Shown here: positions 1 to 64,000 of the stretch, piece after piece
How the letters are laid out: every line of letters starts with the position of its first letter
Position numbering within the stretch: position 1 is the stretch's first letter
NCBI RefSeq assembly: GCF_000381265.1
Contig: NZ_KB906257.1
Coordinates: forward strand, 62,001 to 126,000
Reading direction: 5' to 3'
DNA: 64,000 nucleotides
Source of the DNA: Curvibacter lanceolatus ATCC 14669
GTDB taxonomy: Bacteria > Pseudomonadota > Gammaproteobacteria > Burkholderiales > Burkholderiaceae_C
Program-made: the position numbers and the translations under genes
Notes under the pieces: model-generated
Databases searched by the model: none
What the model was told of the DNA's origin: nothing
The model's input: only the letters and a program-made list of their open reading frames with translations

Positions 1-2051
1 AGCGGGGGCATGAAGACGTACAGCAGGCTGGAGTTGACGCTGGCGGCCTCGACCTTGGGCCCGTTGGCGCGCGCCGGGTTGCGGGCTTCGACGCACAGCG
101 CGGTGCGGGTGATCTCGTGGGCCGAGGTGCCGCGGGCTGGGGCCATCTCCCAGCGGCCGGGTTGGGGCTGGCCGGTGCGGGTGGCGGCTTCGCCGTCGCC
201 CTGTCCGGCAGCGCCAGCCTGGCCGGTCCCCAGGCCCTGGGCGCGGCGTTGGGCTTCGCCCGGGCTGGCCGTGCCAGCCAGATAGGGCACGCCGCGCAGG
301 TCGGTGCTGCCACTGGCGTAGCGGCTGTGCAGGGCCTGGGCGGCCGGCAGGGCCGAGCGTGGGGCCATCGGGTCGGTTTCGACCATGTAGGGGTACTCGG
401 CGCTGCTGACCCAGGGCAGCGAGTCCAGCGGCAGGCGGTAGCCCATGGGCGAGTCGCCCGGGATCAGGTACATGCGCTCGTCGCGGAAGAACCAGGGCCC
501 GGTCTGCCAGCGGGGGCCGACCATGGCCGGGTTGTCGGCGTCGGGGTTCACATCGAGTGGCAGCACATAGCCCACCACCGAGTCGAGCTTCTGGTCGAAC
601 ACGCGGCGCAGGCGCACGCGCTCCATCTCGTCGTCGAGCTTGGAGTTGAAGGGGTCGACGTTGACCGGCAGGCGGCGCTCGCGCCACAGGTAGTACCAGG
701 TGTCTTCGTAGCCCGCTTCGATGTACTGGTCGGTCATGCCCAGCTTGCCGGCCAGGGTGCTGGTGAAGCGCTGGGCGTCGGCGGCGGTGTAGTGGGCGGT
801 GACGCGCTCATCGGCGAACAGGGCCGGGTTGTTCCAGACCGGCTGACCATCGGCGCGCCAGCAGATCGACAGGGCCCAGCGCGGCAACTGCTCGCCCGGG
901 TACCACTTACCCTGGCCGAAGTGCAGAAAGCCGCCCTGGCCGTATTCATCACGCAGCTTGTGCACCAGCTCGGTGGCGTAGGCGCGCTTGGTGGGGCCCA
1001 GAGCGTCGGTGTTCCATTCGGCGCCTTCGCGGTCGTCGGTGGCAACATAGGTGGGTTCGCCACCCTGGGTCAGGCGCACGTCGCCCGCCACCAGTTCCGC
1101 ATCCACTGCGTCGCCCAGGGCCAGCACGCGGGCCCATTGCTCGTCGGTGTAGGGCATGGTGACGCGCGGCGATTCGTAGATGCGCGTGACTTCCATGTGG
1201 TGGCTGAATTCGACCTCGCACTTGTCCACCGCGCCTTCAACGGGCGCCGCGCCCGAGGGCTGCGGCGTGCAGGCCAGCGGAATGTGGCCTTCACCGGCCA
1301 GCAGGCCCGAGGTGGGGTCCAGGCCGATCCAGCCGGCACCGGGCAGGTAGACCTCGCACCAGGCGTGCAGGTCGGTGAAGTCGACCTCAGTGCCGCTGGG
1401 GCCGTCCAGGGCCTTGACGTCGGGCTTGAGCTGGATCAGGTAGCCCGACACGAAGCGCGCTGCCAGGCCGCAGTGGCGCATCAATTGCACCAGCAGCCAG
1501 CCCGAGTCGCGGCAGGAGCCTGAGGCATTGCCCAGGGTCTCTTCGGGCGTCTGCACGCCAGGCTCCATGCGGATCAGGTAGCGGATGTCGTTTTGCAGTT
1601 TCTGGTTGAGGCGCACCAGGAAGTCGATGGTGCGGCACTCGCTGCGGTCGATCTCGGCCAGGTACTTCTTCAGCAGCGGGGTGGGGGCCTCGGTGACGAG
1701 GTAGGGCGCCAACTCTTGCTTGACCAGTTCTTCGTACTGGAACGGGAAGTTCTCGGCCGCGGGCTCCAGGAAGAAGTCAAACGGGTTGTACACCGCCATC
1801 TCGACCACCAGGTCGACCGTGACCTTGAATTCGGTGGTGGGGTTGGGGAAGACCAGGCGGGCCTGGTAATTGGCAAACGGGTCTTGCTGCCAGTTGATGA
1901 AGTGGTTTTCGGGTTCGATGCGCAGCGAATAGGAAATGACCTTGCTGCGGCAGTGCGGTGCCGGGCGCAGCCGGACCACCTGGGGGCCCAGGTTGACGGG
2001 CCGGTCGTAGCGGTAGTGGGTGACGTGGTTCAGTGCAGCGTGGATCGACAT
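1..2051 (-). CDS. Transglutaminase-like protein with DUF2126-type C-terminus (partial, 3' end outside window)
   Basis: The reading frame starts at an ATG at 2051 (minus) and stays open for 683 codons to the window edge, so the C-terminus is missing. Residues 1-250 are a bacterial transglutaminase module: an N-terminal beta domain, then the papain-like triad Cys180 (GSCRDS), His229 (DLHAWCEV) and Asp245 (LDPTSG). Everything after about residue 300 matches my memory of the long DUF2126 extension; the full family is about 1,100 residues. The family is seen with circularly permuted ATP-grasp and alpha-E proteins, as here (5013-7431), and has been proposed to form, ligate or cleave peptide bonds, but no substrate is established. 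A sigma-54-like promoter lies at 2121-2136. Family assignment is firm; biochemical role is inferred. Confidence 0.88.
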   Translation of the reverse strand, partial: MSIHAALNHVTHYRYDRPVNLGPQVVRLRPAPHCRSKVISYSLRIEPENHFINWQQDPFANYQARLVFPNPTTEFKVTVDLVVEMAVYNPFDFFLEPAAENFPFQYEELVKQELAPYLVTEAPTPLLKKYLAEIDRSECRTIDFLVRLNQKLQNDIRYLIRMEPGVQTPEETLGNASGSCRDSGWLLVQLMRHCGLAARFVSGYLIQLKPDVKALDGPSGTEVDFTDLHAWCEVYLPGAGWIGLDPTSGLLAGEGHIPLACTPQPSGAAPVEGAVDKCEVEFSHHMEVTRIYESPRVTMPYTDEQWARVLALGDAVDAELVAGDVRLTQGGEPTYVATDDREGAEWNTDALGPTKRAYATELVHKLRDEYGQGGFLHFGQGKWYPGEQLPRWALSICWRADGQPVWNNPALFADERVTAHYTAADAQRFTSTLAGKLGMTDQYIEAGYEDTWYYLWRERRLPVNVDPFNSKLDDEMERVRLRRVFDQKLDSVVGYVLPLDVNPDADNPAMVGPRWQTGPWFFRDERMYLIPGDSPMGYRLPLDSLPWVSSAEYPYMVETDPMAPRSALPAAQALHSRYASGSTDLRGVPYLAGTASPGEAQRRAQGLGTGQAGAAGQGDGEAATRTGQPQPGRWEMAPARGTSAHEITRTALCVEARNPARANGPKVEAASVNSSLLYVFMPP

Positions 2052-2120
2052 TCGTCTTGTCTCTCTGGCAAATGTGCCGGGAAACGGCCACCTCGGGTTG
2101 GCGGCCTCAAGGATCATCCT

Positions 2121-2136
2121 AGCAAGAGCCGCGCCA
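2121..2136 (-). promoter_or_regulatory. Sigma-54 (-24/-12) promoter candidate for the transglutaminase gene
   Basis: Read on the minus strand the site is TGGCGC-N5-TTGCT. It matches the RpoN consensus TGGCAC-N5-TTGCW at every fixed position except one, with the GG and GC doublets correctly spaced. Transcription would start near 2110, giving a leader of about 60 bases. A TTGACA at 2149-2144 lies just upstream but has no good -10 partner. Confidence 0.55.
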
Positions 2137-2314
2137 CTGTGTGTGTCAATTCGGGGGAGTTGGCCCACTTCTTTTGATCTGATGCACTCTTGTAACCCCA
2201 GTTTCACGACGGGGCAGGACCAGCGGCCCGACTGGCAGCGCCGAGGGGGCATCAAATGCACGGGCGCCACTTGTGGGCAGGGCCGGCTGGCGGTGGGTGT
2301 GTCTAGCATGCTTC

Positions 2315-4921
2315 ATGAGCTGGATGTCTCGGCATGAGTCTGCGTCGCTGCGCCTGCGGCGCGAGGCCGGTGCCCGCTGGCGCCTGCCCTGGCGTGGCTG
2401 GGGGGCGTTGGGGCTGGGGGTGTTGGGTGGCACTGTGCTGCAGGTTCAGCAGGCTTGGCTGTCGGCGTCCGCTCTTTACGGTGCGGTGCTGTGTTTGGGG
2501 CTGTGCGGGTTGGCGGGTGTGGCCCTGATGCCACGACGTGCCGGGTGGGTCTGGCTGGCACTGGTGGGGGCTCTGGCGGGTGCGGTGGCCTGGGGTGGGG
2601 CGGGGCTGCGGGCTGCTCAGTTGCTGCAGCAGGCGCTGGCGCCCGAATTGGAAGGGCGCGACCTGGTGCTGGTGGGGCGGGTGGCCAGCTTGCCGCAGTC
2701 GGGGGATTGGGGGTGGCGCTTTGTCCTTCAGGTGGAGGCGGCCACCCTGCTCGGCAGGCCGGTGGCGGTGCCGCCCGATGTGCTGCTGGGGTGGAATCCG
2801 TCACAACATCCGGCCAGCTTTGGGGGTGATGACGACCCGGATGACGGACGTGATCTGGTGGATGGGCTTGTGGGGGTTGAGGGGCTGCCAGGTTCGGGCG
2901 ACGCTGTCAGTGCGTCCGGCCCCAGGCCCGATGGGCCCGTGCCAGGCCAACGATGGCGCTTCACGGCACGCCTCAAGCGCGTGCATGGTGCGCGCAACCC
3001 CGGGGGCTTTGACTACGAACTCTGGCTTTGGGAGCAAGGCATCCTGGCCACAGGCTGGGTGCGCGCCCGCTCGGCGTCGGAGGCGCCGCGCCTGCTGGCG
3101 CACACCGCGGCCTACCCGGTCGAGCGGCTGCGGCATCGGGTGCGTGAGGCCATCGTGGCCAAGCTGGGCCCTGCTGCCGGCCCCGGGGCCGGCGTTGGCG
3201 CCGGGGTGGTGGTGGCCCTGGTCACCGGGGACCAGCGATCCATCCGCCGCGAAGATTGGGTGCTGTTCCGGCAGACCGGCGTGGCGCACCTGATGAGCAT
3301 CTCGGGGCTGCACATCACCTTGCTGGCCTGGCTGTCGGCGCGCGGGCTGGGCTGGCTCTGGCGTCAGACGGCGCGCTGGCCTGGTGCCTGGGCGCGGGCC
3401 TGCCTGTGGTGTCCGGCGCCGGTCCTGGGGCGTTGGGCGGGGGTGCTGGTGGCCCTGGGGTATTCGGTGTTTTGTGGCTGGGGCATTCCGGCCCAGCGCA
3501 CCGTGGGCATGCTGGTTTTGGTCTGTGCCCTGCAGTGGGGCGGGCGGCGCTGGCCCTGGCCCAGCCTGTGGTCGATGATGGTGGCCTTGGTCTTGTTGTG
3601 GGACCCCTGGGCTTGCCTGCAACCGGGCTTCTGGCTCAGCTTTGTGGCGGTGGGCATTCTGTTTGCCACGGATGTGGGGCGAGCCGCGAACCCGGCGGCG
3701 CCGGCCACGGCGCTGCCTCGAAAGGCGCTTGGCCTGGTGCTGGGGCTGTTGCGTGAGCAGGGGGTGCTGGGCCTGGCCCTGGCCCCGCTGAGCCTGTTGC
3801 TCTTCGGCCAGGTGTCGGTGGTCGGCCTGGTGGCCAATCTGGTGGCCGTGCCTTGGGTGACGGCGGTGGTCACGCCGCTGGCTCTGCTGGGCTGCGTGTT
3901 TTCACCGCTGTGGGGGTTGGCTCAGCAGGCGCTGCAGTTGTTGTTGTGGGGGCTGCAGTGGATGGCGCAATGGCCGGGGGCCACCTGGTCGACGGCCGTC
4001 GCGCCGGTCTGGGCGGCCTTGGCGGGTGGGCTGGGTGGCTTGCTGTGCGTCGGCCCCTGGCCCGCGGCCTGGCGCTGCCTGGGTCTGCCTTTGATGGTGC
4101 CTGTATTGCTGTGGCAGGTGCCCGGGCCTGCGCCAGGGCGCTTTGAGTTGCTGGCCGTGGACGTGGGGCAGGGAACGGCCGTGTGGCTGCGCACGGCCAC
4201 ACAGGGGCTGTTGTACGACGCAGGGCCCCGCTATTCGCCTGGCAGCGATGCCGGCGAGCGGGTGTTGGTGCCCTTGCTGCGGGCGCAGGGGGCCAACCTG
4301 AACACCCTGGTGCTCAGCCACCGGGATACCGACCACACCGGCGGGGCGGCTGCGGTGTTGCAGGCCTATCCCCAGGCCACGTTGCGGGCCTCATGGAACG
4401 GGGTGGATGCAGGGATGGGACGCCCGGCCCGACCTTGTGTGGCGGGTGAGCGCTGGCTGTGGGATGGCGTTCGTTTTGAGGTCTTGCACCCCGTGGCGGC
4501 AGAGCTCAAGCCCGGGGCGCGCAGCAATGCGCTCAGCTGCGTGTTGCGGGTCGAGGATGCGCAGGGGCGCACCGCTTTGCTGACCGGCGACATCGAGCGG
4601 GATCAGGAGCGCGCCCTGCTGGCCCGCGGCGCGGCCTTGCGGGCCGACTTCCTGTTGGTGCCGCACCACGGCAGCAGCACCTCCTCCAGCGAAGAATTCC
4701 TGCAGGCTGTGCAACCATTCGTGGCGGTGGTGCAGGCCGGTTACCGCAACCGCTTCGGTCACCCGGCCGAGCGGGTGATGGCCCGGTATGCGGCACTGAA
4801 CATCGCCCGGGCGTCTACCCCCGAGTGTGGGGCGGTGCATTGGTCCAGCGCCGAGCCCGCCCGCTGGGCCTGCCAACGCACGCTGGATCGCCGCTACTGG
4901 CATTGGCCGCAGTTACCTTGA
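2315..4921 (+). CDS. comEC: ComEC/Rec2-family DNA uptake channel
   Basis: Inner-membrane channel that takes single-stranded DNA into the cytoplasm during natural transformation. An N-terminal DUF4131/OB-like part (about residues 1-200) is followed by the multi-pass competence domain (about 250-580, with LMSISGLHITLLAWLSARG near the start) and a C-terminal metallo-beta-lactamase domain with SHRDTDHTGG near residue 668 and PHHGSS further on. At about 868 residues it is somewhat longer than typical ComEC, owing to a low-complexity insert around residues 165-210. The ATG at 2315 is preferred, but no clear Shine-Dalgarno decides it; a GTG at 2273 and an ATG at 2324 are alternatives. It sits between the divergent transglutaminase gene and the ATP-grasp operon, to which it has no evident functional link. 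Confidence 0.93.
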   Translation: MSWMSRHESASLRLRREAGARWRLPWRGWGALGLGVLGGTVLQVQQAWLSASALYGAVLCLGLCGLAGVALMPRRAGWVWLALVGALAGAVAWGGAGLRAAQLLQQALAPELEGRDLVLVGRVASLPQSGDWGWRFVLQVEAATLLGRPVAVPPDVLLGWNPSQHPASFGGDDDPDDGRDLVDGLVGVEGLPGSGDAVSASGPRPDGPVPGQRWRFTARLKRVHGARNPGGFDYELWLWEQGILATGWVRARSASEAPRLLAHTAAYPVERLRHRVREAIVAKLGPAAGPGAGVGAGVVVALVTGDQRSIRREDWVLFRQTGVAHLMSISGLHITLLAWLSARGLGWLWRQTARWPGAWARACLWCPAPVLGRWAGVLVALGYSVFCGWGIPAQRTVGMLVLVCALQWGGRRWPWPSLWSMMVALVLLWDPWACLQPGFWLSFVAVGILFATDVGRAANPAAPATALPRKALGLVLGLLREQGVLGLALAPLSLLLFGQVSVVGLVANLVAVPWVTAVVTPLALLGCVFSPLWGLAQQALQLLLWGLQWMAQWPGATWSTAVAPVWAALAGGLGGLLCVGPWPAAWRCLGLPLMVPVLLWQVPGPAPGRFELLAVDVGQGTAVWLRTATQGLLYDAGPRYSPGSDAGERVLVPLLRAQGANLNTLVLSHRDTDHTGGAAAVLQAYPQATLRASWNGVDAGMGRPARPCVAGERWLWDGVRFEVLHPVAAELKPGARSNALSCVLRVEDAQGRTALLTGDIERDQERALLARGAALRADFLLVPHHGSSTSSSEEFLQAVQPFVAVVQAGYRNRFGHPAERVMARYAALNIARASTPECGAVHWSSAEPARWACQRTLDRRYWHWPQLP

Positions 4922-4952
4922 TACGAAAAATTTGCCATTTGGATCAGCGCTG

Positions 4953-4969
4953 TGCACAAAACAAGTGCA
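4953..4969. promoter_or_regulatory. NtrC-like 17-base dyad upstream of the ATP-grasp operon
   Basis: TGCAC-N7-GTGCA is a perfect 5+5 inverted repeat with exactly the 5-7-5 layout of the NtrC (GlnG) site TGCACCAAAATGGTGCA. The spacer AAAACAA is AT-rich as in known sites. It ends only five bases before the -24 element at 4974, closer than a classic activator site, so its role as an NtrC site is an inference. Confidence 0.4.
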
Positions 4970-4973
4970 GATT

Positions 4974-4989
4974 GGGCCCGGAAATTGCT
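4974..4989 (+). promoter_or_regulatory. Sigma-54-like promoter (with overlapping extended -10) for the ATP-grasp/alpha-E operon
   Basis: The sequence GGGCCC-N5-TTGCT matches TGGCAC-N5-TTGCW at all but two fixed positions and keeps the GG/GC spacing. It overlaps TGCTATGCT (4986-4994), which could be an extended -10 for sigma-70, so the assignment is ambiguous. A sigma-54 start would fall near 5000, leaving a very short leader before the ATG at 5013. Confidence 0.4.
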
Positions 4990-5012
4990 ATGCTGAAAGC
5001 AGGAGATGGTCC

Positions 5013-6458
5013 ATGCTGAAATTTGACGAGATGTACACCCGTTTGCCCATCGCGGGCAGCCCCGTGCGAACCCACTACGAGGCGTATGAGCGTTGGCTGG
5101 CACGACAGCCGGCCGAGATGATGAAAGCCCGGCGTGAAGAAGCAGAGATGATCTTCCGCCGCGTCGGCATCACCTTTGCGGTCTACGGCGCCAAGGATGA
5201 AGACGGTGCAGGCACCGAGCGCCTGATCCCCTTCGACCTGATTCCGCGCATCATCCCGGCGCACGAATGGCAGTCGATGGAAAAAGGCCTGGTCCAGCGG
5301 GTCACCGCCCTGAACCGCTTCATCCACGACGTCTACCACGATCAGGACATCATCCGTGCCGGCGTCATTCCGGCCGATCAGATCCTGAACAACGCACAGT
5401 TCCGCAGTGTGATGATGGGCGTCGATGTGCCCAACAACATCTACTCGCAAATTTCGGGCATCGACATCGTCCGGGCCCCCAATGCCAATGGCGACGGCGA
5501 GTACTACGTGCTCGAAGACAATCTGCGCGTGCCCAGCGGCGTGAGCTACATGCTCGAAGACCGCAAGATGATGATGCGGCTGTTCCCCGACCTGTTCAGC
5601 CAGCACCGCGTGGCCCCGGTGGCGCATTACCCCGATCTGTTGCTGGAAACCCTGCGTGCCTCGGCGCCACCGGCCACGGCCGAGCCCACGGTGGTGGTGC
5701 TCACGCCCGGCATGTACAACAGCGCCTATTTTGAGCATGCCTTCCTGGCCCAGCAGATGGGCGTGGAGCTGGTCGAAGGCCAGGACCTGCTGGTGAAGGA
5801 TGACTTCGTGTGGATGCGCACCACCCGCGGCCTCAAGCGGGTGGATGTGATCTACCGCCGGGTGGACGACGATTTCCTCGACCCGCAGGTGTTCCGCCCC
5901 ACGTCCACGCTGGGCTGCGCCGGGCTCATGAATGCCTACCGCGCCGGCAACGTGGCAATCTGCAATGCCGTGGGCACTGGCGTGGCCGACGACAAGTCGA
6001 TCTACCCCTACGTGCCCAAGATGATCGAGTTCTACCTTGGCGAAAAACCGATCCTGAACAACGTGCCCACCTACATGTGCCGCAACAAGGACGAGCTGCA
6101 GTACACCCTGGACAACCTCAAGGACCTGGTGGTCAAGGAGGTGCATGGTGCGGGGGGCTACGGCATGCTGGTCGGCCCGGCCGCGACCAAGGCCGAGATC
6201 GAAGAGTTCCGCGCCGCGGTGCTGGCCAACCCCAGTGGCTACATCGCCCAGCCCACGCTCAGCCTGTCGAGCTGCCCGACCTTCGTCGAGTCCGGCATCG
6301 CGCCGCGCCACATCGACCTGCGGCCCTTCGTGCTGTCGGGCAAGACGGTGCAGATGGTGCCCGGCGGCCTGACCCGCGTGGCCCTGAAAGAAGGCTCTCT
6401 GGTCGTCAACTCGTCGCAGGGCGGGGGCACCAAGGACACCTGGATTCTGGAAGTTTGA
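5013..6458 (+). CDS. Circularly permuted ATP-grasp type 2 protein (DUF404/DUF407 family)
   Basis: This is a 481-residue cytoplasmic protein of the circularly permuted ATP-grasp family, predicted to activate a carboxylate with ATP and ligate it to an amine; the true substrate is unknown. Visible signatures include YVLEDNLRVPSGVSYMLEDR in the first half and a glycine-rich GAGGYGMLVGP near residue 380. The length is normal for the family. The start at 5013 is fixed by AGGAGA at 5001-5006; the frame is open further upstream into comEC, but that stretch is not family-like. It is followed 13 bases later by the alpha-E gene, its usual partner, and the cognate transglutaminase is on the other side of comEC. 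Confidence 0.93.
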   Translation: MLKFDEMYTRLPIAGSPVRTHYEAYERWLARQPAEMMKARREEAEMIFRRVGITFAVYGAKDEDGAGTERLIPFDLIPRIIPAHEWQSMEKGLVQRVTALNRFIHDVYHDQDIIRAGVIPADQILNNAQFRSVMMGVDVPNNIYSQISGIDIVRAPNANGDGEYYVLEDNLRVPSGVSYMLEDRKMMMRLFPDLFSQHRVAPVAHYPDLLLETLRASAPPATAEPTVVVLTPGMYNSAYFEHAFLAQQMGVELVEGQDLLVKDDFVWMRTTRGLKRVDVIYRRVDDDFLDPQVFRPTSTLGCAGLMNAYRAGNVAICNAVGTGVADDKSIYPYVPKMIEFYLGEKPILNNVPTYMCRNKDELQYTLDNLKDLVVKEVHGAGGYGMLVGPAATKAEIEEFRAAVLANPSGYIAQPTLSLSSCPTFVESGIAPRHIDLRPFVLSGKTVQMVPGGLTRVALKEGSLVVNSSQGGGTKDTWILEV

Positions 6459-6471
6459 GAGGGGATATTGA

Positions 6472-7431
6472 ATGCTGTCGAGAACCGCTGACCATTTGTT
6501 CTGGATGTCCAGGTACACCGAGCGGGCTGAGAACACGGCCCGCATGCTGGATGTTAATTACCAGACCTCCCTGTTGCCCCAGTCGGCTGCCGTGGCCCAG
6601 GTGGGCTGGCAGGGCCTGCTGTCCATCAGCGAGTTGCTGCCGTCCTACCAGGCCTTGTATGGCGAGGTGACGCCTGCACGCGTGCTGGAGTTCATGGTCA
6701 AGGACGAGGACAACCCGTCGTCCATCATGTCCTGCCTGCGTGCGGCGCGCGAGAACGCCCGTGCGGTGCGCGGCTCGCTCACCACCGAGGCCTGGGAAAT
6801 CCAGAACCAGACCTGGCTGGAGGTCAACCGCATGCTGCGCCAAGGCGATTTCGAGCGCGACCCGGGCCAGTTCTTCGAGTGGGTGAAGTTCCGTTCACAC
6901 CTGTCTCGTGGCGTCACCGTGGGCACCATGCTGATGGACGAGGCCTTGCATTTCATGCGCCTGGGCACCTTCCTGGAGCGGGCCGACAACACGGCACGCC
7001 TGGTCGATGTGAAGTTCCATGCCGTGCAGAGCGACTTCTTCGGTGCCGCCAGCGAGAAGGACCAAGAGTATGACTTCTACCACTGGAGCGCCATTCTGCG
7101 CAGCGTGTCGGCGTTCGAGATCTATCGCAAGGTGTACCGCGACGTGATCAAGCCCGAGCGCGTGGCTGAGTTGCTGATCCTGCGTGCCGACATGCCACGC
7201 TCGCTGCATGCCAGCCTCAATGAGGTGGTGCAGAACCTGGAGATGGTGTCCAACGACCAGTCGGATGAGACGCGTCGGCGCGCTGGCAAGCTGCGCGCCG
7301 ATCTGCAATACGCCCGCATCGACGAGATCCTGGCCACCGGGCTGCATGCCTTCCTGACCCAGTTCCTGGACCGGGTCAATGAGCTGGGTGCGCGCATCAG
7401 CCGCGACTTCCTGATCCCGGCGGCGGCCTGA
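6472..7431 (+). CDS. Alpha-E domain protein (DUF403)
   Basis: This 319-residue, almost entirely helical protein starts MLSRTADHLFWMSRYTERAE, the hallmark of the alpha-E family. Alpha-E proteins are encoded with circularly permuted ATP-grasp and transglutaminase proteins and sometimes fused to them; a peptide-modification or peptide-synthesis role has been predicted from context only. The ATG at 6472 has AGGGGA about seven bases upstream and follows the ATP-grasp stop by 13 bases, so the two are surely co-transcribed. A GC hairpin (7440-7455) without a T-run follows the stop. Confidence 0.92.
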   Translation: MLSRTADHLFWMSRYTERAENTARMLDVNYQTSLLPQSAAVAQVGWQGLLSISELLPSYQALYGEVTPARVLEFMVKDEDNPSSIMSCLRAARENARAVRGSLTTEAWEIQNQTWLEVNRMLRQGDFERDPGQFFEWVKFRSHLSRGVTVGTMLMDEALHFMRLGTFLERADNTARLVDVKFHAVQSDFFGAASEKDQEYDFYHWSAILRSVSAFEIYRKVYRDVIKPERVAELLILRADMPRSLHASLNEVVQNLEMVSNDQSDETRRRAGKLRADLQYARIDEILATGLHAFLTQFLDRVNELGARISRDFLIPAAA

Positions 7432-7559
7432 TGGCCTGCGAGCCCTGCGGGGCTCCGTCGTGAGCCCCCGGCTCCGGCAAGGCGCTGGGCCGGTCTCTCA
7501 TGGCCACGCTGGCTGGGGTTTGAAGAGGTGATGCCGTTCTTGACATGGGAGGTTCGTGG

Positions 7560-10500
7560 GTGAGACTGTTGAAGCCCTTGATTGGCTGGCTGGGGCGTTT
7601 GAGCGTCGGGCGCAAGCTCACCCTGATCTACCTGCTGGACCTGACGGCGGTGATCTATGTCTCCGGCATCCTGATCCACGAAAAATACCTCGCCATCGAT
7701 TTCGCCCGCAAGGAAATCGTGGGCGCCCGCTACAGCGCCGTGGTGCGCGATCTGCTGCTGCCGCCTTTCCGTGATGCGGCCCCTGGCAGCGCGGGCTCGG
7801 CCAGCGTGCCCGTCGAAGCACGGCAGGCCCGGCTGCTGGCGTTTGACGCATTGCGTTTGCAGCACGACGAATCGCTGGGGTCTGCAGACCTCAGTGCCGC
7901 CTGGCTGAAGGCCCTCGCAGCAGCTCAGGCGCAGCCCGAGTCGCGCAAGCTGCTGGGTACGGTGGCCCGGCAAGGGCGTGAGCTGCTCACCATGGTGGGC
8001 AACCAGTCCAACCTCATCCTCGACCCCGATCTGGACAGCTACTACGCCATGTCCTTGGGGGTGTTGCGCTTCCCGGAGTTGCTCGAGGTGCTGCACGACA
8101 CGGCCCAGGCCCTGGATGGGGTCTCGGAGCAGGCCCTGCGTTCGGGCCGGCGGCGCACCGAGCTGCTGATCCTGGCCGGGCGGCTCGATGCGGTCTCGCT
8201 GGGCGTGGCCGCAGACTACCAGCAGGCGCTGGCGGCGGGCCAGCTTCCGCTGCAACAGGCCCTGGGTGATTCGCCCAGGCAGTTGCAGCAGCAGTTGCAG
8301 GCGCTGCTGTCGGTGGTGCGCGCGCTGTCCGACGACAGCGGCCCACCCCCGCCCGATCTGGCGGCCTTCCGCGACAGCTACGGTCAGACCTTGTTGCGCC
8401 TGGACCAGGCCTGGGCCCAGGTGCTGGGTGCCCTGGATGCCATGCTTCACAAGCGGGTCGATGCCTTGTTCTTGCGCATGTGGCTGCACCTGGGCACAGC
8501 CTTGCTGTTGCTGGGGTGCATCCTGAGCCTGGTCTATACCGTGGCGCGCCTGATCTCCCATCCCTTGCGTCAGCTCGCTGAAGTGGCCGATGAGGTGAGC
8601 CGCACCGGGGACCACAGCCGGCGTGCGCTCTGGCACAGCCGTGACGAAATCGGGCAGTTGGTGACCGCCTTCAATGACATGCTGGCCCAGCTGGACCGCG
8701 AGCGGCTGACGCAGCAGGAGCTGGCCGCCAGCGCCCGCGCGGCCCAGACCCAGCAGGACATGGTGGAGGCGATTCCGATCGCCATGGTGGTGACCTCGGT
8801 GCCGCGGCACCAGGTGCTGCATGCCAATGCGCCGGCCCAGCCCTGGCTGGCCGGGCGCATCGACGACCCCTGGGCCACCGGGCTGGAGCCGGGCGTGCGG
8901 GCTCGCTTCTTCCAGCGCCTGGCCGATCAGGGCGCGGTGGACGAGTTCGAGGTGCGTTGGCTGGGCGGTGAGACACCCTCGTGGGCCGTGCTGTCGGCGC
9001 GGCGCCTGCAGTTTCAGGGGCAGGATGCGGTGCTCACGGCCTTCACCCCGATCAACATGCTCAAGCTCATGGAGCAGCGCCTGGAACTCTGGGCCAAGGT
9101 GTTCGAAGCCTCGTCCGAGAGCATCATCATCATGGATGATCGTCAGCGCATCCTGAGCGTCAACAAGGCCTTCTGCCGCAGCACCTATTACGACTACTAC
9201 GAGGTGATCGGGGAGCAGCTCAGCCAGTTGATCCTGCCCGGCGAGGTGGACCACTGGCCCGCCAGCCTGCCGGCCTTGCTGGGAGACCGCGATGCCTGGC
9301 AGGGCGAGGTGCATTTCCGCCGACGCTCGGGCGAAAGCTATCCCGCCTGGCTGATGATTTCCGCGGTGCGTGACGCCTCGCGCCAGGGCGATGTGTCGCA
9401 CTACATCGGCATTTCGGTCGACATCACCGACCGCAAGCGCACCGAGGCCCGGGTGCAGTTCCTGGCCGAGCACGATGTGCTCACCGAGCTGCCCAACCGA
9501 TCCTTGTGCATCACCCGCCTGCGCGAGGCCCTGAGTGCGGCCCAGCAGTCGGGCGGGCGGGTGGCGGTGCTGTTCATCGACCTGGACCGGTTCAAGAACA
9601 TCAACGATTCGCTGGGGCACCACATCGGCGACGGCCTGCTGCGCTCGGTGGCCCACCGCCTGACCCAGGCTGTGCGTGGCGGTGACACGGTGAGCCGGCT
9701 GGGCGGGGACGAGTTCGTGGTCATCATGCGTGGCGTGACCGATGGGGACGAGGTGCGCTCCGTGGTCGAGCGTCGCTTGATTCCGCTGATCCGCCAGGCC
9801 CACCCGGTGGAGGGGCACAGCCTGCAGGTGTCGTGCAGTGTGGGCATGGCCATCTACCCCGACGACAGCACCGATCTGGACGAGTTGATGCGGCAGGCCG
9901 ATGCGGCCATGTACGAGGCCAAGTCTTCAGGGCGCGACACGGCGCGCTTCTTCAGCCCCGAGATCGATCAGAGCACCCGGGAGCGCCAGGAGATCGAACA
10001 GTACCTGCGCCAGGCGCTGGCCCACGAGGAGCTCTCGGTGCACTACCAGCCGCGGGTGGATGCCAACACCCTGGCCGTGGTGGGCCTGGAGGCGCTGCTG
10101 CGCTGGCAGCACCCGGTGCTGGGTTCGGTGTCGCCAGCGCGCTTCATCCCGGTGGCCGAGGAGACCGGCCTGATCCATCCGATCGGCCAGTGGGTGATCC
10201 AGCAGGCCTGCGAGCAGATCGCCCGCTGGAGCGATGAAGGGTTGCCGCCGCTGGTGGTGTCGGTCAATCTGTCGGCCGCCCAGCTCACGGACGAGGGACT
10301 GGTCTCGCACCTGCAGAGCTGCCTGCGGGCCAACCGGGTGGACCCGGCCCGCCTGGAGCTGGAGCTGACCGAGTCGCAGCTGATGGAGCACGCGGCGATC
10401 TCGGGCCGCCTGCTGCAGAACCTCAAGGCCCTGGGGGTGTTGTTGTCGATCGATGATTTCGGCACCGGCTATTCCAGCCTGGCCTACCTGAAGCAGTTCC

Positions 10501-10781
10501 CGATCGACAAGCTCAAGATCGATCAGTCCTTTGTTCGCGATCTGCTGACCGATCCTGCCGATCTCTCCATCGTGCGCGCCATCATCGCCTTGGGCCACAG
10601 CCTGAGCCTGGTGGTGGTGGCGGAGGGGGTGGAAACCGGCGAGGCCAGTGAACTGCTCAAGGCCCTGGGGTGCGACGAACTGCAGGGCTATCACTTTGCC
10701 CGGCCCATGCCCCCAGCCCAGTTTCCGGTGTGGCTGGCCGGCCGCCCGGTGCCGCAGGAGCGGCGCCGTCTTCCGCCCTAG
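7560..10781 (+). CDS. Membrane diguanylate cyclase/phosphodiesterase (HAMP-PAS-GGDEF-EAL)
   Basis: Cyclic-di-GMP turnover protein of about 1,073 residues. Order: transmembrane helix near residues 20-45, a helical periplasmic sensor region to about 300, a second transmembrane helix near 307-330, HAMP (about 330-385), one or two PAS regions (about 400-640), GGDEF and EAL. The GGDEF motif is intact at residues 715-719, and the EAL domain keeps EALLRW (Glu844), DDFGTGYSSLAYL and EGVET, so both activities are possible. The start is GTG 7560, because GGGAGG at 7547-7552 is ideally spaced from it; an in-frame ATG at 7545 overlaps that Shine-Dalgarno and has none of its own. Its stop shares the bases CTAG with the stop of the convergent LysR gene. 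The ligand is unknown. Confidence 0.93.
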   Translation: MRLLKPLIGWLGRLSVGRKLTLIYLLDLTAVIYVSGILIHEKYLAIDFARKEIVGARYSAVVRDLLLPPFRDAAPGSAGSASVPVEARQARLLAFDALRLQHDESLGSADLSAAWLKALAAAQAQPESRKLLGTVARQGRELLTMVGNQSNLILDPDLDSYYAMSLGVLRFPELLEVLHDTAQALDGVSEQALRSGRRRTELLILAGRLDAVSLGVAADYQQALAAGQLPLQQALGDSPRQLQQQLQALLSVVRALSDDSGPPPPDLAAFRDSYGQTLLRLDQAWAQVLGALDAMLHKRVDALFLRMWLHLGTALLLLGCILSLVYTVARLISHPLRQLAEVADEVSRTGDHSRRALWHSRDEIGQLVTAFNDMLAQLDRERLTQQELAASARAAQTQQDMVEAIPIAMVVTSVPRHQVLHANAPAQPWLAGRIDDPWATGLEPGVRARFFQRLADQGAVDEFEVRWLGGETPSWAVLSARRLQFQGQDAVLTAFTPINMLKLMEQRLELWAKVFEASSESIIIMDDRQRILSVNKAFCRSTYYDYYEVIGEQLSQLILPGEVDHWPASLPALLGDRDAWQGEVHFRRRSGESYPAWLMISAVRDASRQGDVSHYIGISVDITDRKRTEARVQFLAEHDVLTELPNRSLCITRLREALSAAQQSGGRVAVLFIDLDRFKNINDSLGHHIGDGLLRSVAHRLTQAVRGGDTVSRLGGDEFVVIMRGVTDGDEVRSVVERRLIPLIRQAHPVEGHSLQVSCSVGMAIYPDDSTDLDELMRQADAAMYEAKSSGRDTARFFSPEIDQSTRERQEIEQYLRQALAHEELSVHYQPRVDANTLAVVGLEALLRWQHPVLGSVSPARFIPVAEETGLIHPIGQWVIQQACEQIARWSDEGLPPLVVSVNLSAAQLTDEGLVSHLQSCLRANRVDPARLELELTESQLMEHAAISGRLLQNLKALGVLLSIDDFGTGYSSLAYLKQFPIDKLKIDQSFVRDLLTDPADLSIVRAIIALGHSLSLVVVAEGVETGEASELLKALGCDELQGYHFARPMPPAQFPVWLAGRPVPQERRRLPP

Positions 10782-11749
10782 GGCTGAAGGGGCGCGGCGC
10801 GAGGGCGTGGCACTTCGCTGGTCATCAGCAAGGGCAATTCGGTTTTCAGGAAGTCGACCAGTGCCCGGGCCGCGGGGGCCAGGCCGCGCCGGCTCGGGAA
10901 CAGCACCACCAGATGGCCAGCCATGGGGCGCCAACCCGGCAGCACGCTGACCAACTGGCCTCTGGCCAGGTCTTCGGCGCACAGGTAGCTGGGCAGTCCG
11001 CACAGGCCGAGATGGCTGCGCGCCGCCTGGCGCAGCACGCCCAGGTTGTCGCTCTGCAGCCGGATCGGCATGGGCAGGGTGTGGACCACGCCTTGCTCGT
11101 CGATCAGGCGCAGTTCGGTGTCGCCTTCGTCATTGGGGGTGTAGAGCAGCAGATCGGCCTGCTCCAGATCGCCCAGGCTGCTCAGGGGGCCGATCTTCGC
11201 CAGGTAGGCTGGGCTGCACACCAGGCTCCAGGGCACGGTGCAGACACAGGCCTGCACCAGACTGGAGGTGTCCAGCCGCAGCGCCGTGCCCACGCCACGC
11301 ACCACCACGTCCACCTGCTCAGCGATCAGGTCCACGCTGCGGTTGGTGGCCTGAACCACCACCTGGACATCCGGAAAGCACTGCAGAAAACGCGGCAGCA
11401 GGGTGCCCGCGATCATTTCTGACAAGCCCACCGGCAGGCTCAGCCGCACCTTGCCCATGGGGCGGGTGCTGCGTTGCTGCACCGCGGCGATCCCGGCCTC
11501 GGCCTCTTTCAACATCACCTGGCAATGGGCATAGAGGGCCTGACCGGCATCGGTGAGGCTGAGCCTGCGTGAGCTGCGCTGCAGCAAACGCGTGCCCAGG
11601 CGCGCCTCCAGCAGGGTGACCCGGCGCGACAGGCGCGACTTGGGAATGCCCAGGGCTTCTCCGGCAGAGGTGAAACCTTTTCGCTCCACGACCTGTAAAA
11701 ACAGCAACAAATCGTTCCACTCGACACTCATATTTATCATCTGTGACAT
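10778..11749 (-). CDS. LysR-family transcriptional regulator
   Basis: This 323-residue LysR regulator has an N-terminal winged helix (about residues 8-66, with FTSAGEALGIPKSRLSRRV as the recognition region) and a C-terminal periplasmic-binding-like effector domain. It is divergent from the isochorismatase-SDR-monooxygenase-pirin genes at 11894-14742, the usual layout for a LysR protein and its target operon. The first ATG is at 11749; ATGs at 11740 and 11731 are also possible, since no strong Shine-Dalgarno is visible. The 3' end overlaps the convergent GGDEF-EAL gene by four bases. Confidence 0.9.
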   Translation of the reverse strand: MSQMINMSVEWNDLLLFLQVVERKGFTSAGEALGIPKSRLSRRVTLLEARLGTRLLQRSSRRLSLTDAGQALYAHCQVMLKEAEAGIAAVQQRSTRPMGKVRLSLPVGLSEMIAGTLLPRFLQCFPDVQVVVQATNRSVDLIAEQVDVVVRGVGTALRLDTSSLVQACVCTVPWSLVCSPAYLAKIGPLSSLGDLEQADLLLYTPNDEGDTELRLIDEQGVVHTLPMPIRLQSDNLGVLRQAARSHLGLCGLPSYLCAEDLARGQLVSVLPGWRPMAGHLVVLFPSRRGLAPAARALVDFLKTELPLLMTSEVPRPRAAPLQP

Positions 11750-11761
11750 ATTTGTTCTATT

Positions 11762-11808
11762 GTTCCATTGAAATGTACGGTTTTTAAAGATCGTTCTATA
11801 AATGGAAC
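11762..11808. promoter_or_regulatory. Operator candidate between the LysR gene and the isochorismatase operon
   Basis: GTTCCATT (11762-11769) and its exact complement AATGGAAC (11801-11808) flank an AT-rich stretch. Further GTTC half-sites occur at about 11753 and 11793, the latter forming an imperfect GTTC-N8-GAAC dyad with the right arm. The AT-rich island contrasts with the surrounding GC-rich genes and probably holds both divergent promoters. Confidence 0.5.
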
Positions 11809-11893
11809 TTTAGGTTATCAGGGTGGGCCTTTTTCTGTTGCCTGAAATCTCTCACAGTCCAGGACTGTTCATTCAACCTCACAGGAAAACAGC

Positions 11894-12655
11894 ATGGATC
11901 GACGACATTTTCTTGGCACGGGCTCGGTCAGCGCCGTCGCCTTGGCTCCCCTGGCCGCAGGCATGGCCGCTGCCGCTCTGCCGGCAACGGCTGCCACCAC
12001 CTCCTCCAGCAAAGAAAGCAACGCCATGTCCCATTCCCAGAATGCCTACCTGACCCTGCTCAGCCGCGAAAACACCGTGCTGCTGCTGACCGACCACCAG
12101 GTGGGCCTGTACACCGGCGTGCGCGACATCACCGTGGGTGACCTCAAGCACAACGTGGTGGCCCTGGCCAAGGCGGCCCGCATTCTGGGCGTACCCGTCG
12201 TCATCACCGCCACCATGACCGACGGCATGTGGGGCCCGGTGATTCCCGAGCTGTTGGCTGCTGTTCCCGACGTGCAGCCCATCGTGCGCTCGAAGATCAA
12301 CGCCTGGGAAGATCCCCGCGTGGTCGCCGCGATTGCCAAGACGGGCCGCAAGCAACTGGTGGTGGCCGGTGTGTCGCTGGAAATCTGCGCCACCTACCCG
12401 GCGCTGTCGGCCAAGGCCGCCGGCTACGACTCGCGCGTGGTGCTGGACGCCTCGGGCACCTTCACCGACGCCAAGCGCACGGCCGGTCTGGCCCGCCTGG
12501 CGGGCGCTGGCATCCCGGTGATGGATTACGCCAGCGTGGCGGTCGAGATGCTGGGTGACAACAACGATCCCAAGGCCCATGACGTCTATGGCGCGCTCGA
12601 CATGCCGTTTGCCACCCTGGTGTGGCAGGTGACCAGCTCGGCCGCCAAGAAGTAA
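11894..12655 (+). CDS. YcaC-like isochorismatase-family hydrolase with Tat signal
   Basis: Cysteine hydrolase of the isochorismatase superfamily, 253 residues. The catalytic triad is visible as Asp67 (LLLTDHQVGL), Lys134 (RSKINAW) and Cys165 (SLEICATYP). Most YcaC-type proteins are cytoplasmic, but residues 1-33 here look like a twin-arginine signal (MDRRHFLGTG, then an alanine-rich hydrophobic run), suggesting export as a folded enzyme. The ATG at 11894 has AGGAAAA upstream; an internal ATG at 12026 would give a cytoplasmic form without the signal. It is the first gene of a likely operon under the divergent LysR regulator. The substrate is unknown. Confidence 0.88.
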   Translation: MDRRHFLGTGSVSAVALAPLAAGMAAAALPATAATTSSSKESNAMSHSQNAYLTLLSRENTVLLLTDHQVGLYTGVRDITVGDLKHNVVALAKAARILGVPVVITATMTDGMWGPVIPELLAAVPDVQPIVRSKINAWEDPRVVAAIAKTGRKQLVVAGVSLEICATYPALSAKAAGYDSRVVLDASGTFTDAKRTAGLARLAGAGIPVMDYASVAVEMLGDNNDPKAHDVYGALDMPFATLVWQVTSSAAKK

Positions 12656-12733
12656 GCCAACCAGCCCACGAAGAGGCCGAGGCTCGCACGCAGCGGGCTT
12701 CGGCTCGACAGGACCCCGGTCCAGGACTCCGAT

Positions 12734-13480
12734 ATGCAAGCCTCTCCCAGAATCGCCATCGTCACCGGTGGCTCGCGTGGCATCGGCGCGGCCGTTGCCG
12801 TCAAGCTGGCCTCCCAAGGCCTGGCCGTGGCCATCATCTACCAGCACAACGCCCAGGCCGCTGAACAGGTGCTGGAGCGCATCCGTGCCGCTGGCGGCGT
12901 GGCCGAGGCCTTCGCGGCCGATGTCAGTGACGAAGCCAGCGTGAAGGCCGCCATGACGCTCATCGTGGAGCGCTTCGGTCAGGTCGACGCGCTGGTCAAC
13001 TGTGCCGGCATGCTGGAGATGCGCACCCTGGCCGAGATGGATGCCGCCAGTGTGGCGCGGGCCTTCAATGTCAACTTCAACAGCGTGATCTACATGGTCC
13101 AGAACGCCTTGCCGCATTTCCCTTTGCGCGGCGGCCGGATCGTGAACTTCTCCACCAACCTCATTTACCAGCCCCGGCTCGGCTCGGGCCTGTATGCGGC
13201 CAGCAAGGCCGCCGTGTCGGTGCTGACCAATGCCCTGGCCAAAGAGCTGGGGCCGCGCGGCATCACCGTCAATGCGGTGGCGCCTTCGATGACGCGCACC
13301 GACATGACGGCCGCCACGCCGCCGGCACGCCGCGAAGCGGTGATGGCCGCCACCCCGCTGGGCCGCATCGGCGAGCCCGAAGACGTGGCCGACGTGGTGG
13401 CCTTTTTGGCCTCCGACGAATCCCGCTGGGTGACCGGGCGCACCTTGCTGACGGACGGTGGCCTCACCGACGCCTTGTGA
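12734..13480 (+). CDS. SDR-family NAD(P)-dependent oxidoreductase
   Basis: Classical short-chain dehydrogenase of 248 residues, FabG-like. The cofactor motif TGGSRGIG lies near residues 12-19, NCAG is present, and the catalytic YxxxK is Tyr154-Lys158 (YAASK). It follows the isochorismatase gene by 78 bases, and its stop overlaps the ATG of the next gene by one base (TGATG), indicating translational coupling. The substrate cannot be told from sequence; the context suggests oxidation or reduction of a small metabolite handled with the hydrolase and monooxygenase-fold protein. Confidence 0.9.
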   Translation: MQASPRIAIVTGGSRGIGAAVAVKLASQGLAVAIIYQHNAQAAEQVLERIRAAGGVAEAFAADVSDEASVKAAMTLIVERFGQVDALVNCAGMLEMRTLAEMDAASVARAFNVNFNSVIYMVQNALPHFPLRGGRIVNFSTNLIYQPRLGSGLYAASKAAVSVLTNALAKELGPRGITVNAVAPSMTRTDMTAATPPARREAVMAATPLGRIGEPEDVADVVAFLASDESRWVTGRTLLTDGGLTDAL

Positions 13481-13803
13481 TGCACCCCGGCGATGCGGCC
13501 CAACCTTGGGTCATCACCGTGACCCTGCGGGTCAAGCCCGGCTGCCGGGACGACCTGATGCGCGAGCTGCTGGCCTTGCGCCAACTGATCCTGCAAGAGG
13601 GCGTGTGCCTGGGCTTCGATGTGCTGGCCAATGCCGAGGAGCCCAACGAGTTGCTGCTGTACGAGGTTTGGCCCAGCCGTGAGTTCGTGCAGGAGGTGCA
13701 ATTGAAGAAGGCCTACTACGACCCTTACTTTGAACGCATCGACCCCTGGCTGGAGGGGGTGCGCCCGATCCGCCATTGGCAGGCCCTGGTGCGCCAGGCC
13801 TGA
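13480..13803 (+). CDS. Antibiotic biosynthesis monooxygenase (ABM)-fold protein
   Basis: A 107-residue protein of the dimeric alpha/beta-barrel ABM superfamily: a beta-strand opening (WVITVTLRVKPG), a central helix, and a strand with LLYEVWPSREFV typical of ABM domains. Such proteins act as cofactor-free quinol oxygenases or as binding proteins. The ATG at 13480 overlaps the SDR stop by one base, so the two are coupled. The actual reaction is unknown. Confidence 0.8.
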   Translation: MHPGDAAQPWVITVTLRVKPGCRDDLMRELLALRQLILQEGVCLGFDVLANAEEPNELLLYEVWPSREFVQEVQLKKAYYDPYFERIDPWLEGVRPIRHWQALVRQA

Positions 13804-13860
13804 GCCGAGCCTGTTGTCACCGATCCGATCTTCTGCTTCTGAATCTGACTGGAGTCCTTC

Positions 13861-14742
13861 ATGAGTTCCCTGAAAATTTCCAAACCTGTGGCCGGACACG
13901 ACATGCGTATCGGCTCGGGCTTCACGGCCAAGCACCTGCCCGAGGATGCGTTTCAGGGCCTGATCGACCCGGTGGTGATGGTGGATCACTTCCACATGAC
14001 TTCGCCCACCTTCCAGCCCCACCCGCATGCAGGCATCTCCGCGGTCACCTACATGTTCGAGGACTCCACCTCGCCCCACGTCAACTACGACTCGATGGGC
14101 AACAACGGGCCCATCCACCCCGGCGCGCTGCACTGGTTTGCGGCCGGCCGCGGGGCGGTACACACCGAGCAGCCCGAGGGGGCCAACCCGCACGTGCACG
14201 CGCTGCAGATCTTCGTCAACCTGCCGGCGGCCAAGAAGGGCCACGCACCTTTTGCCGTGCACCTGGAGCCGGCCGACGTGCCCGAGATCCGCAGCCCCGG
14301 GGTGCGGGTGCGCGTGGTGCTCGGCGAAAGCCAGGGCGTGGCCTCGCCGGCCACCCAGCAGTTGCCTGAACCCTTCACCCTGCTGGACGGCTTTGTGCAG
14401 CCGGGCGCCCGCTTCGAGCATGTGCTGCCGCGGGGCTGGGGCGGCTTGCTGTATGTGGTGGCGGGCGAACTGGCCTTGTCGGCCGGCGGCGAGCAGCGCA
14501 GCCTGAAGGCCGAGCATGGCCTGGGCCTGCAATTGCCCGCCGAGTCGGCCACGGCCCAGGAGACCCTGCAGCTGCAGGCCCAGGGCTCGACCCCCTTGCA
14601 CTTTGCCTTGCTCAGCGGCCCCGCCCTGCGTGAGCCCCTGGTGAAGCAGGGCCCCTTTGTGATGAACACGGTCGAGCAGATGCAGCAGGCCATTCGCGAC
14701 TTCCAGGCGGGCAAGTTCGGCCAGCTGGTCATGCCCTCCTGA
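13861..14742 (+). CDS. Pirin family protein
   Basis: Bicupin pirin, 293 residues, the usual family length. The N-terminal cupin carries the metal site in HPHAGISAVTYMFEDS (about residues 57-72) with further histidines in DHFHM upstream and HTEQPEG downstream. Pirins include quercetin 2,3-dioxygenases and redox-sensing proteins. The gene is 57 bases after the monooxygenase-fold gene and probably belongs to the same LysR-linked operon. It converges with the lytic transglycosylase gene 37 bases away. Confidence 0.92.
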   Translation: MSSLKISKPVAGHDMRIGSGFTAKHLPEDAFQGLIDPVVMVDHFHMTSPTFQPHPHAGISAVTYMFEDSTSPHVNYDSMGNNGPIHPGALHWFAAGRGAVHTEQPEGANPHVHALQIFVNLPAAKKGHAPFAVHLEPADVPEIRSPGVRVRVVLGESQGVASPATQQLPEPFTLLDGFVQPGARFEHVLPRGWGGLLYVVAGELALSAGGEQRSLKAEHGLGLQLPAESATAQETLQLQAQGSTPLHFALLSGPALREPLVKQGPFVMNTVEQMQQAIRDFQAGKFGQLVMPS

Positions 14743-14779
14743 CGCGGGCCGCAGGCACCGCGGCCGGGCGGCGTTGTCC

Positions 14780-15922
14780 TCAGCGTGGCAGCGCTGCCTG
14801 GATCGCCTCGCCCAGCTCGATCACCGCCATCGCGTAGTAGCTGGACCAGTTGTAGCGGGTGATCACATAGAAGTTGTCGGTGCCGGCCACATAGCTGGGC
14901 TGGGCGCCCCCGTTGTGCAGCTCGATCAAGGCCAGCTTGGTGCCCGGCGCCACCGGGCCCTCGTCGAGCACGGCCCCCTTGGCGGCAAACTGGGCCGGGC
15001 TGAAGGTGGGCAGGATGTCGGGCAGCAGCAGGGCTTCCTTGTCCAGCCGCTCAGCGTCGAAATGCATGGCATAGCGCACCGGCAAGCCGGTCTGCCAGCC
15101 GTAGCCCTTGAAGTAATTGGCCACCGAGCCGATGGCGTCGGCCGGGCTGTTGAACAGATCGATGCGGCCGTCGCCGTCAAAATCGACCGCGTAGCGGGCC
15201 CAACTGCTGGGCATGAACTGCGGCATGCCCATGGCGCCGGCGTAGCTGCCGCGCGGCTGCAGGGCGTCGGTGCCACTGCGCTGGTGGTAGGCCAAAAATT
15301 GTTCCAGCTCGCCGCGAAAGTACGCCTGGCGCTCGGCCGCGCGCGGGTGGCTGGTGGGGAAGTCGAAAGCCAGGGTGGCCAGCGCGTCGATCACGCGGTA
15401 GTTGCCCATGTGCTGCCCGTACAGGGTCTCTACCCCCAGGATGCCCGCGATCACCGCGGCCGGTACGCCGAATTCGTGCTCGGCCCGCTCCAGGGTGTCG
15501 CGGTGGCGCTGCCAGAAGGCCACACCGGCGTTGATGCGCACCGGCTCCACGAAGCGCGCCCGGTAGGCCTGCCAGTTCTTGGCACTGGGGCTGCTGGGGG
15601 GCAGCATCAGCCTGGGCACGCCGGGCAACAGTCGGGCCTGGCCCAGGGCGTCGCGCAGTGCCCCCCGATCGAGCTGTCGCCGATCGGCCACATCATCGGC
15701 AAAGGCCATGGCGTCGCTGCGCAGGGCATAGGGCGTGGTGCCCACCACCGCTTCGGATTTCTTGCGGCTTGCCGAGGTGGATTGGCTGGCTTTGGTGGCT
15801 TTGGTGGTTTTGGCGCCGGCATGGTGTTTTTTGCCGGTCTTGGACTCGTGGCTCGCGATGGCCAGGGTGGGGAGAAGACTGGCCATGATCAGCGTGGCCA
15901 GGGTTCGGGTCATTGCGTGCAT
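14780..15922 (-). CDS. mltB: Lytic murein transglycosylase B
   Basis: Periplasmic peptidoglycan-cleaving enzyme of 380 residues. A signal peptide (about residues 1-23, ending near LAIASH) has no lipobox cysteine, unlike E. coli MltB, so this is probably a soluble form. A Lys/Ala/Ser/Thr-rich linker (about 27-57) precedes the catalytic domain, with the acid Glu165 in GVETLYG and the conserved GAMGMPQFMPSSW and FDGDGRIDL segments. The start is ATG 15922 or, three codons in, 15913. It is alone on its strand between the pirin gene and a terminator at 15981-16013. Confidence 0.93.
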   Translation of the reverse strand: MHAMTRTLATLIMASLLPTLAIASHESKTGKKHHAGAKTTKATKASQSTSASRKKSEAVVGTTPYALRSDAMAFADDVADRRQLDRGALRDALGQARLLPGVPRLMLPPSSPSAKNWQAYRARFVEPVRINAGVAFWQRHRDTLERAEHEFGVPAAVIAGILGVETLYGQHMGNYRVIDALATLAFDFPTSHPRAAERQAYFRGELEQFLAYHQRSGTDALQPRGSYAGAMGMPQFMPSSWARYAVDFDGDGRIDLFNSPADAIGSVANYFKGYGWQTGLPVRYAMHFDAERLDKEALLLPDILPTFSPAQFAAKGAVLDEGPVAPGTKLALIELHNGGAQPSYVAGTDNFYVITRYNWSSYYAMAVIELGEAIQAALPR

Positions 15923-15980
15923 GGGGCTGATTGTCAGGGCTGGCGGCCTATGTGCAGAGCGTCTTCAGCGGCTGAGCTGC

Positions 15981-16013
15981 AAAAGAAAGCCCGTTTGCAG
16001 CGAGCAGACGGGC
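15981..16013 (-). terminator. Rho-independent terminator after the small membrane-protein pair
   Basis: A ten-base stem (15989-15998 against 16004-16013, one wobble pair) with a five-base loop is followed on the minus strand by TTTCTTTT. It sits 20 bases after the stop of the gene at 16034-16339 and separates it from mltB. Confidence 0.75.
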
Positions 16014-16033
16014 GGGTGGTTTGAGCCAAGCGT

Positions 16034-16339
16034 TTACAAGCCGAACTTCTTGAGCAAGGCCGGCAGCAATTGCGCCAGGAAAACAGCGCCCACCACCCAC
16101 ATGATGATGCTGTTCTTCGCGTCGATCAGATCGGCCTTGGTGGCATAGTGTTTGGTGAATTCTTCTTGCCGGGCCTCAATGCGGGTCAGTTGTTTGTCGA
16201 TGACCGACAAGCGATCACCGGTCTTTTCTGCCAGGGCTTCAAGTTGGGCGATACGGACTTCCATGCCGGGATTATCAGGTGGTTGCCCGCCGCGGCGCAA
16301 ATGGCCAGCAATGCTGCTGAGGTCGTGAACCTGGCTCAT
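16034..16339 (-). CDS. Small coiled-coil protein with C-terminal membrane anchor (CCDC90/DUF1640-like)
   Basis: A 101-residue protein: a charged head, a heptad-rich helix (about residues 28-68), and one C-terminal hydrophobic helix (about 75-93, IIMWVVGAVFLAQLLPALL) ending in a lysine-rich tail. The layout, including the ATKADL motif before the anchor, resembles CCDC90/DUF1640 proteins and some holin-associated XhlA-like proteins; I cannot decide between them. Its ATG overlaps the stop of the upstream gene (ATGA, 16336-16339), so the two are coupled. Base composition is less GC-rich than the neighbours. The function is unknown. Confidence 0.75.
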   Translation of the reverse strand: MSQVHDLSSIAGHLRRGGQPPDNPGMEVRIAQLEALAEKTGDRLSVIDKQLTRIEARQEEFTKHYATKADLIDAKNSIIMWVVGAVFLAQLLPALLKKFGL

Positions 16340-16563
16340 GGTTTGTCCTCCAGTGCCTGCAGCACGAGATCGAACACCATCTCACTGGACGCCACGCCAT
16401 CAGCGGTGCGAAACGGGGATCGGTCGCTTTTCATGTCATGGATGGAGGCCGCAAACCGCCTCGGGTCAATGACCCCTTGCGTGGCGAGCTCCCTGATCAG
16501 GGCGCCAAGGGTGCCAATGGCTGCGGTGAGCGCGCCCACGGTGACTTCCTCTTCCGATTTCAT
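16336..16563 (-). CDS. Hypothetical protein, first gene of a two-gene module
   Basis: A 75-residue acidic, helical protein that I do not recognise. It has no signal peptide, membrane helix or cysteine. It starts MKSEEEVTVGALTAAIGTLG, and a second half (about residues 40-75) ends in VFDLVLQALED. The four-base overlap with the downstream membrane-anchored coiled-coil gene implies co-translation and possibly a complex. The reading is supported by the overlap, the terminator after the pair and the lack of a competing frame. Confidence 0.65.
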   Translation of the reverse strand: MKSEEEVTVGALTAAIGTLGALIRELATQGVIDPRRFAASIHDMKSDRSPFRTADGVASSEMVFDLVLQALEDKP

Positions 16564-16689
16564 CTGTTGGACTCCCTGTCAGTCTTGGGTACTTTCCATC
16601 AGATGGCCTCGCTTGTGATTCCGTCCGCGCACTCGTGCGCACCGGTGGCCGATCGCAACAATGAAAACGCTGGCAGCAGCGGTGATGTT

Positions 16690-18765
16690 TCAGCGGGCGA
16701 GCGGGGGCCAACGCAGTGTGCGAAGTTGCCGAGCCAGGTTTTTCAGGGCACCTGACGTGTTCAGTGGATCGTTCTGTCCCGGTGGCGCATAACGCAGCCG
16801 CTCCAGTTGCAACAGCCAATCGTGCAAGGGTTGGCCGGCGGGGCCCCAGCGCTCCAGCGCCAGGCGGCCCAGGGTGCGTGGCGTGGCCACGCCTGGGGTC
16901 TCCAGGCCACGGGCCCGGGCCAGGGTCTGGGCCTGGTTCAGCAGACGCAGCCAGGGGTCGTGCTGGCGGCGGTCCCACAATTGCCAGGCACCGGCGCCCA
17001 AGGCCGAGGCGGCCAGCAAGCCGCCCAGGAGCAGCACCAGGTCTTCCCAGCTGGGGGCCTCGAAGCCCAGCTTGCGCAGCAGGTCGAGCTGTCGCCCCTG
17101 GGTGTAGTTGAGCACCCACTGGTTCCAGCGGTTGTTGGTGGCCTCCCAGATGCCTCGCAGGCTTTGCATCAGGCCTGGGCTCATGGTCACCAGGGCGCTG
17201 GCGACCAGGCCGCGCGGTGCCACCAGGCGTTGCATGGAGCCGACGCGCCCAGGGGCAATGGCCGCCGTGGGGTCGATGCGCACCCAGCCGCGCCCGTTCA
17301 GCCAGACCTCGGCCCAGGCGTGGGCATCGCTCTGGCGCAGGGTCCAGTAGCCGTCGAGCGGGTTGCGCTCGCCGCCCTGGTAGCCGGTGACCACCCGCGC
17401 CGGGATGTCCAGGGCCCGCATCAACACCACGAACGAAGACGCCACATGCTCGCAAAAGCCCGCTTTGCGATCGAACCAGAACTCGTCAGCGGTGTCGCGC
17501 CCATACAGGCCCGGTTCCAGGGTGTAGCTGTAGCCACCGGTGGCCAGGCGGTTCAGCACCTGTTGCACCAGGGCCGCATCGTCAGCACCCGCGAGTTTCG
17601 GGTCGCGGCGCATCTCACTGGCCAGTTGCAGGGTGCGCGGGTTGTAGCCGGCAGGCAGCTCGGTCTCCTGGCGCAGCAACGGGTCGCTGCCTGTTGGACC
17701 ATAGCTGAAGTCGGGGTAGGCCACGGCCTGGTAGCGCAGCAATTCGGTGATGGGCCGGGCCATCACCCATTGCAGCTCGGGCGTGGCATAGGCGATCTGA
17801 GGGCCCAGGCGCGGCGCCTCGACGGTGGCATCCAGCGTCAGCAGCCAGGGCCGGTTGTTGGGCTCCAGGGTCATTTCATACGGCACCGGCGTGCCCTGGG
17901 TTTTCAGGCTGGCAGGCGGCCGCCGGTAAAGCACCTGATTCATCAGTTCCTCGGGCTGGCGCGGCTTCCATTCGCGGCCGTCGAAGCTCGAGAACACCGG
18001 CCCGCGGAAGTACAGCTGTCTTTGCTCGGGTGCCGCGCCGTTTGTATTCAGAAAACGCACACGAAAGGCAATGGCATCGTCCAGGGCCAGTTCGGTGACG
18101 TCACCCACGCTCATGCGCGAGGACAGGCCGCTGCGGGCCCCCTGCGCATCGGCCGGCAGGCCCCACAGGGGGGCCACCCGCGGGAACAGCACGAACAGCG
18201 CCACCATCACGGGGGCACCCCAGGCCGTCATGCGCAGCGCCAGGCCGGCCGAGGTGGCCAGCGGCGGCCGGCCCGCCGGCAGGTTGGCGTTGATGAGGGC
18301 CGTGAGCAGGCCCAGCAGGCCCAGCAGCATGGCCAGCGCCACCAGCAGGCTTTGCGAGAAGAAGAAGTGGGTCAGCATGGTGAAGAAGCCCAGAAAGAAC
18401 ACCACAAAGGCGTCTCGCCGGGCCCGCATCTCCAGCGTCTTGAGGGCCAGCAGGGCCACCACCAGGGTGACCCCGGCATCGCGCCCCAGCAAGGTCTTGT
18501 GGCTCCAGAAGGTGCCCGCCATGGCCAGCATCAACAGGCCCATCAGCCACCAGCGCGCCGGCAGCGGCCGGGCATGCCAGGCCAGCCAGCCCCGCCAGCC
18601 CAGTGCCAGGCAGGCCATCAGCAAGGTCCAGGCCGGCAGGTTGGCCGCATGCGGCAGCACCACCCAGGCCACCACGGCCAGCAAAAAGAGGGTGTCGCGG
18701 CTGTCACGCGGCAATTGGGACGTGGGGAGCGGGCGGTTCAGCACAGGGCCAGAGCCTCCAGGCAT
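16690..18765 (-). CDS. TgpA-family membrane transglutaminase (DUF3488/DUF4129)
   Basis: This 691-residue inner-membrane protein has a cluster of hydrophobic helices in the first 200 residues, a periplasmic transglutaminase-like domain with Cys438 (AGFCEHVASS) and the His/Asp of DAHAWAEVW and RIDPTAAIAPG, then another membrane helix and a C-terminal DUF4129-like tail. In Pseudomonas aeruginosa the homologue TgpA is essential. The ATG at 18765 lies inside the end of the DUF58 gene (28-base overlap), typical of a coupled MoxR-DUF58-TgpA operon; the open frame continues further upstream, but that part is a shadow of DUF58. Confidence 0.9.
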   Translation of the reverse strand: MPGGSGPVLNRPLPTSQLPRDSRDTLFLLAVVAWVVLPHAANLPAWTLLMACLALGWRGWLAWHARPLPARWWLMGLLMLAMAGTFWSHKTLLGRDAGVTLVVALLALKTLEMRARRDAFVVFFLGFFTMLTHFFFSQSLLVALAMLLGLLGLLTALINANLPAGRPPLATSAGLALRMTAWGAPVMVALFVLFPRVAPLWGLPADAQGARSGLSSRMSVGDVTELALDDAIAFRVRFLNTNGAAPEQRQLYFRGPVFSSFDGREWKPRQPEELMNQVLYRRPPASLKTQGTPVPYEMTLEPNNRPWLLTLDATVEAPRLGPQIAYATPELQWVMARPITELLRYQAVAYPDFSYGPTGSDPLLRQETELPAGYNPRTLQLASEMRRDPKLAGADDAALVQQVLNRLATGGYSYTLEPGLYGRDTADEFWFDRKAGFCEHVASSFVVLMRALDIPARVVTGYQGGERNPLDGYWTLRQSDAHAWAEVWLNGRGWVRIDPTAAIAPGRVGSMQRLVAPRGLVASALVTMSPGLMQSLRGIWEATNNRWNQWVLNYTQGRQLDLLRKLGFEAPSWEDLVLLLGGLLAASALGAGAWQLWDRRQHDPWLRLLNQAQTLARARGLETPGVATPRTLGRLALERWGPAGQPLHDWLLQLERLRYAPPGQNDPLNTSGALKNLARQLRTLRWPPLAR

Positions 18766-19762
18766 TGTTGGCGGTGGGCCGGGCCCGTGCCGAGCGGGAT
18801 CTCCCGTTGGGGCAGACGCAGCCCGAAATGCAGGCCCAGGGTGTCGGCAGCCAGCACCCAGGCGCACAGCCTGGACCAGCGTGCCTCGGGCGGCAGGGCC
18901 GACAGGCTGGCGTGGTCCAGCCACAGTTCGTGCAAGGGGGCCGGCGCGCTGTCGCGGCTGACCAGTGCGGCCGAGCCGGTGGCCAGTGCGGTGGCGGCCT
19001 TCTTCCAGACCAACTGCCGCATCGGGTCGCCCCGCCGGTAGGCACGCACACCGTCGTACTCCTGGCCGCGGGTCAGGCCCGCCGCCAGGGCGGGGGCCTG
19101 GTCCCGCGCCTGGCCCGGGGGCAGCGGGGGCGCGGCCGCTTCAGGTCGCGGGTAGACCAGCACCTGCGCGGCCGGGCGCCAGATCGTCCAGACCCGGAAG
19201 GTGCCCAGGGGGAAGCGGGTCTCCGCGCTCAGCACCGGCACCCGGTGCAGGCCGCGCTGGCTTGGGCAGAAGGCCAGGTGCAGCACGCTCTGGCCCTGGG
19301 CCGGCACGTCGGTCCAGACCCAGTCGGCGCTGTCCAGCACGGCCAGGCCGATGCCGTGGCGGGGCGTTTTGCGGGGGTTGTCCAGCACCACCTCCAGGGG
19401 CTGTACCTGGCCACAGAAGGTCGGGGCGGGGGGCTGCAGGCGCATCGACAGGCCACTCAGGGTGGCGTGGCCCACATGCATGCCCGCCACGGCGCAGCCG
19501 GCCAGCAAAAAGGTCAGCAGATAGCCCAGGTTGAGCTGGTAGTTGATCGAGGCCAGCAGCAGCACCAGCAGGGTCGCCGCCAGCATCCAGCCTGGGCGCG
19601 TGGGCAGGATGTAGACGTTGCGCTGGCTCAGCGTCATCAGATCGCTCAGGGGCAGGCGCCCCTGCCACCAGCGCCGGAACCGGGCCCGGGCCTGGCTGGC
19701 GGGGTTGAAGCGGGCCCAGCCGCCGGGCAAGGCTGCCTGAGGGGTGCCCATGGCCGGGGTGC

Positions 19763-19766
<4 letters not shown>
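18738..19766 (-). CDS. DUF58 domain protein
   Basis: A 342-residue protein with two adjacent membrane helices near residues 60-105 and a C-terminal DUF58 domain carrying QEYDGVRAYRRGDPMRQLVW (compare the family signature REYxxGDxxRxIxW). DUF58 proteins are partners of MoxR AAA+ ATPases and have a vWA-like fold. The ATG at 19766 overlaps the MoxR stop by four bases (ATGA). It is the middle gene of the operon; function is inferred from partners only. Confidence 0.9.
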
Positions 19767-20683
<917 letters not shown>

Positions 20684-20707
20684 GGCCCGAGACGTTATCC
20701 CAAAAAT

Positions 20708-21682
20708 ATGAGAGACACGAGATCGCCTGTGAACAAAACCGGTTACTACACCCATCGTGATTGCTGGAAACACGAGATGGGCCATGATCACCCCGAATGT
20801 CCGGCCCGCCTGGACGCCATCGAGGACCGCCTTCTGATGACGGGGGTCAGCGATGCGCTGGACCGCCGCGAGGCCCCCACGGCCGCCCTGGCCGACGTCG
20901 AGCTGGCGCACGACCGCATGCACATCGCCGCCTTGCGCGGGCTGACCGATCGCCTGGTCGACGAGATCCAGGCTGGTGGGCCGCCCCATGCCCAGCTCGA
21001 TCAGGACACCAGCATCAACGCCTTCACCTGGCAGGCCGCCCTGCGTTCCGCCGGTGCCGCCCTGGCGGCCACTGACGCCATCATGGCCGGCGAGCTCGAG
21101 AACGCCTTCTGTGCCGTGCGCCCGCCGGGCCACCACGCCTGCCGCGACAAGGCCATGGGCTTTTGCTTCTTCAACAACGTGGCCATTGCGGCGCGTTACG
21201 CGCTGGAGCGCTACCGCCTGCAGCGGGTGGCCATCGTCGACTTTGATGTGCACCACGGCAACGGCACCGAAAACATCCTCGCGGGCGACCCGCGGGCCCT
21301 GATGGTGAGCTTCTTCCAGCACCCGTTCTACCCCTACTCGGGCGACCAGCACCCGGCCGACAACATGCTCAACATCCCCGTGCCGGCCTACACCCGGGGC
21401 ATGGACCTGCGCGAGATCATCGAAATGATGTGGATCCCGCGGCTGGAGGCCTTCAAGCCCGAGATGATCTTCATCAGCGCCGGCTTCGATGCCCACCGCG
21501 AAGACGACATGGGCCAGCTGGGCCTGACCGAACAGGACTTCGCCTGGATCACCCTGCGCATCAAGGACATCGCGCGTCGCTTCTCCAAGGGCCGCATCGT
21601 GTCCTGCCTGGAGGGTGGCTACAACCCGGCCGCCCTGGCTCGCAGCGTGGAAGCCCACGTGCGGGTGCTGGCCGACCTCTGA
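20708..21682 (+). CDS. Histone deacetylase-like (class II type) amidohydrolase
   Basis: Zinc-dependent deacetylase of 324 residues. The active-site histidines are in RPPGHHA, and the zinc site is Asp180 and His182 (DFDVHHGNGT) with Asp261 (SAGFDAHRED). Bacterial relatives deacetylate acetyl-lysine, acetoin-pathway proteins or acetylpolyamines; the substrate is unknown. ATG 20708 is used, but GTG 20729 is a plausible alternative because it leaves more room for the divergent MoxR promoter. The enoyl-CoA hydratase-like gene follows after 16 bases and the MscS gene after that, forming a likely operon. Confidence 0.9.
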   Translation: MRDTRSPVNKTGYYTHRDCWKHEMGHDHPECPARLDAIEDRLLMTGVSDALDRREAPTAALADVELAHDRMHIAALRGLTDRLVDEIQAGGPPHAQLDQDTSINAFTWQAALRSAGAALAATDAIMAGELENAFCAVRPPGHHACRDKAMGFCFFNNVAIAARYALERYRLQRVAIVDFDVHHGNGTENILAGDPRALMVSFFQHPFYPYSGDQHPADNMLNIPVPAYTRGMDLREIIEMMWIPRLEAFKPEMIFISAGFDAHREDDMGQLGLTEQDFAWITLRIKDIARRFSKGRIVSCLEGGYNPAALARSVEAHVRVLADL

Positions 21683-21698
21683 GCCCGGGGTCTTCCAC

Positions 21699-22502
21699 AT
21701 GCCTGAAGCCTTGCCATCCGACCTGCTGCTCACCCGGCGCGATGCCCGCGGTGTGCTGACCCTGACCCTGAACCAGCCGGAGCGCTTCAATGTGCTCAGC
21801 GAGGCGATGCTGATCGCCCTGCAGGCCGCACTCGATGCGGCAGCCGCCGATGAGGGCTTGCGTGTGCTGGTGCTGGCCGCCACTGGCCGGGCCTTCTGTG
21901 CGGGGCATGACCTCAAGGCCATGGCTGAGCCGGGCCTGGCGCAGGCCGATCACCAGGCCCTGTTCGACCGCTGCAGCCGCTTCATGATGTCTTTGCAGCG
22001 CCTGCCGGTGCCTGTGCTGGCGCGGGTGCAGGGCATGGCCACGGCGGCGGGTTGCCAGTTGGTGGCCCAGTGTGACCTGGCCGTGGCGAGCTCCGAGGCC
22101 AGCTTTGCCACCAGCGGGATCCGCTATGGCCTGTTCTGTGCCACCCCCAGCGTGCCTCTGGCACGCAATGTGCCGGCCAAGAAGGCGCTGGAGATGCTGT
22201 TCACCGGCGATTTCATCGACGCCCAGGAGGCCCTGGCCCAGGGCTTGCTCAACCGGGTGGTGGCGCCTGCGGAACTGGATGCGGCCGTGGAGACTCTGGT
22301 GCAAAGCCTGCTGCACAAGCCGCGGGCGGCGCTGGCGATGGGCAAGGCCTTGTTCTACCGCCAGCGCGAAGCCGGTGTCGAGGCCGCCTACCAGCTGGCC
22401 GCCCAGACCATGGCCCTCAACATGATGGACCCTGCCGCCCAGGAAGGTGCGCAGGCTTTTGCAGAGAAACGGGCGCCCCGTTGGGTGCCCTCCGGAGAGT
22501 GA
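21699..22502 (+). CDS. Crotonase-superfamily protein, ECHDC3-like
   Basis: A 267-residue crotonase fold with oxyanion-hole segments FCAGHDLKAM and MATAAGCQLVAQCD. The two glutamates that catalyse enoyl-CoA hydration in crotonase are replaced by Gln120 (GCQL) and Gly140 (TSGIRYG), twenty residues apart as in the enzyme. The same substitutions and the LFCATPSVPLARNV segment match my recollection of the ECHDC3 branch. It is therefore probably not a standard hydratase; another acyl-CoA reaction or a binding role is likelier. It is 7 bases from the next gene and 16 from the previous one. Confidence 0.85.
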   Translation: MPEALPSDLLLTRRDARGVLTLTLNQPERFNVLSEAMLIALQAALDAAAADEGLRVLVLAATGRAFCAGHDLKAMAEPGLAQADHQALFDRCSRFMMSLQRLPVPVLARVQGMATAAGCQLVAQCDLAVASSEASFATSGIRYGLFCATPSVPLARNVPAKKALEMLFTGDFIDAQEALAQGLLNRVVAPAELDAAVETLVQSLLHKPRAALAMGKALFYRQREAGVEAAYQLAAQTMALNMMDPAAQEGAQAFAEKRAPRWVPSGE

Positions 22503-22509
22503 AGCATTG

Positions 22510-23811
22510 ATGGATTTATTGGATAACCTGCAGGCCGAGTTCCAGACCTCGCGTGCCTGGATCGAATTGGCCTGCCTGGTGGGCAGCCTGGTGGTGGCCT
22601 TTGGCGTTTCTTTCTGGGCGGGGCGCCGGGCGCGGGCCGCCGGCGATTCCGTCTGGTTCGGTCGCCGCACCCTGGACGGCCTGCTGTTCCCCGCGCTGGC
22701 CCTGGCCCTGGTCTACGCGGCCCGCGCCGTGGTGGCGCACCATCAGAGCGTCTTTCTGCTCAAGATCGCGATCCCGGTGCTGGTGTCGCTCGCGGTGATC
22801 CGCTTTTTTGCCCGGGTGCTGTCGGCCGCGTTTCCGGAGTCGGGGGCCATGCGCCTGGTCGAGCGGCTGTTCTCGTGGGTGGCCTGGCTGGCGGCGGTGC
22901 TCTGGATTGTCGATTTGCTGCCGTCGGTGCTCGAAGAGCTGGACGCGATCCATCTGGCCTTCGGCAAGACCTCGATCAGCCTGCGCACCTTGATCGAGGG
23001 TTGCCTGAGTTCGGGCCTAGTGCTGGTGGTGGCCTTGTGGGTGTCGTCCACCCTGGAGCGCAAGGTGTTGAGCCATGCCATCAGCGACCTGTCGATGCGG
23101 CGTGTGGCCGTCAATGCCATGCGGGCCGTGCTGTTGCTCATGGGTTTGCTGTTCGCCTTGTCGGCCGTGGGGGTCGATCTGACGGCGCTGTCGGTGCTGG
23201 GCGGTGCGGTGGGCGTGGGCCTGGGTTTCGGCCTGCAAAAGCTGGCGGCCAATTACGTGAGTGGCTTTGTCATCTTGCTGGAGCGCTCGCTGCGCATCGG
23301 CGACAACGTGCGGGTCGACAGCTTCGAGGGCAAGATCACCGACATCAAGACCCGCTACACCCTGCTGCGGGCCACCAATGGGCGCGAATCCATCGTGCCC
23401 AATGAGACCATGGTGTCGCAGCGGGTCGAGAACCTGTCGGCGGCAGACCTGCGCTTCAACCTCACGACCAATGTGGTGGTGGGCTATGACAGCGATGTGA
23501 GCCAGGTGCAGCAGATCCTGTGCGATGCGGCCAAGGCGCAAGAGCGGGTGCTGGCTGACCCGGCACCCGTGGCCTACCTGGTCAACTTCGCGCCCGACGG
23601 GCTGGAGTTCAGTCTGCATTTCTGGATCAGTGATCCCGCCAGCGGGCAGGTCAACATCCGCTCCGCCGTCAACCTGGCCATGCTGGCGGGTCTGCGGGCG
23701 GCGAAGGTCGATATTCCCTATCCGCAGCGGGTGCTGCGGGTGCAAGGCCCCGAGGCTGCCGCGTTGTTGCCGGCCACTGCTGCGGCCCCTGCAGTGTCGC
23801 CTGGGGGCTGA
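22510..23811 (+). CDS. MscS-family mechanosensitive channel
   Basis: A 433-residue channel with about five predicted membrane helices (first near residues 18-35) and the MscS pore helix and beta domain: LGGAVGVGLGFGLQKLAANY, then SGFVILLERSLRIGDNVRVD and a VPNETMVSQ segment. It releases solutes on hypo-osmotic shock. A C-terminal cytoplasmic alpha/beta domain follows. Translation begins at ATG 22510, seven bases after the crotonase gene, so it is probably the third gene of that operon. Confidence 0.93.
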   Translation: MDLLDNLQAEFQTSRAWIELACLVGSLVVAFGVSFWAGRRARAAGDSVWFGRRTLDGLLFPALALALVYAARAVVAHHQSVFLLKIAIPVLVSLAVIRFFARVLSAAFPESGAMRLVERLFSWVAWLAAVLWIVDLLPSVLEELDAIHLAFGKTSISLRTLIEGCLSSGLVLVVALWVSSTLERKVLSHAISDLSMRRVAVNAMRAVLLLMGLLFALSAVGVDLTALSVLGGAVGVGLGFGLQKLAANYVSGFVILLERSLRIGDNVRVDSFEGKITDIKTRYTLLRATNGRESIVPNETMVSQRVENLSAADLRFNLTTNVVVGYDSDVSQVQQILCDAAKAQERVLADPAPVAYLVNFAPDGLEFSLHFWISDPASGQVNIRSAVNLAMLAGLRAAKVDIPYPQRVLRVQGPEAAALLPATAAAPAVSPGG

Positions 23812-23851
23812 GCCCATTGGGGGGGCCACCGGATCCATCAGGAGGTTTCTC

Positions 23852-24178
23852 ATGAACTCAGGTCAACGCCTGCGCGAAGAACGCGAACGGCTGGGCTTCA
23901 GCCAGAACGATTTTGCCGCCCTGGTGCCTGTCACCCGCAAGACCATGTTCAATTGGGAGTCGGGCGCCGGGCATGTGGCCACGGAGGCCCTGGCGGTGTG
24001 GGCCCGCTCGGGTCTGGATGTGCTGTACGTGATCACGGGTGAACGCCTGCCTGTGAAGCACTCGGTGCCCGGCCCGCGTCAGCAGGCCTTGCTGAGGCTG
24101 TTCGACGCCGCCGACGAATCCGGCCGCCGCGCCATCGAAGCCGCTGCTGCCCAGGCCACGGGCAGCCCGCCCCACTGA
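23852..24178 (+). CDS. XRE-family transcriptional regulator
   Basis: A 108-residue protein with an N-terminal Cro/CI helix-turn-helix (about residues 4-58: RLREERERLGFSQNDFAAL, recognition helix around TRKTMFNWESG) and an alanine-rich helical tail. A perfect AGGAGG at 23840-23845 fixes the ATG at 23852. It lies 40 bases after the MscS gene and is followed at once by a strong terminator. The target is unknown; the resemblance is to prophage-type regulators. Confidence 0.88.
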   Translation: MNSGQRLREERERLGFSQNDFAALVPVTRKTMFNWESGAGHVATEALAVWARSGLDVLYVITGERLPVKHSVPGPRQQALLRLFDAADESGRRAIEAAAAQATGSPPH

Positions 24179-24181
24179 CAG

Positions 24182-24203
24182 GGGGCCGCCGGGCCCCTTT
24201 TTT
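24182..24203 (+). terminator. Rho-independent terminator after the XRE gene
   Basis: A perfect six-base stem GGGGCC/GGCCCC with loop GCCG is followed by six T. It closes the 20708-24178 gene group. Confidence 0.88.
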
Positions 24204-24228
24204 GAAAGCCCCTCCAATCTGACTTGGT

Positions 24229-24262
24229 GATTGACGTAACGTCAATCTTCCCCTTGTATAAT
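24229..24262 (+). promoter_or_regulatory. etfBA promoter with palindromic operator
   Basis: GATTGACGTAACGTCAATC (24229-24247) is a perfect 9+9 inverted repeat around one base. A consensus TATAAT lies at 24257-24262; the palindrome covers the -35 region (TTGACG is 20 bases from the -10, longer than ideal). A repressor bound here would block polymerase. The ACGT-core palindrome resembles, from memory, sites of the MerR-type regulator LiuR, which controls acyl-CoA catabolism and etfBA in proteobacteria; no such regulator gene is in the window. Confidence 0.65.
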
Positions 24263-24365
24263 CCAAAAAAAGCACGGTCGTACTTTTTTGTGCTTTGTCG
24301 CGATGGAAACTCGATTTCGAGGACCATTTCAGTCAATCGACGTTGCGCCGCATAGAATCATCCGG

Positions 24366-24381
24366 TTTACGTGCACGTCAA
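24366..24381. promoter_or_regulatory. Second ACGT-core operator upstream of etfB
   Basis: TTTACGTGCACGTCAA contains the perfect palindrome ACGTGCACGT and shares the arms TT-ACGT and ACGTCAA with the site at 24229-24247, but with one more central base. It lies 29 bases before the etfB ATG, downstream of the promoter, where a bound repressor would act as a roadblock. Confidence 0.5.
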
Positions 24382-24409
24382 TTCAACTAATCAATTTGGA
24401 GCCGCAGCA

Positions 24410-25165
24410 ATGAAGGTTTTGGTCCCCGTCAAACGCGTGGTGGACTACAACGTGAAGGTCCGGGTGAAGTCGGACAACACGGGTGTGGACATCGCCAACG
24501 TCAAGATGAGCATGAACCCCTTTGACGAGATTGCCGTCGAAGAAGCGGTGCGCCTGAAGGAAAAAGGCGTGGCCACGGAGGTGATCGCCGTCAGCTGCGG
24601 CGTGGCCCAGTGCCAGGAAACCCTGCGCACGGCCATGGCCATCGGTGCGGACCGCGCCATCCTGGTCGAAACCCCCGCCGACCTCGAACTGCAGCCCCTG
24701 GCCGTGGCCAAGCTGCTCAACGCGCTGGTGGCCAAGGAGCAACCGGGCCTGATCATCCTGGGCAAGCAAGCCATCGACGACGACGCCAACCAGACCGGCC
24801 AGATGCTGGCCGCCCTGGCCGACCTGCCCCAGGCCACCTTCGCCAGCAAGGTCGAAGTGGCCGGCGACAAGGTCAACGTCACGCGCGAAATCGACGGCGG
24901 CCTGGAAACCCTGAGCCTGTCGATCCCGGCCGTGATCACCACCGACCTGCGCCTGAACGAGCCGCGCTATGTGACGCTGCCCAACATCATGAAGGCCAAG
25001 AAGAAGCCGCTGGAGACCGTCAAGCCCGAAGACCTCGGTGTGGACGTGGCTCCGCGCCTGAAGACGCTGAAGGTCAGCGAGCCCCCGAAGCGTGGCGCGG
25101 GCGTGAAGGTGGCCGACGTGGCCACCCTGGTGAACAAACTCAAAACCGAAGCCAAGGTGATCTGA
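24410..25165 (+). CDS. etfB: Electron transfer flavoprotein subunit beta
   Basis: A 251-residue EtfB, the AMP-binding small subunit of the FAD heterodimer that takes electrons from acyl-CoA dehydrogenases and passes them to ETF:ubiquinone oxidoreductase. The start is [20 protein letters not shown]; the conserved [17 protein letters not shown] segment and the [18 protein letters not shown] signature are both present. It is followed two bases later by etfA. A leader of about 140 bases carries a second operator-like site. Confidence 0.97.
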
Positions 25166-25167
25166 AC

Positions 25168-26100
25168 ATGACCGCACTTGTTATTGCCGAACACGACAAC
25201 CAAAGCATCAAGGGCGCGACCCTGAACACCGTGACCGCCGCGCTGCAAGCCGGTGGCGACGTGCACGTGCTGGTGGCAGGCCACAACGCCGGCGCCGCTG
25301 CTGCCCAAGCCGCACAAATCGCAGGCGTGAGCAAAGTCATCCACGCCGACAGCGAAGCCCTGGCCCACGGCCTGGCCGAGAACGTGGCCGCGCAAGTCCT
25401 GGCCATGGCAGCCAACTACAGCCACATCGTGTTCCCCGCCACCGCCGGCGGCAAGAACGCCGCCCCGCGCGTGGCCGCCAAGCTCGACGTGGCGCAGATC
25501 AGCGAAATCAGCAAGGTCATCAGCGCCGACACCTTCGAGCGCCCGATCTACGCCGGCAACGCCATCGCCACCGTGCAAAGCGCCGACGCCACCAAAGTCA
25601 TCACGGTGCGCACCACGGGCTTTGACGCCGCAGCGGCCACGGGTGGCAGCGCCGCGGTCGAAACCATTGCAGCGCAGGCCGACAGCGGCAAGAGCGCCTT
25701 TGTGGGCAGCGAGATCGCCAAGAGCGACCGCCCTGAGCTGACGGCCGCCAAGATCATCGTCTCGGGTGGCCGGGCGCTGGGCAGCAGCGAGAAGTTCAAC
25801 GAAGTGCTGACCCCCCTGGCCGACAAGCTGGGTGCGGCGCTGGGTGCCAGCCGTGCGGCGGTGGACGCGGGCTACGCGCCCAACGACTGGCAGGTGGGGC
25901 AGACGGGCAAGATCGTGGCGCCCAGCCTGTACGTGGCCTGCGGTATCTCGGGGGCGATCCAGCACCTGGCGGGCATGAAGGACAGCAAGGTGATCGTGGC
26001 GATCAACAAGGACCCGGAGGCACCGATCTTCAGCGTGGCCGACTACGGCCTGGAGGCCGACCTGTTTGTGGCCGTGCCTGAGTTGATCAGCCAGCTCTGA
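25168..26100 (+). CDS. etfA: Electron transfer flavoprotein subunit alpha
   Basis: A 310-residue EtfA, the FAD-binding large subunit. The N-terminal Rossmann-like half begins [16 protein letters not shown]; the C-terminal FAD domain shows [12 protein letters not shown], the Arg-containing [20 protein letters not shown] segment and [13 protein letters not shown]. The ATG is two bases after the etfB stop, so the subunits are co-translated. A hairpin with a UUCG loop ends the pair at 26149-26172. Confidence 0.97.
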
Positions 26101-26148
26101 TCGCAGCTGAGTTGAGGGCCAGCCCCCTGACCAGATAACAAGCCAAAT

Positions 26149-26172
26149 GGGCATCGTTCGCGATGCCCTTTT
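26149..26172 (+). terminator. Stem with UUCG loop and T-tract between etfA and the acyl-CoA dehydrogenase gene
   Basis: A perfect eight-base stem GGGCATCG/CGATGCCC closes on TTCG and is followed by TTTT. It lies 19 bases before the dehydrogenase ATG, so it may be a partial terminator or RNA-stabilising element setting the ratio of ETF to dehydrogenase rather than a full stop. Confidence 0.65.
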
Positions 26173-26191
26173 CATATCCGGAGATGAACCC

Positions 26192-27982
26192 ATGAGTTAC
26201 ACCGCCCCCCTGAAGGACATGCTGTTCAACATCGAACACCTGGCCAACATCGAACAAGTCTCGCAAATCCCCGGCTTCGAAGATGCCGGTCTGGAAACCG
26301 CCCAGGCCGTGCTGGAAGAGTGCGCCAAGCTCAACGAGGGCGTCATCGCCCCCTTGAACTGGGACGGTGACAAAAACCCCTCCAGTTGGAAAGACGGCGT
26401 GGTCACCACCACCCCGGGCTTCAAGGAGGCCTTCAAGCAGTACGCAGAAGGTGGCTGGCAAGGCCTGCAGCACCCGGTCGATTTTGGCGGCCAGGGCCTG
26501 CCCAAGACGATTGGCGCGGCCTGCACCGAGATCCTCAATTCGGCCAACATGAGCTTTGCCCTGTGCCCCCTGCTGACCGATGGCGCGATCGAAGCCTTGC
26601 TGACCGCAGGCAGCGATGAGCTCAAGGCCATCTACCTGGAAAAGCTGGTGTCGGGTCAATGGACCGGCACCATGAACCTGACCGAGCCCCAGGCCGGCTC
26701 GGACCTGGCCCTGGTGCGCACCCGCGCCGAGCCGCTGCCCGATGGCAGCTACAAGATCTTCGGCACCAAGATCTTCATCACCTACGGTGAGCACGACATG
26801 GCCGAGAACATCGTGCACCTGGTGCTGGCCCGCGTGCAGGGTGCGCCCGAGGGGGTGAAGGGCATCAGCCTGTTCGTGGTGCCCAAGTTCATGGTGAACG
26901 CCGACGGCTCGCTGGGCGCACGCAACGACGTGCACTGCGTGAGCATCGAGCACAAGATGGGCATCAAGGCCAGCCCCACGGCCGTGCTGCAGTACGGCGA
27001 CCATGGCGGTGCCATCGGCTACCTGGTGGGCCAGGAAAACCGCGGCCTGGAATACATGTTCATCATGATGAATGCGGCCCGCTATGCGGTGGGCATGCAG
27101 GGCATTGCAGTGGCCGAGCGCGCCTACCAGAAGGCCGTGCAATACGCCAAGGACCGCGTGCAAAGCCGCCCGGTGGACGGCAGCATCAACGCCAGCGCCG
27201 CCATCATCCACCACCCGGACGTGAAGCGCATGCTGATGACCATGCGCGCCTACACGGAAGGCTGCCGCGCCATGGCCAGCGTGGCCGCTGCCGCCTACGA
27301 CGCGGCGCATCACCACCCCGACGCCGACACCCGCAAGGTGAACGCGGCTTTCTACGAGTTCATGGTGCCCCTGGTCAAGGGCTACAGCACCGAGATGAGC
27401 CTGGAGGTGACCTCGCTGGGCGTGCAGGTGCATGGCGGCATGGGCTTCATCGAAGAAACCGGCGCCGCCCAGTATTACCGCGACGCCAAGATCCTGACCA
27501 TCTACGAAGGCACGACCGCCATCCAGGCCAATGACCTGGTGGGCCGCAAGACCGCCCGCGATGGCGGCCAGACGGCCAAGGGCATTGCCGCCCAGATCGA
27601 GCAGACCGAGGCCGCCTTGCTGGCCAGCGGCACCGACACCGCCGCCGTGGTGGCCAAGCGCCTGAAGGCGGCGCGTCATGCCTTCCTGGACGTGGTCGAC
27701 TTCGTGGCCGGCAACACCAAGGCCTCGCCCAACGCCGTGTTCGCCGGCTCCGTGCCCTACCTGATGCTGGCCGGCAATGTGGTGGCCGGCTGGCAGTTGG
27801 CGCGCTCGCTGCTGGTGGCGCAGGACCTGCTGGCCCAGGGCCAGGACGAGGCTTTCATGCGCAGCAAGATCAGCACGGCCCGCTTCTATGCCGACCACCT
27901 GCTGAGCAAGGCCCCCGGCCTGCGCGACAGCATTGTCGAAGGTGCCGACAGCGTGACCGCGCTGGCCCCGGAAGCCTTCTGA
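26192..27982 (+). CDS. Acyl-CoA dehydrogenase, long DmdC/FadE-like type
   Basis: FAD enzyme of 596 residues that introduces the alpha-beta double bond into an acyl-CoA. The order is N-terminal extension (about 1-60), N-terminal helical domain, middle beta domain (TEPQAGSDL, then KIFITYGEHD), C-terminal helical domain with the catalytic base Glu439 (IYEGTTAIQAND), and a C-terminal helical extension. The length and extra end domains are those of the subfamily that includes 3-methylmercaptopropionyl-CoA dehydrogenases and medium/long-chain enzymes; chain specificity cannot be read. It follows etfBA directly, its electron acceptor. Confidence 0.93.
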   Translation: MSYTAPLKDMLFNIEHLANIEQVSQIPGFEDAGLETAQAVLEECAKLNEGVIAPLNWDGDKNPSSWKDGVVTTTPGFKEAFKQYAEGGWQGLQHPVDFGGQGLPKTIGAACTEILNSANMSFALCPLLTDGAIEALLTAGSDELKAIYLEKLVSGQWTGTMNLTEPQAGSDLALVRTRAEPLPDGSYKIFGTKIFITYGEHDMAENIVHLVLARVQGAPEGVKGISLFVVPKFMVNADGSLGARNDVHCVSIEHKMGIKASPTAVLQYGDHGGAIGYLVGQENRGLEYMFIMMNAARYAVGMQGIAVAERAYQKAVQYAKDRVQSRPVDGSINASAAIIHHPDVKRMLMTMRAYTEGCRAMASVAAAAYDAAHHHPDADTRKVNAAFYEFMVPLVKGYSTEMSLEVTSLGVQVHGGMGFIEETGAAQYYRDAKILTIYEGTTAIQANDLVGRKTARDGGQTAKGIAAQIEQTEAALLASGTDTAAVVAKRLKAARHAFLDVVDFVAGNTKASPNAVFAGSVPYLMLAGNVVAGWQLARSLLVAQDLLAQGQDEAFMRSKISTARFYADHLLSKAPGLRDSIVEGADSVTALAPEAF

Positions 27983-28075
27983 TCGGGCAGGCCGCGCTGT
28001 CCCGAAACGGACAGTGTGGCCGCCCTCTCGCCCGTCAAAATCCGCGCAGACCCATCCCTCCTGGAGACAAACAAC

Positions 28076-29032
28076 ATGTCGAAACTGCCTCCGGCGCTCG
28101 CCAACCGGCCCTTCCCGGTCATCGGCTCGCCGCTGTTCATCATCAGCAACCCCAAGCTTGTCATCGAGCAGTGCAAGGCCGGCGTGATCGGCTCGATGCC
28201 CGCGCTCAATGCCCGCCCTGCCGCCCAGCTCGACGAGTGGCTGGCCGAGATCACCGAGGCCCTGGCTGCCCACAACAAGGCCAACCCCGACAACCCGGCC
28301 GCCCCGTTTGCCATCAACCAGATCGTGCACAAGAGCAATGACCGACTCGATCACGACATCGAGATGGTCATCAAGTACAAGGTGCCGGTGATCATCACTT
28401 CGCTGGGCGCCCGCACCGACGTGAACGAGGCCATCCACAGCTACGGCGGTGTGGTGCTGCACGACATCATCAACAACGCCTTTGCCCACAAGGCCATCGA
28501 AAAGGGCGCTGACGGCCTGATCGCGGTGGCCGCAGGCGCCGGTGGCCATGCCGGCACCAAGAGCCCGTTCGCCCTGATCCAGGAGATCCGCCAGTGGTTT
28601 GACGGCCCCTTGGCGCTGTCGGGTTCGATCGCCTCGGGCGGGGCCATCCTGGCCGCCCAGGCCATGGGGGCCGATTTTGCCTACATGGGCTCGGCCTTCA
28701 TCGCCACCGAAGAGGCGCGTGCGGCCGAGGGCTACAAGCAGGCCATCGTCGACGGCAACTCCGACGACATCGTCTACAGCAACCTGTTCACGGGCGTGCA
28801 CGGCAACTACCTCAAGCCCAGCATCCGCGCGGCCGGCCTGGACCCCGACAACCTGCCCGAGAGCGACCCCAGCAAGATGAACTTCGGCGGCGACGCCAAG
28901 AAGGCCTGGAAGGACATCTGGGGCTGTGGCCAGGGCATTGGCGCCATCACCCAGGTGCAGAAGACCGCCGACCTGGTGGCCCAGCTCAAGCGCGAATACG
29001 CGGAAGCCAAGGCCCGCCTGCTGGCCGTCTGA
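28076..29032 (+). CDS. Nitronate monooxygenase family protein (FMN-dependent)
   Basis: A TIM-barrel FMN protein of 318 residues of the 2-nitropropane dioxygenase/nitronate monooxygenase family. The FMN and catalytic region AAGAGGHAGTKSPFALI contains the conserved His; SGSIASGGAILAAQAMGADF binds the flavin phosphate. Family members oxidise nitronates such as propionate-3-nitronate, while some act as 2-enoate reductase-like or unknown flavoproteins. It follows the acyl-CoA dehydrogenase after 93 bases and ends at a strong terminator. Confidence 0.9.
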   Translation: MSKLPPALANRPFPVIGSPLFIISNPKLVIEQCKAGVIGSMPALNARPAAQLDEWLAEITEALAAHNKANPDNPAAPFAINQIVHKSNDRLDHDIEMVIKYKVPVIITSLGARTDVNEAIHSYGGVVLHDIINNAFAHKAIEKGADGLIAVAAGAGGHAGTKSPFALIQEIRQWFDGPLALSGSIASGGAILAAQAMGADFAYMGSAFIATEEARAAEGYKQAIVDGNSDDIVYSNLFTGVHGNYLKPSIRAAGLDPDNLPESDPSKMNFGGDAKKAWKDIWGCGQGIGAITQVQKTADLVAQLKREYAEAKARLLAV

Positions 29033-29060
29033 TCGCCCGCCGCAAGGCGCCGGTCCAGCA

Positions 29061-29082
29061 ACCCGCTGCGGCGGGTTTTTTT
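29061..29082 (+). terminator. Rho-independent terminator after the nitronate monooxygenase gene
   Basis: The stem ACCCGC/GCGGGT with loop TGCG runs into seven T. It closes the etfBA-dehydrogenase-monooxygenase group. Confidence 0.88.
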
Positions 29083-29156
29083 GCGCCTGTGCTGCGCTGG
29101 CAGCGGCCCAGGCGGCACAATGCGCTCCCCCGTCCTGGAGTGCTGGAGCCTTCCCC

Positions 29157-29435
29157 ATGAACCTGATTGCCGAACTGCAAGCCGCCCGCAAACGCCTGGG
29201 CCTCAAACAGCAGGAGCTGGCCGAGCGGGCCGGTCTGTCGCGCATGACGGTGCAACGCATCGAGTCCGGCGCCATCGACCCCCGCCTGAGCACGCTGGCC
29301 GAGATGGCCCGGGTGCTGGGATTGGAGCTGGTGGCCGTGGCGGCCGCACACCCTGCACAACCCGATCAAGCTGCGCCGCCCGATCCGGCAGAGCCCCCTG
29401 CTGCCAGCCCGGTGGCTGCAGGCGATCAGGCCTGA
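29157..29435 (+). CDS. Small XRE-family regulator
   Basis: A 92-residue protein: helix-turn-helix at residues 1-60 (ARKRLGLKQQELAERAGLSR, recognition part MTVQRIESG) and a Pro/Ala-rich disordered tail. It has no visible effector domain. The 3' end overlaps the end of the convergent isomerase gene by ten bases (29426-29435). It is separated from the upstream group by a terminator, so it has its own promoter; the target is unknown. Confidence 0.82.
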   Translation: MNLIAELQAARKRLGLKQQELAERAGLSRMTVQRIESGAIDPRLSTLAEMARVLGLELVAVAAAHPAQPDQAAPPDPAEPPAASPVAAGDQA

Positions 29436-30028
29436 GGGTCTTGCAAGGCGGCCCGGATGAAATCCAGCCGGTCCTGCCCGAAGAACATCTCATCACCCAC
29501 AAAGCAGGTGGGGGCTCCGAACACGCCACGGCGCACGGCCTCGTCGGTGGTGTTTTTCAGTTGCGCCTTGACATCGGCATCCGAACACCAGGCCAGCACC
29601 TGGTCTGCATCCAGGCCCACGCCCGTCAGCACCTTGCCCACCACCGAAGGATCCCCGAGGTTCAGGCCCTGCACCCAGATCGCGTCGAACACGGCGGCCA
29701 GGTAGGTCTGCAGGCGATCGGGCTGGTGCATCCCATAGCCGGTGGCGGCCCGCATCAGCATCAGGGTGTTGATCGGGAAAAAGGGGTTGCGCTGCAGCGG
29801 TACCCCATAGCGCCGGGCATGACGCGCCAGGTCCTGGAACACATAGGCGCCCTTGGCGGGCACGGCCGCCGGTGAGGCGTTGCCGGTGGCCTGGAACACG
29901 CCGCCCAGCAGCATGGGGCGCCATTGCAGGCGGGCACCCGTTTGGGCGGCCAGGGCGGGCAACTGCGTCCAGGCCAGGTAAGACGCGGGGCTGCCCACGT
30001 CGAAAAAGAATTCCAGGGTGCGACCCAT
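29426..30028 (-). CDS. 2-hydroxychromene-2-carboxylate isomerase family (DsbA-fold, GST kappa-like)
   Basis: A 200-residue thioredoxin-fold protein. The N-terminus MGRTLEFFFDVGSPASYLAW carries the catalytic Ser of the kappa-class/HCCA isomerase active site, and the cis-proline loop is FGAPTCFVGDEMFFGQDRLD. Characterised members isomerise hydroxychromene carboxylate in naphthalene degradation using glutathione, but many uncharacterised homologues exist and no naphthalene genes are present. The ATG at 30028 is in family register; the longer upstream frame is not. It is divergent from the SDR gene at 30216. Confidence 0.88.
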   Translation of the reverse strand: MGRTLEFFFDVGSPASYLAWTQLPALAAQTGARLQWRPMLLGGVFQATGNASPAAVPAKGAYVFQDLARHARRYGVPLQRNPFFPINTLMLMRAATGYGMHQPDRLQTYLAAVFDAIWVQGLNLGDPSVVGKVLTGVGLDADQVLAWCSDADVKAQLKNTTDEAVRRGVFGAPTCFVGDEMFFGQDRLDFIRAALQDPQA

Positions 30029-30215
30029 GTTGTCTCCATCGTCTTGCGGGGTGGTTCGCTCACCGTAGGCAGGCGGTGGCAGGGTGTCAATGCGGCCATC
30101 CCTGAGGTTGCTGAACCTGAGTGACAGGGGGTGGCTTGCCTGCCAGGGGGCCTCGCAGGCAAGATCGTCGGCCAGGCGGGCACCAGCGCACGCCCTCACC
30201 GATGGGGACACAGGT

Positions 30216-30956
30216 ATGACGCAGACACAACAGCCACGCGGCGTGGCCTTGGTGATCGGGGCGGGCGACGCCACCGGCGGCGCCATTGCGCGGCGCTTTG
30301 CGCGCGAGGGCTACATCAGCTGCGTCACGCGCCGCACGGCCGACAAGCTGCAGCCCCTGGTCGATGCCATCCGGGCCGAAGGCGGGCAGGCCCACGGCTA
30401 CGCCAGCGATGCGCGCAAGGAGGACGAGGTGCAGGCCTTGTTCGAGCGCATCGAGGCCGAGCATGGGCCCATCGAGGTGCTGGTGTTCAACATCGGTGCC
30501 AACGTGCCCTGCAGCGTGCTTGACGAGACGGCGCGCAAGTACTTCAAGATCTGGGAGATGGCCTGCTTCAGCGGCTTTCTGAACGCGCAGGCCGCAGCGC
30601 GGCGCATGGTGCAGCGCGGGCGCGGCACCATCCTGTTCACCGGGGCCACGGCGGCCCTGCGCGGTGCGGCGGGCTTTGCAGCCTTTGCGGGCGCCAAGCA
30701 TGCGCTGCGCGCCCTGGCCCAGAGCATGGCACGTGAGCTGGGCCCACAAGGCATCCATGTGGCCCATGTGGTGGTCGATGGCGCGATCGACACCGAGTTC
30801 ATCCGCAGCAACTTCCCCGAGCGCTACGCCCTCAAGGCGCAAGACGGCATCCTCAACCCCGAGCACATCGCCGACAACTACTGGCTGCTGCACCAGCAAC
30901 CGCGCGACGCCTGGACCTTCGAGCTGGACCTGCGGCCCTACATGGAGCGCTGGTAG
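30216..30956 (+). CDS. Atypical SDR-family protein lacking the catalytic tyrosine
   Basis: A 246-residue Rossmann protein with a changed glycine motif (IGAGDATGGAIA) and the NAD(P) core of short-chain dehydrogenases. The catalytic YxxxK reads Phe157-AGA-Lys161, so the proton-donating Tyr is missing, and the usual Ser is in FTGATAAL. The protein otherwise keeps full length and fold, with RELGPQGIHVAHVVVDG conserved. It may use another donor or be a non-canonical reductase; I recall close relatives with the same change in proteobacteria. Just downstream begins the oxidoreductase promoter region. Confidence 0.85.
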   Translation: MTQTQQPRGVALVIGAGDATGGAIARRFAREGYISCVTRRTADKLQPLVDAIRAEGGQAHGYASDARKEDEVQALFERIEAEHGPIEVLVFNIGANVPCSVLDETARKYFKIWEMACFSGFLNAQAAARRMVQRGRGTILFTGATAALRGAAGFAAFAGAKHALRALAQSMARELGPQGIHVAHVVVDGAIDTEFIRSNFPERYALKAQDGILNPEHIADNYWLLHQQPRDAWTFELDLRPYMERW

Positions 30957-31274
30957 GCCAGGGGCACCCCCACACCCTTCAGACGGGGCTGGCGCACCGG
31001 GCGCGATGGCGTGCGCCGCCCCTGAGGCGGGGCGCCGCCAGCTATTCACAACGGGCATACATCGCTCGGAGTTTTTCATTATTCAGGGCGCAAGGCCCTG
31101 GCTAAAGTGGCCGCGCACCGCTGCAGTCGGTCGTGCGGGCCTGCACGGACGTCCACAGCGGAGAGCTGTCGCCCGGGCCCCTCTCTTTGCATGAGCCCGG
31201 GGCAGCTTGGCTGTTCTGTCGGCCCCCGTGCCGATCCCATCCCTGTGTGCCTGTTCCATCTAGAGAGTCGATTC
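30957..31274 (+). promoter_or_regulatory. Promoter and long leader of the ferredoxin oxidoreductase operon
   Basis: No gene is visible in these 318 bases. The block 31057-31108 aligns without a gap to 36562-36613 in front of the aminomuconate operon: ATA-ATCGC, then TTTTCATTAT, CA and GCGC are shared, as is a -10-like TAAAGT (31103-31108; TACAGT in the other copy). This gives 25 identities in the first 35 columns. The -35 is poor, as expected for an activator-dependent LysR promoter. A leader of about 160 bases follows, with a GC stem CCCGGGC/GCCCGGG at 31172-31201. Confidence 0.7.
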
Positions 31275-34200
31275 ATGTCTGCGAAGCAAGACCCCAACAG
31301 CCCGTTCACCCGTGAAGAAGGCGTCGTTCACCTGGGGGGCATTGACGCCCTGGTGCGCCTGACGCTGGACCAGATCCGTACCGACCAGCGCCGTGGGCTG
31401 CGCACCGGCATGTTCGTGTCGGGCTACCGGGGCTCGCCGGTCGGCATGCTCGATGCCGCCCTGATCAAGCGGCAGAAGCTGCTGCTGGAGCACAACATCC
31501 GCTTCGTCGACGGGCTCAACGAAGACCTGGCGGCCACGGCGGTCTGGGGCACCCAGATGCTGGGGGCGGTGGGCCAGCAGAAGTTCGATGGTGTCACCGG
31601 CCTGTGGTACGGCAAGGCCCCCGGGGTGGACCGCAGCGGCGACGCGCTCAAGCACGCCAACTACACCGGCATGGGCAAGAACGGCGGGGTGCTGGCGGTG
31701 GTGGGGGACGACCCCAGCTGCAAGTCGTCTTCCCTGCCCAGCCAGAGCGAGCCCATGCTGTTCCACCTGGGCATGCCCTCGCTGTACCCGGGCACGGTGC
31801 AGGAGATCCTGGATCTGGGGCTGCACGGCTACCAGATGTCGCGCCTGTCCGGGCTGTGGGTGGGCCTCAAGATGGTCACCAATGTGGCCGATGGCAGCGG
31901 CACGGCCCAGGTCTCGCCCGAGCGCCTGAACTTCGTGCAACCCGACCTCGAGTTCGACGGTGTGCCCTTCACGCCGCGCATGAACCTGGGCATGAACGTG
32001 CGGGCCGAGGCCCTGGAGATGGAGCATTCGCTCTACACCCAGCGCCTGGAACTGGCCAAGCGTTACGCCCGGGTCAACAAGCTCAACAACGTGGTGCTGC
32101 CCAACCGCGATGCCTGGCTGGGCATCATGACGGCGGGCAAGACCTACAACGACCTGATGCAGGCCCTGCGCGAGATGGGGCTGGACGAGGCCGCCTTGAA
32201 GCGGCACGGTGTGCGCATTCTCAAGATGGGCATGTTGTTCCCCATGGAGCCCACCATCGTGCGCGAGTTCGCCGAGGGCCTGGAAGAACTGTTCGTGATC
32301 GAGGAAAAGCGCCCGTTCCTGGAGATGTTCGCCAAGAACGTGCTCTATGGCAGCGCGCGTGCGCCCCGCATCGTCGGCAAGCTCGATGAGCAGGAGCAGC
32401 CCTTGTTGCCGCCGGGCGGCGAGTTCGAATCCGATGTGATTGCCCGTGCCCTCTACAAGCGTCTGTCACAGAAGGCCCGCATCGAATCGGCCGAAGCCTG
32501 GCTGCAGCGCCTGGACGCCATCCACCTGCGCGAAGACCCTGCCACCGCAGGCCGCACCGCCTGGTTCTGCTCGGGCTGCCCGCACAACAGTTCCACCGTG
32601 GCCCCGGACGGCAGCGTGGTGTCGGCAGGCATCGGCTGCCACACCATGGCGATGTGGATGGACCGCAACGTGGTCATGGGCACCCACATGGGGGCCGAAG
32701 GGGCTCAGTGGATCGGCATGGCGCCCTTCACCGAGGTGCCGCACATCTTCCAGAACATGGGCGACGGCACCTACTTCCACTCCGGCAGCCTGGCCCTGCG
32801 TTACACCGTGTCGGCCGGTGTCAACATCACCTACAAGCTGCTCTACAACGCCCACACCTCCATGACCGGCGGGCAGGACATCCAGGGCAGTCACCCGGTG
32901 GCCAACGTGGTGTCCGAACTGCTGGCCAACGGGGCCAGCAAGGTGCTGATCACCACCGATGACCCCGCCAAGTACAGCGGCGTGGGCTTGGCCGGCGGCA
33001 CCGAGGTCTGGCACCGCGATCGCCTGGATGAGGCCCAGCGCACGCTGGCCGCCGTGCCGGGCACCACCGTGCTGATCCACGACCAGGAGTGCGCCGCCGA
33101 ACTGCGCCGCCTGCGTGGCCGTGGCCAGCGGCCTGAACCGGCCCAGAGCGTGGTCATCAACGAGCGGGTGTGCGAAGGCTGCGGCGATTGCGGCGAGCAG
33201 TCCAACTGCATGAGCGTGGAGCCCATCGAGACCGAGTTCGGCCGCAAGACGCGCATCCACCAGGGCTCGTGCAACAAGGATTTCTCCTGTGTCGACGGCT
33301 TCTGCCCCTCGTTCCTGACCGTCACACCCGCCCCCGAAGCGGCGGGCGCCGCACCCGTGAAGAAAAAGAAGAAGGGCCGCATCCCCGCCATGGAGCATGC
33401 CCTGCCCGAACCCGAGCTCAAGGTGCGGGGCGACTTCGGTGTGCACATCATGGGCATCGGCGGTACGGGTTCGGTCACCGTGGCCTCCACCATCGCCAAC
33501 GCGGCCCGCATCGAGGGCAAGCATGTGATCGGGCTGGACCAGACCGGCCTGGCGCAAAAGGGCGGGGCCGTGATCTCGGACCTGAAGATCACCGCTGCAC
33601 CGTTCCATGGCGCCAACAAGATCACCGATGGCTGTGCCGATCTGTACCTGGGCTTTGACATCCTGAACGCCACCGACCCCAAGAACCTGGACAAGTGCCA
33701 TCCCGAGGTCACGGTGGCGGTGGTCTCCACCACCCGCACGCCCACCGGGCAGATGGTGTCCGACCGCCATGTCCAGTTCCCCGAGCTGGACCCGCTGATG
33801 CAGGGCATCCAGCGCGTCAGCCGTGCGGCCGACAACGTCTTCCTGGACGGCCAGGGCCTGGCCGAAGGCCTGTTTGCCGACAGCATGGCCACCAACATCT
33901 TCATGGTGGGGGTGGCCTACCAGGCCGGTGCCTTGCCCCTGGCGGCGGCCTCGATCGAGGCCGCCATCGTGCAGGCCGGCGTGGCCGTCAACATGGGGCT
34001 GGCCGCCTTCCGCTGGGGCCGTCTGGCCGTGAGCCGGCGCGATCTGGTCGAGGCCGAGATCGCGCGCCTCAACCCTGTGGCGGCTGCGGGCAGCGTGGTC
34101 ACCTTGCACCGCCCGGTGCGCCTGAGCGCCTCGGCCCAGAAGATGGTCGATGCCTGCGGCGCCGATGGTGAGTTGCTGCGCCTGCTGCAGCGCCGGGTGC

Positions 34201-34826
34201 CGGACCTGATCGACTACCAGAACGAGGCCTATGCCCGCCGTTACACCCAGTTCCTGCGCCAGGTCGCAGGCCTGGAGCGCCAGGCCGTGCCCGGCAGCAC
34301 CCTGCTGACGGAAGCGGTGGCCCGCAACCTCTACAAGCTCATGGCCTACAAGGATGAGTACGAGGTGGCCCGCCTGCACACCGCGCCCGAGTTCCTGGCC
34401 CGTCTGGAGTCCGAGTTCAAGCCCGGCCACCGCCTGCAGTTCCACCTGGCCCCGCCGCTGCTGTCCAAGCGTGATCCGGTCACCGGTCATCTGATCAAGC
34501 GGGCCTACGGACCCTGGGTGTTGACCGCCTTCAAGTGGCTGGCCCGCTGCAAGGGCCTGCGTGGCGGCGCGCTGGACATCTTCGGCAAGACCGAGGAGCG
34601 GCGTCAGGAGCGCCAGGCGATCGAAGACTACTGCCGGCTGATGGCGGATGTGCTGAGCCGTCTGCGCCCGGACAACTTCGACACGGCCTTGAAGCTGGCC
34701 CAGTTGCCCGATGGCATCCGGGGTTACGGGCATGTGAAGCACCGCAACCTCGAAGCCGCCCGCGCAGAACAGGCGCGCCTGCTCAGTGAGTTCAACCGAC
34801 CCGCACCGCTGCGCCGTGCCGCCTGA
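31275..34826 (+). CDS. Indolepyruvate (2-oxoacid) ferredoxin oxidoreductase, fused subunits
   Basis: A 1,183-residue fusion of the alpha and beta subunits of indolepyruvate:ferredoxin oxidoreductase, which converts a 2-oxoacid, CoA and oxidised ferredoxin to acyl-CoA and CO2. N-terminal pyrimidine-binding domain (about 1-400); CSGCPHNSS (Cys432, Cys435); TPP-binding region GIGCHTMAMWMDRN to NMGDGTYFHSG; a cysteine-rich 4Fe-4S part (Cys633, Cys636, Cys639, Cys645 and more to about 680); a lysine-rich linker; the gamma-like domain GIGGTGSVTVAS (about 730); and a C-terminal DUF6537-like part (about 975-1165). The ATG at 31275 is preferred over upstream in-frame starts. MaoC follows after 44 bases. 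The natural substrate may be an aryl pyruvate or another oxoacid. Confidence 0.9.
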   Translation: MSAKQDPNSPFTREEGVVHLGGIDALVRLTLDQIRTDQRRGLRTGMFVSGYRGSPVGMLDAALIKRQKLLLEHNIRFVDGLNEDLAATAVWGTQMLGAVGQQKFDGVTGLWYGKAPGVDRSGDALKHANYTGMGKNGGVLAVVGDDPSCKSSSLPSQSEPMLFHLGMPSLYPGTVQEILDLGLHGYQMSRLSGLWVGLKMVTNVADGSGTAQVSPERLNFVQPDLEFDGVPFTPRMNLGMNVRAEALEMEHSLYTQRLELAKRYARVNKLNNVVLPNRDAWLGIMTAGKTYNDLMQALREMGLDEAALKRHGVRILKMGMLFPMEPTIVREFAEGLEELFVIEEKRPFLEMFAKNVLYGSARAPRIVGKLDEQEQPLLPPGGEFESDVIARALYKRLSQKARIESAEAWLQRLDAIHLREDPATAGRTAWFCSGCPHNSSTVAPDGSVVSAGIGCHTMAMWMDRNVVMGTHMGAEGAQWIGMAPFTEVPHIFQNMGDGTYFHSGSLALRYTVSAGVNITYKLLYNAHTSMTGGQDIQGSHPVANVVSELLANGASKVLITTDDPAKYSGVGLAGGTEVWHRDRLDEAQRTLAAVPGTTVLIHDQECAAELRRLRGRGQRPEPAQSVVINERVCEGCGDCGEQSNCMSVEPIETEFGRKTRIHQGSCNKDFSCVDGFCPSFLTVTPAPEAAGAAPVKKKKKGRIPAMEHALPEPELKVRGDFGVHIMGIGGTGSVTVASTIANAARIEGKHVIGLDQTGLAQKGGAVISDLKITAAPFHGANKITDGCADLYLGFDILNATDPKNLDKCHPEVTVAVVSTTRTPTGQMVSDRHVQFPELDPLMQGIQRVSRAADNVFLDGQGLAEGLFADSMATNIFMVGVAYQAGALPLAAASIEAAIVQAGVAVNMGLAAFRWGRLAVSRRDLVEAEIARLNPVAAAGSVVTLHRPVRLSASAQKMVDACGADGELLRLLQRRVPDLIDYQNEAYARRYTQFLRQVAGLERQAVPGSTLLTEAVARNLYKLMAYKDEYEVARLHTAPEFLARLESEFKPGHRLQFHLAPPLLSKRDPVTGHLIKRAYGPWVLTAFKWLARCKGLRGGALDIFGKTEERRQERQAIEDYCRLMADVLSRLRPDNFDTALKLAQLPDGIRGYGHVKHRNLEAARAEQARLLSEFNRPAPLRRAA

Positions 34827-34870
34827 AGGGCACGTTGCCCCTCTCATTTCATCTTCATCGAAAGCGATCC

Positions 34871-35308
34871 ATGAACGACCTCCAAGGCCATGATTTCGAA
34901 GACCTGCAAGCCGGCATGAGCGCCAGCTTTGCCAAGACCATCACCGAGGCCGACATCGTCTTGTTTGCCGGCGCCTCGGGCGACAACAACGCCATGCACA
35001 TCAACGAAGAGTTCGCCAGCGCCACGCCCTTCAAGGGGCGCATCGCGCACGGCATGCTCACGGCCAGCGTGATCTCGGCCGCCATTGCCGGCAAGCTGCC
35101 CGGGCCGGGCACGGTCTACCTCTCGCAAAGCCTGCGTTTCAAGGCCCCGGTGCACCCTGGCGACACAGTCAAGGCCACTGTGACTGTCAAGGAGTTGTTT
35201 CCTGAGAAACGACGGGTGAGCTTGACCACCGTCTGCACGGTCGCCGGCAAGGTGGTCATCGAGGGCGAGGCGCTGGTCATGCCCACGGCGCGCCACCAGC
35301 CTGCCTGA
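34871..35308 (+). CDS. MaoC-family hydratase
   Basis: A 145-residue single hotdog domain. The hydratase 2 motif is present: FAGASGDNNAMHINEEFA has the Asp/His pair of (R)-specific enoyl-CoA hydratases, followed by GRIAHGMLTAS. Such enzymes hydrate trans-2-enoyl-CoA to (R)-3-hydroxyacyl-CoA. It lies 44 bases after the oxidoreductase and is probably co-transcribed with it, suggesting that it acts on the CoA ester made there or one derived from it. The exact substrate is unknown. Confidence 0.9.
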   Translation: MNDLQGHDFEDLQAGMSASFAKTITEADIVLFAGASGDNNAMHINEEFASATPFKGRIAHGMLTASVISAAIAGKLPGPGTVYLSQSLRFKAPVHPGDTVKATVTVKELFPEKRRVSLTTVCTVAGKVVIEGEALVMPTARHQPA

Positions 35309-35442
35309 CGGGGAGGGCGCGCAGGGGGCGCCGCCCCCTGCATTTGCTTACCTGGAGAAGGCCGTAACACCTCTAAGCTGCGGGGCCACTGCGTCGCAGT
35401 GTCTGTCTCTTCCGGACAGATCCATTCAAGAGGTCATGCACG

Positions 35443-36396
35443 ATGCGGAACTTCAAACAGTCGCGCCTCTCGTTGGCGCGCTCACTCAAACTCTCCCAAC
35501 TGGTGGTGTTCGAGGCGGTGGTGTCGGCCGGCTCGATCCTGGCCGCCTCGCGCGAGCTGGCCCTGACCCAGCCTGCCGTCAGCAAGTCGCTGCACGAGCT
35601 GGAGCGCTACCTGGACCAGGATCTGTTCGTGCGCAGCAAGAAGGGCGTGGCGCTGACGGAGTTCGGCCGCCTGTTCGAGCGCCACGCCCGCACCATGCTG
35701 CTGGAGCTGCGTTGCCTGTCCGACGGGCTCAACGCCTGGCAGATGGGGGTCTCGGGCCATGTGGTGGTGGGCACCTTGATCACCGCCTCGGCGGTGCTGG
35801 TGCCCGAGGCCATCCACCGCCTGCACGAGGCGGCACCCGACGTGGAGGTCGAGGTGCGGGTGGGCACCCACAGCACGCTTTTCCCGGCGCTGACCCGGGG
35901 CGATCTGGATGTGGTGGTGGGCTACCTGCCGCGCGACAACGAGCCCATGCCGGGCTTGGTGCAGCCCGACCGTCTGCACCATCAGATGCTTTACGACGAG
36001 GCGCTGTGCGTGGTGGTTGACCGTCGGCACCCGCTGGCGGCGCGGCAAGGCCTCAGCCTGCGCGAGTTGCACGACCAGGAGTGGATATTGCCCACCCCCG
36101 ATTCGGTGGCCTACAGCGCAGCCTGCGCCATGTTCGACAGCGAGAAGCTGCCCCTGCCGGCGCGGGTGGTGTATTCGGTCTCGGTGCTCACCAACATGGG
36201 CTTGCTGCGCCGCCGGCCCATGGTGGCCCTGATGCCGCATCTGGCGGCCCAGCGCTTCGAAGAGTCGGGGCTGCTGTCGCGGCTCTCGCTGGGGCCGCTG
36301 GAGGCCTTTGCCGCGGTGGGCTACAGCGTCTCATCGCATCGGCAGCCCAGCGCGGCCTGCCAGCGTTTCATCGAGGCCTTGCGCGACTCGGTCTGA
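35443..36396 (+). CDS. LysR-family regulator of the catabolic island
   Basis: A 317-residue LysR protein: winged helix at about residues 12-75 (QLVVFEAVVSAGSILAASRE, then TQPAVSKSLHELERYL) and an effector-binding domain, of the GbpR/CbbR-like type with LVFEAV. It lies between the oxidoreductase-MaoC pair and the aminomuconate operon, all on the plus strand. The shared element before both operons makes this gene the obvious candidate to bind it. No copy of the element is evident before its own start (35309-35442). The inducer may be a pathway intermediate such as 3-hydroxyanthranilate. Confidence 0.9.
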   Translation: MRNFKQSRLSLARSLKLSQLVVFEAVVSAGSILAASRELALTQPAVSKSLHELERYLDQDLFVRSKKGVALTEFGRLFERHARTMLLELRCLSDGLNAWQMGVSGHVVVGTLITASAVLVPEAIHRLHEAAPDVEVEVRVGTHSTLFPALTRGDLDVVVGYLPRDNEPMPGLVQPDRLHHQMLYDEALCVVVDRRHPLAARQGLSLRELHDQEWILPTPDSVAYSAACAMFDSEKLPLPARVVYSVSVLTNMGLLRRRPMVALMPHLAAQRFEESGLLSRLSLGPLEAFAAVGYSVSSHRQPSAACQRFIEALRDSV

Positions 36397-36561
36397 GGGC
36401 GCGCGGGCCAGCCCCGGGCCTTCCCGGGTCATGGAGGCCACTGGCTGCCGCAACCCCTCATGTCATCGATCGGATCGGCCTGCGTCCACCGGCCTGCGCA
36501 GGCCGCTGGCCGTGCGGCCCGGATCCGGTGTGGGGCGGGTTTTCCGCTATTCCCGGACGCT

Positions 36562-36613
36562 ATAGATCGCGCCTTTGTTTTCATTATCCAAAGCGCGGCC
36601 CGCTCCCTACAGT
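36562..36613 (+). promoter_or_regulatory. Promoter/operator of the aminomuconate operon, paired with 31057-31108
   Basis: This block carries ATAGATCGC, TTTTCATTAT, CCAAAGCGC and a -10-like TACAGT (36608-36613), each at the same relative position as in front of the oxidoreductase gene (constant offset of 5,505 bases). Promoter and operator spacing is conserved, so both are probably bound by the same LysR-type activator. The transcription start would be near 36620, about 20 bases before the TTG start codon. Confidence 0.7.
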
Positions 36614-36641
36614 GCCTCCCAGTTTCACGTCGGAGGTTTCT

Positions 36642-38129
36642 TTGTCCTACCCATTCATGCTGCCAGCCTCGCTGGCCTCCCTGCGCAATTACGTCGATGG
36701 CGAGTTCGTCACCACCGAGCGGCAGTTCGACAACATCAGCCCTTTGCATGGGCGCCTGCTGGGCCGAGTCCATGAAGCCGATGCGGCCCTGGTCGACCGC
36801 GCGGTGCAGGCGGCCCGCAAGGCCCTGGAAGGCCCCTGGGGCCGCAGCACGGTGGACGAGCGCGCCGCCTGGCTGCACAAGGTGGCCGATGTCATCGAAC
36901 GCCGCTTCGATGAGTTCGTGGCCGCCGAGGTCGCCGACACCGGCCGCCCCGTGACCCAGGCCCGCAACCTGGATGTGTTCCGCGCCATCGCCAACCTGCG
37001 CACCTTCGCCGATCTGGGCAAGGTGGCCCATGGGGAATGTTTTGAAAGCCGCACGGCCCAGGGCGAGGCCCTGCTCAACTACACCGTGCGCAAGCCGCTG
37101 GGCGTGGTGGCCAGCATCTCGCCCTGGAACCTGCCCATCCTGTCGATGACCTGGAAGGCGGCCCCCGCCCTGATCTGCGGCAACACCCTGGTCGTCAAAC
37201 CGTCCGAGGAGACCCCTTCTTCGGCCACCTTGCTGGCCGAGGCCTTCCATGAGGCCGGTGTGCCCCCTGGCGTGTTCAACCTGGTGCATGGCTTTGGTGC
37301 CAACTCGGCCGGGTCCGCCATGTCGGCCCACCCTGGCATTGACGGCATCACCTTCACCGGCGAATCGCGCACCGGCTCGACCATCATGAAGGCCGTGGCC
37401 GATGGCGTGAAAGAGGTCTCGTTCGAGCTGGGTGGCAAGAACGCCGCCATCGTGTTTGCCGACTGCGATTTCGACGCGGCGGTGGAGGGGGTGTTGCGCT
37501 CGTCCTTCGCCAACACTGGCCAGGTCTGCCTGTGCTCCGAGCGGGTGTATGTGGAGCGGCCGATCTTCGAGCGTTTTGTGCAGGCCCTGAAGGCCGGGGC
37601 CGAAAAGCTGCGCATCGGCTACCCCGACGAGCCCGGTGTGGACATGGGCTCGCTGATCTCGCACAAGCATCGGGCCAAGGTGCTCTCGTACTTCAAGCTC
37701 GCCGTGGAGGAGGGCGCCACCGTGGTCACCGGCGGCGGCATTCCCCACTTCGGCGACGAGCGCGACGACGGTGCCTTCATCCAGCCCACCATCTGGACCG
37801 GTCTGCCCGACACGGCGCGCTGCGTGCGCGAAGAGGTGTTCGGCCCGGTGTGCCACATCGCCCCGTTTGACACCGAGGAAGAGGTGATGCGCCGCGCCAA
37901 CGACTCCAACTACGGCCTGGCGGGCACCCTCTGGACCACCAACCTGCAGCGCGCCCACCGCGTGGCGCGCCAGTTCGACACCGGCATCGTCTGGGTCAAC
38001 ACCTGGTATGTGCGGGATCTGCGCACGCCGTTCGGTGGCACCAAGCTGTCGGGCCTGGGCCGTGAGGGCGGGCGCTGGTCGCTCGACTTCTACTCCGAGG
38101 TCAGCAACATCTGCATCAAGGTGGGCTGA
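36642..38129 (+). CDS. 2-aminomuconic 6-semialdehyde dehydrogenase
   Basis: NAD-dependent aldehyde dehydrogenase of 495 residues that oxidises 2-aminomuconate semialdehyde to 2-aminomuconate. The catalytic pair is Glu262 (SFELGGKNA) and Cys296 ([10 protein letters not shown]), and [20 protein letters not shown] is in place for NAD. It resembles 2-hydroxymuconic semialdehyde dehydrogenases, but the operon context supports the amino substrate. The start is TTG 36642: GGAGG at 36632-36636 is five bases upstream, while the first in-frame ATG (36657) is 20 bases from it. It is the first gene of the operon. Confidence 0.9.
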
Positions 38130-38131
38130 GC

Positions 38132-38533
38132 ATGCAGCGGCACAACCTCAGCTCGCCGCGCCTGGCGGCGCCGCGCTTTCGCTACACACCCTGTGTGAAG
38201 GTCGGGCCGCTGGCCTGGCTGTCGGGCATGGTGGCCCTGGACCCCGCCACCGGCCAATTGGTGCCCGGTGGCGTGGGCCCGCAGACCCAGCGCATCTTCG
38301 ACAACCTGGCGCTGGCCTTGCCCGATTACGGCTTGCACATGGCCGACCTGTGCATGGCCCGTCTCTACACCACGGTGTTCGAGGAGTTCGGCGCCATCAA
38401 CGAAGTCTGGGAGCGTCAGTTCGCCAGCCTCACACCCCCGGCCCGCACGGCCGTGGGGGTCACCCACCTGCCCCTCGGGGCCCTGGTGGAAATCGAATTC
38501 TGTTTTTACCCCGCCTCAGGAGCGCTGTCGTGA
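38132..38533 (+). CDS. RidA/YjgF-family protein (first copy in operon)
   Basis: A 133-residue RidA-fold protein with the conserved Arg in [20 protein letters not shown] and the C-terminal Glu that define imine/enamine deaminases. It starts two bases after the dehydrogenase stop and overlaps the next gene by four bases. A second RidA-type gene (40201-40650) is the better candidate for 2-aminomuconate deaminase, so this one may remove reactive enamines or act on a different tautomer. Its role is inferred. Confidence 0.85.
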
Positions 38534-39327
38534 ATCCCACATTGAAAGCCGTTGCGGACCTGCTCTGGTCCGCGGAACAAACCGGTGAGGCCGTGGCCCC
38601 GGTGCGTGAACAAATCGAGCAGGGCGCCCAGGGCGGTGACGTGCTGCAAGCGGCCTACCAGGTGCAGCAGGACCTGACCCAGCGCCGCCTGGACGCCGGT
38701 GGGCGACTGGTGGGGCGCAAGATCGGCCTGACCTCGGTGGCGGTGCAACGCCAGCTGGGCGTGGACTCGCCCGATTTCGGCGCTCTGTTTGCCGACATGG
38801 CGGTGGGTGATGGCGAAGAGATCGCCTGGTCGCGCCTGCAGCAACCCAAGATCGAAGCCGAGATCGCCCTGGTGCTGGGCCGTGACCTGCCGCACAGCCG
38901 CCACACCGTGGCCGACCTGATCAACGCCACCGCCTATGCCTTGCCGGCCCTCGAAGTGGTGGGCAGCCGCATCCGCAACTGGGACATCCGGCTGGCCGAC
39001 ACGGTGGCCGACAACGCCTCGTCCAGCCTGTTCGTGCTGGGCACCCGACCCGTGAAGCTGAGCCGCCTGGAGCTGGCCGATTGCGGCATGGTGATGGAGC
39101 GCCGCGGCGATCAGGTGTCGGTGGGCGCCGGCTCGGCCTGCCTGGGCAACCCGCTCAATGCCGCCGTCTGGCTGGCCAACGTGATGGCCCGCATGGGCAC
39201 GCCCTTGCGCGCTGGCGATGTGCTCATGACCGGTGCGCTCGGGCCCATGGTGCCGGTGCAGCGCGGCGATGTGTTCACGGCCCACATCGAAGGCCTGGGC
39301 TCGATCCGCGCCGTGTTCGAGCGATGA
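38530..39327 (+). CDS. 2-oxopent-4-enoate hydratase (2-keto-4-pentenoate hydratase family)
   Basis: A 265-residue fumarylacetoacetase-fold enzyme that adds water to 2-oxopent-4-enoate, giving 4-hydroxy-2-oxovalerate. Metal-site residues lie in [15 protein letters not shown], and KIGLTS is in the N-terminal half. It starts at GTG 38530, overlapping the RidA stop as GTGA, with AGGAG at 38518-38522. It is a paralogue of the decarboxylase that follows; the two usually form a complex so that the unstable dienol is channelled. The paralogues are told apart by length and by similarity to MhpD-type sequences. Confidence 0.88.
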
Positions 39328-39376
39328 GCACGGCCCTCCAAGCCCACCGCAGCCCCCCCGAATTCAGAGAACCGAC

Positions 39377-40150
39377 ATGACAAAAATCGACAGCTTTGCC
39401 GCCGTGCTGGATGACGCGGCCCACCACGCACATGATGTGCAGCAATTCCCAGCCGGGCAGTTCGACCTCGACCAGGCCTATGCCATCCAGCGCGCCTCGA
39501 TCGAGCGCCGGGTGGCGCGCGGCGAGCACCGCATCGGCATCAAGCTCGGCTTCACCAGCCGCGCCAAGATGGTCCAGATGGGGGTGGACAACCTGATCTG
39601 GGGTTGGCTCACCAACACCATGATGGACGAAGACGGCGGTGTGGTGGACCTGAAGCGCTTCATCCACCCCCGCGTGGAGCCCGAGGTCTGCTTCGTCACC
39701 CGCCGCACCATCGATGCGCCCCTGACCGCACTTGAGGCGGTGGACTACCTCGACGCCGTGGCCCCGGCCATGGAGATCATCGATTCGCGCTACCGCAACT
39801 TCAAGTTCACCCTGGAGGACGTGGTGGCCGACAACTGCTCGTCGGCCGGCCTGGTGGTGGGGCCCTGGAGCCGTGATTTCTCCGGCCTGCCCAATGCCGG
39901 GGTGCGCATGCAGTTCGACGGTCGCGATGTGCAGGTAGGCTCCACCGCCGCCATCCTGGGGCACCCGTTGCGCTCCATCGTGCAGGCCTCGCGCCTGTTG
40001 CACCAGGCGGGCCTGAGCCTGCCCCCGGGCTCTCTGATCATGGCCGGTGCCGCCACCGCAGCCGAGGCCCTGACGCCCGGCCTGCACGTGCAGTGCCGCA
40101 TCGGCAGTGGCGCGAGCGCGCTGGGGCAGGTGGCTTTCAGCACACGCTGA
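39377..40150 (+). CDS. 4-oxalocrotonate decarboxylase
   Basis: A 257-residue paralogue of the hydratase with the [20 protein letters not shown] and [10 protein letters not shown] segments typical of DmpH/XylI-type vinylpyruvate-forming decarboxylases. It removes CO2 from 2-oxohex-3-enedioate formed by deamination of 2-aminomuconate, giving 2-oxopent-4-enoate, and probably forms a complex with the product of 38530-39327. Its ATG is 49 bases after the hydratase stop. Confidence 0.9.
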
Positions 40151-40200
40151 CAGCGGTCGGCAGACCCATCCAGAACAACAGACTCACAGGAGACAAGCAC

Positions 40201-42216
<2,016 letters not shown>

Positions 42217-42328
42217 TGGCGGCCGGGCCAGGTGCTGCCTGAAGCGGCGGCGCCTGGCCGAGGGTCCCAAGCTCCCATCTTCATCCCGCCAGGCCAACAC
42301 GCGGGCCTGGCCTGTCCAAGGAACCATC

Positions 42329-43675
42329 TTGTCCAAGTTGCCTACCCTCGATCTTGTCGAGGTCATCGAGCAGTCGCCGCTCGGCTTTCGCCGGCTGGTG
42401 ATCTTCTTTCTGATCTTTCTTTTCATCACCATCGAAGGTTTTGACACCGCCGCCATCGGCTTTCTGGTGCCTTCGATGGTCAAGGCCTTTCAACTGAGCA
42501 GCACCGAGGTGTCCGGCCTGTTTGCCGCCGGCATGGGGGGGCTGCTGCTCAGCTCTTTTGTGGGCGGCATGCTGTGCGATGTGTATGGCCGCAAACGGGT
42601 CAGCGTGATCAGCGTGCTGATCTTCGGCGTGGCCTGCATCGGCGTCGCCCTGTCCAAAGGCTACACCGAGCTGATGCTGTGGCGCTTTGCCACCGGTGCG
42701 GGCATTGGCGCGGCCCTGCCGGCCTTGTCCACCCTGTGCGCCGAGCTGACCCCGGCGCGCTCGCGCTCGACCATCCTGGCCATTGTCTTCAGCGGCTTTC
42801 TCACCGGCTCGGTGCTGGCCGGCCTGGTCACCGGGGCTTATCTGCACCAGGTGGGCTGGGAGGGCATCATGCTCATCGGTGGGGTGGTGCCGATTGCCAT
42901 GATCGTGTTGCTGGCGGCCTGGATGCCCGAGTCGCCGCGTTACATGGCCTTGCGCCCGCAACGGGCGGCTGAGGTGCCAGCGGCCATGGACAGGCTGTTT
43001 CCGGGGCGTGAGTTCACGCGCACCGACTTCGTCAGCCACGAGAACCCGCAGGCCGGCCCCAAGGCCCGGGTGACCGAGCTGTTCCGGGGGCGTTTTGCGG
43101 CGGTCACGCTGGCGCTGTGGGGCATGAACTTCACCGTGCTGCTGAGCTTCTACACCATTGCCAGCTGGCTGCCTTCGCTGCTGAACCTGGGGGGTATCGA
43201 GCCGGCCCAGGCCTCGAAGCTGGCCTCGAGCTTCCAGATCGGTGCCTTGATCGGTTCGGTGAGCACGGCGCTGGCCCTGCGCCGGCTGCGGCCCGCGGTC
43301 TGGTTGGGCACGGTGTTCGTCCTGGGGGGACTGACCACCTGGGGACTGACGGCGGCTGTGGGCACGCCCTGGTTTGTGCCGGTGACGCTGCTGAGCGGCT
43401 TTTGCGTGGCCGGGCCGGTGGTGGGCCTGCAGGCCGTGGCGGCTTCGGTCTACCCGACCTACATGCGGGGCGCCGGCGTGGACTGGGCCGCCACGCTGTC
43501 TCGCGTGGGCTCGCTGACCGGGGCCAGCATGGTGGGCATCATGATCAGCGGCGGTCTGGCCATGCCCGACATCTTCCGGCTGATGCTGGTGCCGATGCTG
43601 CTGGCTGCGGCCTGTGCCTGGTTTCTGCAGCGGGGCATGAGCGGGCCGGTGAACATGGGGGCGGGCGGGCATTGA
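42329..43675 (+). CDS. AAHS-family MFS transporter for an aromatic acid
   Basis: A 448-residue, 12-helix major facilitator. The AAHS signatures IEGFDTAAIGFLVPS in helix 1 and DVYGRKRVSV in the loop between helices 2 and 3 are visible. Relatives import aromatic acids by proton symport (PcaK, BenK). As last gene of the operon it probably takes up 3-hydroxyanthranilate or its precursor; the ligand is inferred. The start is TTG 42329 with AAGGAA at 42318-42323. Confidence 0.9.
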   Translation: MSKLPTLDLVEVIEQSPLGFRRLVIFFLIFLFITIEGFDTAAIGFLVPSMVKAFQLSSTEVSGLFAAGMGGLLLSSFVGGMLCDVYGRKRVSVISVLIFGVACIGVALSKGYTELMLWRFATGAGIGAALPALSTLCAELTPARSRSTILAIVFSGFLTGSVLAGLVTGAYLHQVGWEGIMLIGGVVPIAMIVLLAAWMPESPRYMALRPQRAAEVPAAMDRLFPGREFTRTDFVSHENPQAGPKARVTELFRGRFAAVTLALWGMNFTVLLSFYTIASWLPSLLNLGGIEPAQASKLASSFQIGALIGSVSTALALRRLRPAVWLGTVFVLGGLTTWGLTAAVGTPWFVPVTLLSGFCVAGPVVGLQAVAASVYPTYMRGAGVDWAATLSRVGSLTGASMVGIMISGGLAMPDIFRLMLVPMLLAAACAWFLQRGMSGPVNMGAGGH

Positions 43676-43728
43676 GCTGAACCCCTGCCTGCGCCAGGGC
43701 TGACCGCGGGTGGAGGCTTTCCGATAAA

Positions 43729-43744
43729 CTGTATAAAAATACAG
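43729..43744. promoter_or_regulatory. SOS box (LexA site) before the radical SAM gene
   Basis: CTGTATAAAAATACAG fits the LexA consensus CTGT-N8-ACAG exactly, with an AT-only spacer. It lies 15 bases before the ATG and covers the likely -10 region, a position fit for repression and damage-induced release. Confidence 0.85.
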
Positions 43745-43758
43745 TTATTGGAGCCTTC

Positions 43759-44943
43759 ATGGACGATTTCAGCCCGCCCCCCACCGTGCCCAGGCCTGTG
43801 CAGCTGCTGAAGGGGCGGGGCGTGTCCAGTGCGGTGGCCCATCGCTTCAGCAAGGACCAGCGCGAGTGGGCGGATGATGGCTGGGTGGGCATGGCGGGGG
43901 GTGAACCCGATCCCACCCGGCCCGCCACCGAGGTGATCCGCGAAGCCGCGCGCAGCGCGCTGAGCCGCAACGATTCGCCCGACATCGCTTTTGACCAGGC
44001 GATCAACCCCTACCGGGGCTGCGAGCACGGCTGCAGCTACTGCTATGCGCGGCCCACCCACAGCTACCTGGGGTACTCGCCGGGCCTGGATTTCGAGACC
44101 AAGATCGTGGCCAAGCACAACCTGCCCGAACTGCTGGAGCAGGCCCTGTCACGGCCCACCTACCAGGCCCGCATGACCAACCTGGGCTCGGCCACCGATT
44201 GCTACCAGCCGGTGGAGCGCGAGCTGCGCCTGACACGGCGCGTGATCGAGGTCTTGCAGCGGCACCAGCACCCGTTCTCTCTGATCACCAAGGCCAGCCT
44301 GGTCGAGCGCGACCTGGACCTGCTGGTGCCGATGGCGCGCCAAGGCCTGGTGGCGGTGTATGTGACCATCACCACCCTGGACGCCGAGTTGGCGCGCCGC
44401 CTGGAGCCCCGGGCCGCCTCGCCGCAGCGGCGCCTGCGCACGATCCGCACCCTGGCCGAGGCCGGCGTGCCCGTGGGGGTGAGCGTGGCGCCGCAGATCC
44501 CCTTCCTCAACGAAGACATGGAGCAGGTGCTGACGGCCGCCGCCGAGGCGGGCGCTCGCTCGGCCTTCTACACCGTGCTGCGCCTGCCCTGGGAGCTGCG
44601 CGAGGTGTTCACCGAATGGCTTCAGCTGCACTACCCGGACCGCGCCGCCCGCGTGCTGGCCCGCTTGCGCGACCACCGTGGCGGGCAGGATTCGGCCGGC
44701 GACTTCTCGACCCGCATGAAGGGCCAGGGCCTGTGGGGCGATCTGCTGAGCCAGCGCTTTGACCGCGCCTGCACCCGCCTGGGGCTGAACCGCGATCGGG
44801 TGGAGCTGGACCTGTCGCGCTTCCTGCGCGACCCCGAGCAGGCCTTGCGCCAACCCGGCTTGTTTGACGATGAGCCGCTGCCGACGCCGCGTCGGGTGGC
44901 GGGCACCGTGCTCGATGTGTGTGCCGATCGGCCCCGGTTTTGA
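43759..44943 (+). CDS. PA0069-family radical SAM protein
   Basis: A 394-residue radical SAM enzyme. The 4Fe-4S/SAM motif Cx3Cx2C is Cys88, Cys92 and Cys95 (NPYRGCEHGCSYCYARPTH). It is related to spore photoproduct lyase-like (SplB) proteins, but the substrate is unknown. A perfect SOS box just upstream ties it to DNA damage; I recall that the Pseudomonas aeruginosa homologue PA0069 is in the LexA regulon. The ATG at 43759 has a TTGGAG Shine-Dalgarno. It converges with the mipA-like gene 19 bases away. Confidence 0.93.
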   Translation: MDDFSPPPTVPRPVQLLKGRGVSSAVAHRFSKDQREWADDGWVGMAGGEPDPTRPATEVIREAARSALSRNDSPDIAFDQAINPYRGCEHGCSYCYARPTHSYLGYSPGLDFETKIVAKHNLPELLEQALSRPTYQARMTNLGSATDCYQPVERELRLTRRVIEVLQRHQHPFSLITKASLVERDLDLLVPMARQGLVAVYVTITTLDAELARRLEPRAASPQRRLRTIRTLAEAGVPVGVSVAPQIPFLNEDMEQVLTAAAEAGARSAFYTVLRLPWELREVFTEWLQLHYPDRAARVLARLRDHRGGQDSAGDFSTRMKGQGLWGDLLSQRFDRACTRLGLNRDRVELDLSRFLRDPEQALRQPGLFDDEPLPTPRRVAGTVLDVCADRPRF

Positions 44944-44962
44944 GCCGCAGTGGCGCCAGCGC

Positions 44963-45970
44963 TCAGCGGTAGCGGTAGGCCACCCCGAGGTTGGCAGAGA
45001 CACCGTTCGGGCGCTCCGTCAGCGGGCTGGCGCGCGCCGGGCCGCGCAATTGGGTGCCCCCCACGCCGCCATACACCAGCCATTGCGGTGTGAGGGCGCT
45101 GGTGAAGCTGATGCCGATCGAGCGGCTGTAGAAGCCGGCCCCGGCCTGGTAGGCGGGCAGTGACGAGGCACCGGCGGGCACGCCGTAGTGGCTGTTCATG
45201 TAGGTGCCATTCCCCCAACTGGTGCCTCCGCCGAGCACCAAACGGGTGCGCGGGGTGACTTGCCAGGTGTAGCTGAGCGAGGTGTCGACCTGGCTGCCAG
45301 CGTCGCGGCCCAGCAGATCCTGCGTCAGGCCGGTGCCCACGGCCCAGCCATAGCCCAGCGCCAGGCCCAGGCCGAGCCGCCCCGTGATGGTGCGCCGCAC
45401 ATCGGGCAGGCCGCTCAGGCGCGGGTCGTCGGAGGCGCTGCGCCCGTTGTCAAAGCCCAGCGAGGCATTGAGCTGCAGGTCGCGCAGGCTTAGCAGGGTG
45501 GCGGTGGCGCCGGAACCGCCCATTTCCGCGCCATAGCCCAGCAAGGCATTGGCCCCGCCGGTGCTGAGCTTGAAGCGCCCGTAAGACACCAGCCAGACCG
45601 GGCTGATGCGGTGCCGGTTGCCGGCCGCGCCGGAGTAGTTGGGGCTGCTGCGCAGGCCGGCGCCCAGCAGGTAGCTGAGGCGGGGTTCGGGCGGCTCGAA
45701 GCCCACGCCGGGTGTGCGGGCCTCACCGGCCAGGGTAGGGGTGCTGGCCGTCGATGAGGGCGCTGGCGCCGCATCGGTGGTGGCCAGGGTCAGGTCCAGG
45801 GGCTGGGCCGAGGGGGCCACCTTGGTGGCCTCCTGAGCCAGCGTTGGCACGGGCGCCACGCCGATCAGCACAGCCAGCAGCGCGTCAACGCGCCAAGTGG
45901 CTTTGGTGCAGGCGCGCTGGGACGGGAGGGGGCAAGGGCTGAGCGGTCGTTCTGGAGGCATGAAACGCAT
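44963..45970 (-). CDS. MipA/OmpV-family outer membrane protein
   Basis: About 335 residues: a signal region (hydrophobic run ALLAVLIGVAPVPTLAQ, near residues 30-46), a Pro/Ala/Thr-rich linker, then a beta-barrel with alternating strands (LSYLLGAGLRSSPNYSG, GRLGLGLALGYGWAVG) ending in Arg-Tyr-Arg rather than the usual aromatic residue. MipA/OmpV proteins scaffold peptidoglycan enzymes or form pores. The start is uncertain: ATG 45970 gives a long N-region before the hydrophobic core, and ATG 45961 is three codons later. It is a single-gene unit. Confidence 0.85.
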   Translation of the reverse strand: MRFMPPERPLSPCPLPSQRACTKATWRVDALLAVLIGVAPVPTLAQEATKVAPSAQPLDLTLATTDAAPAPSSTASTPTLAGEARTPGVGFEPPEPRLSYLLGAGLRSSPNYSGAAGNRHRISPVWLVSYGRFKLSTGGANALLGYGAEMGGSGATATLLSLRDLQLNASLGFDNGRSASDDPRLSGLPDVRRTITGRLGLGLALGYGWAVGTGLTQDLLGRDAGSQVDTSLSYTWQVTPRTRLVLGGGTSWGNGTYMNSHYGVPAGASSLPAYQAGAGFYSRSIGISFTSALTPQWLVYGGVGGTQLRGPARASPLTERPNGVSANLGVAYRYR

Positions 45971-46030
45971 TATGGAGGCCGGCTCGGCCGGCCCCATGTC
46001 TTGCGTCAAACCCCGGTGTGCGTGAGCGTC

Positions 46031-46882
46031 TCAGGCGCAGAGCGTGGCAGCGTGGTGGCGCAGGTGGTCTTCGATCACGCTGCTCACAAAGTAGTAGCCG
46101 TGGTCATAGCCTTCATGGCGGCGCAGTTGCAGCCCCTGGCCGACCTGGGCGCAGGCCGCCTCGAACAGGTGGGGGTGCAGTTGCTCGGCCAGGAAGTTGT
46201 CGGCCAGGCCCTGGTCGATCAGGATGCTCTGCGGCAGCAGCGGGGCCTGACGGGCGCTCATCAGTTCGGTGGCGTCGTGGCCGGACCAGTGCTGCCGGTC
46301 GGGGCCCAGGTAGCCGGTGAAGGCCTTCTCGCCCCAGGGGCAGCGGGTGGGGGCGCAGATCGGCGCCAGGGCCGACAGCGAGCGGAAGCGCCCTGGGTGG
46401 CGCAGCGCCAGGGTGAGGGCGCCATGCCCGCCCATCGAATGGCCGGTGATGCCCACGCGCGTGACGTCCAGCCCCGGCAGCGTGCCCAGCAAGGGCAGCA
46501 GTTCGTCGAGCAGGTAGCTTTCCATGCGCCAGTGGGTGGCCCATGGCGCCTGGGTGGCGTCGAGGTAGAAGCCAGCCCCCACCCCGAAATCCCAGGCCTC
46601 GGCCTCGCCCGGCACACCGGCGCCGCGCGGGCTGGTGTCAGGCGTGACCAGGGCCAGGCCCAGTTCGGCGGCCACGCGCTGGGCACCGGCCTTGATCATG
46701 AAGGTCTCTTCGGTGCAGGTCAGCCCGGCCAGGTAGAGCAGCACTGGCACCGGGCCGGTCTCGGCCTGGGGCGGCAGGTAGACCGAAAAGCGCATCGGCA
46801 GGCCGATGGTGCTGGAGGCATGGCGGTGGTAGCGCTGCACGCCACCGAAGCAGCGGTGCTGGCTGAGGGTTTCCAAGGTCAT
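46031..46882 (-). CDS. fghA: S-formylglutathione hydrolase
   Basis: Alpha/beta hydrolase (esterase D family), 283 residues. The nucleophile is Ser149 in GHSMGGHGAL, and the Asp/His of the triad lie in IDQGLADNFL and the RRHEGYDHGYYF segment. It hydrolyses S-formylglutathione to formate and glutathione, the second step of formaldehyde detoxification. It is 17 bases downstream of adhC on the same strand, the classic pair. Confidence 0.96.
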   Translation of the reverse strand: MTLETLSQHRCFGGVQRYHRHASSTIGLPMRFSVYLPPQAETGPVPVLLYLAGLTCTEETFMIKAGAQRVAAELGLALVTPDTSPRGAGVPGEAEAWDFGVGAGFYLDATQAPWATHWRMESYLLDELLPLLGTLPGLDVTRVGITGHSMGGHGALTLALRHPGRFRSLSALAPICAPTRCPWGEKAFTGYLGPDRQHWSGHDATELMSARQAPLLPQSILIDQGLADNFLAEQLHPHLFEAACAQVGQGLQLRRHEGYDHGYYFVSSVIEDHLRHHAATLCA

Positions 46883-46899
46883 GGTGGGGCTCGGCAGAC

Positions 46900-48006
<1,107 letters not shown>

Positions 48007-48240
48007 GGGGGGCTCCGGGGGGGGAAGTTCAGAAATAAGAGGGGACTGGTGGCGCACTCTACCGAACTCGGCCCCTGTTGCGGGGGCCGGGGTGGAAGTG
48101 CCGCACAATTTGGCCGCTGCCATCGCTAGATTGGCCGTCGGCCATCTTCAGGGGCGGTGGTGGCGAGGCGTGCCTGCGTCCCGTGCCTTCCCTTTCAAGC
48201 TGTTCTGACCTGTTTCGACCTTTTCACGTGTTTGTTGCCC

Positions 48241-49239
48241 ATGTCATCCCTGCCCGCTTCGCCCCCTTTCACCGTGGACATCGTCGTCTACCCCGGCTTC
48301 AAGGCGCTGGAGGCCGTGGGGCCGCTGTCGGTCTTTGACTACGCCAACCTGCACCTGGCCCGGCGTGGGCTGGGGCCGGGTTACCAGGTGTCGGTGGTGG
48401 CCGAGCAGACGGGGCTGGTGCGCTCGGACACCGTCATGGCCCTGGAGGCCACGCGACAGGCCGGTGCGGGCCCGGAGCCTGATGTGGCCCTGATCGTGGG
48501 CTCGCGCCACATCGAACAGGCGCTGGAGGCCTCACCCGGTCTGGTGGCCTGGGCGGCCCGCACGGCCCCCCAGGTGGGGCGCATGGTGGCCTTGTGCTCG
48601 GGCTGCTTCTTTCTGGCGGCGGCCGGCCTGCTGGATGGGCGGCCCGCAGCCACCCACTGGAGCGTGACCGAGTTGCTGCGCCAGCGCTATCCCAGGGTGC
48701 AGGTCGACCCGGATGCGATCTATGTGCGCAGCGGCAAATTCTGGACCTCGGCCGGGGTGACGGCCGGCATCGATCTGGCCCTGGCCCTGGTCGAAGAGGA
48801 TTTTGGCCATGCCCTGGCCCTGGAGGTGGCGCGCGATCTGGTGATGTACCTCAAGCGCCCGGGCGGGCAGTCGCAGTTCAGTGTGCACCTGGCCAGCCAG
48901 GCCACGCGCCACCCGGGCATCCGCGAGGTGCAGGCCTGGGTGCTGTCGCACCTGGATCAGCCCATCACCCTGGCCGCGCTGGCCTCGCAGGCCGCGATGA
49001 GCGAGCGCAACTTCCGCCGAGTGTTTGCGCAGGAGTGCGGGCAAAGCCCGTCCGAGTTCATCGAGACCGCGCGCCTGGAAGGGGCCCGGCGTCTGCTGGA
49101 GGAGGGGGCAGGCCTGCCGGTCAAGGCGGTGGCGGCGCGCGTGGGCTTCCAGTCGGAGCAGGCGCTGCGGGCCTTGTTCATCCGCCGGCTGGGGGTCACG
49201 CCCCAGGCCTACCGCGAGCGCTTTGGCGAGGCCCCATGA
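48241..49239 (+). CDS. GlxA-type regulator (DJ-1/PfpI domain plus AraC HTH)
   Basis: A 332-residue protein: an N-terminal DJ-1/PfpI-like domain (about 10-190, with VALCSGCFFLAAAGLLDG around the nucleophile-elbow Cys) and a C-terminal AraC-type double helix-turn-helix (about 225-325, with SERNFRRVFAQECGQSPSEF). It is divergent from adhC-fghA, with 234 bases between the starts, and is a good candidate to control formaldehyde detoxification, although such regulators also act on amine catabolism. ATG 48241 is used because it begins the conserved DJ-1 part. Confidence 0.9.
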   Translation: MSSLPASPPFTVDIVVYPGFKALEAVGPLSVFDYANLHLARRGLGPGYQVSVVAEQTGLVRSDTVMALEATRQAGAGPEPDVALIVGSRHIEQALEASPGLVAWAARTAPQVGRMVALCSGCFFLAAAGLLDGRPAATHWSVTELLRQRYPRVQVDPDAIYVRSGKFWTSAGVTAGIDLALALVEEDFGHALALEVARDLVMYLKRPGGQSQFSVHLASQATRHPGIREVQAWVLSHLDQPITLAALASQAAMSERNFRRVFAQECGQSPSEFIETARLEGARRLLEEGAGLPVKAVAARVGFQSEQALRALFIRRLGVTPQAYRERFGEAP

Positions 49240-49263
49240 AAAAAGCCCGCCAGGGTGGCGGGC
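49239..49263 (-). terminator. Rho-independent terminator of the sdh-gltA operon
   Basis: On the minus strand a perfect eight-base stem GCCCGCCA/TGGCGGGC with a three-base loop is followed by six T. It lies 58 bases after the gltA stop and touches the end of the convergent GlxA-type gene. Confidence 0.88.
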
Positions 49264-49320
49264 TTGGGCAGGCTTGGGGCCTTCAGGCACGGGCCACGGG
49301 GGTGGCCGGTGCCGGGGTCA

Positions 49321-50631
49321 TCAACGTTGGCCCAGGGGCTTGACGTCGCGGCGGGGCGAGCCGGTGAACAGCTGACGCGGACGGCCGATCTTGTACTCGG
49401 GGTCGCCGATCATTTCGTTCAGCTGGGCAATCCAGCCCACGGTGCGGGCCAGCGCGAAGATGGCGGTGAACAGGCTGACCGGGATGCCGATGGCGCGTTG
49501 CACGATGCCCGAGTAGAAGTCGACGTTCGGGTACAGCTTGCGCGACACGAAGTAGTCGTCCGACAGGGCGATGCGCTCGAGTTCCTTGGCCAGCTTGAAC
49601 AGCGGGTCGTTTTCCAGGCCCAGGGCTTCCAGCACTTCGTTGCAGGTTTCCTGCATCAGCTTGGCGCGCGGGTCGTAGTTCTTGTACACGCGGTGACCGA
49701 AGCCCATCAGGCGCACGCCCGAGTTCTTGTCCTTCACCTTTTCCATGAACTCACCGACCTTGGCCACGCCGCCCATGGCCTGGATTTCTTCCAGCATGTT
49801 CAGGCAGGCTTCGTTGGCGCCACCGTGGGCAGGGCCCCACAGGCAGGCCACGCCGGCAGCGATGGCTGCGAACGGGTTGGTGCCCGACGAGCCGCACAGA
49901 CGCACGGTCGAGGTGGAGGCGTTTTGCTCGTGGTCAGCGTGCAGGATGAAGATGCGGTCGAGGGCGCGCTCGATCACCGGGTTCACCTTGTACTCTTCGC
50001 ACGGGGTGGCGAACATCATGCGCAGGAAGTTGCCGGCGTACGACAGATCGTTCTTCGGGTACATGAAGGGCTGGCCCACGCTGTACTTGTAAGCCATGGC
50101 GACCAGGGTCGGCAGCTTGGCGATCAGGCGGATGGCAGCGATCTCGCGGTGCTCAGGGTTGTTGATGTCGGTGCTGTCGTGGTAGAAGGCCGACAGACCG
50201 CCCACCAGACCGGTCAGCACAGCCATCGGGTGTGCATCGCGGCGGAAGCCACGCAGGAAGAACTGCATCTGTTCGTTCACCATCGTGTGCTGGGTGACAC
50301 GGTTGGTGAAGTCGGACTTTTGCGTGGCGTTCGGCAGTTCACCGTACAGCAGCAGGTGGCAGGTTTCCAGGAAGTCGCAGTTCACGGCCAACTGCTCGAT
50401 GGGGTAGCCGCGGTACAGCAGTTCGCCCTTGTCGCCATCGATGTAGGTGATGGCCGACTGGCACGAGGCTGTCGACAGAAAGCCCGGGTCGTAGGTGAAC
50501 ATGCCGGTCTGCGCGTACAGCTTGCGGATGTCGATGACGTCCGGACCGATGTTGCCGTGGTAGACCGGCAGGTCGACGCTGGGGCTGCCGTTGCTGAACG
50601 ACAGGGTGGCTTTATTGTCAGCTAGCTTCAT
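49321..50631 (-). CDS. gltA: Citrate synthase (type II)
   Basis: A 436-residue hexameric-type citrate synthase, first step of the TCA cycle: oxaloacetate and acetyl-CoA to citrate. The active-site histidines lie in [12 protein letters not shown] and [13 protein letters not shown], and the catalytic Asp lies in the C-terminal part. ATG 50631 has AGGAAAG upstream; an ATG two codons earlier (50637) is less well placed. It is the last gene of the minus-strand sdhCDABE-gltA operon, 64 bases after sdhE, and ends at a strong terminator. Confidence 0.97.
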
Positions 50632-50695
50632 ATGCACTTTCCTAGAGTAATTTGCCCGTCTTGGGTGGGGGCTCTGCCAGGCCTCTGATGAGGCC

Positions 50696-51013
50696 TCAGG
50701 GGGTCAGCAGGGCCAATACTGCACGCACTTCTTCAGTGTCCAATGCCTCGGCCAGCGGCTTGCGGCGCAGCAGCAGGTCGAGCAGATCGTTGTCTGCCAG
50801 GTCCATCAAGGCATACATGCCCCGGGCGTGGCCCACGGTGAGGTGGGCGCCGTGCCGGGTGAAGAACTTCTCGATGAACAGGTCGTTTTCCAGCAGGCCG
50901 CGGCGGCAGCGCCACTGCAGCTTGCTGTAGGCACGTTCACCCAAGGGTTCGTCGGCGGCCCGCTGGGCGAGCTCGCCGTCATCTCCGAGGTGACTGGGCA
51001 GATCAAGAGTCAT
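50696..51013 (-). CDS. sdhE: FAD assembly factor SdhE
   Basis: A small helical protein of 105 residues needed to attach FAD covalently to SdhA. The family motif RGxxE appears as [14 protein letters not shown]. The N-terminal extension (about 25 residues) before the core is slightly longer than in E. coli. It lies ten bases after sdhB, between sdhB and gltA, which is its usual place in betaproteobacteria. Confidence 0.93.
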
Positions 51014-51023
51014 GCCAGAACCA

Positions 51024-51728
51024 TCAAACGGCCCGACGGACCATCAGTTCCTTGATCTTGCCAATCGCCTTGGTCGGGTTCAGGCCCTTGGGGCAGACAT
51101 CGACGCAGTTCATGATGGTGTGGCAACGGAACAGACGGTACGGATCTTCGAGGTTGTCCAGGCGCTCGGTGGTGGCTTCGTCGCGGCTGTCCGCGATGAA
51201 ACGGTAGGCCTGCAGCAGACCGGCGGGGCCCACGAACTTGTCGGGGTTCCACCAGAAGCTGGGGCAGCTGGTCGAGCAGCTGGCGCACAGAATGCATTCG
51301 TACAGGCCGTTGAGCTCTTCGCGCTCTTCAGGCGACTGCAGGCGCTCTTTCTCGGGCGGCACGTTGTCGTTGATCAGGTAGGGCTTGATCGAGTTGTACT
51401 GCTTGAAGAACTGGGTCATGTCCACGATCAGGTCGCGAATGACCGGCAGGCCGGGCAGCGGCTTGAGCGTGATCACGCCCTTGAGCGTGTTCATGTTCGT
51501 CAGGCAGGCCAGACCGTTCTTGCCGTTGATGTTCATGGCATCAGAGCCACAAACCCCTTCACGGCAGGAGCGGCGGAAGGCGATGCTGGGGTCTTGGGCC
51601 TTGAGCTTGATCAGGGCGTCCAGCAGCATGCGCTCGTGACCGTCGAGTTCGATCTCGATAGTCTGCATGTAGGGCTTGGCATCCTTGTCCGGATCGTAGC
51701 GGTAGATCTGAAAAGTACGTTTCGTCAT
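51024..51728 (-). CDS. sdhB: Succinate dehydrogenase iron-sulfur subunit
   Basis: A 234-residue subunit that carries electrons from SdhA to the membrane quinone site. Three clusters are visible: 2Fe-2S ([20 protein letters not shown], with a further Cys just after), 4Fe-4S ([12 protein letters not shown]) and 3Fe-4S ([14 protein letters not shown]). It is 25 bases after sdhA. The length and all cluster ligands are normal. Confidence 0.97.
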
Positions 51729-51753
51729 ATCGTGGGCTTTCGTGCGGGACGGA

Positions 51754-53562
51754 TCAGAACGTGCGGACCTTGGGCGGCACGGATTCGACGGTGCGCGGCT
51801 TCAGGTTCACGGGCTTGTAGGTCAGGCTGTTGGAAGCGCTGTGCCACAGGGTGTGCTTCATCCAGTTGGCGTCGTCGCGGCCCAGCGGCGCGGTGGGGTG
51901 ATCGGCAGGGTGTTCGTAGTCGTCCACGGTGTGGGCGCCACGGCATTCACGGCGGGCGGCTGCCGAGACCATGGTGGCCTGGGCGGCTTCGATCAGGTTG
52001 TCGACTTCCAGCGCTTCGATGCGCGCGGTGTTGAACACCTTGGAGTTGTCGGCCAGACCGACGCTCTTGGCGCGTTCACGCAGTTCGGCGATCTTGACCA
52101 CACCGGCGTCCATGCTGGCCTGGGTGCGGAACACGCCGGCGTGCTGCTGCATGGCGGCGCGGATGTCGTTGGCCACGTTCTGGGCGTATTCGCCGCTCTT
52201 GGCGTTGTCCAGGCGGTTCAGGCGCTCCAGCGTGTAGTCGGCGGCATCGGCCGGCAGCGGCTTGTGCGACTTGGTGCGGCTGGCGAATTCGACGATGTGG
52301 TTGCCGGCAGCGCGGCCGAACACCAGCAGGTCGAGCAGCGAGTTGGTGCCCAGGCGGTTGGCGCCGTGCACCGACACGCAAGAGCATTCACCCACCGCGT
52401 ACAGGCCATTGACGACCTGGTTGTGAACATCGGCGTTCTGCACCACGACCTGGCCATTGACGTTGGTCGAGATACCGCCCATCTGATAGTGGATGGTGGG
52501 CACGACCGGGATCGGCTCGCGGGTGATGTCGACGTTGGCGAAGTTCACGCCGATCTCAAACACCGAAGGCAGGCGCTTGTGGATGGTTTCGGCACCCAGG
52601 TGGTCCAGCTTCAGCAGGATGTAGTCCTTGTTGGGACCACAGCCACGGCCTTCCTTGATTTCCTGGTCCATCGAACGCGACACGAAGTCACGCGGGGCCA
52701 GATCCTTCAGGGTGGGCGCATAGCGCTCCATGAAGCGTTCGCCATTGCTGTTGAGCAGAATCGCGCCTTCGCCACGGCAGCCTTCGGTCAGCAGCACGCC
52801 AGCACCGGCCACGCCGGTGGGGTGGAATTGCCAGAACTCCATGTCCTGCAGTGCGATGCCGGCACGAGCGGCCATGCCCAGGCCGTCGCCGGTGTTGATG
52901 AAGGCGTTGGTGGACGCCGCGAAGATGCGGCCGGCACCGCCGGTGGCCAGCAGCACGGTCTTGGCGTGCAGCACGTGCAGGTCGCCGGTTTCCATTTCGA
53001 GGGCGGTGACACCGACCACGTCGCCTTCGGCGTCGCGGATCAGGTCCAGGGCCATCCACTCGACGAAGAAGCTGGTCTTGGCCTTGACGTTTTGCTGGTA
53101 CAGGGTGTGCAGCATGGCGTGACCGGTGCGGTCAGCAGCCGCGCAAGCGCGTTGCACCGGCTTTTCGCCGTAGTTGGCGGTGTGGCCGCCAAAGGGGCGC
53201 TGGTAGATGGTGCCGTCCGGGTTGCGGTCGAAGGGCATGCCCATGTGTTCGAGGTCGTACACGACCTTGGGCGCTTCCTGGCACATGAATTCGATCGCAT
53301 CCTGGTCGCCGAGCCAGTCGGATCCCTTGATGGTGTCGTAGAAGTGATAGTGCCAGTTGTCTTCGGACATGTTGCCCAGCGAGGCGCCGATGCCGCCTTG
53401 CGCCGCCACGGTGTGCGAGCGGGTGGGGAACACTTTGGACAGAACGGCCACATTCAGGCCAGCGCGGGCCAGTTGCAGCGATGCGCGCATGCCGGAGCCG
53501 CCGGCCCCCACGATGACGACGTCAAACTTGCGGGTGGTGATGCCAGATTTCGAGTAAGTCAT
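51754..53562 (-). CDS. sdhA: Succinate dehydrogenase flavoprotein subunit
   Basis: A 602-residue catalytic subunit oxidising succinate to fumarate. The FAD-binding motif [14 protein letters not shown] is near the N-terminus; the His that binds FAD covalently is in [10 protein letters not shown]; and the substrate Arg region ([19 protein letters not shown]) is intact. It starts four bases after the sdhD stop. Maturation needs SdhE, encoded in the same operon. Confidence 0.98.
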
Positions 53563-53565
53563 TTT

Positions 53566-53931
53566 TTACAGTCTCCACAGGATTTGAATCGCCCAGCCAG
53601 CGCAGCTGACGAGCCAGACAATGGAGAAGATTTGCAGGGTGAGACGGAGACCGACGGGCTTGACGTAGTCCATGAAGATGTCGCGCACACCGATCCAGAC
53701 GTGGTAGAGCAGGGCGATGATGACCGAGAAGGTCAGGGCCTTCATCCACTGGGCCGAGAAGATGCCGGCCCACTTGTCGTAGCCGATGGGGCCGGAGCCC
53801 AGAAGCACCTGCGCCAGCAAGATGATGGTGAACAGGGCCATCAGGCCGCCGGTGATGCGCTGGGCCAGCCAGTCGCGCAGACCATAGTGAGCACCGACGA
53901 CGATGCGCTTGGAGCCGTAGTTGACGGACAT
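53566..53931 (-). CDS. sdhD: Succinate dehydrogenase membrane anchor subunit
   Basis: A 121-residue, three-helix membrane anchor that binds haem b and ubiquinone with SdhC. The N-terminal VGAHYGLRDWLAQRI with the quinone-site Arg, and HVWIGVRDIFMDYV with the haem His and DY residues, are present. It lies 20 bases after sdhC and three before sdhA. Confidence 0.94.
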   Translation of the reverse strand: MSVNYGSKRIVVGAHYGLRDWLAQRITGGLMALFTIILLAQVLLGSGPIGYDKWAGIFSAQWMKALTFSVIIALLYHVWIGVRDIFMDYVKPVGLRLTLQIFSIVWLVSCAGWAIQILWRL

Positions 53932-53951
53932 GGGTTGTTGCTCCTGTGTAA

Positions 53952-54383
53952 TCAGTAGAGGCCGAACAGCTTGGCGCCGAGCACCAAAGTGAGGGCGATG
54001 CTCAGGGTGAGGGTCACGAGCGCGGAGCTCTTGCCGAACTCTTTGCTCACGGCGTGGTTCACATCCATGTAGAGGTGACGCAGACCGGCGATGAAGTGGT
54101 GCAGGTAGGCCCAGATCAGGGCCAGAGCCACCAGCTTGATGAAGGCGCCCGGAACAAAACCAAGGCCGCTGTTGAAGGCGGCCTTGAACTTCGAAAACGA
54201 AATTTCGGAGGAGACGGAAACGTCAAACATCCAGATGATGAAAGGCATCAGCAAGAACATGATGACGCCGCTGGCGCGGTGAAGAATCGACACCCAACCG
54301 GCCGGGGGCAGGCGGTAGGTGGTCAGGTCCTTGAAGGCGTTGATGTTGCGGAACTCTGGCCGCTTTTTTGCGAGTTCGGACAT
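53952..54383 (-). CDS. sdhC: Succinate dehydrogenase cytochrome b556 subunit
   Basis: A 143-residue, three-helix membrane subunit. Conserved SILHRASGVIMFLL contains the quinone-site Ser and Arg, and HHFIAGLRHLYMDV contains the haem ligand His. The ATG at 54383 starts the family-like MSELAKKRPEFRN; the frame further upstream is unrelated. It is the first structural gene of the sdh operon, 140 bases downstream of gntR on the same strand; the sequence shows no convincing terminator between them. Confidence 0.94.
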   Translation of the reverse strand: MSELAKKRPEFRNINAFKDLTTYRLPPAGWVSILHRASGVIMFLLMPFIIWMFDVSVSSEISFSKFKAAFNSGLGFVPGAFIKLVALALIWAYLHHFIAGLRHLYMDVNHAVSKEFGKSSALVTLTLSIALTLVLGAKLFGLY

Positions 54384-54523
54384 TGGATGTGCTTTCGTGG
54401 ATGTAACTGCTCTGTAATTTCGTAAATGCAAACGCCCCAAAATTCTATTGCAACGCAGCAATGGGGGGCTTGGGACGGCGCCTATTTTCGACGTTTCTCA
54501 TCAAGTTGGTGCAGCTTCTTTCT

Positions 54524-55327
54524 TTAGTTGAGTTCGTTCCTGTAGTGATGGGTGTCGGTGCGGTAAAGACCGCGCCGCAGTTCCATGGGGGTGTTGTTGT
54601 AGGTGTAGGCCACGCGTTCCACGCTCAACAGGGGTGTTTGCGGGCTGATCTGCAGCAAACGGGCCTGTGTTTCGTCGGGCAACACGGCCTTGATTTTCTC
54701 TTCGGCGCGCACCATGCGAACGCCAAACTCAAGCTCGAACATGGCGTAGGTGGCGCCCTGAAACTGAGCCAATTGCTCGGCTGTCAGGCCCTTGAAAGCC
54801 TGCCCGGGCAACCACAGATCTTCGAGGATGGTGGGCACGCCACCAAAGGAGAGGATCCTGCGCACTTGCAACACAGCGTCCCCGTTGCGCAGCGCCAGGG
54901 GGCGCGCCACTTCGGCGCTGGCGCGGGCGCGCTTGCACTCGATGATGGTGCGCTGCGCCGGGCCTTCGGCCGCGATGTCACCGACATCGGGCTTGAGCTT
55001 CAGGAATCGGTACTGAACGTGGTGCTCGGCATGGGTGGCCACGAAGGTGCCCTTGCCCTGGCGACGCACCACCAGGTTGTCGGCCGCCAGCTCGTCGATG
55101 GCCTTGCGCACCGTGCCCTGGCTGACGCGGTAACGCGCAGCCAGATCCATCTCGCTGGGGATGGCCTCGCCGGGTTTCCAGTCGCCCGCTTGCAGGCTTT
55201 GCAGGATCAGGCCCTTGATCTGTTGGTACAGCGGGCTGAAGGCGGGGGTGACCATGCCGCCGGCGTCCGGGGGACTGGCGTCGGGTAGGCTCAGCGAGGG
55301 CGGTGGCATGGTGGTGTCGGGTGGCAT
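54524..55327 (-). CDS. GntR/HutC-family regulator of the TCA gene block
   Basis: A 267-residue protein: a GntR winged helix (about 30-95: PLYQQIKGLILQSLQAGDWK, then YRVSQGTVRKAIDELAADNL) and a C-terminal UTRA ligand domain (about 110-262), placing it in the HutC subfamily. A Pro-rich N-terminus makes the start uncertain: ATG 55327, or ATG 55255 just before the HTH. It lies between sdhC (same strand) and mdh (opposite strand) and very likely controls both; the palindrome at 55381-55392 is the probable operator. The ligand could be a TCA intermediate. Confidence 0.9.
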   Translation of the reverse strand: MPPDTTMPPPSLSLPDASPPDAGGMVTPAFSPLYQQIKGLILQSLQAGDWKPGEAIPSEMDLAARYRVSQGTVRKAIDELAADNLVVRRQGKGTFVATHAEHHVQYRFLKLKPDVGDIAAEGPAQRTIIECKRARASAEVARPLALRNGDAVLQVRRILSFGGVPTILEDLWLPGQAFKGLTAEQLAQFQGATYAMFELEFGVRMVRAEEKIKAVLPDETQARLLQISPQTPLLSVERVAYTYNNTPMELRRGLYRTDTHHYRNELN

Positions 55328-55374
55328 CGGGCTTGGCGTGGTCCGCGTGATTTTTCAACGTGGCGCGGGTTCGC

Positions 55375-55433
55375 ATCATATCTTATATAAGACATAAGAC
55401 AAATTGACCGAGGTGCTGTAACGAGAGTACACT
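55375..55433. promoter_or_regulatory. Divergent gntR/mdh promoters with palindromic operator
   Basis: TCTTATATAAGA (55381-55392) is a perfect 12-base palindrome, followed by the related half-site ATAAGAC. It lies exactly between a minus-strand -35 (TTGTCT, 55402-55397) and -10 (TATGAT, 55380-55375) 16 bases apart, so binding would shut off gntR. For mdh a TTGACC (55404-55409) and TACACT (55428-55433) are 18 bases apart, and the operator sits just upstream of this -35. Confidence 0.65.
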
Positions 55434-55524
55434 CTTGTGCTGTTTCGCAGGCTCGGACGCTAGTTCCTGGGACAGGTCCAGCACTGTGGCGACACCCGTT
55501 TTACACAACCTCCTGGAGTTCCTC

Positions 55525-56511
55525 ATGAGCAAAAAGCCCGTCCGTGTTGCCGTTACTGGCGCCGCAGGCCAAATTGGTTACGCCCTGCTGTTCCGCATCG
55601 CCTCCGGCGAAATGCTGGGCAAGGACCAGCCGGTGATCCTGCAATTGCTGGAAATCCCCGACGAGAAGGCCCAGAACGCGCTCAAGGGCGTGATCATGGA
55701 GCTCGAAGACTGCGCCTTCCCGCTGCTGGCCGGCATTGAAGCCCACAGCGACCCGATGACCGCCTTCAAGGACACCGACTACGCCCTGCTGGTGGGTTCG
55801 CGTCCGCGCGGCCCGGGCATGGAACGTGCCGAGCTGCTGGCCGTCAACGGCGCCATCTTCATCGGCCAGGGCAAGGCCCTGAACGCCGTGGCTTCGCGCA
55901 ACGTCAAGGTGCTGGTGGTCGGCAACCCCGCCAACACCAACGCCTACATTGCCATGAAGTCGGCCCCGGATCTGCCGGCCAAGAACTTCACCGCCATGCT
56001 GCGCCTGGACCACAACCGCGCTGCTTCGCAACTGGCTGCCAAGACTGGCAAGGCCGTGTCGGACATCGAAAAGTTGGCCGTGTGGGGCAACCACTCGCCC
56101 ACCATGTACGCCGACTACCGTTTCGCCACCATCGGTGGTGAGTCGGTCAAGGCCCTGATCAACGACGAAACCTGGAACCGCGAAACCTTCCTGCCCACCG
56201 TGGGCAAGCGTGGCGCCGCCATCATCGCCGCCCGCGGCCTGTCGTCGGCTGCCTCGGCCGCCAACGCCGCCATCGACCACATGCGCGATTGGGCCCTGGG
56301 CACCAACGGCAAGTGGGTCACCATGGGCATCCCGTCGGATGGCTCTTATGGCATCCCCAAGGACGTCATGTTCGGCTTCCCGGTCACCACTGAAAACGGT
56401 GAGTACAAGATCGTTCAAGGTCTGGACATCGACGCTTTCTCGCAAGAGTGCATCGACAAGACCCTGAAGGAACTGACCGACGAGCAAGCTGGCGTGGCCC
56501 ACCTGCTCTGA
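55525..56511 (+). CDS. mdh: Malate dehydrogenase
   Basis: NAD-dependent malate dehydrogenase of 328 residues, of the cytosolic-type clade common in beta- and gammaproteobacteria. The Rossmann motif [18 protein letters not shown], the catalytic Asp/His region ([21 protein letters not shown]) and the substrate Arg in [14 protein letters not shown] are visible. ATG 55525 follows a TCCTGGAG Shine-Dalgarno. It is the first gene of the plus-strand mdh-citE-like-(hypothetical)-acnB series. Confidence 0.97.
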
Positions 56512-56525
56512 TCGGACTGCATTCC

Positions 56526-57518
56526 GTGAAGAAGCATCCGCGCGACGTCTTGCTGGAAGCTCAGGCCCAACGGGGCCTGCTGCCGGTCTGTGACCATTAC
56601 AGCGGCGTTGAGCTGCGGATGCGCAAAAGCCTGCAGCTGCAGGCAGAGATGACCGAGCGCCTGGGCACCTGTGTCTTCGACGTCACCCTTGACTGCGAAG
56701 ATGGCGCCCCGGCCGGTGGCGAGGCAGACCATGCCGCGCTGGTCGCCGAGCTGGCCCTGGGCGCTGCGCCCGGCGCCCGCGTGGCGGCTCGAGTCCACCC
56801 GGTCGACCACCCCTCTTTTGACGCTGACGTGCAGACCATCGTGGGTCGCGCCGGAGCCCGCCTGTGCCATGTGATGGTGCCCAAGGTGGAATCTGTGCAA
56901 GACGTTGAGCGCGCAGCCCGTGCCCTGGCGGCCGCGGGTCATCCTGATCTTCCGCTGCAGGTGCTGATCGAGTCGCCTGCTGCGGTCCACCGAGCCTTCG
57001 ACATCGCGGCCTGCCCTCAGGTGCAGTCGCTGAGCTTCGGCCTGATGGACTTCGTTTCGGCCCACGCGGGCGCCATCCCCTCGGCGGGCATGGGGGCGGC
57101 TGGGCAGTTCACCCACCCGCTGGTGGTGCGTGCCAAGCTCGAGATCGCCTCGGCGGCCCATGCCCACGGCAAAGTGCCCTCGCATTGTGTGGTCACTGAA
57201 TTCAGCGACATGGCCGTGATGCGTGCCGCCGCCCAGAAGGCCTCGCGCGAGTTCGGCTACGCCCGCATGTGGAGCATCCACCCCTCGCAGATCCAGCCCA
57301 TCCTCGAGGCCTTTTCGCCCGATGAGCGAGAGATCGAGACCGCAACGCGCATCATCGTGGCGGCTGAGGCCGCTGATTGGGCCCCGATCAGCCACGCCTC
57401 GCAGCTGCATGACCGCGCAAGTTACCGTTATTTCTGGCAAGTGCTGGAGCGCGCCCACCAAACCGGCTGCGCCCTGCCTGCCGAGGCGCAGGCGTATTTC
57501 GCGCCTGCCCACCCTTGA
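56526..57518 (+). CDS. CitE-like HpcH/HpaI aldolase family protein (CoA ester lyase type)
   Basis: A 330-residue TIM-barrel aldolase of the CitE/malyl-CoA lyase group. Metal-site residues are in TLDCEDGAPAGGEADHA and the conserved ESPAAV; SIHPSQIQPILEAF is the typical C-terminal signature. No citrate lyase alpha or gamma subunits accompany it, so a role as citrate lyase is unlikely; a (S)-malyl-, citramalyl- or 3-hydroxy-acyl-CoA lyase is more plausible. It starts at GTG 56526, fourteen bases after mdh, and is a constant member of the betaproteobacterial TCA block. Confidence 0.88.
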   Translation: MKKHPRDVLLEAQAQRGLLPVCDHYSGVELRMRKSLQLQAEMTERLGTCVFDVTLDCEDGAPAGGEADHAALVAELALGAAPGARVAARVHPVDHPSFDADVQTIVGRAGARLCHVMVPKVESVQDVERAARALAAAGHPDLPLQVLIESPAAVHRAFDIAACPQVQSLSFGLMDFVSAHAGAIPSAGMGAAGQFTHPLVVRAKLEIASAAHAHGKVPSHCVVTEFSDMAVMRAAAQKASREFGYARMWSIHPSQIQPILEAFSPDEREIETATRIIVAAEAADWAPISHASQLHDRASYRYFWQVLERAHQTGCALPAEAQAYFAPAHP

Positions 57519-57539
57519 CCGACCCCGGGAGTTACAAGC

Positions 57540-58103
57540 ATGAAACATCTGATCGCAGCAGCCCTGATTCTGGGTGCCAGCACCCTGGCCCTGGCCCAGA
57601 ACCCGACGGCTGACACGGCCCACAAGGCCCACAGCGAAAAGAGCGCCAAGGCCAAGGCCAAGCCCAGCGCCAGCCGCACCGAAATCAAGAGCACCGCCAA
57701 GAACATGGCTGCCGGTGTGGAGGCCGCCGAGGCCGCCCTGTCGCCCGAAGAGCTGGCCCTGGCCGACCGCGTGCACACCGGCCGCATCCCTTGCGAGCTG
57801 GGCGCCTACGTGACCGTCACGGCCGACGACAAGGCCCCCGGCTACTTCAACGTGGTGGGCAAGGGCTTCAAGTACCGCATGTCGCCGGTGGCGAGTCGCA
57901 CCGGTGCTCTGCGCCTGGAAGACGAGAAGGCTGGCGCCGTGTGGATCCAGATCGCCAACAAATCGATGCTGATGAACCAGAAGCTGGGCCAACGCCTGGC
58001 CGACGAGTGCATGAGCCCGGAACAGGCCATCGTGGCCGACAGCCTGCGCAAGAACCCGGCCCCAAGCTTGCTTGATGCCCCGGCCACTGCGCTGGCCAAG
58101 TGA
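57540..58103 (+). CDS. Conserved secreted protein of unknown function in the TCA block
   Basis: A 187-residue protein with a clear Sec signal peptide (residues 1-19, cleavage near LALAQN), a Lys/Ala-rich flexible stretch (about 25-60), and a compact domain (about 75-160) with two cysteines in RIPCELGAYVTV and ADECMSPEQA that could form a disulfide. I do not recognise a characterised family. The start is 21 bases after the citE-like stop, and acnB follows after 58 bases, so a periplasmic protein is embedded in a cytoplasmic metabolic operon. Confidence 0.8.
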   Translation: MKHLIAAALILGASTLALAQNPTADTAHKAHSEKSAKAKAKPSASRTEIKSTAKNMAAGVEAAEAALSPEELALADRVHTGRIPCELGAYVTVTADDKAPGYFNVVGKGFKYRMSPVASRTGALRLEDEKAGAVWIQIANKSMLMNQKLGQRLADECMSPEQAIVADSLRKNPAPSLLDAPATALAK

Positions 58104-58161
58104 ACTTCAGATTTTCAAAAACCGCCCCACTATCCCCTTAGTGAACTGACAGGAGAACAAC

Positions 58162-60753
58162 ATGTTGCAAGCCTACCGCCAACACGCTGCCGAACGCGCA
58201 GCCCTGGGCATTCCGCCCCTGCCGCTGGATGCGAAGCAAGTCGCCGACCTGATCGAGCTGATCAAGAACCCGCCGGCGGGTGAAGACGCCTTCCTGCTCG
58301 ACCTGCTGACCCATCGCGTGCCACCGGGCGTGGACGATGCCGCCAAGGTCAAGGCCAGCTTCCTGGCTGCCGTGGCCCATGGCGACCTCGCTGTGGCCCT
58401 GATCTCCAAGGCCAAGGCCACCGAGCTGTTGGGCACCATGGTGGGCGGCTACAACGTGCACCCCCTGATCGAACTGCTGGACGATGCTGAAGTGGCTGCT
58501 GTGGCCGCCGAAGGCCTCAAGAAGACCCTGCTGATGTTCGACTTTTTCAACGACGTGGCCGAAAAGGCCAAGGCCGGCAACGCCAAGGCCAAGGAAGTCG
58601 TGCAGAGCTGGGCTGACGCCGAGTGGTTCACCACCCGCCCCGAAGTCGAGAAGAAGATCACCGTCACCGTGTTCAAGGTGCCTGGCGAAACCAACACCGA
58701 TGACCTGTCGCCTGCACCCGACGCCTGGAGCCGCCCGGACATCCCGCTGCACTACCTGGCCATGCTGAAGAACACCCGTCCTGACGCGGCCTTTACGCCC
58801 GAGGAAGACGGCAAGCGCGGTCCGATGCAGTTCATCGAAGACCTCAAGAAGAAGGGCAACCTCGTGGCCTACGTGGGCGACGTGGTGGGCACCGGCTCCA
58901 GCCGCAAGTCGGCCACCAACAGCGTGATCTGGGCCACCGGCCAGGACATCCCCTTTGTGCCCAACAAGCGCTTTGGTGGCGTGACCCTGGGCGGCAAGAT
59001 CGCCCCCATCTTCTTCAACACCCAAGAAGACTCGGGCTCGCTGCCGATCGAAGTCGATGTGTCCAAGCTCGAAATGGGCGACGTGGTCGACATCCTGCCT
59101 TACGAAGGCAAGATCGTGAAGAACGGCGAAACCGTCTCCGAGTTCAAGCTCAAGAGCGATGTGCTGTTTGACGAAGTGCGTGCCGGTGGCCGTATCAACC
59201 TGATCATCGGCCGCTCGCTGACCGCCAAGGCCCGTGAATTCCTGGGCCTGGGTGCTTCCACCCTGTTCCGTCTGCCGCAGGCACCTGCCGCCACCAATGC
59301 TGGCTTCACCCTGGCCCAGAAGATGGTTGGCCGCGCTGTCGGCCTGCCCGAAGGTCAAGGCGTGCGCCCGGGCACCTACTGCGAACCCAAGATGACCACC
59401 GTGGGCTCGCAGGACACCACCGGCCCCATGACCCGTGACGAGCTGAAGGACCTGGCTTGCCTGGGCTTCTCGGCCGACCTGGTGATGCAGTCCTTCTGCC
59501 ACACCGCAGCCTACCCCAAGCCGGTGGACGTCAAGACCCACCGCGAACTGCCGGCCTTCATCAGCAGCCGCGGCGGCGTGGCCCTGCGCCCGGGCGACGG
59601 CGTGATCCACAGCTGGCTGAACCGCCTGCTGCTGCCTGACACCGTCGGTACCGGTGGCGACTCGCACACCCGCTTCCCGATCGGTATCTCGTTCCCGGCC
59701 GGCTCCGGCCTGGTGGCCTTCGGTGCCGCCACCGGCGTGATGCCCCTGGACATGCCGGAATCGGTGCTGGTCCGCTTCAAGGGCCAGATGCAACCCGGCG
59801 TCACCCTGCGTGACCTGGTGCATGCCATCCCGCTGTACGCCATCAAGTCCGGTCTGCTGACCGTGGCCAAGGCCGGCAAGAAGAACGTGTTCTCGGGCCG
59901 CATCCTCGAAATCGAAGGCCTGCCTGACCTCAAGGTCGAGCAAGCGTTCGAACTGTCCGACGCCTCGGCCGAACGCTCGGCTGCCGGCTGCACCATCAAG
60001 CTCAACCCTGAGCCGATCAACGAATACCTCACCAGCAACGTGGTGCTGATGAAGAACATGATCGCCGACGGCTACGCCGATGCCCGCACCCTGCAACGCC
60101 GCATCGAGAAGGTCGAAGCCTGGCTGGCCCAGCCCAACCTGCTCGAAGCCGACAAGGACGCTGAATACGCGGCCGTCATCGAGATCGACCTGGCCGACAT
60201 CAAGGAGCCGATCGTCTGCTGCCCGAACGACCCGGATGACGCCAAGTTCCTGTCCGAAGTGGCCGGCACCAAGATCGATGAGTCCTTCATCGGTTCGTGC
60301 ATGACCAACATCGGTCACTTCCGCGCTGCAGCCAAGCTGCTGGGCGGCCAGCGCGACATCCCCGTCAAGATGTGGGTGGCCCCGCCGACCAAGATGGACC
60401 AGACCGAGCTGATCAAGGAAGGCCATTACGCCGCCTTCGGCACCGCCGGTGCCCGCACCGAAATGCCGGGCTGCTCGCTGTGCATGGGCAACCAGGCCCA
60501 GGTGCGCGAAGGTGCCACCGTCATCTCGACCAGCACCCGCAACTTCCCGAACCGCCTGGGCAAGAACACCAACGTGTTCCTGGGCTCGGCCGAACTGGCC
60601 GCCATCGCCTCCAAGCTGGGCAAGCTGCCCACCGTGGCCGAATACCACGAAGCCATGGGCATCGTGAACAAGGACGGCGCCTCGATCTACAAGTACCTGA
60701 ACTTCAACCAGATCGAAGAGTACGCAGAAGTGGCCAAGGGCGTGAGCGCCTGA
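58162..60753 (+). CDS. acnB: Aconitate hydratase B
   Basis: Bifunctional aconitase B (citrate/isocitrate, also 2-methylisocitrate) of 863 residues with the AcnB order: N-terminal HEAT-like domain (about 1-160), swivel domain (about 165-370), then the 4Fe-4S catalytic domains. Cluster ligands are Cys713 (GSCMTN), Cys771 and Cys774 (GCSLCMGN). AGGAGA before ATG 58162 fixes the start. It ends in two tandem terminators. AcnB also binds RNA when its cluster is lost in other bacteria. Confidence 0.98.
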
Positions 60754-60777
60754 GGACCCAGGGCCTGAAAAGGCCTT

Positions 60778-60806
60778 GTTTCAGCCTCGCGGCTGAAACG
60801 CTTTTT
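60778..60806 (+). terminator. First terminator after acnB
   Basis: A perfect nine-base stem GTTTCAGCC/GGCTGAAAC with loop TCGC, followed by GCTTTTT. Confidence 0.7.
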
Positions 60807-60810
60807 CCAA

Positions 60811-60847
60811 AAGAAAGCCCCGCCGGATGACTCCGGCGGGGCTTTTT
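60811..60847. terminator. Second, bidirectional terminator between acnB and the DUF3597 gene
   Basis: A perfect eleven-base stem (60817-60827 with 60832-60842, loop TGAC) is flanked by TTTTT on the plus strand and TTTCTTTT on the minus strand, so it can stop both convergent transcripts. Confidence 0.9.
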
Positions 60848-60901
60848 GTTTTTGTCAGCCTGGCGACCCCAGGTTTCGCGAGGAGCGCGCTGTGGGGCTG
60901 A

Positions 60902-61285
60902 TCAGTGCAGCAGTTCTGCCGGCACATTGCCCCCATTGGCCGCCAGCTTTTGCAGCACCGTCTTGTGCAGCCAGATGTTCATGGCGGCCGAGTCGCCCAT
61001 CCGGTCGGCCGGGCAGCCCAGCTCGGTGGCGAGGGCCTTGCGGGCGGCCAGGCTGCTGTCCAGCCCCAGCAACTTCATCAGGTCGACGATGGAGACCTTC
61101 CAGTTGAGCTTTTCAGCGTGGCTGGCAGCCAGTGCCTCCAGTTGGCCCAGGACGTCGACCTCGCTGATGGCCGTGGGGCCTGCGGCGGGCGCCGGCGCCG
61201 TGGGGGCGCTGGGCGCTTGCTCGGCGGCGGCCACAGCTTGTTCGCCGAAACCCAGTTTGGAAAGAATGCTGCTGAAAAAGCCCAT
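60902..61285 (-). CDS. DUF3597 family protein
   Basis: A 127-residue protein: short N-terminal segment MGFFSSILSKLGFG, a Pro/Ala linker (about 22-40), then the DUF3597 helical domain (about 42-127) with KLNWKVSIVDLMKLLGLDSS and the C-terminal LHKTVLQKLAANGGNVP. The linker-separated N-terminal amphipathic part resembles a LysM-less, surface-linked form; the function of the family is unknown. GGGAG precedes ATG 61285. It is a single-gene unit. Confidence 0.88.
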   Translation of the reverse strand: MGFFSSILSKLGFGEQAVAAAEQAPSAPTAPAPAAGPTAISEVDVLGQLEALAASHAEKLNWKVSIVDLMKLLGLDSSLAARKALATELGCPADRMGDSAAMNIWLHKTVLQKLAANGGNVPAELLH

Positions 61286-61398
61286 GGAGAACTCCCGGTG
61301 TTGAATGAAACCCGGTTGTAACCTCGCCATGTGACGGCATGTCGGGTCTGCGAGAGCCAAAGTGTGACAAATACCTCCGAAGCGGTGCCGACGAAGGC

Positions 61399-63615
61399 TC
61401 AGGCGGCCACGAGGTTGACGGCCACCCCACTCAAGACCGAATTGCCCGACAGCGGGTCGCGTCTTTGTTCGTCCAACAGAGCATTCAGGTTGACCCCAGG
61501 GCGCTCGGCGGCCAGGTTCAGGCGCGTGCCCGCTTGGTCATGCCCCCAGCCGTGCGGCAGGCTGACCACGCCGGGCATCATGGCGGCACTGAGCTGCACA
61601 GGCACCAGCAGGGCGGTGGCGGGCCGGTCGCTGCGGCTCAGGCGGGCCTGGCTGCCGTCTTGCAGGCCCAGGCGCTGCGCGTCGCTGGGGTGGACCAGCA
61701 GGGTGCAGCGCTCGGGCCCTTCGGCCAGGATGGGCAGGTTGTGCATCCAGCTGTTGTTCGAGCGCACGTCGCGCCGCCCGATCAGCGTCAGGGCCGGGGC
61801 GGGTTCATGCAGGGCGGCCGTGGCGCGCTGCAGGTCTTGCATCAGCGCCGGCGGCGTCAGGTCGATGCGGCCATCGGGTGTGCGCAGCAACTCGGGCAGG
61901 CGGGGCTGCAGCTCACCCAGGTCCAGCCCGGCCGGGGCGGCCCGCACCTGGTCCAGGCTCAGCTTGTAGGGGCCGCCGCGCAAGGCCAGGTCCAGCAGGC
62001 GGTCCGGGCCCAGGAGGTGGCCGCTGGCGGCGCGGGCGGCGTCAGCCAGCTCGGCGGGCAGGCGCTTCAGCTCATCGGCAAAGTATTGGTCATCCAGCGT
62101 CTGGCTGTCCTGGGAGCCTTGCGCGCCCTGGGCGATGGCGGCCAGCCGCAGCAGGCTTTGCCATTCGGCCGGCTGCCCCGCGGGACGCTGGAAGATCGGC
62201 GCGCTGTAACGCGCGTGGTTGCGCCACGAGAGCTGAGGGAAGGGCACGTCGTAGTGCAGGTCTTCGAGCGGCGAGGGCGCGGGCAGGATCACATCGGCAT
62301 GGCGCGTGGTCTCGTTGAGGTAAATGTCCAGGCTGACCATGAAGTCGAGCTGCCCCAGGGCCTTGGACAGGCGCTCGCCGTTGGGCGCCGAGAGCACCGG
62401 GTTGGTGGCGATCGTGATCAAGGCCCGCACAGCCCCTTCACCCGGGGTGTCGATTTCTTCGGCCAGGCAGCTGATGGGCAACTCACCCATCACCTCGGGG
62501 GCCGCACTGACGCGGCTGCTGAAGCGGCCTAGCTTGACCCCGCGGCCCTGTCCGGCGGGGCCTGCCGTGTTGGCGGCAAAGGCGGCTGCCTTGGGGAACA
62601 TCGAACCCCCCACCTGGTCGAGGTGGCCGGTGAGCAGGTTCAACAGGTCGATCAGCCAGGTGGACAGGCTGCCGAAATCCTGCGTGCAGGTGCCGATGCG
62701 GCCATACAGCACCGCGCGCGGTGTGCTGGCCAACTCGGTGGCGAGGCGGGCGATGGTCTCGGCCGGCAGCCCACAGCGTTCGGCCACCACCTCGGGGGCA
62801 AAGGGGGCCACCGCCTGGCGCAACTCATCCAGCGATCCGATCAGGCCTTCGGCCGCGCCGGCCCGTGCCAGGCCTGACTTGAACACGGTGTGCAGCATGC
62901 CCAGCAGCAGGAAGACGTCGGCGCCAGGGCGGATGAAATGGTGCTCATCGGCCAGGGCCGCGGTTTCGCTGCGGCGTGGGTCGATCACGATCAGTTTGCC
63001 GCCACGCGCCTGCAGGGCCTTGGCTTTGCCACGGAAGTCGGGCACGGTCCACATGCTGCCGTTGCTGGCCACCGGGTTGGCCCCCAGCACCAGCAGCCAG
63101 TCGGTGCGGGTGAGGTCGGGCACCGGCACGCTCATCCAGTGTCCGTACATCAGCCCGCTGACCACATGGCGTGGCATCTGATCGAGGGTGGCGGCGCTGA
63201 AGATGTTGCGCGTGCCCAGGGCCTTGAGCAGGCGGGGGTAGTACAGCATCAGCCCGATCTTGTGGGCGCTGGGGTTGCCGGCCACGGCCGCCACGCTGTG
63301 CCGCCCGTGGCGCGCCTGGACGGCCTGCAGGCGCTGCTCGATCTCGGCATAGGCCTCTTCCCAACTGGCGGGCTCGAATTGGCCGTTGCGTTTGATCAGG
63401 GGCTGGCGCAGGCGGTCGGGGTCTTCGTGCAGGTCTTTCAGGGCGGCGCCTTTGGGGCAGATGTAGCCTTGGCTGAACACATCGTCGGCATGGCCGCTGA
63501 TGCGGGTCACGTGCCCCCCGCTGACCTTGATTTCCAGGCCGCAACAGGCCTCGCACAGCGGGCAGATGCGGTGATGGGTGGTGGTGGTCGTGTTGGCGGG
63601 GCTTGTCTCAGTCAT
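61399..63615 (-). CDS. Molybdopterin-dependent oxidoreductase (formate dehydrogenase/nitrate reductase superfamily)
   Basis: A 738-residue enzyme of the DMSO reductase superfamily. Cys18, Cys21, Cys25 and Cys53 give the N-terminal 4Fe-4S site (CPLCEACCG, then CPKG). Molybdopterin-binding segments include LVLGANPVASNGSM and IVIDPRRSETAALAD, and a C-terminal MGD-binding domain starts near residue 615. There is no Tat signal, so it is cytoplasmic, and no in-frame TGA that would be selenocysteine. No maturation or partner subunit genes are adjacent, and the substrate cannot be told. ATG 63615 lacks a strong Shine-Dalgarno. Confidence 0.9.
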   Translation of the reverse strand: MTETSPANTTTTTHHRICPLCEACCGLEIKVSGGHVTRISGHADDVFSQGYICPKGAALKDLHEDPDRLRQPLIKRNGQFEPASWEEAYAEIEQRLQAVQARHGRHSVAAVAGNPSAHKIGLMLYYPRLLKALGTRNIFSAATLDQMPRHVVSGLMYGHWMSVPVPDLTRTDWLLVLGANPVASNGSMWTVPDFRGKAKALQARGGKLIVIDPRRSETAALADEHHFIRPGADVFLLLGMLHTVFKSGLARAGAAEGLIGSLDELRQAVAPFAPEVVAERCGLPAETIARLATELASTPRAVLYGRIGTCTQDFGSLSTWLIDLLNLLTGHLDQVGGSMFPKAAAFAANTAGPAGQGRGVKLGRFSSRVSAAPEVMGELPISCLAEEIDTPGEGAVRALITIATNPVLSAPNGERLSKALGQLDFMVSLDIYLNETTRHADVILPAPSPLEDLHYDVPFPQLSWRNHARYSAPIFQRPAGQPAEWQSLLRLAAIAQGAQGSQDSQTLDDQYFADELKRLPAELADAARAASGHLLGPDRLLDLALRGGPYKLSLDQVRAAPAGLDLGELQPRLPELLRTPDGRIDLTPPALMQDLQRATAALHEPAPALTLIGRRDVRSNNSWMHNLPILAEGPERCTLLVHPSDAQRLGLQDGSQARLSRSDRPATALLVPVQLSAAMMPGVVSLPHGWGHDQAGTRLNLAAERPGVNLNALLDEQRRDPLSGNSVLSGVAVNLVAA

Positions 63616-64000
63616 GGTGGGCGCTCGGTAGGCTCTTGATCGGGGTCATGCTGCCCCAGCGCTGGCGGCGGCGCGATCACACCCGCGACAGGCCGTGTTC
63701 AATCGCTTTTGCTGGGTGGCTTGAGCCGGCGCCACGAGCTTGTCGCCAGCTTGTCACATTCGTCCACAGCTTCTGTGGACAACTTTGTGGGTGAGTGCAT
63801 GAACAAGCTGCCAAAGCCTTTACTGGTGCGGCTTTCAACAGGCTGCTTACTGTTTAAGCAGGGTTAACCCTGTGTTGAAAACTGCGAATTTTGCTACCGA
63901 AATAAGAGCAAAAAAGGCCTGCGAAGCAGGCCTTTTCGGGTGGTTGGAGGGTGGATCTGTGCTATGCGCGTCAGCGCTTCAAGCCACCGCTTCGGGCTCA
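63616..64000. other. Gene-free right end with overlapping dyads
   Basis: I see no convincing gene in these 385 bases. Perfect inverted repeats are GTCCACAG-CTT-CTGTGGAC (63762-63780, including TGTGGACAA, one change from a DnaA box), CTGCTTA/TAAGCAG (63843-63861), and CAGGGTTAACCCTG (63859-63872), which overlaps the previous one by three bases. A bidirectional terminator follows at 63912-63936. At the very end a minus-strand frame ...EPEAVA-stop (stop at 63982-63980) or one ending at 63971 could be the tail of a gene lying outside the window, which would explain the terminator. Confidence 0.55.
63912..63936. terminator. Bidirectional terminator near the right edge
   Basis: A perfect eleven-base stem AAAAGGCCTGC/GCAGGCCTTTT with a three-base loop GAA; T-runs on both strands. 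Confidence 0.85.

What the first reader, a model, noticed from the sequence alone, without database searches (positions are those of the whole stretch)
31057..36613. Identical promoter architecture before the oxidoreductase-MaoC and aminomuconate operons
The block 31057-31108 and the block 36562-36613 align without gaps at a constant offset: 25 of the first 35 positions match, including TTTTCATTAT, ATCGC and GCGC, and both carry a -10-like hexamer at the same distance. A LysR gene lies between them. This shows directly that the fused ferredoxin oxidoreductase and MaoC belong to the same regulon as 3-hydroxyanthranilate ring cleavage, a link I do not know from the described pathways.
Basis: partly seen in the sequence, partly recalled or inferred. 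Interest (0 to 1): 0.8.

Follow-up and report, generated by a model that had tools for sequence, protein, structure and literature searches.

The report
One LysR promoter design, two operons
In a Curvibacter-type bacterium the genes that break open 3-hydroxyanthranilate and a neighbouring pair of genes for a large ferredoxin-linked enzyme and an enoyl-CoA hydratase carry the same kind of LysR-type promoter, which suggests they are switched on together and that the pair may finish the breakdown by an unusual CoA-linked route.

Summary
The 35-base match alone is modest evidence (2 of 500 shuffled pairs reach it); cross-genus evidence is strong. The layout TATTC-N9-ATA-N15-TTCATTAT-N20-(-10) precedes orthologous 3-hydroxyanthranilate (3-HAA) operons of other genera. 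A matrix from four such upstream regions alone picks the two promoters as the window's top two, the oxidoreductase promoter first; a model from seven non-Curvibacter sites ranks them first and second in the genome. The LysR gene between them is kin to LysR genes of other 3-HAA clusters. Most likely it activates both operons; binding is untested. The fused oxidoreductase (IOR) has its closest relatives outside Curvibacter (73%, 70%) in meta-cleavage-type clusters of two genera, and an IOR-family enzyme, EdcC, acts after meta-cleavage in oestrogen breakdown. Three Curvibacter genomes lack the DmpG-type aldolase found in 7 of 9 tested 3-HAA-operon genomes without this IOR, so IOR-MaoC may convert a shared 2-oxo acid to acyl-CoA; HpaI-type aldolases are a rival. 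New variant of a known kind.

The parts
31043..31059 (+). LysR-type box of the IOR promoter (TATTC-N9-ATA; T-N11-A), centre about -64 from the predicted start
31075..31082 (+). conserved TTCATTAT, centre about -37, probable second (activation) LysR contact overlapping the -35 region
   Evidence: role inferred
31103..31108 (+). -10-like hexamer TAAAGT of the IOR promoter
31275..34826 (+). fused 2-oxoacid (indolepyruvate-type) ferredoxin oxidoreductase, 1183 aa
   Evidence: PRK13030 1552.9 bits, cut-off 816; DUF6537 and POR over their cut-offs, TPP_enzyme_C 21.7 bits just under its cut-off of 21.9; GDG and CxxCxxC present
34871..35308 (+). MaoC-type enoyl-CoA hydratase (ATG start chosen by me; the ORF opens at 34835)
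   Evidence: nearest solved structure the (R)-specific enoyl-CoA hydratase 5cpg
35321..35341 (+). terminator-like hairpin between maoC and lysR
   Evidence: fold z-score -1.68, so weak; 7 such sites found in the region against 2.9 +/- 2.0 in shuffles
35443..36396 (+). LysR-type regulator, proposed activator of both promoters
   Evidence: role inferred
36548..36564 (+). LysR-type box of the 3-HAA operon promoter
36580..36587 (+). conserved TTCATTAT of the 3-HAA operon promoter
36608..36613 (+). -10-like hexamer TACAGT
36642..38129 (+). 2-hydroxymuconate/2-aminomuconate semialdehyde dehydrogenase (TTG start)
   Evidence: TIGR03216 846.4 bits, cut-off 693.25
38132..38533 (+). Rid-family protein 1
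38530..39327 (+). 2-oxopent-4-enoate hydratase-like protein
   Evidence: 341.7 bits against a cut-off of 350
39377..40150 (+). 2-oxo-3-hexenedioate decarboxylase-like protein
   Evidence: 215 bits against a cut-off of 350.55
40201..40650 (+). Rid-family protein 2, probable 2-aminomuconate deaminase
   Evidence: TIGR00004, below its cut-off; role inferred from the cluster
40643..41227 (+). 3-hydroxyanthranilate 3,4-dioxygenase
   Evidence: NF009763 234.4 bits, cut-off 220; TIGR03037 227.1, cut-off 145.95
41224..42216 (+). amidohydrolase, probable aminocarboxymuconate semialdehyde decarboxylase
   Evidence: PF04909; no NCBIfam match; role inferred from the cluster
42329..43675 (+). aromatic acid/H+ symport family transporter, possibly the last gene of the unit
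   Evidence: TIGR00895 262.5 bits, below its cut-off of 418.55

Best explanation
The LysR-type protein encoded at 35443-36396 activates two promoters of the same build, one before the 3-HAA operon (36642 onwards) and one before the IOR-maoC operon (31275-35308). Each promoter has a T-N11-A box centred near -64, a second conserved element (TTCATTAT) near -37, a poor -35 and a -10 at fixed distance, the usual anatomy (recalled) of an inducible LysR promoter in which the upstream box anchors the regulator and the -35-proximal site helps RNA polymerase once a pathway intermediate binds. Shown: the shared layout conserved across genera, its rank in the genome, and kinship of the LysR gene. Inferred: that this LysR binds both, and that a pathway metabolite induces. 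For the enzymes I propose (inferred) that the fused IOR oxidatively decarboxylates a 2-oxo acid that the 3-HAA and catechol meta-cleavage routes share (4-oxalocrotonate, 2-oxopentenoate or 4-hydroxy-2-oxovalerate) to an acyl-CoA with reduced ferredoxin, and that the MaoC hydrates the enoyl-CoA (for 2-oxopentenoate: crotonyl-type CoA to 3-hydroxybutyryl-CoA), so the products enter beta-oxidation instead of being split by an aldolase into pyruvate and acetaldehyde. Confidence: shared promoter type about 0.95; same LysR regulator about 0.8; IOR-MaoC as a lower arm of the 3-HAA route about 0.5; the C4-CoA version about 0.3.
For: Layout and statistics. Upstream regions of orthologous operons, taken by orthology alone, show it. 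Four of them (one genus) give a best-conserved 66-column block that is this element; its matrix scores the IOR promoter 29.0 and the 3-HAA promoter 24.5 bits, next best in the window -9.3, best in 24 control loci (468,025 bases, two of the loci overlapping) -1.7. Model R1 from seven non-Curvibacter sites of five genomes: first and second in the own genome (21.0 and 16.1 bits; third 12.6; 150 of 867 first-look candidates scored). Sites with 20 to 22 of 24 skeleton positions also lie before 3-HAA pathway genes on plasmids of Burkholderia arboris, Cupriavidus pauculus and C. metallidurans, and before a semialdehyde dehydrogenase operon of Polaromonas P1-6 in which no 3-HAA dioxygenase was seen in the 18.9 kb read. 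The LysR genes of the clusters group with the window's. In the genus-mate L019 the alignable stretch resumes at window 31038, at the promoter, while the upstream SDR gene is not found there. IOR relatives of 73% and 70% lie in meta-cleavage-type clusters of G183 and G252, the second with a 66% MaoC. EdcC precedent (PMC7793797, passages). DmpG-type aldolase over the cut-off in 0 of 3 Curvibacter genomes with this IOR. MaoC nearest to an (R)-specific enoyl-CoA hydratase.
Against: No binding or expression data. None of 29 other 3-HAA dioxygenase loci (28 genomes) has IOR-MaoC in the region fetched (a few contigs end within the span looked at, L056 and L063 most closely), so the linkage is seen only in Curvibacter, in 3 of 9 genomes of its genus by the LysR search. 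The operon keeps the decarboxylase- and hydratase-like genes of the ordinary route. HpaI-type aldolases pass their cut-off in all three Curvibacter genomes (3, 3 and 4 copies) and might split 4-hydroxy-2-oxovalerate. G183 and G252 have both this IOR and the DmpG-type aldolase, and G293 has a 3-HAA operon with neither. R1 found nothing in five plasmid loci, and the family-wide R1 search found no further strong site outside the training genomes and Curvibacter. Of eight other-genus operons with a readable upstream region five score 21 or more of 24, one 17 and two less; 17 is also the best of 26 control loci. R1 matches the IOR promoter only over model positions 32-66. The consensus sigma-70 scan found no promoter in the region.
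Confidence: 0.72

Rival explanations
1. Same regulator, but the IOR-MaoC pair serves another substrate: the IOR oxidises indolepyruvate or another arylpyruvate (its family name) and is co-induced because tryptophan breakdown feeds both indolepyruvate and 3-HAA.
Against: The only relatives above 50% found outside Curvibacter sit in meta-cleavage-type clusters; the own genome has a second, 47% IOR that could do the general task; a MaoC hydratase has no evident job on indoleacetyl-CoA (inference).
Confidence: 0.25
2. HpaI-type aldolases elsewhere in the genome finish the 3-HAA route in Curvibacter, and IOR-MaoC is an accessory or detoxifying side arm, for example removing accumulated 2-oxo acids.
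For: Three HpaI-family proteins over the cut-off in the own genome; of six genomes tested, the four without a DmpG-type aldolase (G000, G151, G153, G293) have HpaI over the cut-off and the two with one (G018, G147) do not.
Against: No such gene was seen in the 3-HAA or IOR operons; the three own-genome copies lie on contigs C1, C4 and C33, where R1 gave no match up to E 10.
Confidence: 0.3
3. The two promoters resemble each other because one was copied from the other or converged, but the regulators differ (for example another LysR acts on the IOR promoter).
For: LysR-type proteins are numerous here (139 first-look candidates in the own genome).
Against: The layout is conserved at fixed spacing beside related LysR genes in several genera, and these two are the only convincing sites found in the genome.
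Confidence: 0.12
4. Chance similarity of two AT-rich promoter islands in a GC-rich genome.
For: The 35-base match alone is reached by 2 of 500 shuffled pairs.
Against: 0 of 500 for 52 and 70 bases; 0 of 12,787,000 shuffled positions reach the matrix score; a cross-genus matrix ranks the IOR site first in the window.
Confidence: 0.02

Closest known systems
nba/onb-type 3-hydroxyanthranilate (2-nitrobenzoate) clusters, e.g. onb of Cupriavidus ST-14 (PMC5817917, abstract and passages seen)
   Same: 3-HAA dioxygenase, decarboxylase, semialdehyde dehydrogenase and deaminase genes; a putative regulatory gene (onbR1) inside the cluster; inducible
   Different: No IOR-MaoC operon in the passages seen; the promoter and the regulator's role are stated there to be uncharacterised
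EdcC of Novosphingobium (Caenibius) tardaugens oestrogen degradation (PMC7793797, passages seen)
   Same: IOR-family enzyme required after meta-cleavage, in a cluster with MaoC hydratases; proposed to decarboxylate the 2-oxo acid and add CoA
   Different: Steroid ring A substrate; its cluster has a repressor, EdcR (title and abstract start of PMC8700777 in the listing); sequence not compared here
COG4231 2-ketoacid ferredoxin oxidoreductase in BenR/AphS-regulated operons of Dechloromonas aromatica RCB and Thauera MZ1T (PMC6449761, outline and passages seen)
   Same: Predicted co-regulation of an IOR-type gene with meta-cleavage (aph) genes in Betaproteobacteria
   Different: Phenol/benzoate route, other regulators, no 3-HAA link and no MaoC in the passages seen
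CatR/ClcR/BenM-type LysR promoters (consensus AkACC-N5-GGTAT quoted in PMC6449761)
   Same: T-N11-A box
   Different: Other consensus (TATTC-N7-GAATA in the related genus here); the LysR gene is not divergent from its targets in this window

Membership tests
LysR-type regulated promoter | T-N11-A box near -65 and a second site near -35 at fixed spacing to the -10 | tested here: met
   the start point is predicted, not mapped
LysR-type regulated promoter | Binding by the cognate LysR protein | not testable with these tools
   needs EMSA or footprinting
LysR-type transcriptional regulator | HTH_1 plus LysR substrate-binding domain | tested here: met
PcaQ | TIGR02424 above its cut-off | tested here: not met
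   181.8 bits against 303.8
3-hydroxyanthranilate meta-cleavage operon (nba/onb type) | 3-HAA dioxygenase, semialdehyde dehydrogenase, amidohydrolase and Rid proteins in one gene run | tested here: met
   co-transcription not tested
3-hydroxyanthranilate meta-cleavage operon (nba/onb type) | DmpG-type 4-hydroxy-2-oxovalerate aldolase for the last step (frequent in relatives, not a defining feature) | tested here: not met
   six matches in the own genome, none over the cut-off (best 67.6 bits against 286)
Fused IOR family (PRK13030) | Model above cut-off over nearly full length | tested here: met
   1552.9 bits, cut-off 816, residues 10-1176 of 1183
EdcC-like meta-cleavage 2-oxoacid oxidoreductase | Acts on a ring-cleavage 2-oxo acid | not testable with these tools
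   only gene-neighbourhood evidence
(R)-specific enoyl-CoA hydratase (MaoC type) | MaoC domain, best solved relative an (R)-specific hydratase | tested here: met
   catalysis untested

The most novel reading that the evidence does not exclude
Curvibacter finishes 3-hydroxyanthranilate breakdown by a ferredoxin- and CoA-dependent lower route: IOR turns the 2-oxo acid left after ring cleavage and deamination into an enoyl-CoA, MaoC hydrates it, and the product enters beta-oxidation, replacing the aldolase/acetaldehyde step of the meta pathway, under one LysR regulator.
Probability: 0.4. Interest if true: 0.7.

Novelty: new variant of a known kind. Interest (0 to 1): 0.52.

Why it matters
It also supplies a cross-genus candidate binding motif for the LysR regulator of 3-HAA clusters; I saw no described motif in the listings (one search listed 20 of 26 papers, 20 of 660) or in the passages read.

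Tried and rejected
Chance similarity: rejected. A wider regulon in the own genome: R1 gave only the two sites above background; the third hit of the TTTTCATTAT pattern, on contig 8, points away from the gene beside it (which I read as DctP-like, from no call) and was dropped as chance; the pattern search for the box alone gave 21 hits with three mismatches besides the two exact ones, against 19 for the reversed pattern. IOR-MaoC next to 3-HAA genes elsewhere: not found. The upstream SDR gene (30084-30956) as part of the unit: rejected, not found in L019. PcaQ membership: below cut-off. The plasmid scan for close IOR relatives found 152 records, all under 60% identity, best 49.4%; the annotated one I opened, Rhodococcus DK17, has thiolase-type neighbours and was not used. 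Solved structures for the IOR: no hit by sequence at E 1e-5. The idea 'no aldolase at all in Curvibacter' was dropped after HpaI-type proteins were found. Structure prediction was not used because it would not decide between the readings.


Full report
What was checked. The window lies in a genome held at 6,832,523 bases, by its relatives of the Curvibacter lineage: Curvibacter gracilis ATCC BAA-807 (L018) aligns at 95.9% over 21 kb, and its match coordinates agree with those of same-genus genome G151; L019 likewise agrees with G153. The LysR protein is found in 3 of 9 genomes of the genus. The two blocks match as described: 25 of 35, 34 of 52, and 44 of 70 when extended upstream. Against dinucleotide shuffles of the two intergenic regions, 25 of 35 is reached in 2 of 500 pairs, 34 of 52 and 44 of 70 in none of 500.

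What it is. Both promoters share TATTC-N9-ATA-N15-TTCATTAT-N20-TA(A/C)AGT. The first element is a T-N11-A box (CTAT-N11-ATAC before the oxidoreductase gene, CTAT-N11-ATAG before the 3-HAA operon). With a start assumed seven bases after the -10, its centre lies at -64 and that of TTCATTA at -37, the usual places of the two LysR contacts (recalled general knowledge). The consensus sigma-70 scan found no site in the region, which fits a poor -35 but is no evidence for it.

Related loci. A search for 3-HAA dioxygenase found it in 30 of 399 family genomes. I fetched regions for all 29 loci of the 28 genomes other than the own and G151. None has IOR-MaoC in the stretch fetched; some stretches are cut by contig ends, most of all L056 and L063. 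Eight show an orthologous semialdehyde dehydrogenase gene with readable upstream DNA. Of these eight, five carry the layout at 21 to 24 of 24 skeleton positions (L022, L023, L024, L057, L058), one has 17 (L060), and two fall below 17 (L076, L080). L023 and L057 carry a further site (22 and 18) before a transporter gene. Of ten plasmid records found with the LysR protein I opened six. Their best scores are 22 (L175), 20 (L176), 17 (L177), 22 (L179), 22 (L180) and 18 (L174). L176, L177, L179 and L180 hold a 3-HAA dioxygenase gene; L175 holds the dehydrogenase-to-decarboxylase run but no 3-HAA dioxygenase was seen in the 18.9 kb read; L174 is not such a cluster. In 26 control loci the best score is 12 to 17, so 17 and 18 are not trusted. 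Model R1 found nothing in the five plasmid loci given to it (L180 was not given).

Independent tests. Model R1, built from seven sites of five genomes in two other genera, ranks the 3-HAA promoter first (21.0 bits, E 0.0016) and the IOR promoter second (16.1 bits, E 0.057, model positions 32-66 only) in the own genome, with the third at 12.6 bits; 150 of 867 first-look candidates were scored. Over 399 family genomes with stricter filters, 25 have a match at E 0.1 or better; the strong ones (46 bits and more) are the training sites themselves, then Curvibacter, then scattered partial matches of 18.5 bits or less. The sites for R1 had been located with a skeleton that the window helped to define, so I repeated the test without that step: 180 bases upstream of the dehydrogenase gene in four genomes of one other genus, chosen by orthology alone, were aligned; the best-conserved 66-column block was this element, and its matrix scored the IOR promoter 29.0, the 3-HAA promoter 24.5 and the next window position -9.3 bits; 24 control loci (468,025 bases; L055 and L145 overlap) reached -1.7. 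With a 13-site matrix, three of whose sites are the untrusted 17s and 18, no position among 12,787,000 shuffled ones exceeded 10.1 bits, against 41.7 and 49.5.

The regulator. The gene between the promoters has the two LysR domains and is not PcaQ by its cut-off. In a tree of 15 rows it belongs to a set of seven (window, C. gracilis, the Variovorax plasmid L174, L022, L023, L024, L058) with support 100/100; all 13 rows other than two unrelated LysR proteins stand together with support 86/82 under a midpoint root. Its closest relatives outside Curvibacter are on a Variovorax plasmid outside a 3-HAA cluster (59%, L174) and, in two pieces, on the Polaromonas P1-6 plasmid (73% and 54%, L175). A terminator-like hairpin separates maoC from lysR, but its fold is not exceptional (z -1.68).

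Why the oxidoreductase belongs. Among 250 family genomes (the two best first-look candidates of each were scored) and 13 chosen ones, only G183 (74%) and G252 (71%) outside Curvibacter showed an IOR above 50% identity (73% and 70% by tblastn). In G183 (L143) it lies between the oxalocrotonate decarboxylase gene and an SDR, acetaldehyde dehydrogenase and DmpG-type aldolase, in a cluster with catechol 2,3-dioxygenase, all over their NCBIfam cut-offs except the SDR. In G252 (L144; contamination estimate 6%) the neighbourhood has, by Pfam domain or similarity only, a glyoxalase-fold protein, an alpha/beta hydrolase, a dehydrogenase, hydratase- and decarboxylase-like proteins and a 66% MaoC. No MaoC relative was seen in L143. 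In print, EdcC, an IOR-family enzyme, is needed after meta-cleavage of 4-hydroxyestrone, its cluster has two MaoC hydratases, and its mutant accumulates what could be a pyridine formed from the cleavage product (PMC7793797, passages). Suvorova and Gelfand predicted a COG4231 gene in BenR/AphS-regulated operons with aph genes in Dechloromonas and Thauera (PMC6449761, passages). So the association of IOR with meta-cleavage is known in outline; its link with 3-HAA was not found in the searches.

The lower route. The DmpG-type aldolase model passes its cut-off in 9 of 14 genomes tested: in 7 of the 9 that have 3-HAA genes without this IOR (G018, G147, G237, G364, G148, G323, G255), and in G183 and G252, which have both. 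It does not in the three Curvibacter genomes, in G293, or in G269, where an aldolase fragment lies at a contig end. Clusters L024, L060, L175, L176, L177 and L179 carry both aldolase and acetaldehyde dehydrogenase. This fits a replacement by IOR-MaoC in Curvibacter. Against it, HpaI-type aldolases pass their cut-off in the own genome (3), G151 (3), G153 (4) and G293 (1), and not in G018 or G147, so they may be the replacement instead.

Mechanism proposed. Shown: shared, conserved promoter type; the two top places in the genome; kinship of LysR; neighbourhood of the close IOR relatives; nearest solved relative of the MaoC an (R)-specific enoyl-CoA hydratase. Inferred: LysR binding, induction by a pathway metabolite, and oxidative decarboxylation of a shared 2-oxo acid to acyl-CoA followed by hydration. 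Which of 4-oxalocrotonate, 2-oxopentenoate and 4-hydroxy-2-oxovalerate is used cannot be told from sequence; the (R)-hydratase kinship of the MaoC favours a short enoyl-CoA, hence 2-oxopentenoate, weakly.

Verdict. The finding is real and its regulon reading is supported by comparison across genera, though not shown by experiment. It is a new variant of a known kind: an ordinary LysR regulon that has taken in an IOR-MaoC operon in one lineage.

Noticed in passing
L143 1-19901 (G183) and L144 1-19901 (G252): Close relatives of the window's fused IOR (73% and 70%) sit inside meta-cleavage-type clusters; in L144 with a MaoC relative.
   Followed up: partly
L023 10196-10261 and L057 12041-12106: A second LysR-type site of the same layout precedes a transporter gene in the 3-HAA clusters of another genus (22 and 18 of 24).
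   Followed up: partly
L174 7848-7913: Variovorax SRS16 plasmid: a close LysR relative (59%) lies outside any 3-HAA cluster, near an AtuA/TctC-type operon with a weak site (18 of 24).
   Followed up: no
L175 8992-9886: The LysR relative in Polaromonas P1-6 matches in two separate pieces and has no listed gene there, so it may be interrupted.
   Followed up: no
G000 contigs C1, C4, C33: Three HpaI-type aldolases over the family cut-off in a genome without a DmpG-type aldolase over its cut-off.
   Followed up: partly
L145 12453-16059: G183 keeps 3-HAA dioxygenase, the amidohydrolase and one Rid gene beside what I read from its N-terminus as kynureninase (no call), without the other operon genes in that stretch.
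   Followed up: no
window 39377-40150 and 38530-39327: The decarboxylase- and hydratase-like proteins fall below the curated cut-offs of their families (215 of 350.55 and 341.7 of 350 bits), perhaps a separate 3-HAA-cluster branch.
   Followed up: no
L146 12875: Downstream of the second IOR gene of the own genome a 17 of 24 skeleton match occurs, the best of the 26 control loci.
   Followed up: no
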